Positions 1-64,000 of a stretch of 64,000 bases of DNA are shown here, piece by piece. The translations under genes and the position numbers were made by a program. The notes beneath the pieces are model-generated. The model was not told the origin of the DNA, searched no databases, and saw only the letters and a program-made list of their open reading frames with translations. Location: NCBI GenBank assembly GCA_963965975.1, contig OZ014411.1, forward strand, positions 14,896,501-14,960,500, read 5' to 3'. Position 1 is the stretch's first letter; each line of letters begins with the position of its first letter. This stretch comes from Xestospongia bergquistia (lineage: Eukaryota; Porifera; Demospongiae; Haplosclerida; Petrosiidae).

Positions 1-532
1 ACATGACAATATACAATAACAATATGTATCTGTAATATATACTTTACATGTAATTAACAAAATAGTAATATCAGGCCTGGAGATTCCACCCAGGCCTTCA
101 GGCCATGGCTTGGGCAATAATTTGAGGACAACTATTTTTTTCATATAGCAATGAAATTCTTGAATTCAATGATCATGAATTGCTGCAATTTTAGCACTTC
201 ATTTGCAATGCCCTGGGCAGCTCATTTAAGCTTTCTCCACCCCTGAATATATACTGACATTTGCTGGCAAACCATCATTCTCATAGTAGACAGAATTCAC
301 CACACACGTATCATTCCATGGCAGCTAGGGGGAACATATTTGAATTTAGGGGCTACCAAGGAAGGGGTCTGGAGGGCACAGCCCCCTAGAAGCTGAGGAG
401 TGTTTTAACAGCGTTTTTTTATAACAATCAGCTAAACAACAGAATTACTAACTATAAATAAAATGAAAATATAAGGCTACACTACAGTCTACAAGTTACA
501 ATGTTAAACGCTGCTGTATTGTCATTTGGCCA
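1..532. other. Non-coding, repeat-like 3' flank of lipase copy 1
   Basis: No coding frame is supported here. A short hairpin is visible (GGCCTGG at 74-80 against CCAGGCC at 90-96). The G-rich stretch near 328-400 (ggggctaccaaggaagggg and the following agccccct) resembles the G/C-rich ends of mobile elements seen again near 27.97 kb and 48.2 kb. The family was not identified. Confidence 0.4.
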
Positions 533-2654
533 TCATTGCAACTTTTTTAACTGGTCAATATAATGTTTTATGCCATGACCACCAGCACTTTGAAGAAAAT
601 ACAGTTCCAATGGTTTATACAGACCAATCCATGAACCTAGTGTTGTAGCATGACCATTGGAAATACTATCACCATCAATAGTGATAACATATGAAGAGAT
701 TGCATGAAAATAGTCTGAGAATTTCTTGTCACAAGTTGGTGGGCATCCATAAACATACATAGTCAGGTGTAATTTTTGATATTTCTTAGAGAGATGATAG
801 GTTAGTATAGATGCCAAAGCACCTCCAAGACTATGTCCTGTTATAAAGAGCTTCTTTTTGCCAACATGTTGTTTAACATAATCTTTAATAGAAGTATAAA
901 CAGCATTGGATGCATCAACAAAACCTCCATGGCAATATACTTGACTATTGTCGATTGCTTTTTTAATAAACCGTGCATTGGTCAAAATATTTTTGTCGGA
1001 ATAAATATTTGTACCTCTGAATACGACAACAAGAGTAGTACTATTAGAGGCTATAAAACCATTTGTGTCAGTGTGACTATCATATATCTGTTTTTTAGCC
1101 TCCAATTTGTATTTCTTTACATTTTGCTTGACTGTGTTGTATGGTTTGTAGGCTAACTTAGACAGATATGCAAATGTAAGTGCTTCTTGTACGTTATATC
1201 CTGGAATGAATTTCGGAATTGGTTTAGCAGGAGTGGCAGATACTGTTGCTTGAATTACATTAGAAGCAAATCCTACTTGTCGATAAGCCTTACTTATCCA
1301 ATCAAAGATGGGTCCCACATAGCTCACCATGGTTGTACCTGCCTTCTTTTCTTTAATGTAACTGAGTTTTGTTTTCTTGACATAACCAGGACCAACCCAT
1401 TGCCATCTCAGATAACCTTTTGGACCAAAAGAGATATCAGACCTAAAAAAATAAACATTATATCAACTGATTTTATTAAGAGTCTACGTATTTTCATTAC
1501 TTGTTTTTAAATTTAATTTGAACCTACATTTTTGGATAATATAATCCCAGCCATGCCCACCGTCCAGAGAGAGCTGACTTTGTATTAACAACCGGGTACA
1601 CATATGTGTAACTATAATCAAGTGTAATTGTAAGAGTGATTTTGCTTGGCTCTCTAGCACTTAGGGCCTGTGCCAATGTTGGTTTGTTCCCAAGATCAGG
1701 ATACAGAACTTTTGGCTCAAGTTGATCATCTAATTGTAGACCTGGTTTCTTGATATAATCAGGAAGACTATCTTGTTCCAATATAGGAAGAAGAAGCTGT
1801 TGTTCTTGCCAGTCAAACTGGGACCACAGCCTGTTCAGGTCTTCTTGAGAATACTGAACTGATCCGAATGATTTCTTGTTAGTATTCGAGGTTTTCACAG
1901 CCGTTTCCAGAGACAAAAGAAAGGCCTGTAGTTTAGGCTCAAGTGGAGGCATATAGTCGGCTTCTTCAGCAATTTTTGCTGCAGATTCATCATTTTCATA
2001 TGCCTCAACTGGAGGGGAATGAACTACACCATGGAGTTTGTTGGTGACTGCATCGACACGTTTATAACCACCTTTGAAAATACGTAATTCAAACTTTTCA
2101 AAGCGATTACGCGACTCCATTCCAGCTGTGGAACGAAGTTCTCCAATTTTATATGAACCCTGAGCTGTTTTTCGAATCCATTGGTAGGCCAAGTAATTTT
2201 TGTCACTGTCACCCTCTCTGTATATTCCCACCCAGTAATTATTTGTATCAGGAGTCTTGTCAAGATGCCAATGCATGGTGGGGTAATAATAGAGGTAACT
2301 GTAATATGAATAGAGCTCAATGTTGTCATAGACTTTTGTGCTATAGGTTCTTGCAGTTTCAAAGTCATCTGTCACGTCATCAGCTTCAGATTCCTGCCTA
2401 TTCATTGCTTCATTTAGGCTTTCAAAGAATTCAAGCCTGTCCTGGTCATTTAGTTGTCTCCAACCAGAGATAAGTGTTTGTATCTTGTCTGCAACAGACA
2501 GCTTGTCAAAACTGCCCTCTGTTGTTGGCACAGATAGAAAATCATCATCTTCAGATAATATTTCAAAGAAAGGATGGGGTACAAACTTGGTACAGGCACT
2601 TCTTGTGCTGAAGATTGCCACAACAATCAATGATAATTGCCAGAAATGTACCAT
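533..2654 (-). CDS. Secreted two-module class 3 lipase, copy 1 (two exons)
   Basis: Likely a secreted lipid esterase. Exon 1 is 2654-1528 and exon 2 is 1442-533, with a phase-2 GT-AG intron at 1527-1443; the spliced frame is 678 residues. Residues 1-20 are a hydrophobic signal peptide. Residues ~105-212 form a beta-rich module with the motif WVGIYREGDSDKNYLAYQW. A second similar module (residues ~335-412) carries WAWLGLYYP and, across the intron, YLRWQW; both recall SKICH-type beta-sandwiches. Residues ~430-678 are a Lipase_3 (alpha/beta hydrolase) domain: VVVFRGTN strand, nucleophile elbow GHSLGG (Ser ~580), then TIDGDS and SAGGHGIKHY, which supply the likely Asp and His. The triad looks whole. 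Exon 2 alone would look like a 265-residue lipase, but the frame is open upstream of that Met to the acceptor. The secreted lipase call is firm; the module names are inference from the WxGLY motif. Confidence 0.88.
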
Positions 2655-2676
2655 ATTGGTACAATAAATACAGCCT

Positions 2677-2706
2677 GTTTATAATACTAAGCTGGGGTGG
2701 AGCTAC
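2677..2706 (-). promoter_or_regulatory. TATA plus CACCC promoter of lipase copy 1
   Basis: On the minus strand the order is CCACCCCAGC (rc of 2692-2701) then TATAAAC (2683-2677), only 24 bases before the ATG at 2654. The same two boxes stand before copies 2 and 3, so they are conserved. The leader here is about 16 bases shorter than in copy 2. Confidence 0.6.
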
Positions 2707-3461
2707 TTATTTGTTGTGATATGCATCAAACAATGCCAAGATATGCTCTGCAGTGCAATTTTGGCATTATGACTGTCTGACTCAAATCCTAAAACTAGTA
2801 CAGCTTGACAAAGAGAAATCTTCAGTGCCAGTGTGTTGATGGTAGCATTCAATTTGACTTCACAGTTAGGAGGAACAGCTGATTACCTGTATATTATATC
2901 ACTAAAAACTGAATGTTGATTTGACCAATACATGGTTGTACAGTCATGTTCACATGTTATAATTGATTCATTACCAAACAATTTACATTCAACTATGAAC
3001 ATATATTTTGTATTATTATAATTCACTGTAAACATTGATTGTTGATTTAACTAATAATTATATGTTTATAGAGGTACAGTTATATGTACATAGTAAATTA
3101 TTTGATGCAATAAAATAAATGTCATGTACTGTTTTCATTACTAATATAGTTAATGTACTATGGAATTGACTATTCATGTAGATAATTTTTAGAACTCTGA
3201 TGCTGATATACTGAACCAGGGCTGCTACTATGAAATTCATATATACACTTCAATGTATTTTTTTGGTATCCATGCAACCTAAAATTTACATTAATTGTTC
3301 ATTGGTTTTATTTTAGCATATATGACCTGATTTGCATGAAAAGTACCATTATTAAGCAAAGAGTAAACTTTGGTGCCAGTATGTTGGTGGTAAATTCCAT
3401 TTGACTTCATAGTTAGGAGAAAGAATTGATTCACTTATATATGTGACCTGATTTGCATTAA
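2707..3461. other. Non-coding upstream region shared by the lipase copies
   Basis: AT-rich DNA without a credible gene. Many lines are shared with 17.25-18.4 kb and, more weakly, 20.8-21.3 kb, for example the stretch around ttaggaggaacagctg and accaatacatggttgtaca. This shows that the lipase duplication carried more than 1 kb of upstream sequence. Confidence 0.6.
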
Positions 3462-3784
3462 GGGACCACTTCTGGCAAAAAAGGCCACTGTTAAAACATC
3501 TCAAAAACAGTTTCGTATACATACAGCTGCTATATATAAACAACAGTTCATGGTAATTGCATATACATATACAAAAATGTTTGTTGAGGTGTTTTAACAG
3601 TGATCCTTTTATGAAAAAAGTCCACTGTTAAAACATCTCAAAAACAGTTTCGTATACATACAGCTGCTATATATAAACAACAGTTCATGGTAACTGCATA
3701 TACGTATACAAAAATGTTTGTTGAGGTGTTTTAACAGTGATCCTTTTTCATAAATCACGTCACAAATGTTTTGACAGAAGTGGT
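3462..3784. repeat. Doubled inverted-repeat MITE
   Basis: Two head-to-tail units, 3486-3602 and 3623-3739, are nearly identical. Each starts CACTGTTAAAACATCTC and ends GAGGTGTTTTAACAGTG, so each can fold on itself. The outer flanks are also inverted relatives (ccacttctggcaaaa on the left, reverse complement of ttttgacagaagtggtgcc on the right). This looks like one MITE with an internal duplication, or two nested copies. No transposase is present. Confidence 0.7.
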
Positions 3785-4479
3785 GCCATATTGCAAACCA
3801 AGTCATATATATATCTGTTGATTGAACTAATATATGGCTATACAAGTATTGTTGTATGTTCAAAGCAAATTATTTGATGCAATAAAATCATGTACAGTTT
3901 CATTAATAAAGTAGTAAATGTACTGTGGCATTGATCATGTAGATAATTTTTAGAACTGTGATCATGAGATGTTGGACTAGGGCTTCTACTCTGAAATTCA
4001 TGTATACACTTCAATGTGTTTTGGTACAGATGCATGCAACTAAAGTTTACACGAATTGGTTAATTGCTTTCATTTTACCATATATGTTTATGTATCATAC
4101 AGACTTCATACATATGTATCATACAGATGTATCATACAGACTTCATAAACAAGTTGTTGGTAAAATTAAATAAATATTAGGATTTAGAATGTCACAGTTA
4201 TAATGCGTTTTGTGTATAATGGCTAAATCTGATAGTCTTGATTTTTGACAATAAAAGGAAGACATTAGTATTTACATGCTAATAACTAAAATGGTAAGTC
4301 AGATATCCTGTTCCTGACATCTTCTAGATAAGGTGCGCTCAGTACCTGAAGCGAACCTTTTGAGGGACAAGTACATATATCTCAATCACCTCCAAATGCT
4401 ACTGAAAGTGAGGCTGGTGTTGAATATGCAAGATATAGTCAACCATAAAACATAGAACCTGGTCACAGTGTCTGCAATA
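3785..4479. other. Non-coding, related to the lipase upstream region
   Basis: AT-rich and without a supported gene. The segment around 3840-4060 repeats motifs of 3060-3300 and 17.58-17.82 kb (aattatttgatgcaataaa, the run around tagataatttttagaactg), so it is a further diverged copy of the same upstream repeat. Simple direct repeats of catacaga occur at 4095-4145. Confidence 0.5.
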
Positions 4480-5010
4480 CTACCAAGACAGGACATGATA
4501 GCATATGTTATAAGTGGGCTCTACAATGATCGCATTTAACCTAGCCTTGGTGACCCTCCATTCAGAAATGAACAGTCTTCACAAGAGAATGACATTGTAG
4601 TCACTGAGTATGTATGTAAGGAGCACATTGTTGGTATAGTAAATAAAGACTAACTCCACCTCCATTCATTTTAATTCCCATCCCCAAAAGTATCCTCCAG
4701 GAAAGTGGGAGTTATTTGTAGACTTTTTATTCCCAGACACTGTATGAATGATGGTATGAGGCTGGATCTATGTAGCAACATGTTGTGGAAGCAACTGTAC
4801 ATGTATTGAAACTGGGACAGAACACCTTCATGGCAAAAATAACCTTAGTCTACCTAATAAATAGTACTAACCTACTCCAACAACAAATACCTCCTAGGAA
4901 TTAAGTGGGAGGGAAGCTCTTGCATGGACACGGCCCTTCCTAATGGATTATGATCTGTCCCAAAAATTGTAAAATTCATTATGGATGTCCTCCTATAGAT
5001 TGTAAGGCTT
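4480..5010 (+). mobile_element. Reverse-transcriptase fossil (DIRS/Ty3 kin)
   Basis: Scattered plus-strand similarity to the N-terminal half of an LTR/DIRS-type reverse transcriptase can be read here, for example a tract resembling the GKW-x-LIVD motif region and another resembling the fMAKiDL-type region. It is old and badly broken, with many breaks. No ends, LTRs or other genes were recognised. The family assignment is tentative. Confidence 0.4.
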
Positions 5011-5873
5011 AGAGACATAACCGTTGTAATCCTGTAACTGGATTATTAAATCATGTTAGGGTTCTTTGATTCCCCTGAGTGGAAACAGTACTTGGCTATG
5101 TCCCTAGATGTCTGAGTCTTTTTTTTTTCTCTGGCAATGAAAAGGAAATAGGTCCTATCTATCAGATGATGTATCTCAGTGGCAAATGTTCACATTGAAG
5201 TTATAAAATGCTATACTGAGTAATACACAGTGTGCAAAGAAATCTCTTGCAGTTTTGTTGGGAGGTGTGGTTTAGTGGTAACAGACAAAATTGCCTTTAT
5301 TAATGGCTACAAGATCATGTACCTGTTGCTTAATAAAGGTGTCTCTCAAATTTCCTCTTTAGGTTACATGAAGATATCCATCAGTTGTTCTGCCGTCACC
5401 TCGTGTCATGGCTACAGAGTTCAATGTCACGCAGTGTTCATTGTTATGAAGTCAGAATCTACACTAAAAAAAGAATCCTGAGAATCAATTCTCATTATAC
5501 ATGCTTCTCAGTATACTGGTAGTCAGTGTGAACAAAGTGTTACTAACTAGTGTCCCAAATCCTTTCTTCCAGGCAACAAGCAATCATCCAAAGCAGTCAT
5601 TATCCTGAAATGAAAAGATGGTAGAATATTCTCAGCAAGGTACTTCAGCTTCTTTAACCTTCAAGTCCAATTCTTGTAAATGCTGTTCATTGTATCGACT
5701 TATTCTTTCTTAGTTCCTCTCTATTACTGATAGTAATTATATTCATTGCGTCCATCACATACTCTGACACACTATGATTGCTAAGTTAAGATATATAGAT
5801 GGAATTATCCCTGACAACGTTTTGGCAATGGTTAAAACACAAATGTAGTGGACACTTTTTTGTGTTGTTTCAT

Positions 5874-5936
5874 GATATTCATGCACTCCTTGATCAGTTG
5901 AACAAGGAGTGCATGAATATCTTGTTCAACTGATCA
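5874..5936. repeat. Two interlocked perfect inverted repeats
   Basis: Arm A (5874-5892, 19 nt, begins gatattcatgcactc) is the exact reverse complement of 5903-5921. Arm B (5891-5906, 16 nt, begins tgatcagttgaac) is the exact reverse complement of 5921-5936. The order A-B-A'-B' allows two mutually exclusive hairpins. Confidence 0.9.
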
Positions 5937-6251
5937 TTGTGCATAAAGTCAAGTGTGAAGGATAGTTGGATGAGCAAGTTTACTGGTGATAATCGTTCCA
6001 TTGTGCTGGTAGATCAATGTCCATGTGCCTAATACACTCGACAGTACTTGTAGTACAGCACCTACTTGGGCATCAGTCAATTTTTTGTCAGTGATGGGTG
6101 GAAAAAGTGTCATGGTGATGCTATAGTAGAGTTACTCAAGCTCCAAAATAATTTTGTCAATCTCTTTGTCCATTTCTGTCTATCTTGATTGAAAATCAAA
6201 AACTGTTATGAAGATGCAGTGTAGCCTAATAAATACTAACAATTTTCAGAA

Positions 6252-6256
<5 letters not shown>

Positions 6257-6304
<48 letters not shown>
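6257..6304. repeat. (AT)n microsatellite
   Basis: About 24 uninterrupted AT units. Confidence 0.95.
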
Positions 6305-6308
<4 letters not shown>

Positions 6309-7442
6309 GATATATACTATTGTATACTGAGATCAACATTAGCTCTTTCTTTCTACCTCTATCTCACCTTTATTAAAATTTTGATTTTCTTTGTTTGAAT
6401 CCACTAAATTTGTTCACTATGGTAACAGTAAATATAGCCAACTGGCAAAATGCATTTAGCATTAATCTGACAAAGTCACTAGAAGGACACATACAAGTAG
6501 TTTGTGTTTAATTCTACACATAGCTACTCCTATAAATGTTGATAATTACTAATCTAGTATAAAACTTCTATACATACACCATCAATGTACACTGTAATTG
6601 TTTAAATCATTCATATATGTTAGTGACATGTTATGAATACTAAAATATTACTTTAAATGACATCAGACTTACATCAAACTTGTTGAACATCAATGCACAA
6701 ATATATTAGTCTATGACTAACACCTCATAAAAGTTTCGCAAATATTGCAGTAATGATACTTAAAGTTTACATATACAAGTTCTAAATGTAGAATCTGTAA
6801 GAGTAATATCATTTCAACATTTGTTTCAATGTAACATAGTTTATTATAGCAGGTATAATATATGTTACCCACAATATAACTTTACCAAATTTTATTTCAT
6901 AATATTAACTATGTGTCATAAGCTACGATAATATATGTGGTTATACATAATGAACATACTACATACATATAAACTAAATTTGATGTATCTGTTTTCCAGC
7001 ATGAGAACAGAGAAGAAAGTCGATTTTAGTAAGATCTGTAATATGACAGTACCAAGTAGTACATTAGTAGAGCTTCTTACCTGGTCATTGTTTTTTTTAC
7101 GCTTATTGAACCTTAGGTGGTCTCAATATCACATGTGTAAACAGACTTGTCCAATCTAAAGTGATGTGTCAACTCTAGGAAAAGAATTTTGATTGTGAAC
7201 TAATAGTGGTATGTTCAGAAATATAACAGGTATCACATTTTACACTCAATATTATTACTGAAATTTGTCTGGTAATATTCACTATGTTTGATATTGCTTA
7301 CAATAATACATGTGCTTATAAAGTTACGTATTGCACAATATCCTAATTAAACATGAATGCTTGTACAAAACCAGTTACTGTGGCTATCAACATTGTTAGT
7401 TGTTGTTTTTACTGCATAATGCGTAATAAAACATGATATCTT

Positions 7443-7591
7443 TGTTGAAATTTATTTTTTACTGAATGAAGAATCATAAACAAAAGTTTCTCAAGCAAGT
7501 GCATGTATATACAAAAAACAATTAATCAATGATGTGATATACATAAAACAGTTATCAATGATGTGATAAATGTCAATTTACTATTACAACA
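7443..7591 (-). repeat. Copia 3' LTR
   Basis: 149 bases. In plus orientation it begins TGTTGAAATT and ends CTATTACAACA. It matches 11030-11189 with few differences. Confidence 0.88.
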
Positions 7592-10276
7592 CTCCCACTT
7601 AAATTGACATGATACTTAGTAAATTCTTCAGTCCCATCTCCAATCGAAGAATTTCAAACTGATCACGTGAGAGAGGTTTTGTTAATATGTCTGCTGTCAT
7701 CTGGTCAGTTGGACAGTACACTAATTCAATGATTCCATCATGTAAAGCTTCATGCACGTGGTGAAACTTGATATCAATGTGCTAGGTTCTAGCATGAGAG
7801 ATTGGGTTTCTTGCAATGGTGACAGTTCTTTGATTATCCTCTTTAATGATAGTTGGTGTTTTTGGTGTTGCCTTAATGTCTGACAATAGTCTCCTCAACA
7901 TATAGCCTCTTTAGCTCCCATGTTCCGTTCTCCATCAGTGATTTGTACTCTGAATCTGATGCTTCTTTCCATTTCTTAGACAATTTACCTTTCAGTGTAT
8001 CCTCAATACTTTGTGGTTCCTCTATTTGACCTCCACCTAAAATGTAGTATCTACTCACTTATCAATTCCATACCTGATTTGCGCGATTTTCTGTCTCCTA
8101 GGATACTAGTGTTGATCCTCTTCTTGGTGCTCTTGTTCTTCAGGTTGTGGTTGTTCTGATTGTTCCACTGGCTCCTCCTCTTCTTCAGATACCACACCTT
8201 TCTCATGGTCACTGACTGTTACTCCCTCATTAACTTTTACTGTAGCTGAGTCACGCTGAAAATCAGACTCATTAAAGATAATATCCCGATGTATAATGAC
8301 CTTTGATGTGTTCTCATCAATCAGATGATTCCTTTTGTTTGAAGACAATATCCGATGAAACATAGTTTCTTGGCTTTCTTGCTCAGTTTTCCTATTCTGT
8401 TAGAATCTGGTATATAGGCGTAAGCCATACAACCAAACACTCTAAGGTAACTGAGATCAGGTTTTCTCCCATACCATTTCTCATAAGGTGTTGTCTTCTC
8501 CCTCAAGGATCTTGTAGGTGTTTGGTTCCTTAGGTAAGCAGCAGTAGCCACTGCCTCCGCCCAGTAACACTCTGGTAGTCCTGCATGAACCATCAAGTAC
8601 GTGCAGACTCCACCAGGGTTCGATTGATCCTCTCCGCAACTCCATTCTGAGCAGGTGAGTATGGGGCTGAAAGCTCATGATGTATGCCTCTTGATTGTAA
8701 GTAAGACTCAAACTCTTTTGAGAGATATTCCCCACCATTATCTGATAATAGAGTCCCTATCAAGAGACCACACTCATTAGTAGTACAGGACTTGAACTCC
8801 TTGAATTTATCAAAGACCTCCCACTTGTTCCTCATGAAGCACACCTTACAACATCTTGTGTAGTCATCGATGAAAGTAACAAAGTACCTTCTTCCTCCAA
8901 TAGTGTCTGTAGGCATATGCCTACACACATCATTACCATGTAGTCTCCTTGTGAAATGAATTTCTCCCACTGACTTGAAAGGTTTTCTAGATATCTTTCC
9001 TTCCACACACTTCTCACAGAATGATATCCCCATAGACTTAGGTATCTCCACACCTTTTACCAACTCCTGACTAACCATCTCCTTCAACTGATGTTCATTT
9101 AAGTGTCCTAATCTTTGATGCCAAAGATCAGTTTTGTTTCCAACTCAAGATCCTGATGCCGCTGCAACATGTTCCTGAGTGATAGTTTTGCAATCCAAGT
9201 AATAGAGCTTGTCCGCAAGTGATCCCATTCCTAGTAGTTTCCCGTTTCTGTCACAAATCCAACAAATGGTATTTCCAAACTTCACAGTGTTTCCCTTAGC
9301 AGCTGCTGCTCTCACTGAGAAGAGGTTACAGGCCAGCTTGGGCACATATAAAGCATAATGCATGGTAACCTTTTTGCTCCAAACGCTTCTTCATCAGATT
9401 CATTATCTGAGTGAGATCCTCCATCATGACACTCTATACGAGCTGGCTTAGCTTTGTGCTTAGACTTTAAAGATTTTTGGATGACGATTCTTTGGACAAT
9501 CCCTACGAAAGTGTCCAGTCTCCCCACACAAGTAGCACACCATCTTATGTTGATGTCCTCTACCTTTCTGAGACGCCAGTTTTCCTGTTACTGCTCATCC
9601 TGCGTTCATACTTCCATTCTGTTTGCTATCCCCATACAATCTCTGCTCCTCACGAATCAGCAACTACTGAACATACCTCAGACTGATGGTATCTCTAGCT
9701 TCCAAGGCTGTCACAAGGGTGGAGTAGCTAGGAGGTAGACTTCCCAAAAGAGTAACAACTTGATCCTCCTCGCCTATTGGTGCTTTGATCACGGCTAACC
9801 TGTCCGTCAACTCCTTCATGTTCTGTGTACCTCAACTGAGGTGCCTTCTTTCATTTCCATCCTGAAGTACTGTTTTTTCAGCATTAGCTTGTTCACTAGT
9901 GTATCCCACTCAAAATGATCTCGTAGAGCTGTCCATGCATCTGCTGGTTCTTCACAAAAGATAATCAGATAGAGTTGTGATGAACTTATTGACATCACTA
10001 TCATAGAGAATGCCTTTTGAGATCTCTTCTTGAAATCCGCTTCCTGTTGGACTGTTGGACTTTCCCTTAGAACCTCCGTTTCGTCAACGAGTCCCCAAAA
10101 ACCTTTTGCTAATAGAAGATGGGATTTCCATGTCGTCCAGTTTGATGAACCCAGCTTATCTATCGACCACATGTCGGCTTCAGCCATCCTTCTGTTAATC
10201 ACAGTAGATTAGTAAAGTACCAAGATGTCTTCTTGTACGACAGACGTCTTGCAGCAGTTAGGCGTCTACTGGGCTC

Positions 10277-11017
10277 TACGAAAGCCTCAGACAGACATTC
10301 CAATTCCTATTTCCAATTTCAATATAGCGGGATTATACGGATTTTTAATATCCGTTCTCGGCTTCTCTAAATAATCGAACTACAATATACAACCAAAGTC
10401 AGGGACCCAACCTAACTGGAAACATCTTGCTGACGCTCGATTCTAAGAGACGGCTCGTGGTATTCGCGCTCCGCGTTTTATTAAGTAACAAGAAAAGTCT
10501 AGAAGTGGCGCACATGCCAAAAATGGAATTTGTAATGAGAAATTGGACTCATCAACTTACGGAAGCCGCAGAAGGACATTCCAATTCCTTTTTCTTATTT
10601 CTTCCGCGAACCTTGGCGTATTTAAAAATTCCAATTAACGATCCAGTTGATGAGTCCAATTTCTCATTCCTAATTCTAATTTTGGCATGTGCGCCATTTC
10701 TAGGCTTTTCTTGTTACTTAATAAAACGCGGAGCGCGAGTACCACGAGCCGTCTCTTAGAATCGAGCGTAAGCGAGATCTTTCAGTTAGGTTGGATCCCT
10801 GACTTTGGTTGTATATTGTAGTTCGATTATTTAGAGAAGCCGAGAACGGACATTAAAACTCCGTATAACTCCGTTATATTGAAATTAGAAATAGGAATTG
10901 GAATGTCCATCTGAGGCTTCCGTATCAACTGGATCGTTAATTGGAAGTTTTAAATACGCCAAGGTTCGCGGAAGAAATAAGAAAAAGGAATTGGAATGTC
11001 CGTCTGCGGCTTCCGTA
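10277..11017. mobile_element. Compound foldback element with 6-bp target duplication
   Basis: A non-coding 741-bp insertion bounded by TACGAAAGCCTCAG on the left and the reverse complement of TACGGAAGCCGCAG on the right. It is flanked by a perfect GGGCTC repeat (10271-10276 and 11018-11023). Inside, arms run A (10277-10430), Y (10430-10556), X (10558-10641), Y' (10642-10770), A' (10770-10924), X' (10925-11017), where primes mark reverse complements. The core around ggaaacat, attctaagagac and gctcg is shared with the palindrome at 25874-26325, so both belong to one family. It lies in the primer-binding site of the host copia element. No transposase is encoded; it is a plain MITE-like DNA element. 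Confidence 0.85.
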
Positions 11018-11029
11018 GGGCTCATAACC

Positions 11030-11189
11030 TGTTGAAATTTCTTTTTTTACTGAATAAAGAATCATAAACAAAAGTTCTAGAAGGTTCTCAAGCACGTGCA
11101 TGTATATACAAAAAACAATTAATCAATGATGTGATATACATAAAACAGTTAATCAATGATGTGATAAATGTCAATTTACTATTACAACA
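11030..11189 (-). repeat. Copia 5' LTR
   Basis: 160 bases, the partner of 7443-7591. It is followed on the element's own strand directly by the initiator-tRNA-Met half primer-binding site. Confidence 0.88.
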
Positions 11190-11610
11190 GTCTTTGTTGC
11201 GGTAGGACATCAGTCCTGTATAACTATCATAAAAGTAGATCAGAGATGCTAAGTTCTAGGAACAAACTTATTGCCATTTATTTATAGTTGCTACTAAATT
11301 CAAATAAATGTATTAAAATGAATAGTTGACCTGATCTGCACAGAACAAGCTTGTAGGATGGCATATCTGTACAAAAATGTGATACGAGGTTTGTAAACTT
11401 TATCTTAACAAGCTTTCTGCAGCATCCCTCAGAATTATCTACCCAGATTAGCAACAAGCTAAACATAGTGAAAATGGAGAGAGTAATTCAATCCAGGTAG
11501 CCACAACTTATCACAAAAAATGGTAACTTTATTGTCAAAAAATCAGATCAAGTTGAATATTATACAGATATAGAAAATTAATTTACTGATGAATTGAATT
11601 GAATATAGAA
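11190..11610. other. Non-coding spacer
   Basis: AT-rich DNA between the copia element and the direct duplication. The frame at 11278-11466 shows nothing recognisable. Confidence 0.5.
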
Positions 11611-12891
11611 TTGCTGCATCTCAAGCCTAAAACAGTTAGCTGTTTTGGTGACTATTTTGAAGGTGAATTAAAGAACCAGTTATTTTTGACATTAATGGAT
11701 GTAATTCTGGCACTTGAAACTTTTACTGATTGTTGCTTATTTTTAGCACATAAAATGTCATGCTGGTTTTTTCAAACATTGTTTAATTGCATCATTAAAA
11801 TATCATTATATAATGGCTTTAAGTAATAGTCCCTGCCAAAGCTAATTGTATATGTTATATTAAAAAAAAACAAAGCTATTGCATTTGCCAACTCCTTCAT
11901 TGTATATGTCTGATATCTAAATTAAATAATAAACTTGTATATATTTCATATTAACCTTATAAAATTATGTACAATTATATTATCCATAATTATATTACAT
12001 TCATTATATGAACAAAGTAGTTCACCAATAATTGTTTGTTTCTACTTGTTATTATAATATTTCTCAATCGTGTATATAAACATGCCATATCTACTCAGGT
12101 TAGTTTTGGCATTGCAGCAATAACACTACTCATTAAAACAACAAATTAGATTTGCAGTGTAATTTATTGTAACTAATAATATAACTTATTTACAGTTGAA
12201 TGAAGACTAACAAATATATTTCTCTAATGAGATTGTAGATATAATATATATTATCATGAGTAACACCTTTAGCAGTGCATACATCTAAAGGTTGCTAGAT
12301 TTTATAGTCTTTAAAAATATTGGAATCATTTTTTTAAAAAGTAACCAAACAGTTACTTCTATAGTAATGTACCTGTCCATGAGCTAAATCTGTGGTATAG
12401 AGCTACCAAAAACAACACCTGCTGTAAACGAGACAAGCATGAAGTTATTATGAAAGCCAAAGTAGGACCACACATTGACTCATATTAACACATTTCAACA
12501 ATCTAGTGAAATTAGTACCCTTATTTCAACAATGTTATCATAGTTACTTTAATGGAAACCACAATACATGACACCCACCTAAAATGATAGATTGCACAGG
12601 AACTTAGCAAGTTGTCAAATGTGTGAGCATTGTCATTAAGAGTGTTTGATAGGATTCTTGTAGGTATAGACAAGCTCTTTTGATTTTAACTTGATTGCAA
12701 ATTAACTATGTAGTGAATAAGCAACCAATATTTGGCAATCATGATATTCAGACATGTAGTACATAGAATTAGAGAAACTGATGCATATAATTTAGTTCAT
12801 TGGTAGGTAAAACACTTTATTGCCTGAACCAACAGTTTGACTGTTGTCATTAGTCACAAAAATCATAAAGACATGAACTTTGGGCATGCCT
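11611..12891. repeat. Direct duplication, unit 1
   Basis: Repeats at 13128-14375 with small indels. The last ~260 bases (around 12625-12885) match almost base for base. A short conserved open frame starts the unit (cctaaaacagttagctg, then gtgactattttgaagg) but ends within ~70 codons in both copies, and no domain is recognised in it. Confidence 0.9.
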
Positions 12892-13127
12892 GTTTCAGGA
12901 CACACTAACTTCAAATATGTAATATAACTTTTATATTAAATACATTTGTAATTACAATTATTTAGTTGCTTTTCACTTGTTATTTTCAATTGTTAGTACT
13001 TTTAAGCAAATTGACACAAAAATGTAAATGTAGGCAAAATGGATTTGGTGAAATCTGAACACAATGACAGCCATGCTGGTACATGACTGCAGTCATTTTA
13101 CTTGAGTGGGTAGGAGAAAGCCAAAAA

Positions 13128-14375
13128 TTGCTGCATTTCAGGCCTAAAACAGTTAGCTGTTTTGGTGACTATTTTGAAGGTGAATTAAAGGACCAGTTAG
13201 TTATGACATTAATGGATGTAATTCTGGCACTTGAAAATTTTATAGATTGTTTCTTGTTTTCAGCACACAAAATGTCATGCTAGTTGTTTCAAACATTGCA
13301 TCATTAAAGTATCATTATATAGTTGCTTTAAGTGATAGTCCCTGCCAAAGCTAACTGTATATGTTATATAATAAACCAAACAAAGCTATTGTATTTGCCA
13401 ACTCCCTCATTGTATATGTCTGATATCTAAATTAAATAATAAACTTGTGTATATTTCATATTATCCTTATAAGATTATGCACAATTATATTATCCATACA
13501 TTAAGTTCATTATATGAACAAAGTAGTTCACCAATAATTGTTTGTTTCTTACTTGTTATTGTAATATTTCTCAATCATGTATATAAACATGCCATATCTA
13601 CTCAGGATAGTTTTGGCATTGCAGCAATGACGCTGCTCATTAAAACGACAAATTAGATTTGCAGTGTAATTTATTGAAAGTAATAATATAGCTTATTTAC
13701 AGTTGAATGAAGACTAACAAATATATTTCTCTAATGAGATTGTAGATATGATATATATTATCATGAGTGGCACCTTTAGTGGTGCATACATCTAAAGGTT
13801 GCTAGATTTTATAGATTTTAAAAAATAGTAACCAAACAGCTACTTCTATAGTAATGTACCTGTCCATGAGCTAAATCTGCGGTATTAAGCTACCAAAAAA
13901 ATCTGCCGTAAACAAGAGAAGCATGAAGTTATTATTAAAGCCAAAGTAGGACCACACATTGATTCATATTAACACATTTCAACAATCTAGTGAAATTAGT
14001 ACCCTTATTTCAACAATGTTATCATAGTTACTTTAATAGAAACTAAAATACATGACACCCACCTAAAATGATAGATTGCACAAGAACTTAGCAAGTTGTC
14101 AAATGTGTGAGCATTGTCATTAAGAGTGTTTGATAGGATTCTTGTAGGTATAGACAAGCTCTTTTGATTTTAACTTGATTGCAAATTAACTATGTAGTGA
14201 ATAAGCAACCAATATTTGGCAATCATGATATTCAGACATGTAGTACATAGAATTAGAGAAACTGATGCATATAATTTAGTTCATTGGTAGGTAAAACACT
14301 TTATTGCCTGAACCAACAGTTTGACTGTTGTCATTAGTCACAAAAATCATAAAGACATGAACTTTGGACATGCCT
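13128..14375. repeat. Direct duplication, unit 2
   Basis: Second copy of 11611-12891, offset by about 1517 bases. A further diverged partial copy appears to follow at about 14480-14620 (around cctgatgtctatatatg and ccttataaagttata). Confidence 0.9.
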
Positions 14376-15026
14376 TTGATTGGTCAAAAATGTATTGTTG
14401 TGCACCTGATTGTTTTTACCATCGATGTGTTGCTTAATCATCGTTCAAAAAAAATCTTGTGGAAGATATCTGTTGTACATTATAATAACAATGTGCCAAT
14501 TATATATGTCCTGATGTCTATATATGTTAAATAATGAACTTGCATATGTTTCGTATTGTCCTTATAAAGTTATACACATTTATATCATCCATATATTACA
14601 TTAGACTGTATGAAAAAAGGAGCAAGATCCTTATCACACTTCCAACAACCTAATCTCATACTTCTGGTTTTGTGATTAATTTATTATTAACTAATGGAGA
14701 AAAGAATACTTTTTAAATGTAATGCAAACATGGAAAGCGTACTTCTTAATCATAAGTATCATTTAGAAGCATATAATATTCTCTAATAAATATACATTGA
14801 TTTCTTTACTCTGTAGCTAACTCATTTTAAACTAAATATGACCTCTTGTTCTTGTCAAAAATGAATATATAAATATTTTGAATGAATGTTATTTTTGTCA
14901 AAAAGGTACAAGATGACTAACAGTCAAAAAAACTCCAGGATGACTAGCTATAACTAAAATGAAAATATTGGCTACACTACAGTCTACATCCTAAAATGTT
15001 AAACACAGCTGCATTGCCATTGGCCA
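14376..15026. other. Non-coding 3' flank of lipase copy 2
   Basis: AT-rich and without a gene. The part from about 14930 is related to 440-532 and 18900-18960, the 3' flanks of the other lipase copies (stretch around ctacactacagtctaca). Confidence 0.55.
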
Positions 15027-17154
15027 TTATTGCAACTTTTTTAACTGGTCAATGTAGTATGTTATGCTATGACCAGCAGCACTTTGAAGAAAATACACTT
15101 TTAATGGTTTATACAGACCAACCCATGAACCTAGTGTTGTAGCATAACCGGTGGAAATGCTATCACCATCAATAGTGATAACATATGAAGAGAGAGCATG
15201 AAAATAATCTGAAAATTTCTTGTCACAAGTCGGTGGGCATCCATAAACATACATAATTGGGTGTAATTGTTGATATTTTTTAGAGAGACGATAGGTTAGT
15301 ATAGATGCCAAAGCACCTCCAAGACTATGTCCTGTTATAAAGAGCTTCTTTTTGCCAACGTGTTTTTTAACATAATCTTCAATAGAAGTATAAACAGCAT
15401 TGGATGCATCGACAAAACCTCCATGGCAATATACTTGACTATTGTCAATTGCTTTTTTTATAAACCGTGCATCAGTCAAAATATTTTTGGCGGAATAAAT
15501 ATTTGTACCTCTGAATACGACAACAAGAGTAGTATTATTAGAGGCTATAAAACCATTTGTGTCAGTGTGACGATCATATATCTGTTTCTTAGCCTCCAAT
15601 TTGTATTTCTTTACATTTTGCTTGACTGTGTTGTATGGTTTGTAGGCTAACTCAGACAGATATGCAAATGTAAGTGCTTCTTTTACATTACATCCTGGAA
15701 TGAATTTCGGAATTGGTTTAGCAGGAGTGGCAGATACTGTTGCTTGAATTACATTAGAAGCAAATCCTACTTGTCGATAAGCCTTATTTATCCAATCGAA
15801 GATGGGTCCCACATAGCTCACCATGGTTGTACCTGCCTTCTTTTCTTTAATGTAACTGAGTTTTGTTTTCTTGACATAACCAGGACCAACCCATTGCCAT
15901 CTCAGATAACCTTTTGGACCAAAAGAGAGAGACCTAAAAGATATAAATATTATAACGATTAATTTTGTTGGCAGTCAAAATATTTTCATTACTTTATTCA
16001 ATATAACTTTAATCACTATAAACCTACATTTTTGAATAATACAATCCCAGCCATGCCCATCGTCCAGAGAGAGCTGACTTTGTATTAACAACCGGGTACA
16101 CATATGTGTAACTATAATAAAGTGTTATTGTAAGAGTAATTTTGCTTGGCTCTCTAGCACTTAGGGCCTGTGCCAATGTTGGTTTGTTCCCAAGATCAGG
16201 ATACAGAACTTTTGGCTCAGGTTGATCATCTAATTGTAGACCTGGTTTCTTGATATAATCAGGGAGACTATCTTGTTCCAATATAGGAAGAAGAAGCTGT
16301 TGTTCTTGCCAGTCAAACTGGGACCACAACCTGTTCAGGTCTTCTTGAGAAAACTGAACTGATTCGAATGATTTCTTGTTAGTATTCGAGGTTTCCACAG
16401 CCGTTTCCAGAGACAAAAGAAAGGCCTGCAGTTTAGGCTCAAGTGGAGGCATATAGTCGGCTTCTTCAGCAGTTTTTGCTGCAGATTCCTCATTTTCAAA
16501 TGCCTCAACTGCAGGGGAATGAACTACACCATGGAGTTTGTTGGTGACTGCATCGACACGTTTATAACCACCTTTGAAAATACGTAATTCAAACTTTTCA
16601 AAGCGATTACGCGACTCCATTCCAGCTGTGGAACGAAGTTTTCCAATTTTATATGAACCCTGAGCTGTTTTTCGAATCCATTGGTAGGCCAAGTAATTTT
16701 TGTCACAGTCACCCTCTCTGTATATTCCCACCCAGTAATTATTTGTATCAGGAGTCTTGTCAAGATGCCAATGCATCGTGGGGTAATAATAGAGGTAACT
16801 GTAATATGAATAGAGCTCAATGTTGTCATAGACTTTTGTGCTATAGGTTCTTGCAGTTTCAAAGTCATCTGTCACGTCATCAGCTTCAGATTCCTGGCTA
16901 TTCATTGCTTCATTTAGGCTTTCAAAGAATTCAAGCCTGTCTTGGTCATTTAGTTGTCTCCAACCAGAGATAAGTGTTTGAATTTTGTCTGCAACAGACA
17001 GCTTGTCAAAACTAGCCTCTGTTGATGGCACAGATAGAAAATCATCATCTTCAGATAATGTTTCAAAGGAAGGATGGGGTACAAACTTGGCACTGGCACT
17101 TCTTGTGCAGAAGATTGCCACAACAATCAATGATAGTTTCCAGAAATTTACCAT
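15027..17154 (-). CDS. Secreted two-module class 3 lipase, copy 2 (two exons)
   Basis: A close paralogue of the gene at 533-2654. Exon 1 is 17154-16028, exon 2 is 15933-15027, with a phase-2 GT-AG intron at 16027-15934; the spliced frame is 677 residues. One codon is lost relative to copy 1 just after the acceptor. The signal peptide (MVNFWKLSLIVVAIFCTRSA), both WxGLY modules and the lipase elbow GHSLGG are kept. The C-terminal His environment changes to SAAGHSITYY, which still leaves a His. Intron and exon borders are the same as in copy 1, but the intron sequence has drifted more than the coding sequence, suggesting selection on both proteins. It sits head-to-tail with copy 1, 12.4 kb away, separated by inserted repeats. 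Confidence 0.88.
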
Positions 17155-17192
17155 ATTGATTGACAGGATAAGTGGTACAATAATTGCAGCCT

Positions 17193-17222
17193 ATTTATAA
17201 TGCTCAGCTGGGGTGGAGCTAC
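17193..17222 (-). promoter_or_regulatory. TATA plus CACCC promoter of lipase copy 2
   Basis: Minus-strand TATAAATAGGC (TATAAA at 17199-17194) lies about 40 bases before the ATG, with CCACCCCAGC (rc of 17208-17217) just upstream. The spacing allows a short leader of about 15 bases, unlike copy 1. Confidence 0.62.
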
Positions 17223-17904
17223 TTACAAAAAGTTGTTGTGATATGCATCAAACAGTCAAGATATGCTCTACAGTGCAATTTTGGCTATATGTATGAAATA
17301 CGTAAAACTAGTACTGCTTGACAAAGACTAAACTTTGATGCCAGTATGTTGGTGGTAATATTCAAATCGACTTTATAGTTAGGAGGAACAGCTGTTTGCC
17401 TCTATATTATATCACTAAAAACTGAATGTTGATTTGACCAATATACGGTTATACTGTCATGTTCACATGTTATAGTTGATTCATTATCAGACAATTTACA
17501 TTAATCTATATGAGCAAGTATTTTGTATTGTTTTAATTCACTGTAAATTTGTTTGTTGTTTTAACTAATATATGTTTATACAGGTACAGTTATATCTACA
17601 TAGTAAATTATTTGATACAATAAATTAAACATCATGTACAGTTTTCATTACTAATATAAACTATGGAATTGACTATTCATGTAGATAATTTTTAGAACTG
17701 TAATGATGAGATGTTGGACCAGGGCTGCTACTATGAAATTCATATATACACTTCTGTTGTATTTTGTAAGGATGCATACAACAAAAAAATTTACAGGAAT
17801 TAGTTTTATTTAGCATATGCGACTCTGTTTGTGTGAAAACTTTGGTGTCAGTATGCAAGCAGTAAAATTCCATTTGACTTCATAGTTAGGAGGAACTGTT
17901 CATT

Positions 17905-17950
<46 letters not shown>

Positions 17951-18960
17951 TTATTACAATTAATTGTTGATTTGACCAATACATGGTTGTACAGTCATGT
18001 TCACATGTTATAGTTGATTCATTACCAGACAATTTACATTAATATATATGAGCATATATCTTGTATTGTTATAATTCCTGTAAACATTGATTGTTGATAT
18101 ATGTTTATACGTGTACAGTTATATGTACATAGTAAATTATTTGATACAATAAGTAAACATCATGTACAATTTCCATTAATAATATGATAACTGTAGTATG
18201 AAATTGACTATTTATGTAGATAATAGTTAGAAGAGAACTGTGATCATAAGATATTGGACCAGGGTTGCTACTCCGAAATTTATATATACACTTCAATGTA
18301 TTTTGTAGGTATGTGTGCAACCAAAATTTAAATGAATGGTTAATTGGTTTCGTTTTAGCATATATGTTTATGTATCACACAAAAGTCTAAGATTTTCTAA
18401 ACAAGACTTAGTTGCTGGCAAAATTAAATAAATATCAAGGTTTAGAAAGTCAATGCGTTTGTGTATAATGCCTAAATCTGACAGTCTTGACTTTTGAAAA
18501 TTAAAAAGAAGACATTTTCTAAGTACACAAATGAACAAGCCTAGGTCTTTTCTAGCTGTTATAGTGAGGCTCATTATTTCCTTTGCTTGGTTTAGCTGGC
18601 AAGTAACTTCAACCTCCTCCTGGTGTTTTGGAATAATCTATGAATGATGATTACGTGTTATTAGTTTTAACAGTATATTAATGTTAACAATAGATCATTT
18701 AATATCAAGCTTTAGAACATCCATAACCATTGAATGCTCTTCGTTTCAGGTACTACAGAGGCTTCTTTGTTTGAGAAGTGTCAAGTTTATAACAGTTCCA
18801 TAAAGAAGAATCTCTTGATGAGTAGATATATATTTTTGAATAAATGTAATTTTTGTCAAAAATTTTACAAGACTATAAACAGTTAGTTAACAAAACTACA
18901 AGATGACCAAATCTATAACTAAAATTAAAGTATAGACTACACTACAGTTTACATGCTACA
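17223..18960. other. Non-coding, duplicated lipase upstream DNA
   Basis: No supported gene. The region contains two tandem relatives of the upstream repeat seen at 2.7-4.2 kb (for instance around 17420-17760 and 17955-18330), split by an (AT)n tract at about 17907-17948. The last ~150 bases resemble the lipase 3' flank of copies 1 and 2. Confidence 0.6.
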
Positions 18961-20720
18961 ATGTTAAAAAAGCTGCATTGTCATTTGGCCATTGATGCAA
19001 CTTCTTTTAACTGGTCAATGTAATATTTTATGCCAAGACAAGAATCACTGTCACTTCCAATGGGTTATACAAACCAACCCATGAACCAAATGTTGAAGCA
19101 TGACTGCTGGAAACACTATCACCATCAATAGTGATAACATATGAAGAAATTGCATGAAAATAGTCAGAAAATTCTTGTCACAAGTTGGTGGGCATCAATA
19201 AAACTACACAGTCGGGTGTAATTGTTTATATTTCAGAGAGAGGCAATAGGTGACAGTTTTAAAGAACACCAATTGACAATTCTCCAGTAAGTTGCCAAGG
19301 AGATTTTGTTGATGCGTCCAATGCTGTTTATATTTCTATTGAAAATTATGTTAAACGTTATGGCAAGTGGAAGGAAGCTCTTTATAACAGGACATAAGTA
19401 CTTTGGCATCTATACTAAGACTATTTTGGGGTGAATATATATTTGTATCTCTGAAGGCAACAATATTAATTACAGCAGTGTCATTAGAAGCATTAAAACC
19501 ATTCGTGTCAGACTGATAGTCATAAATCTGTAGGTTAACCTCCAATTTGTATCTCTTCACATCTTGCATGACTTTATTGTATGATTCGTATTCTAGTTCA
19601 GACAGATATAAAAATGTAAGGGCCTCCTGTAGGTTTTATACTGGAGTGAATTTTGGAATAGGTTTAGCAAAAGTGGCAGATATTGTTGCTTGAATGAAAC
19701 TAGAAGCTAGTTCTACTTCTTCAAAAGCCTTATTTATTCCGTCAAAAATGGCCTCTCTGCTAAAACAATTGGTTTGCTTCCAACTTGAGGACACAGAACT
19801 TTTGGCTCAAGTTGATCATCTAATTGTAGACCTGGCTTTTTGATATAATCAGGTAGACTATCTTGTTCCGATATGGGAAGAAGAATCTGTTGTTATTGCC
19901 AGTCAAACTGGGACCACAGCCTGTTTAGGTCTTCTTGAGAATACTGAACTGATTCAAATGGCTTCTCATTATCGCTAGAGGTTTCTACTTCCGTTTCTAG
20001 AGACCAAAGAAAGGCCTGCAGTTTAGGAGGAGGTGTATTCTCGGCCTATTCAGCAGTTTCTGCTGAAGATTCGTCATTTTCATATGCCTCAACCACAGGG
20101 AATGAACTACACCATGGTGTATGTTGGTGACTGCATCCACACGCTTATAACAACCTTTGAAAATACATAACTCAAAGTTTTCAAAACGATTATTTTTACG
20201 AGACATATTCCAACTGTGGTACGAATTTATATTAACTCTGAGCTGATTTTCGAATCCATTGGTAGGGCAAATTTTTATCATAATTTCCAGCTCTGTATAT
20301 TCCCACTCAGTAATTATTTGTATCAGGAGTCTTAAGATGCCAATGTATGGTGTGATAATAAATAATAGAGGTAACTGTATAATATGAATAGAGCTCAATC
20401 TTGTCATAGACTTTTGTCCTATAGGTTCTGGCAGTTTCAAAGTCATCTATCACCTCATCAACTTCATATTCCGCCTATCATTGGATCATTCAGGCTTTGA
20501 AAGAATTCAAGCCTGTCCTGATGATTTAGTTGTCTCCAACCAGAGGTAAGTGTTTGAATTTTGTCTACAACAGACAGCTTGTCAAAACTAGCCTCTGGTG
20601 ATGGCACAGATAGAAAATCATCATTTTCAAATAATGTTTCAAAGGAAGGATGGGGTACAAACTTGGTACTGGCACTTCTTGTACAGTAGATTGCCACAAC
20701 AATCAATGATAATTGTCAGA
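18961..20720 (-). pseudogene. Lipase copy 3, decayed, with an internal inversion
   Basis: A third copy of the two-exon lipase gene on the minus strand. The signal-peptide region (about 20640-20720), first module (about 20000-20450) and parts of the lipase domain (about 19020-19240 and 19410-19740) can be aligned to copies 1 and 2. Codon 5 of the ancestral start is a stop (ATG ATA CAT TTC TGA) and several frames are shifted. The stretch from the end of module 2 through the intron is missing at about 19750-19800, where exon 1 sequence meets exon 2 sequence. The part coding for the segment before and at GHSLGG (about 19247-19398) lies in the opposite orientation, reading on the plus strand (FVDASNAVY is seen there). 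It is not expected to give a working enzyme. Confidence 0.85.
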
Positions 20721-20768
20721 AATGTATCATATTAATTGACAGGATGAGTGGTACAATAACTAGAGCCT

Positions 20769-20798
20769 ATTTATAGTTCTCCGCTGGGGTGGAGCTAT
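20769..20798 (-). promoter_or_regulatory. TATA plus CACCC relic before lipase copy 3
   Basis: Minus-strand TATAAATAGGC (TATAAA at 20775-20770) with CCACCCCAGC upstream; it survives although the gene is broken. Confidence 0.5.
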
Positions 20799-21772
20799 TC
20801 ACAAAATGTTATTTTGATAAGCATCAAACCATGCCAAGATATGCTCCACAGTGCAATAATAAATAATTGTTTGACTCCAATAATAGTGGTAAAATTTCAT
20901 TTGACTTTATAATTACTAGGAACAGTTGATTCACCTGTATATATATATATATATATATATCACTTTAAAAATTGATTGTTAGTATAACCAAAATATACAG
21001 GTATAGTTGTAGGCAAGTAGAAAATTATTTGATGCAAAAAAGTAAACATTATTAACTCCATTTTATTACTAATAAAAAAATTATGATGGAATTGACTTTT
21101 CATGTAAATAATTGTAGAACTATGATCATGAGATGTTGGACTAGGGCTGCTACTATGAAATTCTATACCTACACTTTAATATATTTGTAGCAATGTATGA
21201 AACCAAAGTTAGATGAATGGGTTAATTGATTTTCTTTTAGCATATAAATAGATATATATCACAAAAAAGCTACTGCTAAATCCTTTTTGGAATTAATCAT
21301 GCACATTAAGGCAGTGTCTGTATTCTGTAAGGAACTAAAAATCATACTGATATAGTGTTATTGCTACCATACAGTAAACTGCAGTAAATATAATTAAAAT
21401 AAACATTAATTATTACATATCATCATTATCAACTAGACTATTGTCGAAAAAGACATTATCTTGTGTTAATCATGTAAACTTTGTAAGGTTTTATTGTAAG
21501 GTTTACAATTCTATATGAGAATTTATTAATAAATAGTAGTACTTGTTATTAAAATGTTTAGTTCAATAATAAGGTCATAAGTTCATTGGAATTGGTTCCC
21601 ATTGTCATGAGATATCTATTTGCTTATCTGTTCACTCACTAATCTCATCATATTAGTCTTCTACATATGCAAACAAACTGGTACACCAATCTAACAATAT
21701 AAATGATATTAACATAATATTAAGAATTCACCCACTATAACATCTTAGCAATTGTGGAATATATGTTCTTTA
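20799..21772. other. Non-coding upstream DNA of lipase copy 3
   Basis: Up to about 21250 this is a diverged copy of the lipase upstream repeat (around atgttggactagggctgct). It includes a short AT tract near 20938-20960. Nothing is seen beyond that. Confidence 0.5.
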
Positions 21773-21957
21773 TAGCTAATTTGTAGCTTACATAGGTGGA
21801 TTACTATGGAATCTAGAATTCATGTGAATTGCCAACTATATAACTTGTTTGCTTTGTGAAAGTACAACATACCAACAAATTGCACACTCAGTAATTCACA
21901 AGAAACCTGTATTTCATAGTAATCCATCTATTTTAGCTACAAATTTGTTATGAAAAT
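21773..21957. repeat. Inverted-repeat MITE
   Basis: Arms of about 60 bases face each other: tagctaatttgtagct and then ggtggattactatgga on the left pair with the reverse complement of the right arm (aacaaatttgtagct, then gatggattactatgaa). There is no coding content. Target duplication was not resolved. Confidence 0.7.
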
Positions 21958-23051
21958 AACATAATAACTTTTACAGTGATATTATGACAACATTGTTCCA
22001 TTGACTGTAATGAAGAGTCAGACAGAATCAACAAAAATACTAATAAACTCTTTCTTTAATAATTGTCTAGCAAAAGCTAGTCTTTCTGTGTGAACAATTA
22101 TCTAACCATGACATAATGACATCATAAGATTAGTTTCTAACTTAATACAGTAAGATAAGATCTTAAAGTTCAAGACAAAAAGTTTTCATTGTAGATGGAT
22201 GTGCCTTTTGTGTATTTTTGACCTGAACACATTGAGTACATACACCAACTAAATTATCACATATTCTCTTCACTTGATCTATATGTGTCTGTGTGAGAAA
22301 GAGGAAAGAAATAGACACAATTCAAAGTCACAAAAGCGATAAGAGAGTTTTGAAATGTTAGTCTTATGATACATTTGTTTTGACTCCTTTTAGTGAGATG
22401 TGGTAAGAGGCAACAGGACCATAATCCAATAGCAACTTTCCATTGATGGACATCAATCATGTCTATGCTTAATCTGTACCTTCAATCCGTTACTACAACT
22501 TATATCTGTTAGTATCAGTGAACAAATGTTATTTAACAGAGACAACTAAAACACAATGTTGTGGCAGTTTTGACTATGAAAATAATATGTAGGAGTTTAC
22601 AATATTTGGTAATTATAATAGTAAGGTACATTACAAATAGTCAAGTTAGTAAACTATTATTAATAAAGTTGACTATGTTTCCTTAAATTCTACACTTCAT
22701 TCTTAATAATGCGTCTGTATGAAACAATGATACTTCAAAGTCATATTAGAAATACATATAATTATAATGTAAACAGAAATTGTCAATTGATTTATTCAAC
22801 TAATTTACATCACACTACTTATTAGCATATATGACTTCCATAAAATGAAGGTATAATTACATATGTCTCATTCCAATTTAGTACATTATTTCTAATGAAA
22901 AAGTAACAACAAAGACCAATAATCTGACATATATTATTAAATTGATTCTATTTATCAATAACAAAATCATGAACCGTGATGATATCATTACAAACATACT
23001 CATGTGATGACCTCAGTTTCGTACCAGGAGAACAAATTAGAAATGAAACTA
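21958..23051. other. Non-coding stretch
   Basis: AT-rich. The frame at 22257-22460 (minus) has no recognisable feature. It may hold further exons of the beta-helix gene that I could not recognise. Confidence 0.4.
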
Positions 23052-23812
23052 TCAAATTAAAGACAAAGATTTAGAAAATGGAAAAGGTGTTGAAGGCACA
23101 CTGAATGTGCCAGTACCTTGTGAAACATGTGATAGCAACTGAATTGCTTTATAAATAAAGTCTTTACATTGAACACTTGTCTTGTCATTATCAGTGTTAC
23201 CAATGAGTTGTAAATTAGATGATGATGATGATATATATAATATATACAAAGTGTTAGTAGTATAAATATGTAAACCTCCACCTAATGTAGGTAGATTACC
23301 AACAAAGACAGAGTCACTGATATTATAATGTACCTCCTCTAAACTGTTAGATATAATAGAAACACTGTATAACAATAATTGATTGCTCTCATTATGAACA
23401 TCAAGACCATTAGCAGCAGTAAATGAACATTCTGATATTGTAAGATTGACTGAATTGGCAATAAGCATTCCCAAGTTATAGAGATTCTGTATTGTAGATT
23501 GGTATATGTTAACTGATGAGACATTGTAAAATGAAATACCAGCTCTAGAACTACAACTGACATTAAATAGTAGACCATCAATTCTAACATAAGAAGAGTT
23601 AATAAATTGTAGACCAGCTGTGACTGTATTGCAACTGATAGTTGACTTGTCATTGTTTTTGTGATTGTAAGCAAACATACCCATAAATACAATTTGACTA
23701 ACTCCAGTAACAACTACATTGTACAGAGCAATTTCAGGTAATTTCTTTTTATACACATCAGTTACTAGATGTGCACCAAACTCAATAGAAGAGACACTCT
23801 TTTATTGCTTTC
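23052..23812 (-). CDS. Right-handed beta-helix protein, terminal exon or fragment
   Basis: The open frame runs from about 23812, just after a possible acceptor ag, to the stop at 23052, about 250 codons. The first Met is at 23756. It shows the pectin-lyase-like pattern of short beta rungs rich in Asn, Ser and hydrophobics: GLQFINSSYVRIDGLLF, GISFYNVSSVNIYQSTIQNL, NLTISECSFTAANGLDV. The Ser/Asn/Thr content and N-x-S/T sites fit an extracellular protein. No signal peptide or membrane segment is seen, so the start must lie in exons not identified here or be lost. It could be a terminal exon of a larger surface protein or a relic. Confidence 0.55.
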
Positions 23813-25867
23813 AAGTAGCAAAGCTAAATCACAAACTTGACAAGACTAGAAAACAAAAATACAGGGTTAGGCCCTGGAAACATGCCACAATCCTCAATAA
23901 AACAACCAGGGAAAGTACTCTTTGAATAAATCAATTATGATAGTAGCAAGAGAAAGAATATCAGAATGCAAACAAAATTTATTGTTAGCTCATGTAGTTG
24001 AGGTGCAGAAATAAGTGAGGAATGAAGAGAACTGAGATATCGCATACTGGTACAATGAAATAGTGAGTACAGATCATTGCAATGAAATGAGGTACTTCGC
24101 ATAATACTCTGGACTCTATTTTCGTCATGAATACTCCATTAGAATAATATGTGATCAGTATGTGTATGATCAATGTTAAAATAGTGTACTATTTCAGGAC
24201 ATCTTCGTCATGTCAAGGCATGTGTTACATGTCAATATGTACATGTTTTGTTTGTAGACAAGTTTTGATTTAGTTGAACAGACTCATCCTAATGTGTTTG
24301 TAGGAAAAATAAAAGTGTGACTTGTATAATTATATTAATAATTAACAGGGTTCATCTCATTGTGATTAGTTAAGATACACAGCAAAATCTTTCACAGAAC
24401 AAGAGGTGAGTACTTCAAAATCTACCCCTCAATAACTAACATTTTATTTCTGGCATGGAGTTAGTATTAAGAGTATGCTATTCTCATTATTTCTACCTAA
24501 TTCTAAAGACAAGTAGTATCTCATCAATGTACATGACACTCCAAGTAGTAATAATGAGTGGGTTTGTTTATCTGCATAATCAGATGTCATAGTCAATATA
24601 GTGCACTCTCACCATGTGATGACTTACAATTAATGCTAATATTAATATCATCAGATTAACTATCACTGTGTTAATCTGTATGTTGCCTGTGACAATCACC
24701 TGATAAACACGTTATTTACATAATAGTCACATGACTTGTTGTTTATTTGTCATGTGAACTTTTCTGATGAGGTGACATCAGCTTATCGTCTCTATAATTG
24801 TAAAAGATACATCATAAGGAGTCAGTCACTCCTACTAATATACTCTAATACTATATTGTCAGGTTATGAGGAATACTGAGAAATAATAAAAATATGTGTA
24901 CAAGAGAAGTTAGTTATTACAATATGTATTAATAAGAATGTGTATGTGCATGTGAAGGACCTCATAACCTCACAAAGGAGGATCCTGGTATATGATATTG
25001 GATTAATTGAGTAATATTAGAACTTAAATCAGTTCCTCTTGATGATTATTATAAACTCAAGAATACTTTGGATTAAATAAGCAGTTTATTAAAGTTACTT
25101 AATTTATGAGATTACTTCTGTTATTAGAACATTTTATTAGCTTGTATTCAAAGTCATCTGAATGTCTGGTCATCTCCCTGTTGCTAGGCAATGTCTGTTT
25201 AGTTCCAATCAATAATAGCTTTGTTTTACACTTAAGGTAGAAATATCCAAACGTTTTTTTCAGCTTTTTTTGATGCAGTCATGTGAAGATACTTGTTCTA
25301 ATAATTAATCATACTTTAAATTTTTTTAAACCCTAGTACTTTACAGAAATGTAGCTTGATTCCTTAATATTTGCAATGCTTTGGAGACATCAAATAATAA
25401 TATTAAAGAACCTAGAGGGCTGAAATTTTGAAAGTTAAAGATGAAGTCAATTACTACAATTATACGGATGGATTTCTTTCTACAAAAATGTTTGACATTT
25501 TTACAAAGCTATAAACCTTGCTTATTTTAATCACTATTATTATTATATGTTATACAAATCGTACAAACAAATGCATCCGTAAAAGTACTAACAATTGATC
25601 ATTTTCGTTCTTGAACTTATCAGCAGGTTGTTACATTTTCCATAAAATCAAAAATCACAACAACAGCATTTAACAGTGCGAAATCGCCATTTTGATAATG
25701 AATAATCGATTTTCAGTAATTAAAGGCAATGAATACACTTAGTGTCAGGTTACTGATAAGTGACTTTCGTGGGGTTAGAATAGTTAAATAAAATGTATTA
25801 ATTATTATTACTATTATTATTATTGTTGAGTGAAAGAATCATTTAATATTTTTCATATCCAGACTCC
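23813..25867. other. Non-coding stretch
   Basis: No supported gene on either strand; only short frames. Small palindromic patches occur near 24650-24690 (atcagattaac and gttaatctg). Upstream exons of the beta-helix frame could be hidden here. Confidence 0.4.
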
Positions 25868-25873
25868 TTTTAT

Positions 25874-26325
25874 TACGGAAGCCGAAGGCGGCCATCCATT
25901 TCTACTTCGTAATTTCCAATTCTACTTCGTAATATCATATTCTACTTTGAAGTTTTCCAATTCCAATTCTATTTTCTATTCTTTGATGGAACATTTAACA
26001 ACTAAAATCCTATCCCCCCCACCCTAACTGGAAACATGTCGCTTCGCTCCATTCTAAGAGACAGCTCGCGGTGCTCGCGCTTTACTTCATTGAGCTCCAT
26101 GAAGTAAAGCGAGCACCGCGAGCTGTCTCTTAGAATGGAGCGAAGCGACATGTTTCCGGTTAGGGTGGGGATATAGGATTTTAGTTGTTAAATATTTCAT
26201 CGAAGAATAGAAAATAGAATTGGAATTGGGAAAACTGCAAAGTAGAATTGGATTATTTTTGAAAAACTTCAAAGTAGAATATGAAATTACGAAGTAGAAA
26301 TGGATGGCCGCCTTCGGCTTCCGTA
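25874..26325. mobile_element. 452-bp palindromic foldback element
   Basis: Starts TACGGAAGCCGAAGG and ends with its reverse complement. Nearly the whole length folds into one hairpin centred near 26095, where gagctc joins the two arms (agtaaagcgagcaccgcgag on the right arm). Perfect 6-bp flanks TTTTAT stand at 25868-25873 and 26326-26331. Ends and core (ctaactggaaacat, attctaagagac) match the element at 10277-11017. The arms keep very high identity except for a few indels, so it is young or recently corrected. No protein is encoded; the mover must be elsewhere in the genome. Confidence 0.9.
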
Positions 26326-26331
26326 TTTTAT

Positions 26332-28912
26332 AGCTGAAGAGATGTCTAATGTTTTGCTAATTAAGTCACACTTACTAGGCCTAACCTATTGTGTCAAATA
26401 TTGATGTTTGAATATGTTATCTTTTATGAGGACACATATCTCAGAAATTTTAAATAATTACCTAAGTAGATGAATGGATGGAAATACAGACACATGATGA
26501 CACATGTCCATTGATCATTAAATATTAGCTAAAAATACGTAACATTGTATTTGTTTTTGTTCTATTGATGTTCTCCATTGTTCATGGTACAGCTGCACTT
26601 AAAATAACATTTTGTCATTTCAACCGTTGTCTTCATTACTAGAATTTCATCAATACGATGAGAGCCCAATATTGAATTACCACAAAGCTAAAATTGATTT
26701 AACTCAGTACGTATAGCACCAACTAGAAGCCAAAAAGTTGTCTTTGTAGTTAATCTCCAATAATTGAAACTATGAGGGAGAGGCAGGTACTATTTCAATT
26801 AAAATAACTGGGTTAGGTTCAGTTGAAATAGTATCTGCTTTTACATAGCTTCAATTGAAGCCATAATTCAATTACTATAGCAAAGTGCGTGTAAAAGTAA
26901 AGTGGTTGTAGTAGTTGGCTTTATACATATTGAGTTACAATAGTATTGGTGTTGTAGCAACTTAGAATTGGGTTTACATCATATTGATGAAACTGTGGTA
27001 ACAAAGAGCTGTTAAAATGACAAAAATACTTTTTACAGTGTGGCAGTAAATTATTTGCTAAGACTTACTAGTGACAATGAAGAGACCATAACAACATTTA
27101 TCATCTTACCAGGGCATTATGGTTGCTATGACAACACTTTATATTGCATACCAACATAAAATGACTCATTGTTACTATATCTCTCTTACATACACACACA
27201 AAATCAGGAACCTTATCAGTCTATTCAATCGTTTCTACTTTGTTCAATTATCTCCACATCTTTGCCTCTTAAAGAACCAGATAAAACTGGATAAACTTCA
27301 TTAAGGAGCCTAAATTATTGATATACCCACAATCTCTGTCCACTTTGCTCATTATTATAAACATTTTTATGCCATGTATTAGTACATGTGTATGTGTTTT
27401 GTACATGTATAGGTCCTAATCCTAACACAATTTTGAAACTCTCAACAGATTACATTACTGTAAAAGCTAGTTAGTGTATTATCTGGTGAAAATAAGTAAG
27501 CTATTCAGTAAATGCTTGTATAAGTCAGTTTACTATTCAGTAAAACTTTTATAACATTGTCTTATAATCTTTGAAATCCTTTAAAGAATTTAGTAGTTTA
27601 TTCATCAGCCTCTTGTATACGGTTATTAGAACATAGCCACGTTCTTAATTGTACAACTATAGCAATGTAAGTAATATCTTCAGTTATTCAATTCCTAGTC
27701 TTACTCCTAACATCATTCCCATACTGTATGCATTGATTGCATACCATGCAGCATCACTAGCATACTGTACATTCTCAATATAATATTGTCTAGTCTCAAG
27801 CCTATCCTCTTTACTATAACAAAGGTGATTGAAGCAGTGTATGGGTTATAAAAATGGAATGTCTCTCACTCTCTGAAATAAATGGTGAGTAAGAAAGGCA
27901 AAAAACAGAGTTGTCAGTTACAACTGGTTCTCTACAAGGTCTCACATAATTTTTATAAATCTTCTCCCACTGGTGGATCTACGGGGGTGTATTGGGGGAC
28001 CTTTATTCTGTAATGATATTCATAGTCTATCATCAAGTCACACCCTGTGGTATAATTATTACTTTAAGTTTATTCAAAGAAACCACACCTTAAAATTAAA
28101 ACGATGTGTTCTGAATAATAAATTATGAAAATTTATTAGAGTTAAAAATTTAGCAGTCTGTGTACCCTCTATTTCTACACTCTCGGTGTACATGTATTTA
28201 CTTTTAATATGTGGACAACATGATTTTAAGACATCAGTCGAATTTTTTTTTAATTTTGAATATCTTACACATTATTGTGATTGTTGTTGTAGTGTATTCA
28301 ACAGTTATATATATTAATAATGATACTTATTCATATCACTAAGCATTTCAATTTACATAAGAAAATACTTATTAGCTTAAATTCACCTGACTGTTTCAAC
28401 AAAGGAAAATAAAAAAAATGCATAAACACTTGCGCATGCAATAACCTAGGTTGAAATCATTTCTTTTAGACGGAAACAAAACTGTTCTGTGTAAAAGAGT
28501 TTAGGACAAATTTTGCTTGAGGCCAGGGGTTGTTATAGTTTGTCAATTATTTCTTCTAACAATCTTAAACTAACATTCTGTTTAAGAGAAAAGTTAAAAA
28601 GAGACATACTAAATTTTTAATGTAAACGTTTGTGAAAAATAATGCTATCATACTTCGAGTTTTGTTCATTTTTAATATATCAACTGAACTAATGGAACGT
28701 TCTTTATTACATACAATTATGTTTTAAGTATACTGAATGACTCAGCTCCAACGTTATTAATGAAACCACAAATATTTAATAAGGTGCGGTTGTCTAGTAC
28801 CTATAGCTGCTGTGAAAGTGCTGTTAATTTCAAAAGATTTTTTTTTCTTTTTTTTTAGTTGGGAACTCTGGACATTTACTTTTTTGTTATGTTATGCTTG
28901 TGATCTGTTATC
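26332..28912. other. Non-coding, upstream of the ankyrin-Death gene
   Basis: No gene is supported. A hairpin at 26762-26858 is listed separately. A G-rich patch at about 27967-28005 (ctacgggggtgtattggggg) resembles the ends of other mobile elements. The proximal part should contain the promoter of the gene starting at 28913; no clear TATA box was identified. Confidence 0.45.
26762..26858. repeat. Small imperfect inverted repeat
   Basis: The left arm (aattgaaactatgagg, then caggtactatttcaatt) pairs with the right arm (agttgaaatagtatctg, then catagcttcaattg). Each arm is about 38 bases. A small MITE or hairpin relic. Confidence 0.65.
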
Positions 28913-31900
28913 ATGGACCAAGAGCAATTGGTAAGCAAATCATTGTCTAATTGCTTAAATGTCAAAAGTAAAAGGAAACATCCACTAAGCATGGTTAGGT
29001 AGTTTGTAGATCGCGTTATAGACAATAGAGTGGTCTCTACGATATAACCAATGATTTACGGCTACTGTTCATAGTAGTAGTTGTGTCAAACTGTCTAATT
29101 TATTACATCCTAACTAATGTTCTACCAAACTATTCCAAAAGCCATTGTTACACAGCCATTGGGCTGAAGCATTTTAAATATACTCCCGTTTTTAACTTAC
29201 CATATCAGAGTTCATATATAATTATGTGTCCAGGTATATGTGGTATTAGTTAGATCTAATACTGTGTTAACACTAGACTTCAAAACTGAGCCCACCTGGT
29301 TTGGTATGGTTGTTAAAGGCAAGACCAGAACTGGGCTGACTCAAACTGAGCCAGCCCTGATCTATAGTACTGGATAGCCTGGTTTTTGGACAATAAGCAC
29401 AGCTGTCATAGGCGTATGTACATAAGGGCAGACTAGGGCATTGCCCTACTAAAAATTTTCCACTATGAATTTTTAAATAGCTTTTATAATTTATTTAAAG
29501 ACACTCCTACATGGCACTAAATACTTTATAGCTCTACCCACTGTTTAATTAAATAGTTTACATAATATTTCACAAATCTACCCACTTACTGTAATTAAAA
29601 ACCACATGATGTGTTAGAATAACCAGCTGACTTTTACTGGTAATTAAAGTGCAACAATGAAATGCAGAGCTACAATTATTTATTTTTGGGCTGGAAACAG
29701 TAAGAGTTCTAGAGTTGAATCAGTAGATTCAGTTCATATTGAACTTGAAGTTAGCGACAGTAAGAGTGATACTAATGATGGTAAGTTGTTGTCATGGTCA
29801 CCATGTATGAGTCACTAGATAAAGTATTGCTTGTATTGTCAATTCACACTCAGAAGTTGCAGGAAGTTAGCTCAGTGAAAATTTTGTCATTGGAATGTTG
29901 TGTATTAAATTATTGCGTGTACAGCAGTAAAGCACATGCCACTCATTTTGCCATGATACTGTGCCATTTTTTTAGTCAGTTCACTTTTTCTTGCCCATTT
30001 TCAGCAATGCCTAAAGGAAAGCGAATAAATAGTACTGTCAAGAATATATAAAATATACGACTACTTTGAGAACGAGAGTAAAAAGTGTAAAGGAAGTGTT
30101 ATGAAATTGCGGAAGAAGATGGCAGAAGTCACTGGGTATTGTAAGCAAACTGTTGATTGCAGAAAAGAGGAGATTAGATGAAGCAGAATTTACTTCACCA
30201 GCAAAACGATATAGGAAGAGTAGGAGATGTATAATTGTAGATGATTTTGATTGTGATGCCATTTGACAAACAGTTCATGAGTCTTATACTGGGAAAGAGT
30301 TTACAACATTAGATATTCCGTGGTGGACGTACGACCTTGTGGAAGTTTCTTAAAAAGATCAGATTTGTAAATGATAAGCGTTATGTGTATGAGCAGCCAA
30401 AATAATACCTCAACGGCATCAGTATTTTAGAAGAATGAGAAGAAATAGAAGAGAGAATAGACCTGTGGTATATTTAGATGAGTCATGGGCAAATTCACAT
30501 AGTAGTCATGAGAGATCGTGGGTGGATTCTGTTGATAGGGTCCAAGGAGGCACAAAGGGAGGCATTCATAAACCATCTGGGAAAGGAACTAGGCTCATTA
30601 TATTGCATGCAGGAAGTGAGAATGGATGGATGGATACATGGAGCAGATTTAGTCTTTCAAAGCAAGAAGGCAACAGGAGACTACCATGACGAAATGAACT
30701 CAAATAATTTTGTAGAATGGTTTCACAATAAGTTGTTAAGTAATATAAAGGATAATTCGCTGATTGTAATAGACAATGCATCATATCACAGTAGATGTAT
30801 TGAGAAAGTTCCAACTAGCAATACCAAGAAGAGTGAAATGCAAGACTGGTTAACTAGCCATGGTATTGAATATCCAGAATGTGCACTTAAACGCGAATTA
30901 TTATCTTTAATTAAGTTAAGTAATCCTAAGCCTAAGTATTGTAATGTATGACATTTAATTTAACTCTGTGGTTTTTCTGTATGTTAATTTCCTTTTAATG
31001 TGCTGAATAAATATTGATTTTTGTGTGATTTTGATCTGTGTGTGTAACTGTGAAAGATAATAAGGAACAAGACATAACAATGGCAACGAGGTTACTTGGT
31101 GCCCTAGCCCCATTTGAGCCAACCAAGATGCAGTGGATATCGTACTCTGAAAGAATAGAAGAGTATCTGGTAGCCAACAGGTAGACAATCCAAGAAAAAA
31201 ATACCCATTCTACTTAGTAGTATCGGAGAAGCTACATACAAACTCTTAGGTGACTTATGCGCTCCTGATAAACCAAACACAAAGTTTCGAGGAGCTAGTT
31301 GAAAAGTTAACAGAACATTTTCTATGGATATAATTGGGCAGGAAGACTCACACAAGTCAATGTGCTAGAAACTACACAGAAAAGTAATCAGTTACAAGTA
31401 CTACTGGAAAAATATGATCGAATATAGTATTCAGACCTGGACTGGGAGAACTAAGAGAAATCAAAGCCAAACTAAAGTTGAAACCAAATGCCCAACCAAA
31501 GTTTTGCAAGCCATGTTCTGCAACCTCTTTTCAACTTTATTTTCATAAGAAAATGAGAGAAAGTTGACAAATAGGTCCTCCATTGCGACCACATCTTAAT
31601 TGACTACAGTAATTACCTATCAGCTCTTTTGCTAGCTAAACGTGGAACTCTTTTATTTTTTAAATGTTGCTGGTGTATGAGAGTGTTTGCAAAAAAAGTG
31701 TGCATTGTTGATGGTAACATCGAACAGAGAGAACTATATATTTGTATAAGTTGGATGACCTGATTTTACAACTGTAATAGCCACGGAGCTGATTCCTTAT
31801 GTCCACTTCACCCATATACTTGTTGTACAATATAATATTTTGCAGACAAGGGATTTGAGAACAAGTTGTATCTGCTCATCATCAAAGTACAGTACCAATA

Positions 31901-34900
31901 GCAGATGGTTGTGTGTTTGATGAAATCACGTTCATGACCTTTCTGTCTAGCAAGTTGTAGCAGAGATGTTTTTCTGTACAGTCAATGAGTCTCCCCCATG
32001 AATAAGTTAAAAAATCTACTCAAGATTTATCAATGTAATTGTACTTGGTAGGTAGGTAAATAGGCAAGGTACTGTAGTGTACTCTATGGTACTTTCAATA
32101 GTAAGCCATTACTGTTTAAAGTGAATATAACTATACTGTCATCGGACTATAACTATACTGTCATCGGAAAGAAAATTGAAAAACTACTTGAGCTGTTTGT
32201 TGGAATGTATTATATTTGTTAGTAAGTTTCGTTGTCTTCAATGTAAGTGGAAATCCTATGTGATAAAATTCATCTGGTTCAAGATGTAGATTTTTCAGAC
32301 TGGTAAAAAAGGTGTAAACGAAAATGTGGTGAAACCTGCCTCTCCAATGATTTGTGAGTGTCTTACTCTCACTTCAAAACCAGCCTCTTGAGTACCTTCT
32401 TTTCCAGAATAGATCTCAAACTTTTGAAAATAACCATTTTGTCTATATCCATGTACCCACATCATATGTTGTTTTAGAGATGACCTACCCTAAAATTTGA
32501 TCATTGCCTCACAGACAGCAACCTCACAATGTGGAGTATATGCATCAAAAAAATCCGAGAAAGGTGATCAATTACTGGCTTTACTTTGCTCAGACGATCG
32601 TGACCTGTTTGTCCTTGAGGTACATGCATATTATTATTAAGAAAGTGGAGATATTAGGAGATATCTTAAAAAGGTCATCAGAGATGCGATCCGCTATTGG
32701 TGAGTAGTGGAATACTGGATCTCTTTTCCAATCATCCCTATAAAAAAACAAAACCAAACTATGCTTTTAGTTCCTCCACTGTAATATCTTTCCACAATTC
32801 ATATTTGATGTCTGCCTTTACTTGTCTAGCATAGAGATTACTTTGTTGTACTATGTTAGCCATAAGAGGAGGAGTAAAAAAATCCAAAACCTGTAATGGA
32901 GAGTTTGAGATGGTGACTCTAAGACCAACTTCATTCTCCTTTGCAATATGTTGTAAATCACTAAATTAATCATCACATGCCAGCATGACAGGATCATCTA
33001 CTTCAAGAAAGTAAACATCTCCATCAACCCTATGAATTACATTGTCTGCTGTCAAAATCCTTGATCTTTGCCAAGTTTATTTCACTACATAGTAGATTGG
33101 TGTTTATAACTTTTCTAATTTATGTTGTGTTTTTGTACAACATTCATATTTATTAATTACCATATACTCACCTGAATTGAAGTCAAAACTTTGTGGTCTA
33201 AAAAAATGACAAACCTCTATAGCAACCACGTGAAATAACACTTGTCAGATGGAGTGTAGTAACTAAAAATAACTTCAACCTACTCAAATGATCTCAAGGA
33301 AATTGTTTTGCAACTGCAAAAAAATAAAGTATATAGTTAGATCTAGGTGACACAAGTTGTGCCTTTCGTGTATAATCAGTTAATTTATAAATGGACATTG
33401 TTAGCTAAATAATATATGAGTAAATGCCCACTAGTCTTGTTTTAATATATTGTTGTATGTGACTTTTGAAGTCAATGATTAATTCATAGAGTAATCACTG
33501 ATGCAGATGTTCTGCTTCTACAATCATTTTAAATTGGGTGTGAGTAATCAATACTTGGGCTTTTGTATTATAAATTATAGTTACAGTACAAGATGGAAAG
33601 TATAGGAACTATTATAAATTTTTGAGGCTATACAATATATTATGAGTGTAAATGTGATCACATATAAGCAAAATAATTGTCTTAAACACATTATTTGTGA
33701 AAATTCATATAAGAATGGTGTAGTATTAATAATAGCCTGATCCTGTAGTAAAGGGTTGTCTATATACAATCTAATTTTTGATGCTATAAATATGGCTACT
33801 TAATGTGTTGTTTTACCATAAATTTTGGAATTTTTTGAGCACAAATTTATGGAAATAATTATTCATTTATTTCATTTTGAGAAATATGAGTGATAAAGAC
33901 ACCAAAAATTATAATTTTTGGTTGCAATTTTTTGGTCATCCTTGACTAACCTTTTGGCAATAGAAGTTCCCAAGGAAATCAATTATACAAAGTGGAAGTT
34001 CCAGTCTACTTAGCATAGTAAAACGTCTTTTCTGAGTGATCATAGAAGAGAGTATGTAATTGTATTCATAAATTAGTTAATTGTATTCATAAGTAATCTC
34101 TGTCTTGAAGTTTTTCTTTGTAAAATATACCTTTGTGTTGTGTGCAGTCCTTTTAGTAACTCACGATTGCTATGTAGAATTACCTTGAAACATAGAATGA
34201 AGTCAAATGCCTTTGATATAAAAAATATAGAGTTAAATATTAAACAAGTTATGCTATAGGCATCATTAACAACATAGTGTCTGCATTCAAATTAATAATT
34301 AAGGTATAACAGTTCTTTAATTGTGCATGTATGGGATTTTTGAATTTACGACTAGAAAATCTAAAATACATACATGATAATCATGTCCAAACTGTATTAG
34401 ATATCAAGAAGTTATGGAATATCATTTATATAGGTAGAATAGCAGTAAGGTTATTGGAACAAGTTTTTGATATTGTAACGATATAGATCTGTTTTTTTTA
34501 TCCTAAGATATAACACTAAGTCAGAAAATGGCACTCTATTAAACATCTTCTCTTAAGACTGTGTACACTAACATTTATTACCAAACAACTTAAATAATTT
34601 TTATATTTTTAAATATCACTGAAGTAAAGTGACTAACACGTTACTAGTAATATTTTTCAAATATTATTTAATTCTTTAAAATCAGTTTGTTCATTATTTA
34701 ATTAGTATATTAAGTGTTTGTTTTTATAGAATAATAGACTAATTGAATTTGTTAAGAACGGAAATTTGTCTGGAGTAGAAGATGCTCTCTTAAAAGGAGC
34801 CAATGTAAATGCTAACAATCAAGTAAGTCTATTTCATTTATTGTATATGGTATATATTCTTTTTACATAAAACAACCAGTCTGGTTAATTTTTTGAATAT

Positions 34901-37900
34901 AAACAATATCATCAAATCCTTGTTTTCATTTCAATATAAACATTGGGTCAACCTCCAATATTGCTCAAGCAATGAGTACCTGTTGGCTTTATATAACACC
35001 AGATACTATTTTGGGGTTATTGTATGATTTAGAAGTAGTTTCATTTTTTGTGCATTATAACAATGATAATGAGAGCATTACTACAAACATATTATATTGC
35101 CAGAAGCCAATAACATCAACTGAGTCAGGAGTGTTTAACTATGTTGTATACCATAAAGTAAACACTTTCTCAAGAATTACCATATAAGGAAACATTAAAT
35201 TGCTTAGTTGATTACTTTCATTCATGATATTAGTACTTATGCTTTCAAAAGTGGTTGTAAAATTACTACTGTAGTTGTCTAATACTGTAACAGTTTCTTA
35301 AAGGTTATGTTGCATTCTTTTTGATAGTGCTTTTGTAAGATGAGATGTAATGTTGTGATTTAGAATTTATAATAAATTATGTATATTGTTAATTTAATAT
35401 AAATATGTTTAGCAGTTTATTTTGCTAAAGTATTTATATTGTGTGTAATTGAAAGTACATGGTTATCTCAAAAGAGAATATGTTGCTATTCTTGTACTGT
35501 GTTGTTAATATAATGTAGTGACTTAAAAAGCATTTTGTGCTTGTTTAAGAGCTTGTAGCACTGATAATAGTTGTACATTCTATCTTTCTGTTAAAGAAGC
35601 TATTTGTTAAATTTGTTTTATATTTAAGATAAATAAGTATTTTGTTCAAAGCCTTTTCCGAGCAGTTGTGACTAAATTGTCTTTTTAAGGAGTGCTAGTT
35701 CTTCTTCTATGCTATTAAAAAATAAGTAATTTTTATTATGGTTAGAGACTACTGTGAATTGTCATATATATATATATATTATAATAGCAATGACTAGAGT
35801 ATGATTGCAGCTTCCTATGGGTATCTTGTGACATTTCAGATAGTTGCAGGTTGTCAGTTGTTAATGTTAATTATTAATTGACTGTTTTGTCTCTTTTATT
35901 AATGTATTCCAGTTTTGTCTTTTTCTTTTCTAGAGCCTTGTTATTATTGCATATAGCCACACAGTAGAATCTCAACTATACTCATGTTTCAATACTATAT
36001 TGCTATATTTATGTGTGTGTGTGTGTGTGTACTATTCCAACAATACATTTTACCATCATTTACATGAATCTTTGTGTATGTGTGTCTTCGTGTGTAGTAT
36101 GTATTTCATGGAGCATGTATAAGTCATTCACCAAAGTCAAAGTAGATATACTATTAAGTTAATAATTATCAAATATTGCCAAAGCAATCAAACTCCAGAT
36201 ACTATTATAGAATTTGTCTGTTTTTACTAATAGTTTAGTGTATTAGTAGTTTAATTTTATAGTTGATACTTTGTTTGTTTTTATAATAGGCTGGATGGGC
36301 AGCTCTTCATTATGCAAGTTATGAAGGACATACAGACATTGTTGAAGTATTACTCAACCATGGAGCTAATATCAATGTTGTTACTAAGGTAATTGAAATC
36401 ATGAGAATAAGTGTGTTTTACTCTAACATTTAAGTTGTGTAAACAGATAGTAACTATTAGAGATCACAAAGCATAGACTTTATAATTGTACTACATTATC
36501 AATAAAAAGTCTTAATGTGCAGAACCTTTGACACAATAATAGATAAATTACACTGAGTTGTATTACTTTGCAATTGGCATGCTAGCCCTGCATTGCCCGG
36601 TATCAAACAAACAACCATACACTGACACACAGAATGAACAGAGTAATTCTAATTCATCATGAGGATTAATGAAGTAGTAGTCTAAAATACTAGATCCTTT
36701 TCTTATGATCTACGTAAACATAACAAAGCATAACAAAATAATTATAAAGACGATTAAAAGAACATTATTTTCTAAGTTTGTTAAATGTGGTGTGGTCATT
36801 ATATTTTCTCTCCCGTATTGTTCCTCTAACATATAGAGTGATGTGATTTCTTGTTATCTCTATGTATCATTTTAAACATGATAGAGAATAATTATCATAT
36901 AATGTAATATAACTTTTGCGTTTACTGACTACAGTTTTGTTTATTTTTTGTCTTTTTTATACTTTTTGCTCCCACAATTATGATAATGTGATTACTTGTA
37001 TGTGTCCTTTGGAATAAAATAGCGGGTAAGTGTGATATAATGCAATACAACTTATAAGTTTATTAAGTACAATATTGTTATTTTATTCTTTCTTATATTT
37101 TTGCTCCCACATTCCTGATAATGTGATTACTTGTCATCATTATGTAACATTTACAATATAATAGGAGGTAAGTTTGATATAATGTAATACAATTTATAGG
37201 TTTATTGAATACAATGTTGTTACTTTATTTTTCTTATATTTTTCTCCCACATACCTGATAATGTGACTACTTGTCGTTTGCATGTGTCATTTACAATATA
37301 TTAGAAGGTAAGTGTGTTATAATATAATACAACTTATAAGTTTATTGAATACAACATTGCTATTTTGTTTGTTTTTATATTTTTTCTCCCACATTTATGA
37401 TAATGTGATTACTTGTTATTGCCTTGTGTTATTTACAACATAATAGGAGGTAAGTATGATATAATATAATACAACTTATAAGTTTATTGAATACGACATT
37501 ACTATTTTGTTTGTTTTTATATTTTTTCTCCCACGTTTATGATAATGTGATTACTTGTTAATGCCTTGTGTCATTTACAACATAATAGCTGGTAAGTATG
37601 ATATAATGTAATACAACTTATAAGTTTTCTTGAATGCAATATTGTTATTTTATTTGTTCTTATATTTTTTCTCCCACATTTATGATAATGTGATTACTTG
37701 TTATTGCCTTGTGCCATTTACAATATAATAGCTGGTAAGTGTGATATAATGTAATACAACTTATAAGTTTATTGAATACAATATTGTTATTTTATTCGTT
37801 CTTATATTTTTTTCTCCCACATTTATGATGATGTGATTACTTATCATCATTATGTGATATTTGCAATATAATAGCGGGTAAGTGTGACATAATGTAATAA

Positions 37901-40900
37901 AACTTATAGGTGTATTGAATACAATGTTGTTACTTTATTTGTTCTTATATTTTTTTCCCTCATTCCTGATAATGTGATTACTTGTCATCATTATGTAACA
38001 TTTACAATATATTAGGAAGTAAGTGTGTTATAAAGTAATACAACTATAAGTTTATTGAATACAACATTGCTATTTTGTTTGTTTTTATATTTTTTCTCCC
38101 ACATTTATGATAATGTGATTACTTGTTATTGCCTTGTGTTATTTACAACATAATAGGAGGTAAGTGTAATATAATATAATACAACTAATACGACATTGCT
38201 ATTTTGTTTGTTTTTATATTTTTTCTCCCACATTTATGATAATGTGATTACTTGTTATTGCCTTGTGTCATTTACAACATATTAGCTGGTAAGTGTGATA
38301 TAATGTAATATAACTTATAAGTTTTCTTGAATGCAATATTGTTATTTTGTTTGTTCTTATATTTTTTCTCCCACATTTATGATAATGTGATTACTTGTTA
38401 TTGCCTTGTGCCATTTACAATATAATAGAAGGTAAGTATGATATAATGTAATAGAACTTATAAGTTTATTGAATACAATATTGTTATTTTATTCATTCTT
38501 ATATTTTTTTCTCTCACATTTATGATGATGTGATTACTTGTCATCATTATGTGATATTTGCAATATAATAGCGGGTAAGTGTGACATAATGTAATAAAAC
38601 TTATAGGTGTATTGAATACAATGTTATTTTGTTTGTTCTTATATTTTTCTCTCACATTCCTGATAATGTGATTACTTGTTATCGCTACATGTTATTTACA
38701 ACATAATAGGTGGTAAGTGTAATATAATGTAATACAACTTACAGGTTTATTGAATAAAATGTTGTTATTTTATTCATTCTTATATTTTTTCTCCCACATT
38801 CCTGATAATGTGATTAATTGTCGTTTGTATGTCATTTACAATATAATAGGAGGTAAGTGTGTTGAAATGTAATAGAACTTATAAGTTTATTGAATACAAT
38901 GTTGTTATTTTATTTGTTCTTATATTTTTGCTCCCAAATTTATGATAACATGACACTTGTTATTGCTGTGTTATTTACAACATAATAGAAGGTAAATGTG
39001 ATATAATGTAATACAACTTATAAGTTTTCCTTAAATGCAATATTGTTATTTTATCCATTCTTATATTTTTGCTCCCACATTTATGATAATATGATTACTT
39101 GTTATCCTTATGTGTCCTTTGCAATATAATAGGAGGTAAGTCTGTTATAATGTAACACAACTTATACATTTTCTTGAATGCAATATTGTTATTTTATTTG
39201 TTCTTATATTTTTGCTCCCAAATTTATGATAACATGATTACTTGTTATTGCTGTGTTATTTACAACATAATAGAAGGTAAATGTGATATAATGTAATACA
39301 ACTTATAAGTTTTCCTTAAATGCAATATTGTTATTTTATCCATTCTTATATTTTTGCTCCCACATTTATGATAATATGATTATTTGCTATCCCTATGTGT
39401 CCTTTGCAATATAATAGGAGATAAGTCTGTTATAATGTAACACAACTTATACGTTTTCTTGAATGCAATATTGTTATATTATTTGTTCTTATAATTTTGC
39501 TCCCACATTCTTAATAATGTAATTACTTGTCGTTTGTATGTGTCATTTACAAAATAATAGGAGGTAAATGTGTTATAATGTAATATAGCTTATAAGTTTA
39601 TTGAATACAACATTATTATTTTGTTTGTTCATATATTTTTTCTCCCACATTTATGATAATGTGATTACTTGTTTTTGCCTTTTGTCATTTACAACAAAAT
39701 AGCTGGTAAGTGTGATATAATGTAATACAACTTATAAGTTTATTGAATACAATATTGTTATTTTATTTGTTCTTATATTTTGTTCCCACATTCCTGATAA
39801 CGTGATTACTTGCTATCCCTATATGTCATTTGCAATATAATAGGAGGTAAGTGTGATATAATGTAATGCAACTTATAAGTTTTCTTGAATGCAATATTGT
39901 TATTTTATTCATTCTTATATTTTTGCTCCCACATTCCTGATAATGTGATTACTTGTCATCATTATGTGACATTTACAACATAATAGGTGGTAAGTGTGAT
40001 ATAATGTAATATAACTTATAACTTTTCTTGGATGCAATATTGTTATTGTCTTGTTGTTATATTTTTTCTCCCACATTTATGATAATGTGATTACTTGTTA
40101 TTGCCTTGGGTCATTTACAACATAATAGGCGGTAAGTGTGATATAATGTCATGCAGCTTATAAGTTTTCTTGAATGCAATATTGTTATTTTGTTTGTTGT
40201 TATATTTTTTCTCCCACATTTATGATAATATGATTACTTGTTTTTGCCTTGTGTCATTTACAACATAATAGCTGGTAAGTGTGATATAATGCAATACAAC
40301 TTATAAATTTATTGAATACAATATTGTTATTTTATTTGTTCTTATATTTTTGCTCCCACATTCCTAATAACATGGTTATGTCAATCACAATATAATAGGC
40401 AGTAAGTGTGATATAATGTAATACAACTTATAAGTTTTCTTGAATGCAATATTGTTATTTTATTCGTTCTTATATTTTTGCTCCCTCATTCCTGATAATG
40501 TGATTACTTGTCATCATTATGTGACATTTACAACATAATAGCGGGTCAGTTTGATATAATGTAATACAAGTTATATGTTTATTAATTACAACATTGCTAT
40601 TTTTTGTTCTTATATTTTTTCTCCCACATTTATGATAATGTGATTACTTGTTATTGCCTGTGTCATTTACAACATAATAGGTGGTAAGTGTGATATAATA
40701 TAATTCAACTTATAAGTTTTCTTGAATATATTATTGTTATTTTGTTTGTTGTTATATTTTTTCTCCCACATTTATGATAATGTGATTACTTGTAATTGCC
40801 TTGTGTCCTTTACAACATAATAGACAGTAAGTGTGATATAATGTAATACAACTTATAAGTTTTCTTGAATGCAATATTGTTTTTTTAACCATTCTTATAT

Positions 40901-43900
40901 TTTCTCTCCCACATTTATGATAATGTGATTACTTGTTATGGCTTTGTTATTTACAACATAATAGCTGGTAAGTGTGATATAATGTAATGCAACTTATAAG
41001 TTTTCTTGAATGCAATATTGTTATTTTATTCGTTCTTATGTTTTTGCTCCCACATTTATGATAATATGATTACTTTTCATCCTTATATGTCCTTTGCAAT
41101 ATAATAGGAGGTAAGTGTGATATAATGCAATACAACTTTCAAGTTTTCTTGAATGTAATATTGTTGTTTTATATTTTTGCTCCCACATTCCTGATAATGT
41201 GATTACTTGTCGTTCGTGTGTGTCATTTACAATATAATAGGAGGTAAATGTGTTATAATGTAATACAACTCATAAGTTTATTGAATACAACATTATTTTG
41301 TTTGTTCTTATGTTTTTTCTCCCACATTTATGATAATGTGATTACTTGTTATTGCCTTGGGTCATTTACAACATAATAGCTGGTAAGTGTGATATAATGT
41401 AATACAACTTATAAGTTTTCTTTAATGCAATATTATCATTTTGTTTGTTGTTGTATTTTTTCTCCCACATTCCTGATAATGTGATTACTTGTTATTGCCT
41501 TGTGTCATTTACAATATAATAGCTGGTAAGTGTGATATAATGTAATACATCTTATAAGTTTATTGAATACAATGTTGTTATTTTATTCGTTCTTATAATT
41601 TTGCTCTCACATTATGATAACGTGATTACTTGCTATCCCTTTGTGTCATTCGCAATATAATAGGAGGTAAGTGTGATTATAATATAATACAACTTATAAG
41701 TTTACTTGAATGCAATATTGTTATTTTATTTGTTCTTATATTTTTGCTCCCACATTCTTGATAATGTGATTACTTCTCATCATTATGTGACATTTATAAT
41801 AAAATAGGAGGTAAGTTTGATATAATGTAATACAACTTGTAAGTTTATTGAATACAACATTGTTATTTTGTTTGTTCTTATATTTTTTCTCCCACATTTA
41901 TGATAATATAATTACTTGTTATTGGTATATGCCATTTACAACATAATAGCTGGTAAGTGTTATATAATGAAATGCAACTTATAAGTTTATTGAATACAAT
42001 ATTGTTATTTTATTTGTTCTTATATTTTTGCTCCCACATTCATGATAATGTGATTACTTGTCAAAAATTTTATCCTCAAATATTTTAATTAGGAGTGTGA
42101 TAGTAGGCAAAAGATATCATTCACTTAAGTTAATCTCTTCAAACTCTAGCATATATCAATTCACCAATATTTTCTCCTTCCAAAATTATTCATTATGTAG
42201 TATTCAATGTGAAATATAATTACCACCTTTTGAGTCAGTAGACAGCTATATATTGACCTCACTGACCAGTCACACTGAAACATTCCAGCTGCTTCTACAT
42301 TTTAATGCCAATCCTATGATTTTTAGAAAGATTATTCTGTAGTGCTATACTTGTAATGTGATGTTGTTAACATAGTGCAGGGAATTAAAGAACATTTTGA
42401 GCTTGTTTGATAACTGATAGTAATGATAATAGTTGTACATGTAATCTACCTTTCTGTTAAAGAAGCTTTTTGTTTAATTTGTTTTGGGAAAGATAAGTAA
42501 CTTTTTGTTCAAAGTCTTTTCTAAAATGGCTTGAGTAATCGTTTTTGTAAAGAACTGTAGTTCTTTTCCTATGCTACTAAGAAATGAGCAATAATAATAT
42601 GATCACCGACTGCATTATAAATAAGGACATTACAGCTCTTTAATGTTTCTCACGCGTTTATATTTACAATGTCGTGCTGATAATTATGCAAAAATTAGTC
42701 ATTTGTGAAGTAATGGCTATGTATATTTCTGTACTAAATAGTGTTATTTGTATTGATGACATTATTGTAAGAGTTATTGAAAGTAGTTTGTTTTGCATAA
42801 TTGTATTTCATTTGACTTATACTTTGTAATGTTGTCTGAGTTATATGTTACTAGTGTACTACATACATGTATGTAACACTACTAGTATGAATAATTATTT
42901 ATGATATATTATTTAGTTCACATTAAGGTGGTTATTATAATATATTTAGGAGGGATCTACTCCAGTCATATTAGCAGCAAAGAATGGACACAAGGATATT
43001 GTTTTGATTTTAGCACAGAATGGAGCCAATCTAGACATCGTTAACAAAGTAAGTGTTTATATATATATGTTGTATACCCTGTATAACTGATGATGAAATG
43101 TGGATGTCTTAAAAATATGAAAAATGCATGATTATCACAATCGGACTATTTTTAAAATAAAAATTAGAATAAATTTTTAGTTAATATATGAATAATAAAC
43201 AAGTATGATTACAGCCATACATATTCATGGTTATATCACTGAAGCGATACACTAAACATAGCATGGGGCTCAACTAAGTTTGTGAAATGAAGACTTGCTT
43301 ACTAGCATGATGTCTTTTTTGCATTTTCAATGTTAGTATTGAATTTCAATCTTTGCTTTTGGTAGTGGCTGTGATAAGTTGTCAATCGTTTTAGATAAAC
43401 ATGTCTCAAGGACTTGTCTTCCTGATTCAAATCACTCTTTGAATGAAATGAAATGATCAAATAAATATCAATTTTATTTACGAATGGCTCTCATAATCTT
43501 TATGTATTTGAGTCTATTGCAATGGATAGATTGGAGCTTAAACTGCATTCTACAGATCTTTCTTTTACCTTCCACTGCTAACATAAGTAACCCAAATTAA
43601 GTTTTCATGCATGACAACTCTTGCTTTTAAACAAAACTATCTTGAAACCATGTTATCTCCTTTTAAAACGAAGGCAGTCTTCCTCTTCAATTATGTTTAG
43701 CTATTGATGAATATCATACATGTATGTATGGACATTAGAGAGCACAGTGACATTAGATGTTCAATTATAGTACCAGCAAAAGTATCAACATTCATTGGGC
43801 TACTTCACACTCTGCTAATGATTGTTATTTTATATAAGCCACCTGATCAACACATGACCATAGTTGACTGGCATTCTTATGATTACAATAAAACATACCT

Positions 43901-46900
43901 ATTTTATATCACTGAAGCCATACACAAACTATACAATGGAACTTAGTGAAATGAAAACTGCTTACTAACATAATGTTATTTTTTTGCTTTTTTAATTGTA
44001 GTACTGAATCTAAATTTTGTCTTTTTCCAGATAGTGTTATGATTACATGAATATGAATATCATTATTCTACCAACCTGCATGAATTATATTTTTATTTAT
44101 TATTCATTGCATAATTAAAATTATTATAATGAATAGGGACAAATAAAAATATCATGAGACCTCACTAAGATGTAAAAACCAGGCTGCCATTACTTTCGTG
44201 ACAACAATATTAGACATCCACATTATGCAAGGAGTTTGTTATTATAGAGTTAAGCAATCATCAATAGCATCAAATTTTCGTCATGATGCCTTTATATTGT
44301 TTAACATATAGCTATCACACCCATAATGGCAATACATTAATATGTAACGCAGTCATTGTGCATATGTCATGTATGTATTATATAGTATAGTGTTAAGTTT
44401 ATATAGTACAGGATGTAGTATATTGTATGAATTGATGATATAATATAATTGAAGAAAATATTGAAGTACCATATACCTAGTAACTTTGGAGGGAGAAAAT
44501 ATTGACAAATTTCATGAATTGTATTTCAATTTCAAAAATTTTATCCTCAAATATTTTAATTAGGAGTGTGATAGCAGGCAAAAGATATCATTCACTTAAG
44601 TTAATCTCTTCAAACTCTAGTATATATCAATTAACTAATATTTTCTCCTTCCAAAATTATTCATTATGTGGTAGTCAATGTGAAATATAATTACCACCTT
44701 TTGAGTCAGTAGACAGCTATATATTGACCTCACTGACCAGTCACACTGAAACATTCCAGCTGCTTCTACATTTTATTGCTGATCCTATGATTTTTATATA
44801 GAAAGATTATTCTGTTTTATGTACAGATATTGTTATATGTATTACGTATTTTTAAGACTATGTCATATGCATAATGAATAATATAAATTTGCCTAGGATC
44901 ATATGACAGCTCTACATTGTGTAACAAGGAATAATGACACTGAGATAGTCCGGCTACTCCTGCAATATAGTGCAGACCCTAATATTTGTGACAAGGTTAG
45001 TCAATTACTTATTTCATTGTTAATCTACTTTAACACAGGATGGTAATACTGCATTACATATTGCCTGCAAAGAAGGTCATACAAATATTATACAATCCTT
45101 GCTATCTCAAGGAGCTGATGCAACTATTAAGGATAATGAGGGTAACACTCCATTAGATGAATGTCAAGGCATCAGGAAGGATGAAATTGTTAGTCTTGTC
45201 TCTGAGTACAATCCAAAACGAGGTGAGGTATTAAACAAAGACTATGTAGTACTCCTGATTATTTTGTTTAGTTTTGGAAGATGTGTCTGAATGGAATATT
45301 GAATATGTCAATGAAGAGCAAGTTTTTGAGAAACCAGAGTATGGAGTCAAGTTTGTCATTCCACCATCATCAGTAGAAAAAGGGCAAGAAGTCAAAACTG
45401 AAGTCAAAGTAGTTGCACCAGAAGAGTCAGAGATCATCCTCCCTCCTGATGTTGAGCTTGTTAGCTGTTTCTACAAGATTGAAACAATGGGAAAATTCTC
45501 CAGACCTATTGAACTTCATCTTCAACATAACATTGAGCTAAGGTCACAAGAGGAAAGTCAACAGCTAGCCTTTGTAAAGGCTAAAGGACCACCACCCTAC
45601 AAGTTTGAGCTGTTACCAACTGAATCAGACCAAATGTTCAGACCTTACGACAATTCTGGTGTTTTACAAATCTCTGATTTCTCTTTTGTCGGTATTGTCA
45701 TTAAAGAAATAAAGAGTGCTCTATTTCAACAGCCATCTCGCAGTTATGTAATGACAGTATTTTTCAAGGAGATGGAGAAATTTTGTTGGGAAATACAAGC
45801 AGTGGTTACAAAAAATCTTGGGCCTTTTCTTGAGGTATGGAGTCATCACAAAAAGAGAATTACAATACTATGTTACCACTGTATTCATGTTCTTTTGCCT
45901 GTATTAGAGAGTGAACACAGAGAAACGCTTTGAAAACTGGAAAAGGATAGATCCAGTTACTATTGTTGATCCTGACATTAATGAAGTTACAATTGCTAAT
46001 GAGTGTTATGACATTAAACCAATGATGAACCCATTTCAAGTAAAGTACTAGTTGATGTTGTGAAGTTAAATTTGTTTTGTTTAAGGTTTCTAGGAAACTC
46101 ATCGATCAATGTCAACCAGACACTGCCCTACCTTACTTAAAATTCAAAGTCTCTCTTATAGATAAGAAGGAACTCGCTGACCTAGAGCTCACTTTTAATG
46201 GAATAAGTGAACAGATGAGTTTGGTAATTCCTAGTTATGATTTGCAACAACAGCAGGAGACAACAAGTGAGTGTCAATAAAGATAAAATATACTCATGTT
46301 TTAATAAATATTGTCTGAGGTTTTCCAAAATATTGAGGTAATGTATAGAATGGTACACTCTTTTTTGCTAATATAGCTCACTTTACTGGCAGTACTTCCA
46401 CCACTGTTCCTACTCCCAACATGTCTACTTCCACCAGTAATCCACCAGTAAATAATGAAGTGTTATGTGAGTTATACAATAAGCACGTTAATGGATAATT
46501 TTGGTGTTGAACTAATTAAATCATCTTTCACATTTTCTCATTATTAGGTAAAGAGCCCAAAAAGAAACACCTGACAAGAGTACTTCATGACATTAAGTAC
46601 ATGTGGAATACTATTGGTGAACAACTTGAAGTGCGTTATGGTGATATAAAGTCTGCTGAATATAATGTGGCATATGACCATACCACAAAACTCTCAGAAG
46701 TCCTTCAGGTGTGGATAGATAAGAGAACATGTGAAGTGTCTTGGAGAATGATCATCGCTGTTGTCAAGGAGCCACCTGTAGAAAACAAAGCAGTAGCTGA
46801 GAAAATATATAAATTCTTAGTAAGACCTGATATCAGGAATGAATATATCTCTTCTGATCAACCTGGTAAATTTTACAAAATTGTTGTAACAATTGTTTCT

Positions 46901-47789
46901 ATGTTGTTCTATAGGTCAAGTGATTACCACTTTTAATTCTCCACCTTCAGCTCAACCAAAACCTATTGAGATCAAAGGTATAACAATAGCTATAATGTTC
47001 AATAAAAAATGACATATTTGTCCTGTAGATATCCCTGTCAATGCTACCATTTCACCTTCAAATGATCCTGCTAAGACAATAGGAGGTATTTTAATCAATA
47101 AAAACATCCTAATTTTAACAGGATACTAGACCCGTGCATTTCAGATGATGATAAAAAACCTGAAATCACCTCTAACAAAGAAGGTTTGCATATACATGTA
47201 CATCAAACTGTTATTACAGAATCAACCCTCTAGAAACCACCACAGTAACATCAGAGAAGCATAGTGTGCATGTTAAGGGAAAAGGTTTGTTTCAGCAGTT
47301 AAAGTTCAAATGCATAATATGTAACCTACCAAATTTTCTTCCATGCACTTCAGATGATGATGAGAATCCTGAAGTCAGCTTGGACCAAAAAGGTAGATTT
47401 GTATATCAACTGTATTACATTATAAATCCCTTAGAAACCATGTCAGTAACTCCAAAAGATAATAGTGTAAAGGAAAAAAAAGGTTTGTTATAGCATTTAA
47501 AGTGCATATATGTTATATGCAATAAGCTACATAATTTCATACTTCATTTTTATTTGTATTTTCCAAGAATTTGGTATCTAAAATTAATCTTTTCCTCATT
47601 GTAATTTAACTAGTGGTATACACACTCGTGTCTGACATGGAATTTCATGTCATTCCTACTTTTAAGTGCATTGTTTGGATATGTGATTTTTTTTATTTTC
47701 TAGAAAAGAATAATAGCTGGTCTTTATTGATGTTGGTAGGGATTTTTCTTGCCATTTTGGCCTATTTTATATACCAAAAAATAAACTAG
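28913..47789 (+). CDS. Ankyrin-ZU5-UPA-like-Death protein with C-terminal anchor (18 exons)
   Basis: Exons: 28913-28930, 34730-34822, 36290-36388, 42950-43048, 44897-44995, 45039-45222, 45272-45834, 45908-46039, 46086-46266, 46377-46466, 46548-46865, 46915-46977, 47029-47085, 47145-47183, 47234-47284, 47354-47392, 47435-47482, 47704-47789. They splice to 753 codons including TAG. Five ankyrin repeats come first, several encoded one per 99-nt phase-0 exon (ALHYASYEGHTDIVEVLLNH). Then a ZU5 domain (YGVKFVIPPSSVEKGQEV, ILPPDVELVSCFYKI), a UPA-like stretch, a Ser/Thr/Pro linker, a Death domain (WNTIGEQLEV, then SWRMIIAVV), a duplicated acidic mini-exon linker and one membrane helix (LLMLVGIFLAILAYFIY) with only QKIN after it. 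Family knowledge suggests a cytosolic death/immune adaptor; the tail anchor suggests an organelle membrane. The first exon (MDQEQL) is the least certain part; everything from 34730 is firm. Confidence 0.85.
28931..30006. other. Intron 1, first part
   Basis: Mostly non-coding. A coding-like tract at about 29690-29780 (ESVDSVHIELEVSDSKSD) is followed by a GTAAGT donor. It could be a transposon exon or a relic. A mobile-element end seems present near 29410-29470 (gggcagactagggcattgcc). Confidence 0.4.
30007..30951 (+). pseudogene. Tc1/mariner-type DDE transposase relic in intron 1
   Basis: Starts MPKGKRINSTVKN at 30007, followed by a helix-turn-helix-like N-terminal region in shifting frames (IYDYFENESKKCKG). 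The DDE core follows: first Asp in VVYLDESWAN (about 30460), a GTRLIILHAGSENGW block, KKATGDYHDEMNSNNFVEWF, and the second Asp in SLIVIDNASYHSR (about 30760). The C-terminal block with the third acidic residue is absent, cut off about where an LTR-element fragment begins. Several frameshifts and stops make it inactive. A plain DNA transposon relic in an intron of the ankyrin-Death gene. Confidence 0.78.
30945..31530 (+). mobile_element. Ty3/gypsy fragment
   Basis: An LTR-like lead (about 30945-31080) is followed by a gag start (MATRLLGALAPFEPTKMQW) and then a piece resembling the beginning of reverse transcriptase. A short, broken fossil in intron 1; the 3' end and second LTR were not found. 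Confidence 0.55.
31531..32289. other. Intron 1, middle part
   Basis: Nothing supported. A 21-base stretch around 32125-32170 occurs twice in tandem (ctatactgtcatcgga). Confidence 0.4.
32290..33070 (-). pseudogene. piggyBac transposase relic in intron 1
   Basis: Read on the minus strand from about 33060 to 32300, pieces of a piggyBac (DDE_Tnp_1_7) transposase appear in order: LQVLDFFTPPLMANIVQQSN, WKDITVEELKAYFGFVFL, DWKRDPVFHYSPIADRIS, KVKPVIDHLSRIFFDAY, VAVCEAMIKF, GRSSLKQHM and GYRQNGYFQKFEIYSGKEG. The CEAMIKFKGRSSLKQ-type block is characteristic of the family. Frames shift between pieces, so it is dead. No terminal repeats were recognised. Confidence 0.75.
33071..34729. other. Intron 1, last part
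   Basis: No gene. From about 33900 on, the sequence is related to 53900-54649 before the first ankyrin exon of the partial second copy, so the duplication began upstream of that exon. Confidence 0.6.
34823..36289. other. Intron 2
   Basis: Non-coding. The block at about 35500-35740 (around gttaaagaagctatttgtt and the following cttcttctatgct) is related to 42350-42610 and 56890-57130, which lie before the third ankyrin exon of each gene copy. (GT)n runs at about 36013-36030. Confidence 0.55.
36810..42058. repeat. ~141-bp satellite, about 36 tandem units, in intron 3
   Basis: Typical unit: ttctcccacatttatgataa, tgtgattacttgtta, catttacaacataatag, three variable bases, gtaagtgtgatataatgtaa, tacaacttataag, and an AT-rich tail with ttgttattttatt. 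Sites of the GTAAG-like core fall near 37026, 37167, 37307, 37449, 37591, 37733 and so on to 41951, spaced about 120-160 bases, mean about 141. The first unit (about 36810-36960) is diverged and is also present before 56.3 kb. The array stops abruptly at 42058. A copy with only about four units exists at 56140-56830, so the array expanded in this gene. Confidence 0.92.
42059..42340. repeat. Intronic ~280-bp repeat, copy 1
   Basis: Begins tcaaaaattttatcctc and is nearly identical to 44534-44815. It abuts the end of the satellite without any transition. No terminal inverted repeats are seen. Confidence 0.88.
43049..44533. other. Intron 4, first part
   Basis: Non-coding. The stretch 43180-43920 is related to 57840-58985 downstream of the partial copy. 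Inside it, tatcactgaagc and the following taaacata and gcttactaacatgatg tracts recur at 43230-43320 and 43900-43975. Confidence 0.55.
44534..44815. repeat. Intronic ~280-bp repeat, copy 2
   Basis: Second copy of 42059-42340, in the next intron of the same gene, same orientation. The high match suggests a recent duplication. Confidence 0.88.
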
Positions 47790-47883
47790 AGAGTGGACTT
47801 AGTTTGTACTTTTATTTTGTTTACGTTTTGACTTATTCTGAGTCAAATACTAAATATTCTTTAAAATTACGTATATCAACATA

Positions 47884-48301
47884 CAGAGGGGTAGAATGAA
47901 GTTTAAGTTGGGGGGGAAGGGGGGGGGGGGGTTAACCTTATATTTTGTTGCATTATATTATTAAACATCAAAAATGACCAAAACATTAATTTATTTATTG
48001 TTAAAGGAAACAAACTCTTTAACTATTTCTAATAAGTTTATGTTATCAGTATGGTCCTTATGTGTATGTAACAGCATGGCATCGTTCTTGGGTCATAGTA
48101 CTTCATAGGTAATTTTTTAGTCAGCGTAAGGTTGAAAAGTGTGTTCTGCTGTAGCAGAAGTCATTGGAATGGTTAGATAGTCTAATTAGGTTATGAACTT
48201 CGGTCTTGAGTGCAAATCAGGGGGACTAAGTCCCTGATTTGAAGTGGGGGGGGGGCTTCAGCCCTCCCTGCCCCCCCCCCCCTTTTCCTACCCCTATGTC
48301 A
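47884..48301. mobile_element. Short element with CCCCTA ends and long G/C runs
   Basis: The left end (acatacagaggggtagaa) and the reverse complement of the right end (acataggggtaggaa) are similar, so they act like imperfect terminal inverted repeats. Next to each lie runs of 7-14 G or C. The inside is non-coding. A MITE-like relic is likely; the family is unknown. Confidence 0.5.
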
Positions 48302-48775
48302 ACATATATGTGAGAGTGAATCCTATTCTATGTAAAGATAGGAAATATATATGATAATAATATACATGATGGACTTGAGAGATTTCTCATCGAAAAAGTC
48401 AAATAAGCAAATCTACTGTGTCAGAGAAACAAGGTATACAAACACTGAACTCTAGAGGTAGTTGATCTCTGTTTCCTAATACTACTGCATGATTCAACTC
48501 TGAAACTGCTCCTGATCATTGTATGCCAATTAGACAACCGACTAACATCTACTAGGACTGATATGTCATTAATGGACGGATAGATGGAGTTGTGATCATT
48601 AGAGACTTCACTAAATCTAAAACCACTCTATCTACCTTGCTTATTTCTCTTGTATTTACTTCGTTTTTTAATATCCATTTATTTTCTTTTGACAAGTTCA
48701 TCTATGTGCTAATAATCAATTGAATAATTCATATGTAGTAACAAAATGTGTAATAATCATCTAAGCCATTGACTA

Positions 48776-48779
<4 letters not shown>

Positions 48780-48840
<61 letters not shown>
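48780..48840. repeat. Compound microsatellite (AT)n-(GTAT)n
   Basis: About 16 AT units run straight into about seven ATGT/GTAT units. Confidence 0.9.
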
Positions 48841-48843
<3 letters not shown>

Positions 48844-49407
48844 ATTATATATATATAATTAACAAGATTATATATAATTGACAAAAATCATTCTGTGTAC
48901 AATTGTTTTTGAATCACCTAACTCTACAGTGAATACTGCCTAGAACTACAACATTAGACAATTAGTAACTGTGTCTGAAGAACTTTAACATCTAAGAATG
49001 TTAGAAATATAGGCAAACTAGTGGGAAGCATCGCCGCTCGAGGGTTAAATTAATAAATTCATTGTTGTCGGCAATTAAAAGATACAGTTTAATTTTATCG
49101 CCGCTTTTAGTTGTCGCTGACTTATTTGCATGTTTGTCATATTGGAAGCGACTATATATAGTCACAGGAACGAAACAATTAATATTCATAAGATTCATTT
49201 GGTCGATCACACGAACAATATAGTCATCACATGAACGTTCATTAAACTTCGACTGTGTATTGCTCTATTTTGTAATAATTGAGTAATGAAATAATATTCA
49301 AGGTAAGATAGTCTGTTAATGAAGGTATTGTTGTATTGAGTATGGATTGTGTTAGACTTATGATGTGTTTTGTCTTGTCTTCTTAAATGTCAGGCATGAG
49401 TTACAAT

Positions 49408-50055
49408 ACCATTCAGAAGTGGGAGGTTGACACAGGTCCTATTGAATGTAAGTGAAATTATTGTAATTGCATGTTAGATCAATGATTATTGAAAGGTAAA
49501 ACATGTTTAATTTATACATTCTTTGGCTTATAAATATACCAGTGATAACCACTCTTCACATAAATCACATTGTATCAGTTATAGAAACATTGCTTTGTTT
49601 GCTGGTTCATTTAGTTTCCTGTTAAATCTATATCATGCTTCTATTGTATTAACTTCAACAAAATGTAATGCTGCTCTGATATTATCTTTTATTTGTTGCA
49701 GGATATCTTCATCTGTACATTGATCTAATAAGACATTCGATCCATATCTTTCGGTATGTCTTCTTTCATGGCAGCTGTTATGGTATATTCCCTTAAGACT
49801 TACTTCATGGAGTATTCCTCATTCCCAACATTGAATGACTTCAAAGGGACATTTGATGGTTCTACTGGAATATGATTCAGGTGAGAGTTAATATACTTAC
49901 TAACAAGATGAATATTTTTGCACATTGTTACAATGAGAAGAGAGTTGGGACATGTACATGTATACTCAATTACTCATGTATACAAACATTGCAACTTTTT
50001 GTTGTTTCTTGATGGTGTAGTGGTTTTCAGGTTTTGATGTAGAGGTAACTGTCCA
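49408..50055. other. Mostly non-coding; possible small exon
   Basis: A plus-strand tract at 49396-49450 reads MSYNTIQKWEVDTGPIE and ends at a GTAAGT donor, so it could be a first exon. Its partners were not found and no family is recognised. The rest shows nothing clear. Confidence 0.3.
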
Positions 50056-50942
50056 TTAATTATACTGAGTCTCTGTTTTAGTTTGTATTGAAAGCTTCAT
50101 GCTATGTACATAACTGTTGTTAATGGTACCTATTTGATAAGATGTGTTTCCCTTCTCTAATTTTATTAGTCTTTCAAAAGCTTTGTCTTTTGTTATCTTC
50201 ATGAGCAGATGAACACATTTATCAACACATTGATTGATTTTGCCTTTCATATACAAATACTTTTGTGTGTGATGAAATGCTTCAACATGCATGTTGGTGT
50301 TGATACCAGCTTTTATGTAAGATGAGTATGTTGTCACTTCCAGTTCCACTTTCCACTGTAAAAACTCTGTAATCACATACCACTTTTAAAGATTAATTAC
50401 AAGTATCGTTAGTAATAGTGATATGTATTATCAATACTGTAGCACATGTATAAAGCTTGTGTGATTATTCATAACAAACTTTGGATTGTTGAGAAATGTG
50501 ATGTTTCTGTTATGATTTTGAAATTTTAGTACTCATTAAGATGTTGCCTTAGTTGTTTGATCTAACGGCAGTTGAAGGTACATTCCATTTCCTTGCATTT
50601 GATTGTATTCATTTTGTTAGCATCTTGATTGTGTTGTTTTTTAATATGCTGGTGAAGGCTTTGTTTATGTTGGTATTCTTTCTTGCATTTAGGGCAAATG
50701 TGGATGTGAGGCTGCGATGCTTTAGGTAGAGGAGATTTATTCTCTTTTCCTGATTTATTGGTAGAATTTGATTTAAGAGAAGAGAGTATAATTTTATTAT
50801 TACCTCTGTCTGTTGAAGTATTAGCAAATTGTGATTGCTCATTAGATAAAGATTGAAGTAGGAAACTTAAAATGTAGGAAACATAATGAACTTGTGTAGA
50901 AGATGGTCCAATGTACTCTATCATATCCACCAGGTCGAACAT
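50056..50942 (-). pseudogene. Zinc-finger Mutator-like transposase relic
   Basis: On the minus strand, 50942-50562 reads MFDLVDMIEYIGPSSTQ, then a Ser/Asn/Lys-rich linker and a C2H2-type finger (CPKCKKEYQHKQSLHQHI, then KKQH), ending at a stop after CTFNCR. A further piece at 50376-50056 (INTNMHVEAFHHTQKYLY, KAFERLIKLEKGN) resembles the C-terminal block found after MULE-type DDE domains in animal elements. The catalytic middle is not present between them. I read this as a shrunken Mutator-like element; the assignment rests on remembered family patterns. Confidence 0.45.
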
Positions 50943-52068
50943 AACTGTAGCTCCCTAAATTATATGCATTATGATAACTTTGTTATTTTGCTTTAAGCAC
51001 CTGTACATCACAAAGATGTAATTCTTCAGAAAAAAGGTACTAGTGATGTACATTTTTGTGCTTGGCCATTCTTCCAAAGAGATCTATATATGTATATTGC
51101 TCTTTTCATATATTTATTGTCAAACAATGAGAAGAGTATACCTTCGTAATTGAACTGATTATAATTATTAGACTAGTTTGAAAATGCATTTTTCATCTTG
51201 GACATAATACCCCTTCTTTTTCAGGCAACATCACCTTTTGGAATAACTTTTTGATTTCATCTTCTATGTTAGTTCCCTGCATGATATGTGGAATGTTTTA
51301 TCAACACATTAATAGTACTGTATATGTCATACTTGTACAGCTACTTGTAGATTTCATTGGTTACTTTTATAAGATCTGGACAATCCACATTTTAGGCATT
51401 TATAACTATATTATGTTAAATATAAATTTTATATGTATGCCTGTGTCTTACTAGTAACAGTTTCAGTTAAATTGTGTACATTATTATCACTTATAAGTTA
51501 TAATTAAATTAATATATCAAAAGTACTAATATTAAAGAATTTGAGTAAGAAACTCATGAGCATCTTCCTGATCACCTGGAGACTAGTGTGAAATAAATTC
51601 TATAAAATATGTAATTTGCTTCATATTAGTTTTATCAATCAAGTTATTATGGATCTCTATAGGCTGTATTACTTTAGCTCCCTCCTCCATGCAAAAATTC
51701 TTTAACGTTTTAATGAAACATTTGCAACATAATGTAGCTAAGAGTATTTTTATATTATAATCATATAAATAAGAACAATTCTTATATTGCACACTTCATG
51801 TTTATTTATATATTCTTGTAGATGAGGAATATGAAGGATTATCTGAATGGTTGCATTTGCAAAGCAAGTGTTTCCTAGATTTGTTAATCCTGAGGGAAGA
51901 CTTGAGTCCATCACAGATCTCATCATGTGTATTTACTGTTTATTATTCATTAAAAGGTCATAATATAATAATTAATTAAAAGACCACGCCCACAAAGAAC
52001 TTACTATTAGGCGAGTATAACGTTTGTTGTTCTTGTGTTCGGATATAAATGAGCTGTTATCATAAACT
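50943..52068. other. Non-coding stretch
   Basis: No certain gene. An open tract at about 51821-51975 after a possible acceptor (EGLSEWLHLQSKCFLDLL) might be an exon of an unknown gene. Confidence 0.3.
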
Positions 52069-55000
52069 ATGGTAAGTACATTGCACATAGTACTATTTCT
52101 ATATGTTACTATGTCATAAGTAACAGTAAAAGACTGGTATCAATGAGAACATTCACTCTGGTTTGTTAGAGAGTTTATGGATCACTTCATCATTAGAATA
52201 GTCCCTAATATCCAACAGTATTATTGAATGTTATTGTTTACTGTTAATATCAACAACTGCTTATTTATTAACTATATACTACTCAGACGCCCACTCATGC
52301 ACTAGTGGGATGAGATTTTCTGTAACCATTGTTGCACAACCCATTGAAACCTCACTGTTTATTTAACATCTATTAATACTGTATATCTAGTAAAACCTTA
52401 TTTATTCGTTAGTTATCTGTTTGCCTACACCCTGTTTCACTCTGAAATGATCAAAAGAACTGTTTCGCCTACTAAACTTTAGTTATCATGTGTTGAAATA
52501 TATAGTTACATGATACAATGTATACATGTATAAAGCTATACTATGAGTAAAGGTGTGTTATCATAAATGTGAATAAAATAATTGTCTCAAATCGACAAAC
52601 ACAAATTACCCATGTTCTAGACATGAATTCATATTATAGCTTGTAATTCATAAAATGATCAGAGTAGTGTTAATGATAGGTTTATGATTATAACAATCTA
52701 AGTTGATAGTTACTCTCTATGCAGATTTCATGATTATTGCCTTCCTATATTCATTTTATATAGCTATAAGCTTTGTTCAAATTAACTGTAGTATGTTAAG
52801 TAAAGTGTGCTAAATTGAAACATAGATTTATACCCAATAATTATTGCCAAGATATGACAATGTTAGAATGATGTAATTCCTAGAAGTATTTAAAATCACC
52901 ATTATCATGATAATACTCATCCCTAGTTAATAATGCAGAAATATTGTGGCAGATTCTACTAATATACCTTGCTTACTAGTACTGTACACTTCATCATTGT
53001 GCATAGGCTCTTGCATAGACAAATAGATTTGTTAACTAGACAAACACCGAACCCTCACTTGTTAGGAGTCATAGATGTTTCAATTAGGATTTACTGAAAT
53101 GTGCATGCATGGTATAAAAGCAAAGCATTAACTTAAAAAAGCTATAGGTACAGGTTTGAACTCAGCTTAGTACTGTTTTTCTAACCTATAACAGGAGCAA
53201 GTGTGGTTTCTGCAAAATATCATACTTAAATACATGAGTATATGTACTATAATTTCTTGCCTTCCTAAGTTACTTTTGCCTAGTCTACCCTAGCTTGAGA
53301 ATATATTTCAATAAATATGTTTGTTTTTTCAATTAAATTTGCATACTTCTAGAGCGATAAGCCAGCAATCTAAATTGTAGTTTGAAAAGAGATTTATAAG
53401 ATTAAACTATGCAGAGAGTAATTAATGTCATTGTGTTAAAGTTTATCAAAACATTCCTGTTATATAAGAATAGTGTAGTATTAATTCAAAGATATATGAT
53501 TATAATAATCTAAGATGACATTTAGTTCTATATAAGTATTATATTGCAATTAATGTCTTTCTATATAAAAGCTTTGCTTAAATTGACTGTAGTATGTTGA
53601 GTAAACAGTTCTTAAATGCTACATGATGAAGCAGAAATCATGGATTTATGGCCCAATCATTGTAAAATATACCACTTTTGTAGCCAAGACATGACAATAT
53701 TAGGACAATATGATTATTAGAAGCATTAATAATCACTAATTTCATGATAGATAATGCTCATCCTTAGCTAATAGTAGACCAATGCTGTCGTAGAGTCTAC
53801 TAATTAAAGTAAACAGTGATATCATAGGCAGTAGTCTTATGGTGCATTTGTATATCTCTAATAGCAAGTATAGCTTCATAATTTTGAATTATCCTGGCCA
53901 AAATGTTTTTGTATCATCCTACGAAACCAATTTTTTAAGCTGGGGCTTAGTTTCTAAGGTTTCTTAAAAGTTATTTCAGAAACAATAGTAGTTAGTTCAA
54001 ATCCCCTTTGTTGGATACAGATCTAATATAACTCTACTACCAATGTGAGTAGTTACTAATTTCTCTCTTGAAGGAAAAATGCACCTTTCTGTTGTGTGTG
54101 GTCACTTCAATATCTCAACATTGCTATTTGAAATTACCTTGAAACAAACAACAAAGTCAAATACCATTAATATAATGTTGTATAAAAGATTATAGAGTTC
54201 AATAATACCAAGTTTTACTATGAACTTATTAACGACATGGTACCACCTTTTTTAAAATAATTAAGGTTTGACAGTTCTTAAAACATAAATTTATGGGATT
54301 TTTGAATGTTGTGACTGCAGTATGTAAAGTACATACATGATGATCATCTATCATTTATATAGAATAGCAGTAAAGTAATCACACAAGATTTCAATGATGC
54401 AATAATGTTAGCCTGTTTGCTTTTAGCATAAGAATTAGTTGAAGAATGGCACAGTATCAAACTTGTTCTCTTAAGAGTTTATACACTATTTTTTTATCAC
54501 CAAATAACTTCAGTAATTTTTACATTTTAAATATCACTTAAGTAAAGTGATCAAGCCAGATGCCTGCTGGAAATTTTTTGAAATGTAATTTTTAAAAAAT
54601 AAAATCATTTATTATTTACTTGGTACATTTAGTGTTTTTGTTTTTATAGAATGACAGTCTAATTAAATGTGTTCAGGAAGGAAATTTGTCTGGAGTAGAA
54701 GATGCTATCTCACAAGGAGCCGACATAAATGTTCTAAATAAAGTAAGACTATTTCATGTATTGTACAAGGAATATTCGCTTTTGAATGAATTGTCCTTTC
54801 TTTGAATGTAAACAATCCCATAAATCCTTCTTTCCACATTAATGTTAATTAACTTTGGGTCTACCTCTTTTATTACCTAAGCACTGAGTACTTTCTTGCT
54901 TCATAAACTCTTGATACTATAATAACATTTGTGTATGTTTTAGTAATAGTTTAGTGTATTAGCAGTTTAATTTTATAGTTTACACTTTGTTTGTTTTTAT

Positions 55001-57566
55001 AACAGGATGGACGGGCAGCTCTTCATTATGCAAGTTATGAAGGGCATACAGATATTGTTGAACTATTACTTAACCATGGAGCTAATATCAATGTTGTTAC
55101 TAAGGTAATTGAAATCATGAGAATAAGTGTCTTTTACTCTAACCTTTAAGTTGTGTGAACAGACAGTAACTATCAGAGAAGACATAGCATAGACTTTATA
55201 ATTGTACTACAATAACAATGAAAAGAAAATGTGCAAAACCCTTGAAACAATAGCAGATGAATTACACTGAGTGGTATCACTTTGTAATTGGCATGCTACC
55301 ACTGTATGAGAATTTATCAAGTAGTGAATCATTATTAGAAACCTAATTCTAAATAGTAACATCCATTGTAGTAGTTGTTTCAATACTATTTCTGCTACAT
55401 TACTCACGAGCCTGCTATAATCAGAATTGTCTACAGATTTATATTCTTAGCCTTACTTTATACAAGTAATGCCAAATTACCCACAATAAATTGCCAGTGA
55501 CAATCACACAGTCAATTGACAATTTCTTTAGACTCTTTTCCTTTGCTGCCTTTATATTTTGTAGTCTTAGGTATAGTTTTTGTAATGTTAACACTTGCTA
55601 TAGCAGTAGCTCTTTCCAAATGTCTCCACTTACCTCAAAAACTATAAACAAAGGAGCATGTCAAAGTGAATTTTAAAATGTTATAACTTCAAAACAAACC
55701 ATTTTTACAAAACTTGGCACATCAAGTTTGTAGGTAGTTGTATTTTATACACACTTTCATTTTATTAGAGTTATCAACTCAACTTACCTGTGCTTTTTAA
55801 AACCCCATTTCCAACTGTTTAAATTTTTACTTTTTTGGCAGCCATTTTACTATAAATGACTTTTTAGTTATCTTTAACCATCTTTATCAAAACCTTTGTA
55901 GTTGTATCCACTATTGTTATTAATAACCAGGTTATAGTAGTTCAAAGTGCATTGCCTAGTAACAAGGAAATATACACATATCCTGACGCTCAGAATGAAC
56001 ACAGTATTTCAAAACTACCATGAAGGTTAATAAGTTAGTAGTCTAAAAAACTAGATCTTTTTATGATTCACATAAACATAGCAAAACATAACAAAATATG
56101 TAGTCTATATAAAAAGGCCATTATGATATAAGTTTGTTGAATGTGGTGTGGTCATTATATTTTCTCCCTCATATTTTTTCTCTGTCAATTGTGGTGAAGT
56201 GATTTCTTCCTATCTCTATGTATCATTTATAGTATGATACAGAATAAGTATGATATAATGTAATATAACTTATATTTTTAGTGACTACATTTTTGTTTAT
56301 TTTTGTCTTTTATATTTTTGCTCCCACATTTATGACAATATTACTTGTCATCTCTGTGTGTCATTTACAATATAATAGTGGGTAAGTGTGATAAAATGTG
56401 ACACAACTTATAAGTTTATTGAATACAATATTGTTATTTTATTCGTTCTTATATTTTTTTCTCCCACATTCATGATAATCTAATTACTTGTCATCCCTAT
56501 GTGTCATTTACTATATAATAGGAGGTAAGTGTGATATAATGTCATACAACTAATAAGTGTATCTAATACAATATTTTTATTTTATTCGTTTTTATTTTTT
56601 TGCTTGCATATTAATGATAATATAATTACTTGTCATCTCTCTATGTCAATTTTAATATAATAGAGAGGTGAGGCAAATTTGTGATATATTGCAAATACAA
56701 CTTCTAATTTTATTTAATACAATATTGTTATATTTTCATTCTTATATTTTTTATCCTGCATCTATGACAATGTCATTGCTTGTCACCTGAATGTGTCACA
56801 TACAATATAAAGCTGGCAATTGTGATATATTGTGGTGTAATTTCTAATTCTATGCACTGCAATGTTTCATTTCATTTAGTCTATTGTTTGTTTCCACATT
56901 GATGTTGTTGACATAGCATAGAGACTTATAGAATGTTTTGTTCTTTGAGAACTTGGAGATTTGACAATGTAATCTACCTTTTTGTTAAAGAAGTTATTTG
57001 TTGAATTTTTTTTGTTTCTGTGAGAGAAATAGATAATTGTTTGTTCAAAGTCTTTTTTGAAATGGCATGAGTAAATTCTCTTTGTAAAGAGCTTTGATTC
57101 TTCCTCTATGCTGCTAAGAAATGAGCAATAATAATATAGTTACAGACTACTGTGAAGTTTCAAATGATATTTACAATGTCATGTTGATAATTGTGCAAAA
57201 ATATGTCAATGGTGATGTAATGGGTATGTATGTTTATACACTTAAGAGTGTTATTTGTATTGATGACATTACTGTAAGAGTTGTTGAGAATAGTTTGTTT
57301 AGCATAACTATCGATTTGACTCGTATTGTAATGTTGTCTATGTTTATAATGTTACTAGTGTGCTCGTGTAATAGATACATGTACATAACACTACTACTAT
57401 AGATAATGTACAAATGTTATGATATATTCTTTAGTTCACATTAATGTGGTTTTTATAATATATTTAGGTGGGATCTACTCCAGTCATATTAGCAGCAAAG
57501 AGGGGACATAAGGATATTGTTTTGATTTTAGCACAGAAAGGAGCCAATCTAGACATTGTTAACAAA
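52069..57566 (+). CDS. Partial second copy of the ankyrin-Death gene (ankyrin exons only)
   Basis: Three exons match the first gene: 54650-54742 (NDSLIKCVQEGNLSGVEDAI), 55006-55104 (ALHYASYEGHTDIVELLLNH) and 57468-57566 (STPVILAAKRGHKDIVLILA). All are phase 0 with good GT-AG borders and are free of stops. A possible first exon ends at 52071 in ATG directly followed by GTAAGT, so the start codon would be the last three bases of exon 1. Intron homology runs to about 58985 and then stops. No fourth or fifth ankyrin, ZU5 or Death exon appears before the window ends. Either the copy is truncated or its 3' part lies beyond the window, past the Ty3 element. The differences from copy 1 are mostly conservative, so it may still be expressed. 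Confidence 0.6.
52660..53790. repeat. Pair of diverged direct repeats in intron 1 of the partial copy
   Basis: The stretch 52660-52960 (around gattataacaatctaag, then ttgactgtagtatgtt-like) recurs at 53470-53790 in the same orientation with many changes. Between them nothing is recognised. Other parts of 52072-54649 are non-coding; from about 53900 the sequence is related to 33900-34729. Confidence 0.6.
55105..57467. other. Intron between second and third ankyrin exons of the partial copy
   Basis: Contains a related but short version of the intron 3 satellite (about 56140-56830, roughly four units). It also has the block at 56890-57130 shared with 35500-35740 and 42350-42610. The part 55290-55930 has no counterpart in the first gene and is an insertion of unknown kind. 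Confidence 0.65.
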
Positions 57567-59694
57567 GTAAGTGTTCATGTACATATGTTATAAATAAACC
57601 TTGTGTAACTAAAGATGAAATGTGGCTGTCTTAAAAAAATATGGATTATCAGGGATTATCACAGTGGAACTAGTTTTTATAAATTTAGAATAAATATTAA
57701 AATTTTAATAAATTTTCTAGTAATCTATTCAAGTGCACACAAATATAATGGTGAATTGTCAAGATGTAAAACAACATCTTTGAATTTCTATTTAAAATTA
57801 GCACTCAGAGCTAATTTACTTGTATATATTTTATAAATGTATTGTTAATATATGAATAGTAAACAAGTATGATTACAGTAACCATGCCTATATGGTTTAT
57901 ATCACTGAAGCCGTACACTAAACATACTGTGGGGCTCAATTAAATTGGTCAAATGAAGACTTGCTTACTAACATGATGATGTCACTTTTTTGCATTTTCA
58001 ATTTTTTGCTTTTGCTAGTGGCTGTCATAATTTGTTAATCTCATTAGATAAATATGTCACCAAGGACTTGTCTTCCAAGCTCAAATCACTCTTTGAAGGA
58101 AAGATTTCATTGGATTGCTCCTGTTTGGACTGAGCTCTATTGTCAAATTGAAAGAATATTTGATTTAAAAGAAATGAAACGATCAACCAAATACCAACTC
58201 CACAGGAGAGACTCCTGTTTGTGTTTGTGATAATAAATATGATTAAAATTAGCCTGGTTTTTAGTGGTCCCATTTCTTTTTTACACCATATTTTTGAAAG
58301 TTTTGCACTGCCATCCCAGTGAGACCAATGAAAGCTGGATAATAATGTGAACAATTTTTAGATGATATTGCATTTTCTTTTAATTTTTTAAAAGTCTAAA
58401 CTAGAAAGTGCTGGACAATTGTCTGATACAATAACTTTAAAAAAGGTACAAGTTAAAAATGTGCACTACAGTTTCTCAATAGTAGATGATGATGTGCTAG
58501 AGGTTGTCATATGGACATCCATTTACTAGTGGCATTAATTGTATTTCACTCATGAACGGCTCTAGAAGCAGCTATATTGTGTCCAGGGCTGTGGTTACCA
58601 TTGCAATGAATGGACTGGAGCTTGAACTACATTCTACCAGTCTTTATTCATCTCTGACTAACATAAGTGAACCAAATTAACTTTTATTTATGATATGCCA
58701 GAAGGTGTCATTCATGTACATGTACTTCATATGTGACCACTCTTCCTTCCAAATAGACTTTCTTGAGGCCATGTTGTCTCTTTTTAAAATGAAGCAGGTC
58801 CTCCTCTTCAATTATGTTTAGCTGTTGATGAATATCATACATGTATATATTGACATTAGAGAGTACACTGACATTAGATGTCTAGTTATAGTACAAGCTA
58901 AAGTATTAACTTTCACGTGGCTACTTCCCTTTTGCCAATCACTGTTCTTTTAAATAAGCCACCTGATCAACATATGACCATATACCTTTTGACTGACATT
59001 CTATTTCCTAAGAGGTCTTTTTGATCCCAAGATTTTTTCCTATTTTCTGCTATTTAGCTTATCTGTCATTTTTGCTCTGTTGCGTAAATCTAAGAACCAA
59101 TTTACTCCCATACTAATTTGTCTAATACATCTAATGGTACTTAATGTCTTAGGTGCATCAAGAACATCAACTGGGACAAGACTTTGCTCTTCTTCATGAA
59201 AAACTAGGACCACCACACCCTTATTGATAACCAATATTTCACTGATCATCTGTCACTTAATGCAACTTCTCACAGCATTTCACTGCCTCATCAAGATCTC
59301 TGGCCTCATTCTTCCTTGGTGGTCTGCTGCACTTAATGATGCCGAAGTGAGAGTAGCTATGACTGCAAAACAACTGCAAACCTCTTCTTATTCTGCTAGC
59401 CTATCCCAAGATCTAAGTACTGATCTGGCCATGCTACCCCTTCCAACCTCTTTGGTGTCCTTCCCTTAAGCAACATTTTTTCTGGTCACTTCATACCAGT
59501 TTCATTTATATAGTTTCCACTGTCTAGATCCTCATCAATATAATATTCCCATTAGTACTTGGGATTATTGACATCCTGTACAGCTATCTAGAACTCTCTT
59601 TTCCACTTCCTGCCCTCTCTATATACTTCACCCATCTCCTTGTGAATAGTTCTGTCGCCAGCAGCTGACCCATTCTTTTTCAAGTTGGCTGAAT
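57567..59694. other. Non-coding, end of the duplicated block
   Basis: To about 58985 it follows 43049-43870 with insertions (for example 58095-58450). After that no homology to the first gene is seen. The minus-strand frame at 59040-59249 (VPVDVLDAPKTLSTIRCI) is unassigned. Confidence 0.45.
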
Positions 59695-59907
59695 TTATTC
59701 AGGCTTGTTTGTTGAGATAAAGGATTTGTTATCTGACAAGATCACTCTCATTCTGCAACTAGTGTCTGTGCAAAGTGTTACCCAGGTTCCTAAACTTCCA
59801 TAAGCTGCTAGAACCTGCCTATGCTTACTTTCAGATGTTACATCATTGGCATGTTTTTGTTTGGTGTATGCAGCAATTAGAACTGCACACCATACAACCA
59901 GAGACAT
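59695..59907 (-). CDS. Short secreted-like frame next to the Ty3 LTR
   Basis: 70 codons with a hydrophobic start (MSLVVWCAVLIAAYTKQKHA) that looks like a signal peptide. The rest shows two Cys in CTDTSC and no known domain. It begins 47 bases downstream of the Ty3 3' LTR in the same direction. It may be a first exon of a larger gene, or chance. Confidence 0.25.
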   Translation of the reverse strand: MSLVVWCAVLIAAYTKQKHANDVTSESKHRQVLAAYGSLGTWVTLCTDTSCRMRVILSDNKSFISTNKPE

Positions 59908-59954
59908 GTTAGCATATGCTATTTATTAATTCATAAGGCACTCTGTCATGGTCA

Positions 59955-60153
59955 TATAGTATTTTGACTGAATACTATCACAAAATAATAATAATTTGAA
60001 TATCTCCTGGTCAGACACAATGATTGATTAGCTGCGTAGGTGTTTCATGTTACAAAATCATGTAGCATGGGGGGTATGTAAATGCATGCAAGAGTGCATG
60101 TGTATGCTGATGTCAAAGAAAGTAAAAAGGGAATTTCAGAATCTTAACTACCA
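59955..60153 (-). repeat. Ty3 3' LTR
   Basis: Starts tatagtattttgactgaat in plus orientation and ends cttaactacca. It matches 63544-63746. Confidence 0.85.
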
Positions 60154-63100
60154 CTGTACTCCCCCCCCCCAGAGAGTTATGTAATGAATGGATATAATTG
60201 AAACTTTACTGATGGACGGACAGGACATCCGTAACGAGTAGTAGTTGATGAAGAATTAGGAGACGTAGTAACTGGAGTAGATGGTGTAGTATCAGTATGA
60301 TCAATGCTTGAATTATTTCGATCAATGTTAGCATTAGTGTCTTGTAGAGTATCCATGTTAGTACTGTTAGTAGCAGTCAGTTCTGCCTCCATGTATGCGG
60401 GTTTTAGCCTGTCAATAGAAACTGTGTCTTGCTTCCCACGGATCTTGATAGTAAAATAGTTATCATCACGATCGATAACTTTAAATGGTCTGTCGTATGG
60501 TGGTTGGAGTGAAGTTTTGACACCATCATGTCAGACGAAAACAAATTTGGTAGAGTTAAGATGTTAATGAATAAAAGAGGTATGGGATGATTGAGCTTGT
60601 GTAGGGTAAGACATACTTTGGTCATTATAGACTTAAGTTTTGAAATGTAAGTTGTATCTGGTATAGCATCAGGTGATGGTAAGAAAAACTGTCCAGGTAA
60701 ACACAACGTAAAACCGTACACTAGTTCAGCAGTACTGCAACCTAGATCTTCTTTTACTGCTGCTTTTATACCTAGTAGTACTAGTGGGAGTGTATTAATC
60801 CATGGAGTGTGTTGCCCATGAGCTCGAAGAGCTGCTTTGAGAGTACAGTGGAAACATTCTATGATACCATTGGACATAGGGTGATATGCAGTGGTTCTGA
60901 TTCTATGTGTACCTAAGATTTTCATTAACTGCTCCATAGATGTGACTCAAACTGAGTACCTTGATCAGTTGTGATTGTGGAGGAAATCCCAAAACAAGCG
61001 ATCCAACCACTGACAGAAGCGTTGGCAACTGTCTCCGCTGTGATGTTGGCAATAGGGAGTTCTTTACACCAACGAGTAAAACAGTCGATGCATGTTAATA
61101 AGTAAGTATAACCACCTGATGGAGGGAGGGGGCCAACAATGTCAATGTATATTTGATCAAACCTAGCAACTGATTTGTTGAGTGTTGCTAAAGGAGAAGA
61201 GTTGTGACATTGTACTTTTGACCACTGACAACTTAGGCATAACAGAGCACACTGTCGAACATCCTTGTAAATTCCTGGCCAGACGAACCGGGAAGTGATA
61301 AGCTTTTGTGAAGCCCTTATACCTGGGTGGAATAACGAGTGGAAGGAGTCAAATACTGCTCGTCTAAAACTAGCTGGTACAAAAGGGCTTGATTCTGCTG
61401 TAGACGTGTCACATATTAATGAAGTATCACCAGTTGATAAAGGAATAGGAGTCAAGTTTAAGGCAAGAGGTGATCGTAGCATTCTAATACTTCTGGATCA
61501 GTTTGTTGAGCTACTGTCATTGCTGTGAAATCAATATCATTGGATTGTTGCAATGCTAATTAATGTCAACTCGTGACAGTGCATCTGCCACTGGATTGTT
61601 AGAACTTTTCGCATGGCTTATATCAGTAGTGAATTGTGAAATAAAGTCAAGTTGACGTGCTTGACGAGGTGAATAACAATTAGAATTAGTAGCAAATGAG
61701 AATGTGAGAGGCTTATAGTCAGTCAAAACATGAAATTCACGACCTTCAATAAAATCCCTGAAATGCTTGATGGCAAGATATATGGCTAATACTTCTCTAT
61801 CAGATGTGCTATAGTTAGTCTCAGCTGAGGAGAGTTTGCAGGAGAAATAGGAAATTTGGGTGCCAAACTCCATCCACAAATTGCTGCAGAACCACTCCCA
61901 CGGCTGTGTTAGATGCATCTGACATAATGGAGGTGGGAGCGCCTAACTTGGGATGTGATAACATTGTGGCTTTAGCTAAGCAAACTTTTATATCTTCAAA
62001 GGCTTTTTAGGCTTCTTCATTCCAAATCAACTCGTTAGCTTTTAACAGTGTGTGTAATGGATGTACAATGTGTGCACAGTTAGGTATAAACCTGTGGTAA
62101 AAGTTGACTAGCCCCAGGAACTTTCTCAGCTGTTTCATTGATTGTGGCTTGGGCAACTCTGTAATGGCTTGTACTTTAGTTTCAATGGGACGAATACCGT
62201 TGGCATCAACGTAATGACCTAAAATAATGAGTCCATAGTCACTTAAACGTTGAAATACTGTCTTGGAATAGAGAGAGGAGAGATAACGAGATTGGGGGTT
62301 GTAAAGATGAGGCCAGTATATTTATTTGTAAGTGAGTAACTGTGTCAAGTAAGCGTTTATTGTGTGCATCTACTAGTAGTTTATGACATTGTAAGAAGTC
62401 GATACCTATAATTGGATACTGTACGTCTACTATAATGAAAACCCACTTGAATGATCTGCGTAGTCCTAAATTAAGTGCAATCAGCTTGGTACTGTAGGTG
62501 CGAACTGAAGTATTGTTTGCTGCCTGAAGAGTTAAATTACTAGATTTGCATTGCCTGTCAAATCGAGACGGAGGGTATACACTAACTTCTGCCCCGTATC
62601 CACTAGAAAACGTGTGTTTGATGTGCGATCATGAATAAAGAATAGACGACTGTTAGTGTTGCCAGGAGCACTGGTTGTCGTCAGTGACTGGCCTGTTCCT
62701 TTCCCATCCAAGTGCACCGAGGTTGGCACTTTTTGGCATCATCCCCAAAACGGTGATGATACCAACAGAGATTGGAGGGCGGTTGTGTTTTACGTGGAAC
62801 AGGGCTGGGTGAATGACAAGGGGACTTAGAGGGACGATGGTTAAATGAAGGTTATGGAAAATGCATGGATTTGAATAATGACTTGAGATCTGATATCTCT
62901 GAACATAATTGATCAACATCTGAGTTGGGTGTTGATTTGAGTTACTGCTGGTGCAGCTACATCCGTTACCGTTACTTTATCAGCTAGATCTGCCTGTTCT
63001 TCTAACAACTGAGATCCTCCAGCAGAAGCTAGAACCATTCTCACATTTGGGGGTAATCCTTGTAAAAATAAGTCCCATAGGAAAGCAGTGTCTGCCATTA

Positions 63101-63543
63101 CTGCTTTGTCTCCAAGGAGTTGTTTCATTATTCTAAGCAGCTGAGACGGCTTCCTATCACCTAGCTCTTCAATATTGAAGAGCTGCTGTAAGGGGCGTTG
63201 CTCTGACACCATAGTTCTTGCTATCAGTTGGGTCTTAAGGCTGTTGTTATAGGGGTTGGTTGCTGGGGGCTTAAGAATTATGGCTCTTACTTCTATAGCG
63301 ACCTCTGGCATCAGAGAAGCAATTACATGATCAAATTTGGTCTTCTGTGAGGTGATATTGCGGATACTGAACTGTGCATCCACTTGAGCAAACCATACCT
63401 CAGGGTCTGCAGGCCAAAAAGGAGGGATTTTGATGTTCGCAGCAGTAACCGCTGGGATTAAGGATGATGGCTGCTCCTGTTGCTATGGTGGTTCTTGCTG
63501 CTGTTCATCTGCCATGGCATACGATCACATCTGGGGTCACCAA

Positions 63544-63746
63544 TATAATATTTTGACTGAATACTATCACAAAATAATAATAATTGGAATATCTCCCGGT
63601 CAGCTTAAATAGACACAATGATTGATTATCTGCGATGTGTTTGATGTTACAAAATCATGTAGCATGGGGGCTATGTAAATATATGCAAGAGTGTGTATGC
63701 TGATGTCAAAGAAATTAAAAAGGGAATTTCAGAATCTTAACTACCA
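63544..63746 (-). repeat. Ty3 5' LTR
   Basis: Starts tataatattttgactgaat in plus orientation and ends cttaactacca. Partner of 59955-60153, followed on the element's strand by the primer-binding site. Confidence 0.85.
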
Positions 63747-64000
63747 CAGTTGTGAGGGTGATTGGGTTATGACTGCTCCTTACACTATCAGGATACCATT
63801 GATCTCCTCTTTTAAGTAGAATTGAGGTGTGCATGGTTCATTTAAACTTGGCCAACATTCTTGAGCAAACTTTGATGAGCAAGTGATGACTATAGAACTG
63901 AGTACACACTGGGCTTCCTCCAGTAGCCTGCCCCCTCTGCACTGCACATCAACTACATCCAAGACCACATGTTGAGTTCATACTGTATATGTGTGTCGTG
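63747..64000. other. Flank beyond the Ty3 element; possible exon fragment
   Basis: A minus-strand open frame at 63780-63968 (LEEAQCVLSSIVITC, PCTPQFYLKEEINGILIV) is unassigned. It could be an exon of the gene into which the element inserted, but no domain is recognised. Confidence 0.25.

Follow-up and report, generated by a model that had tools for sequence, protein, structure and literature searches.

A tandem satellite in an ankyrin-gene intron of Xestospongia bergquistia as a probable menu of single-codon alternative exons

An AT-rich satellite in an intron of a sponge ankyrin-repeat gene carries, in unit after unit, three variable bases between an acceptor-like AG and a donor-like GTAAGT, which raises the question of whether such an array could be a series of exons of one codon each. 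The array lies at 36841-42061 on the plus strand of the window, the whole 64,000-nucleotide stretch of Xestospongia bergquistia contig OZ014411.1 that was analysed, and was located by TRF (period 143, 37.1 copies) and core matches. Its units are spaced by 127-144 bases and normally contain one AG-NNN-GTAAGT each. The initial annotation had reported AATAG, three bases and GTAAGT in most units, and phase 0 for the flanking ankyrin exons, and both observations were borne out: 35 of about 37 units match A[AT]TAG-NNN-G.[AC]A[GA]T (three with ATTAG) and keep both predicted splice sites, and the junction at 36388/42950 is in phase 0 between two exons of exactly 33 codons (99 nt). A splice base is lost in the units at 36880 (GATAG-AGA-ATAATT) and 39413 (AATAG-GAG-ATAAGT). 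The 35 triplets are GAG (11), CTG (9), CGG (4), AAG (4), GTG (3) and GAA, GCG, GCA and ACA (one each), encoding E, L, R, K, V, A and T. The first candidate exon with both predicted sites is CGG (Arg, 37023-37025, plus strand) and the last of the array is CTG (Leu, 41950-41952, plus strand), both located by core matches. Read in order, the array is rich in E, L, K and R.

The host intron (36389-42949, plus strand, 6561 bases between the exon edges) is bounded by exons that each encode exactly one 33-residue ankyrin repeat, namely ex1 upstream (36290-36388, plus strand; Pfam Ank, E 4.7e-11), with the donor ACTAAG/GTAATTGA, and ex2 downstream (42950-43048, plus strand; Pfam Ank, E 1.4e-07), with the acceptor TATAATATATTTAG/GAG and the donor AACAAA/GTAAGTGT. 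Further downstream on the plus strand, one stop-free stretch encodes another ankyrin repeat (45027-45287; Pfam Ank, E 1.1e-11) and one a ZU5 domain (45262-45930; Pfam ZU5, E 1.1e-05), which probably belongs to the same gene in the gene model that we infer; the stretches 46059-46277 and 46523-46933 gave no Pfam match. A second, small array with units like those of the first was located by TRF and core matches at 56212-56833 (plus strand, 4.4 copies), where two of the candidate exons are intact, namely TGG (56379-56381) and GAG (56522-56524). An ex1-type ankyrin exon lies 5' of it (55006-55104, plus strand) and an ex2-type ankyrin exon 3' of it (57468-57566, plus strand). Tandem AT-rich repeats, as in a satellite, were found by TRF at periods of 143 and 136. 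A candidate exon within the size limit of microexons (30 nt), bordered on either side by a predicted splice site, is present in 35 of the roughly 37 units of the window array and in the majority of units located by anchors.

Paralogous arrays are present elsewhere in the genome, in related genes, and several can stand in series within one locus. The pattern AATAGNNNGTAAGT gave 2002 + 1630 matches genome-wide against 112 + 82 for the reversed pattern, and an exact 27-base core gave 397 + 356 = 753 matches against 0 + 0 for the reversed control, which indicated that the unit pattern is not due to chance. In the examined loci, units were present in 26 of 26 introns leading from ex1 to ex2 and in 0 of 29 leading from ex2 to ex1, where the former figure partly reflects locus choice because the loci were picked largely by core matches, and where 145 units in stretches without an upstream exon in the examined DNA and one unit-free ex1-to-ex1 gap are excluded. 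For the clusters on C2, C4, C6 and most of C1, positions are those of pattern or BLAST hits among the matches listed. The 26 introns, with 1-38 units each, contain homologous candidate exons in tandem, as a Dscam-type exon cluster does; host introns are 1.1-9.5 kb long, and at each locus the units are always on the exon strand (sense). Unit edges were also similar to those of real exons, AATAG occurring in most ex1 acceptors and GTAAGTGT in 26 of 32 ex2 donors. The intron counts given here, and the variability counts and the stop counts of the examined loci below, are based on units whose detection required AG and GT, and omit L001-L008, L013-L018 and any unit too close to the end of its locus (within 75 bases on the upstream side or 85 on the downstream side).

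The triplet behaves like a codon in its length, its avoidance of stops and its composition. Around the exact core, the gap between AG and donor was 3 nt in 753 cases genome-wide, 2 nt in one and 4 nt in none, and AG was likewise followed at a distance of 3 nt by a GTRAGT-like donor in 398 of the 399 matches located by anchors. Among the 753 core triplets, TGA occurred once, TAA and TAG never and TGG 86 times, and the candidates, being 3 nt long in phase 0 with 1 stop in 753, would keep the frame open. NNG triplets accounted for 561 of the 753, and in the examined loci all 15 sense NNG codons occur, TAG alone being missing. Over these loci the triplets encode 17 amino acids and have a GC content of 0.61, compared with 0.24 in the remainder of the unit, and synonymous pairs made up 11 of 465 pairs among the distinct triplets of one intron. 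One stop was found in 433 units of the examined loci where 41.6 were expected, and, with each triplet counted once per intron, one in 190 against a shuffle mean of 15.3 (0 of 5000 shuffles were that low), expectations that assume independent triplet positions, while units related by descent are not independent. One array unit with intact sites does carry TGA (C1:9612271), which counts against exons; no other unit was detected in the intron that holds it. Four TAG triplets were found via outside anchors, all in L037 and all in units without the acceptor AG; in L037, four units have AG/GT only, with the normal acceptor lost.

Judging from the DNA, we consider it likely that the arrays are made of alternative exons, each a single codon, that serve one junction between ankyrin repeats. 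The triplet has splice-like edges and a fixed length of 3 nt, avoids stops, is hypervariable as described below, and is placed in sense in the phase-0 introns of one type, from ex1 to ex2, all of which favours the microexon cassettes proposed by the initial annotation. A satellite unit would consist of a short AT-rich intron (GTAAGTGT...AATAG) and a 3-nt exon, and ex1-to-ex2 splicing would join one triplet (occasionally none or a few) in phase 0 between the ankyrin exons, so that the protein would gain one residue where two 33-residue repeats meet. This residue would probably stand at the tip of the beta-hairpin loop, through which ankyrin repeats bind. A combinatorial set of binding surfaces, possibly used in recognition, might then arise by alternative splicing, because triplets differ between units and arrays can stand in series. 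Unequal exchange would homogenise the flanks, and selection for differing residues would keep the triplets distinct.

Two further points of the initial annotation were found to carry less weight. It had looked to an excess conservation of AG and GTAAGT, and these sites are indeed kept in 540-555 of 558 units when anchors outside the core are used (A 555 and G 551 of the AG, G 540 and T 555 of the GT), but the conserved block spans about -12 to +20, wider than the splice sites, so that this test alone is weak and not decisive. It had also counted the weak polypyrimidine tract against use of the sites; the tract is weak, yet this is not decisive since ex2's own acceptor, TATAATATATTTAG, is AT-rich too. 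It also counts against use that ordinary exon definition copes poorly with an exon as short as 3 nt.

The one-codon exons could also be real without being mutually exclusive, several or all of them being spliced serially to give a linker of variable length between the repeats. The distance of about 140 nt from one triplet to the next could be that of an intron, the richness of the window array in E, L, K and R is compatible with this reading, and nothing was found in the sequence that would enforce exclusivity. Selector and docking pairing is described for Dscam1-type genes, but RNA duplex energies computed for the unit consensus paired with six unique flanks (two from the window and four from the 9.6-Mb locus, from two families) gave no support for it, with 9, 21, 51, 4, 11 and 6 of 60 shuffles as good, in a test that is crude because the duplexes are long and AT-driven. 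However, array length ranges from 1 to 38 units at the 9.6-Mb locus, joining as many as 38 three-base exons one after another would presumably be error-prone, and no helical amphipathic codon order beyond shuffles appeared in 10 of 11 arrays; serial inclusion is in our view unlikely. The last comparison was made by hydrophobic moment on the 11 arrays with at least 13 intact units (of 42 stretches) against 2000 shuffles, and led to the rejection of an ordered helix: a 13-unit array stood out, beating all 2000 shuffles, and the window array did not. Adjacent units shared a residue beyond shuffles at p 0.05 in one of the 11 arrays (C8c, p 0.036), which was not the amphipathic one.

If the triplets were not exons, the arrays might be a neutral intronic satellite, whose units stem from one ancestor with a core that chanced to resemble AG-NNN-GTAAGT; the units clearly share a common descent, and they are rich in AT and variable in number and length. 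Such a satellite is expected to vary without regard to frame, and this was not what we found. After 126 of 559 units without any of six GTAAGT-like donors had been set apart, 433 GTAAGT-like units were left, in which no other column of about 150 varied as much as triplet positions 1 and 2 in four of the five families, and stops were avoided; in the window family, position 2 was the most variable and one other column (0.627) was just above position 1 (0.624). Among pairs of units with flanks at most 2% different, the triplet differed in 90 of 154 at the 9.6-Mb locus, 58 of 100 in C7, 249 of 324 in C8, 62 of 85 in C5 and 1 of 2 in the window. Plain descent from one ancestral unit, an alternative raised by the initial annotation, fails to explain such diverse triplets on near-identical flanks, and a neutral satellite also sits poorly with the fixed length, the stop avoidance, the triplet GC of 0.61 and the sense placement in one intron type, so that we regard it as very improbable. 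Splice decoys, which would attract U1 or U2AF and so delay or control excision of the host intron while staying out of the mRNA, are compatible with the consensus GTAAGT donors, the AT-rich acceptors and introns of 1.1-9.5 kb, but they leave the variation of the triplet, the gap of exactly 3 nt and the avoidance of stops unexplained, and we give them very little credence.

Among units with other donors (mostly GTAATT) and flanks at most 2% different, the triplet differed in 13 of 364 pairs in C8, and in 8 of 21 pairs in C5 and 3 of 6 pairs in C7, a single base being changed each time, this comparison class being less clean in C5 and C7 than in C8. We also observed the same codon repeated in many units of one array. 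These codon repeats, together with the near-invariant GTAATT-class units of C8, suggest that every array may be passive in part. A hotspot of mutation or recombination set by DNA context, without coding meaning, could account for two- and three-base differences that resemble clustered changes on otherwise near-identical units, but it is extremely doubtful, since the GTAATT-class C8 units share the context AATAG-NNN-GTAA and are nearly constant, which argues against a simple context hotspot in C8 (less clearly in C5 and C7), and since a hotspot would neither avoid stops nor raise GC within an AT-rich unit. The target-site duplication of an inserted element was rejected as the triplet source by reasoning only, because each insertion should leave an identical triplet on both sides.

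The preferred reading, a menu of one-codon alternative exons, may tentatively be extended to a somatic repertoire built codon by codon, in which large ankyrin-repeat families with serial arrays would select one residue for a binding loop, either stochastically or by mutual exclusion, so that cells or individuals could differ as in recognition or self-marking; satellite homogenisation would copy the cassettes and diversifying selection would act on three bases per unit. Several known systems resemble parts of this arrangement. NAGNAG tandem acceptors offer a three-base, one-residue choice, with two options from one acceptor pair, whereas here an array of separate candidate exons is present. Recursive splice sites are AG/GT ratchet points inside long introns, and the units likewise place an acceptor closely 5' of a donor in a long intron, but with exactly 3 nt between; triplets ending in AG also make AG/GT, most triplets do not, and the 3-nt gap in 398 of 399 anchored matches shows that a zero-length AG/GT is not the general rule here. 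Exons of Dscam encode parts of Ig domains, unlike the candidate exons here, each of which is one codon within a satellite-like repeat.

Single 3-nt microexons are described, in the excerpts of PMC8042270, for mouse Ncam and Drosophila troponin T, where skipping of the exon removes one residue from troponin T; as described there they are single, whereas here many tandem candidates have different codons. In Schistosoma micro-exon genes, many very short and mostly frame-keeping exons (mostly 15 bp, 6 to 81 bp, or 3-81 in the abstract, with introns of up to 5 kb) give variable proteins through alternative splicing, and the excerpted text does not describe them as tandem alternatives for one position, unlike the arrays here (PMC10526429). 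The gene here is not made mainly of short exons of 6-81 bp, its flanking exons having 99 nt and the candidates 3 nt. No arrays of 3-nt exons were reported in open-access titles and abstract beginnings among the matches listed. There is also a likeness in organisation: in Dscam1-type clusters, according to the excerpts of PMC8042237 and PMC6071210, one of several tandem alternative exons is included and several clusters per gene give combinatorial diversity, and the sponge loci similarly have tandem candidate exons and can hold several arrays per locus, from which one of many would be included. If so, this would be about the smallest possible alternative-exon cluster, a satellite DNA serving as a coding library of hundreds of one-codon exons that would probably escape routine gene annotation and the standard alignment of reads. 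Such a cluster would put to the test how the spliceosome deals with exons of 3 nt that recur within one intron, and receptor-like diversity would have a further route besides Dscam, protocadherins and immune rearrangement.

The satellite array at 36841-42061 (period 143, 37.1 copies) is located in an intron between an upstream exon at 36290-36388 and a downstream exon at 42950-43048. The initial annotation, which described its units as 3-nt cassettes between phase-0 ankyrin exons, was confirmed on both points: each exon spans one 33-residue ankyrin repeat, no more and no less, and its edges are in phase 0, and pattern matching identified the AG-NNN-GTAAGT-like core in 35 units, with a splice base lost in two further units. 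At 56212-56833 the unit recurs in a second, small array, which again lies between an upstream ankyrin exon of one type (ex1) and a downstream one of the other (ex2). The splice edges of the candidate exons resemble those of the ankyrin exons themselves. Most ex1 acceptors share the AATAG of the unit end. The donor of 26 of the 32 ex2 copies is identical to that of the units, GTAAGTGT. The units do have a weak polypyrimidine tract, but this is not decisive against strong use, as had been proposed, because the acceptor of ex2 is AT-rich as well (TATAATATATTTAG). In 426 of the 433 units with GTAAGT-like donors, a stop codon in the triplet's frame sits immediately 5' of it, so the candidate exon could not extend upstream in frame. 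The reading of the units as candidate microexon cassettes is well supported at the level of DNA sequence. Other features of the window include a tandem duplication at 3477-3747 (137 bp, two copies 97% alike) and, by eye on the minus strand, a putative Ty3/gypsy-type retroelement at 60177-63482, with open frames resembling integrase, reverse transcriptase and gag, and an open frame at 51750-51932 with GLTNLGNTCFANA that resembles a ubiquitin-specific protease.

The unit pattern occurs in the genome far above chance, with 3632 matches to AATAGNNNGTAAGT versus 194 to the reversed pattern, and 753 matches to an exact 27-base core versus 0 to its reversed control. We sampled a 40-kb stretch at 9.61 Mb of contig C1 together with 200 kb drawn from four further contigs (C5, C7, C8 and C12), and these contain paralogous ankyrin loci in which ex1 (GWAALHYA...) alternates with ex2 (GSTPV..., GFTAV... 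and the like). Where both exons lay within the examined DNA, units were present in all 26 ex1-to-ex2 introns (1 to 38 units each), a figure partly due to choice since the stretches were picked largely by core hits, and in 0 of 29 ex2-to-ex1 introns, an absence that this choice does not account for. At each examined locus, the units were confined to the strand of the exons. Single-exon ankyrin genes also appear abundant beside this intron-rich family; among the matches listed, contigs C14, C7, C10 and C11 carry many stop-free open frames, some 600 to 2968 codons long, that match ankyrin repeats.

Whole-unit alignments built with the triplet masked showed that the triplet is the hypervariable part of the unit. 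In four families, its positions 1 and 2 outranked every other column (about 150 columns) in variability; in the window family, position 2 ranked top and one other column (0.627) lay just above position 1 (0.624). Position 3 ranked from 5th to 56th. Among near-identical units, with flanks differing by at most 2%, the triplet differed in 90/154 pairs in the 9.6-Mb family, 58/100 in C7, 249/324 in C8, 62/85 in C5 and 1/2 in the window family, usually at two or three bases. At the same flank threshold, a comparison class of units with a different donor, GTAATT in most cases, had unlike triplets in 13/364 pairs (C8), 8/21 (C5) and 3/6 (C7), and each of these differences was a single base. That homogenisation of an array can hold its triplets uniform is evident in C8, and less clearly so in C5 and C7. 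The GTAATT units are a less diverse companion class that need not be dead, because most ex1 copies have this donor. At L019-L027 (C8), L028-L031 (C5) and L038 (C12), units of this class, whose NNT triplet is mostly constant (GTT, GAT, ATT), often alternate with the diverse GTAAGT units, forming a repeat about 640 bp long.

Further features of the triplet are those of a codon. Between exact flanks, it is 3 nt long in 753 cases genome-wide, 2 nt in one and 4 nt in none. These 753 triplets include one TGA and neither TAA nor TAG, whereas TGG, a single base change away from two stop codons, accounts for 86, a genome-wide count free of the bias in the examined loci, which were partly chosen by TGG hits; 561 end in G. 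The GC content is 61% in triplets versus 24% in the rest of the unit. The 433 units with GTAAGT-like donors at examined loci contain 31 triplet types, including TGA, that stand for 17 amino acids. Every one of the 15 sense NNG codons is represented at these loci and TAG is absent; one stop was counted versus 41.6 expected from base frequencies. When each triplet was counted once per intron (190 cases), one stop remained versus 15.3 on average in shuffles, and none of the 5000 shuffles gave so few. No other unit was detected in the intron that holds the sole exact-core match with an in-frame stop and intact sites, the TGA at C1:9612271. Among the 3632 loose matches there are 18 TAA or TAG and 6 TGA; except for C1:9612271, these lie outside the array clusters listed, but some are in their broader vicinity (C6:4724645 at about 80 kb and C2:1515678 at about 160 kb from listed sites). 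Anchors outside the core recovered four TAG triplets, all at locus L037 in units whose acceptor AG had become AT, reading AATATTAGGTAAGT (reverse-complement positions 1406, 1977, 2781 and 4502). Loss of the normal acceptor leaves these AATATTAGGTAAGT units with an AG directly next to GT, like a recursive splice site.

In the simplest and most likely account, every unit would supply one candidate codon, and splicing would insert the codon of one unit between two ankyrin repeats, at the repeat-repeat junction between ...VVTK and EGSTP.... From ankyrin structures, we take this junction to be the beta-hairpin tip, which is a surface for contacts. Paralogues also differ in the codon that begins ex1 (A, D, S, I, E, N, R, T), and multiple arrays per locus would multiply the choices. 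It is possible that several triplets are instead spliced in serially, but of the 11 arrays with 13 or more intact units, 10 showed no helical pattern in codon order and 10 had no tendency for adjacent units to share a residue, the two exceptions being different arrays. A crude search for docking sites, comparing the unit consensus with the intron flanks in the window and at the 9.6-Mb locus, found none.

Among the papers listed by searches of an open-access library, none reports such arrays of one-codon exons. The array is a candidate rather than a demonstrated member of the class of mutually exclusive exons. If the insertion of single codons holds, the system would resemble a Dscam-type exon cluster reduced to one codon per exon, or a lone 3-nt microexon copied many times over by a satellite.
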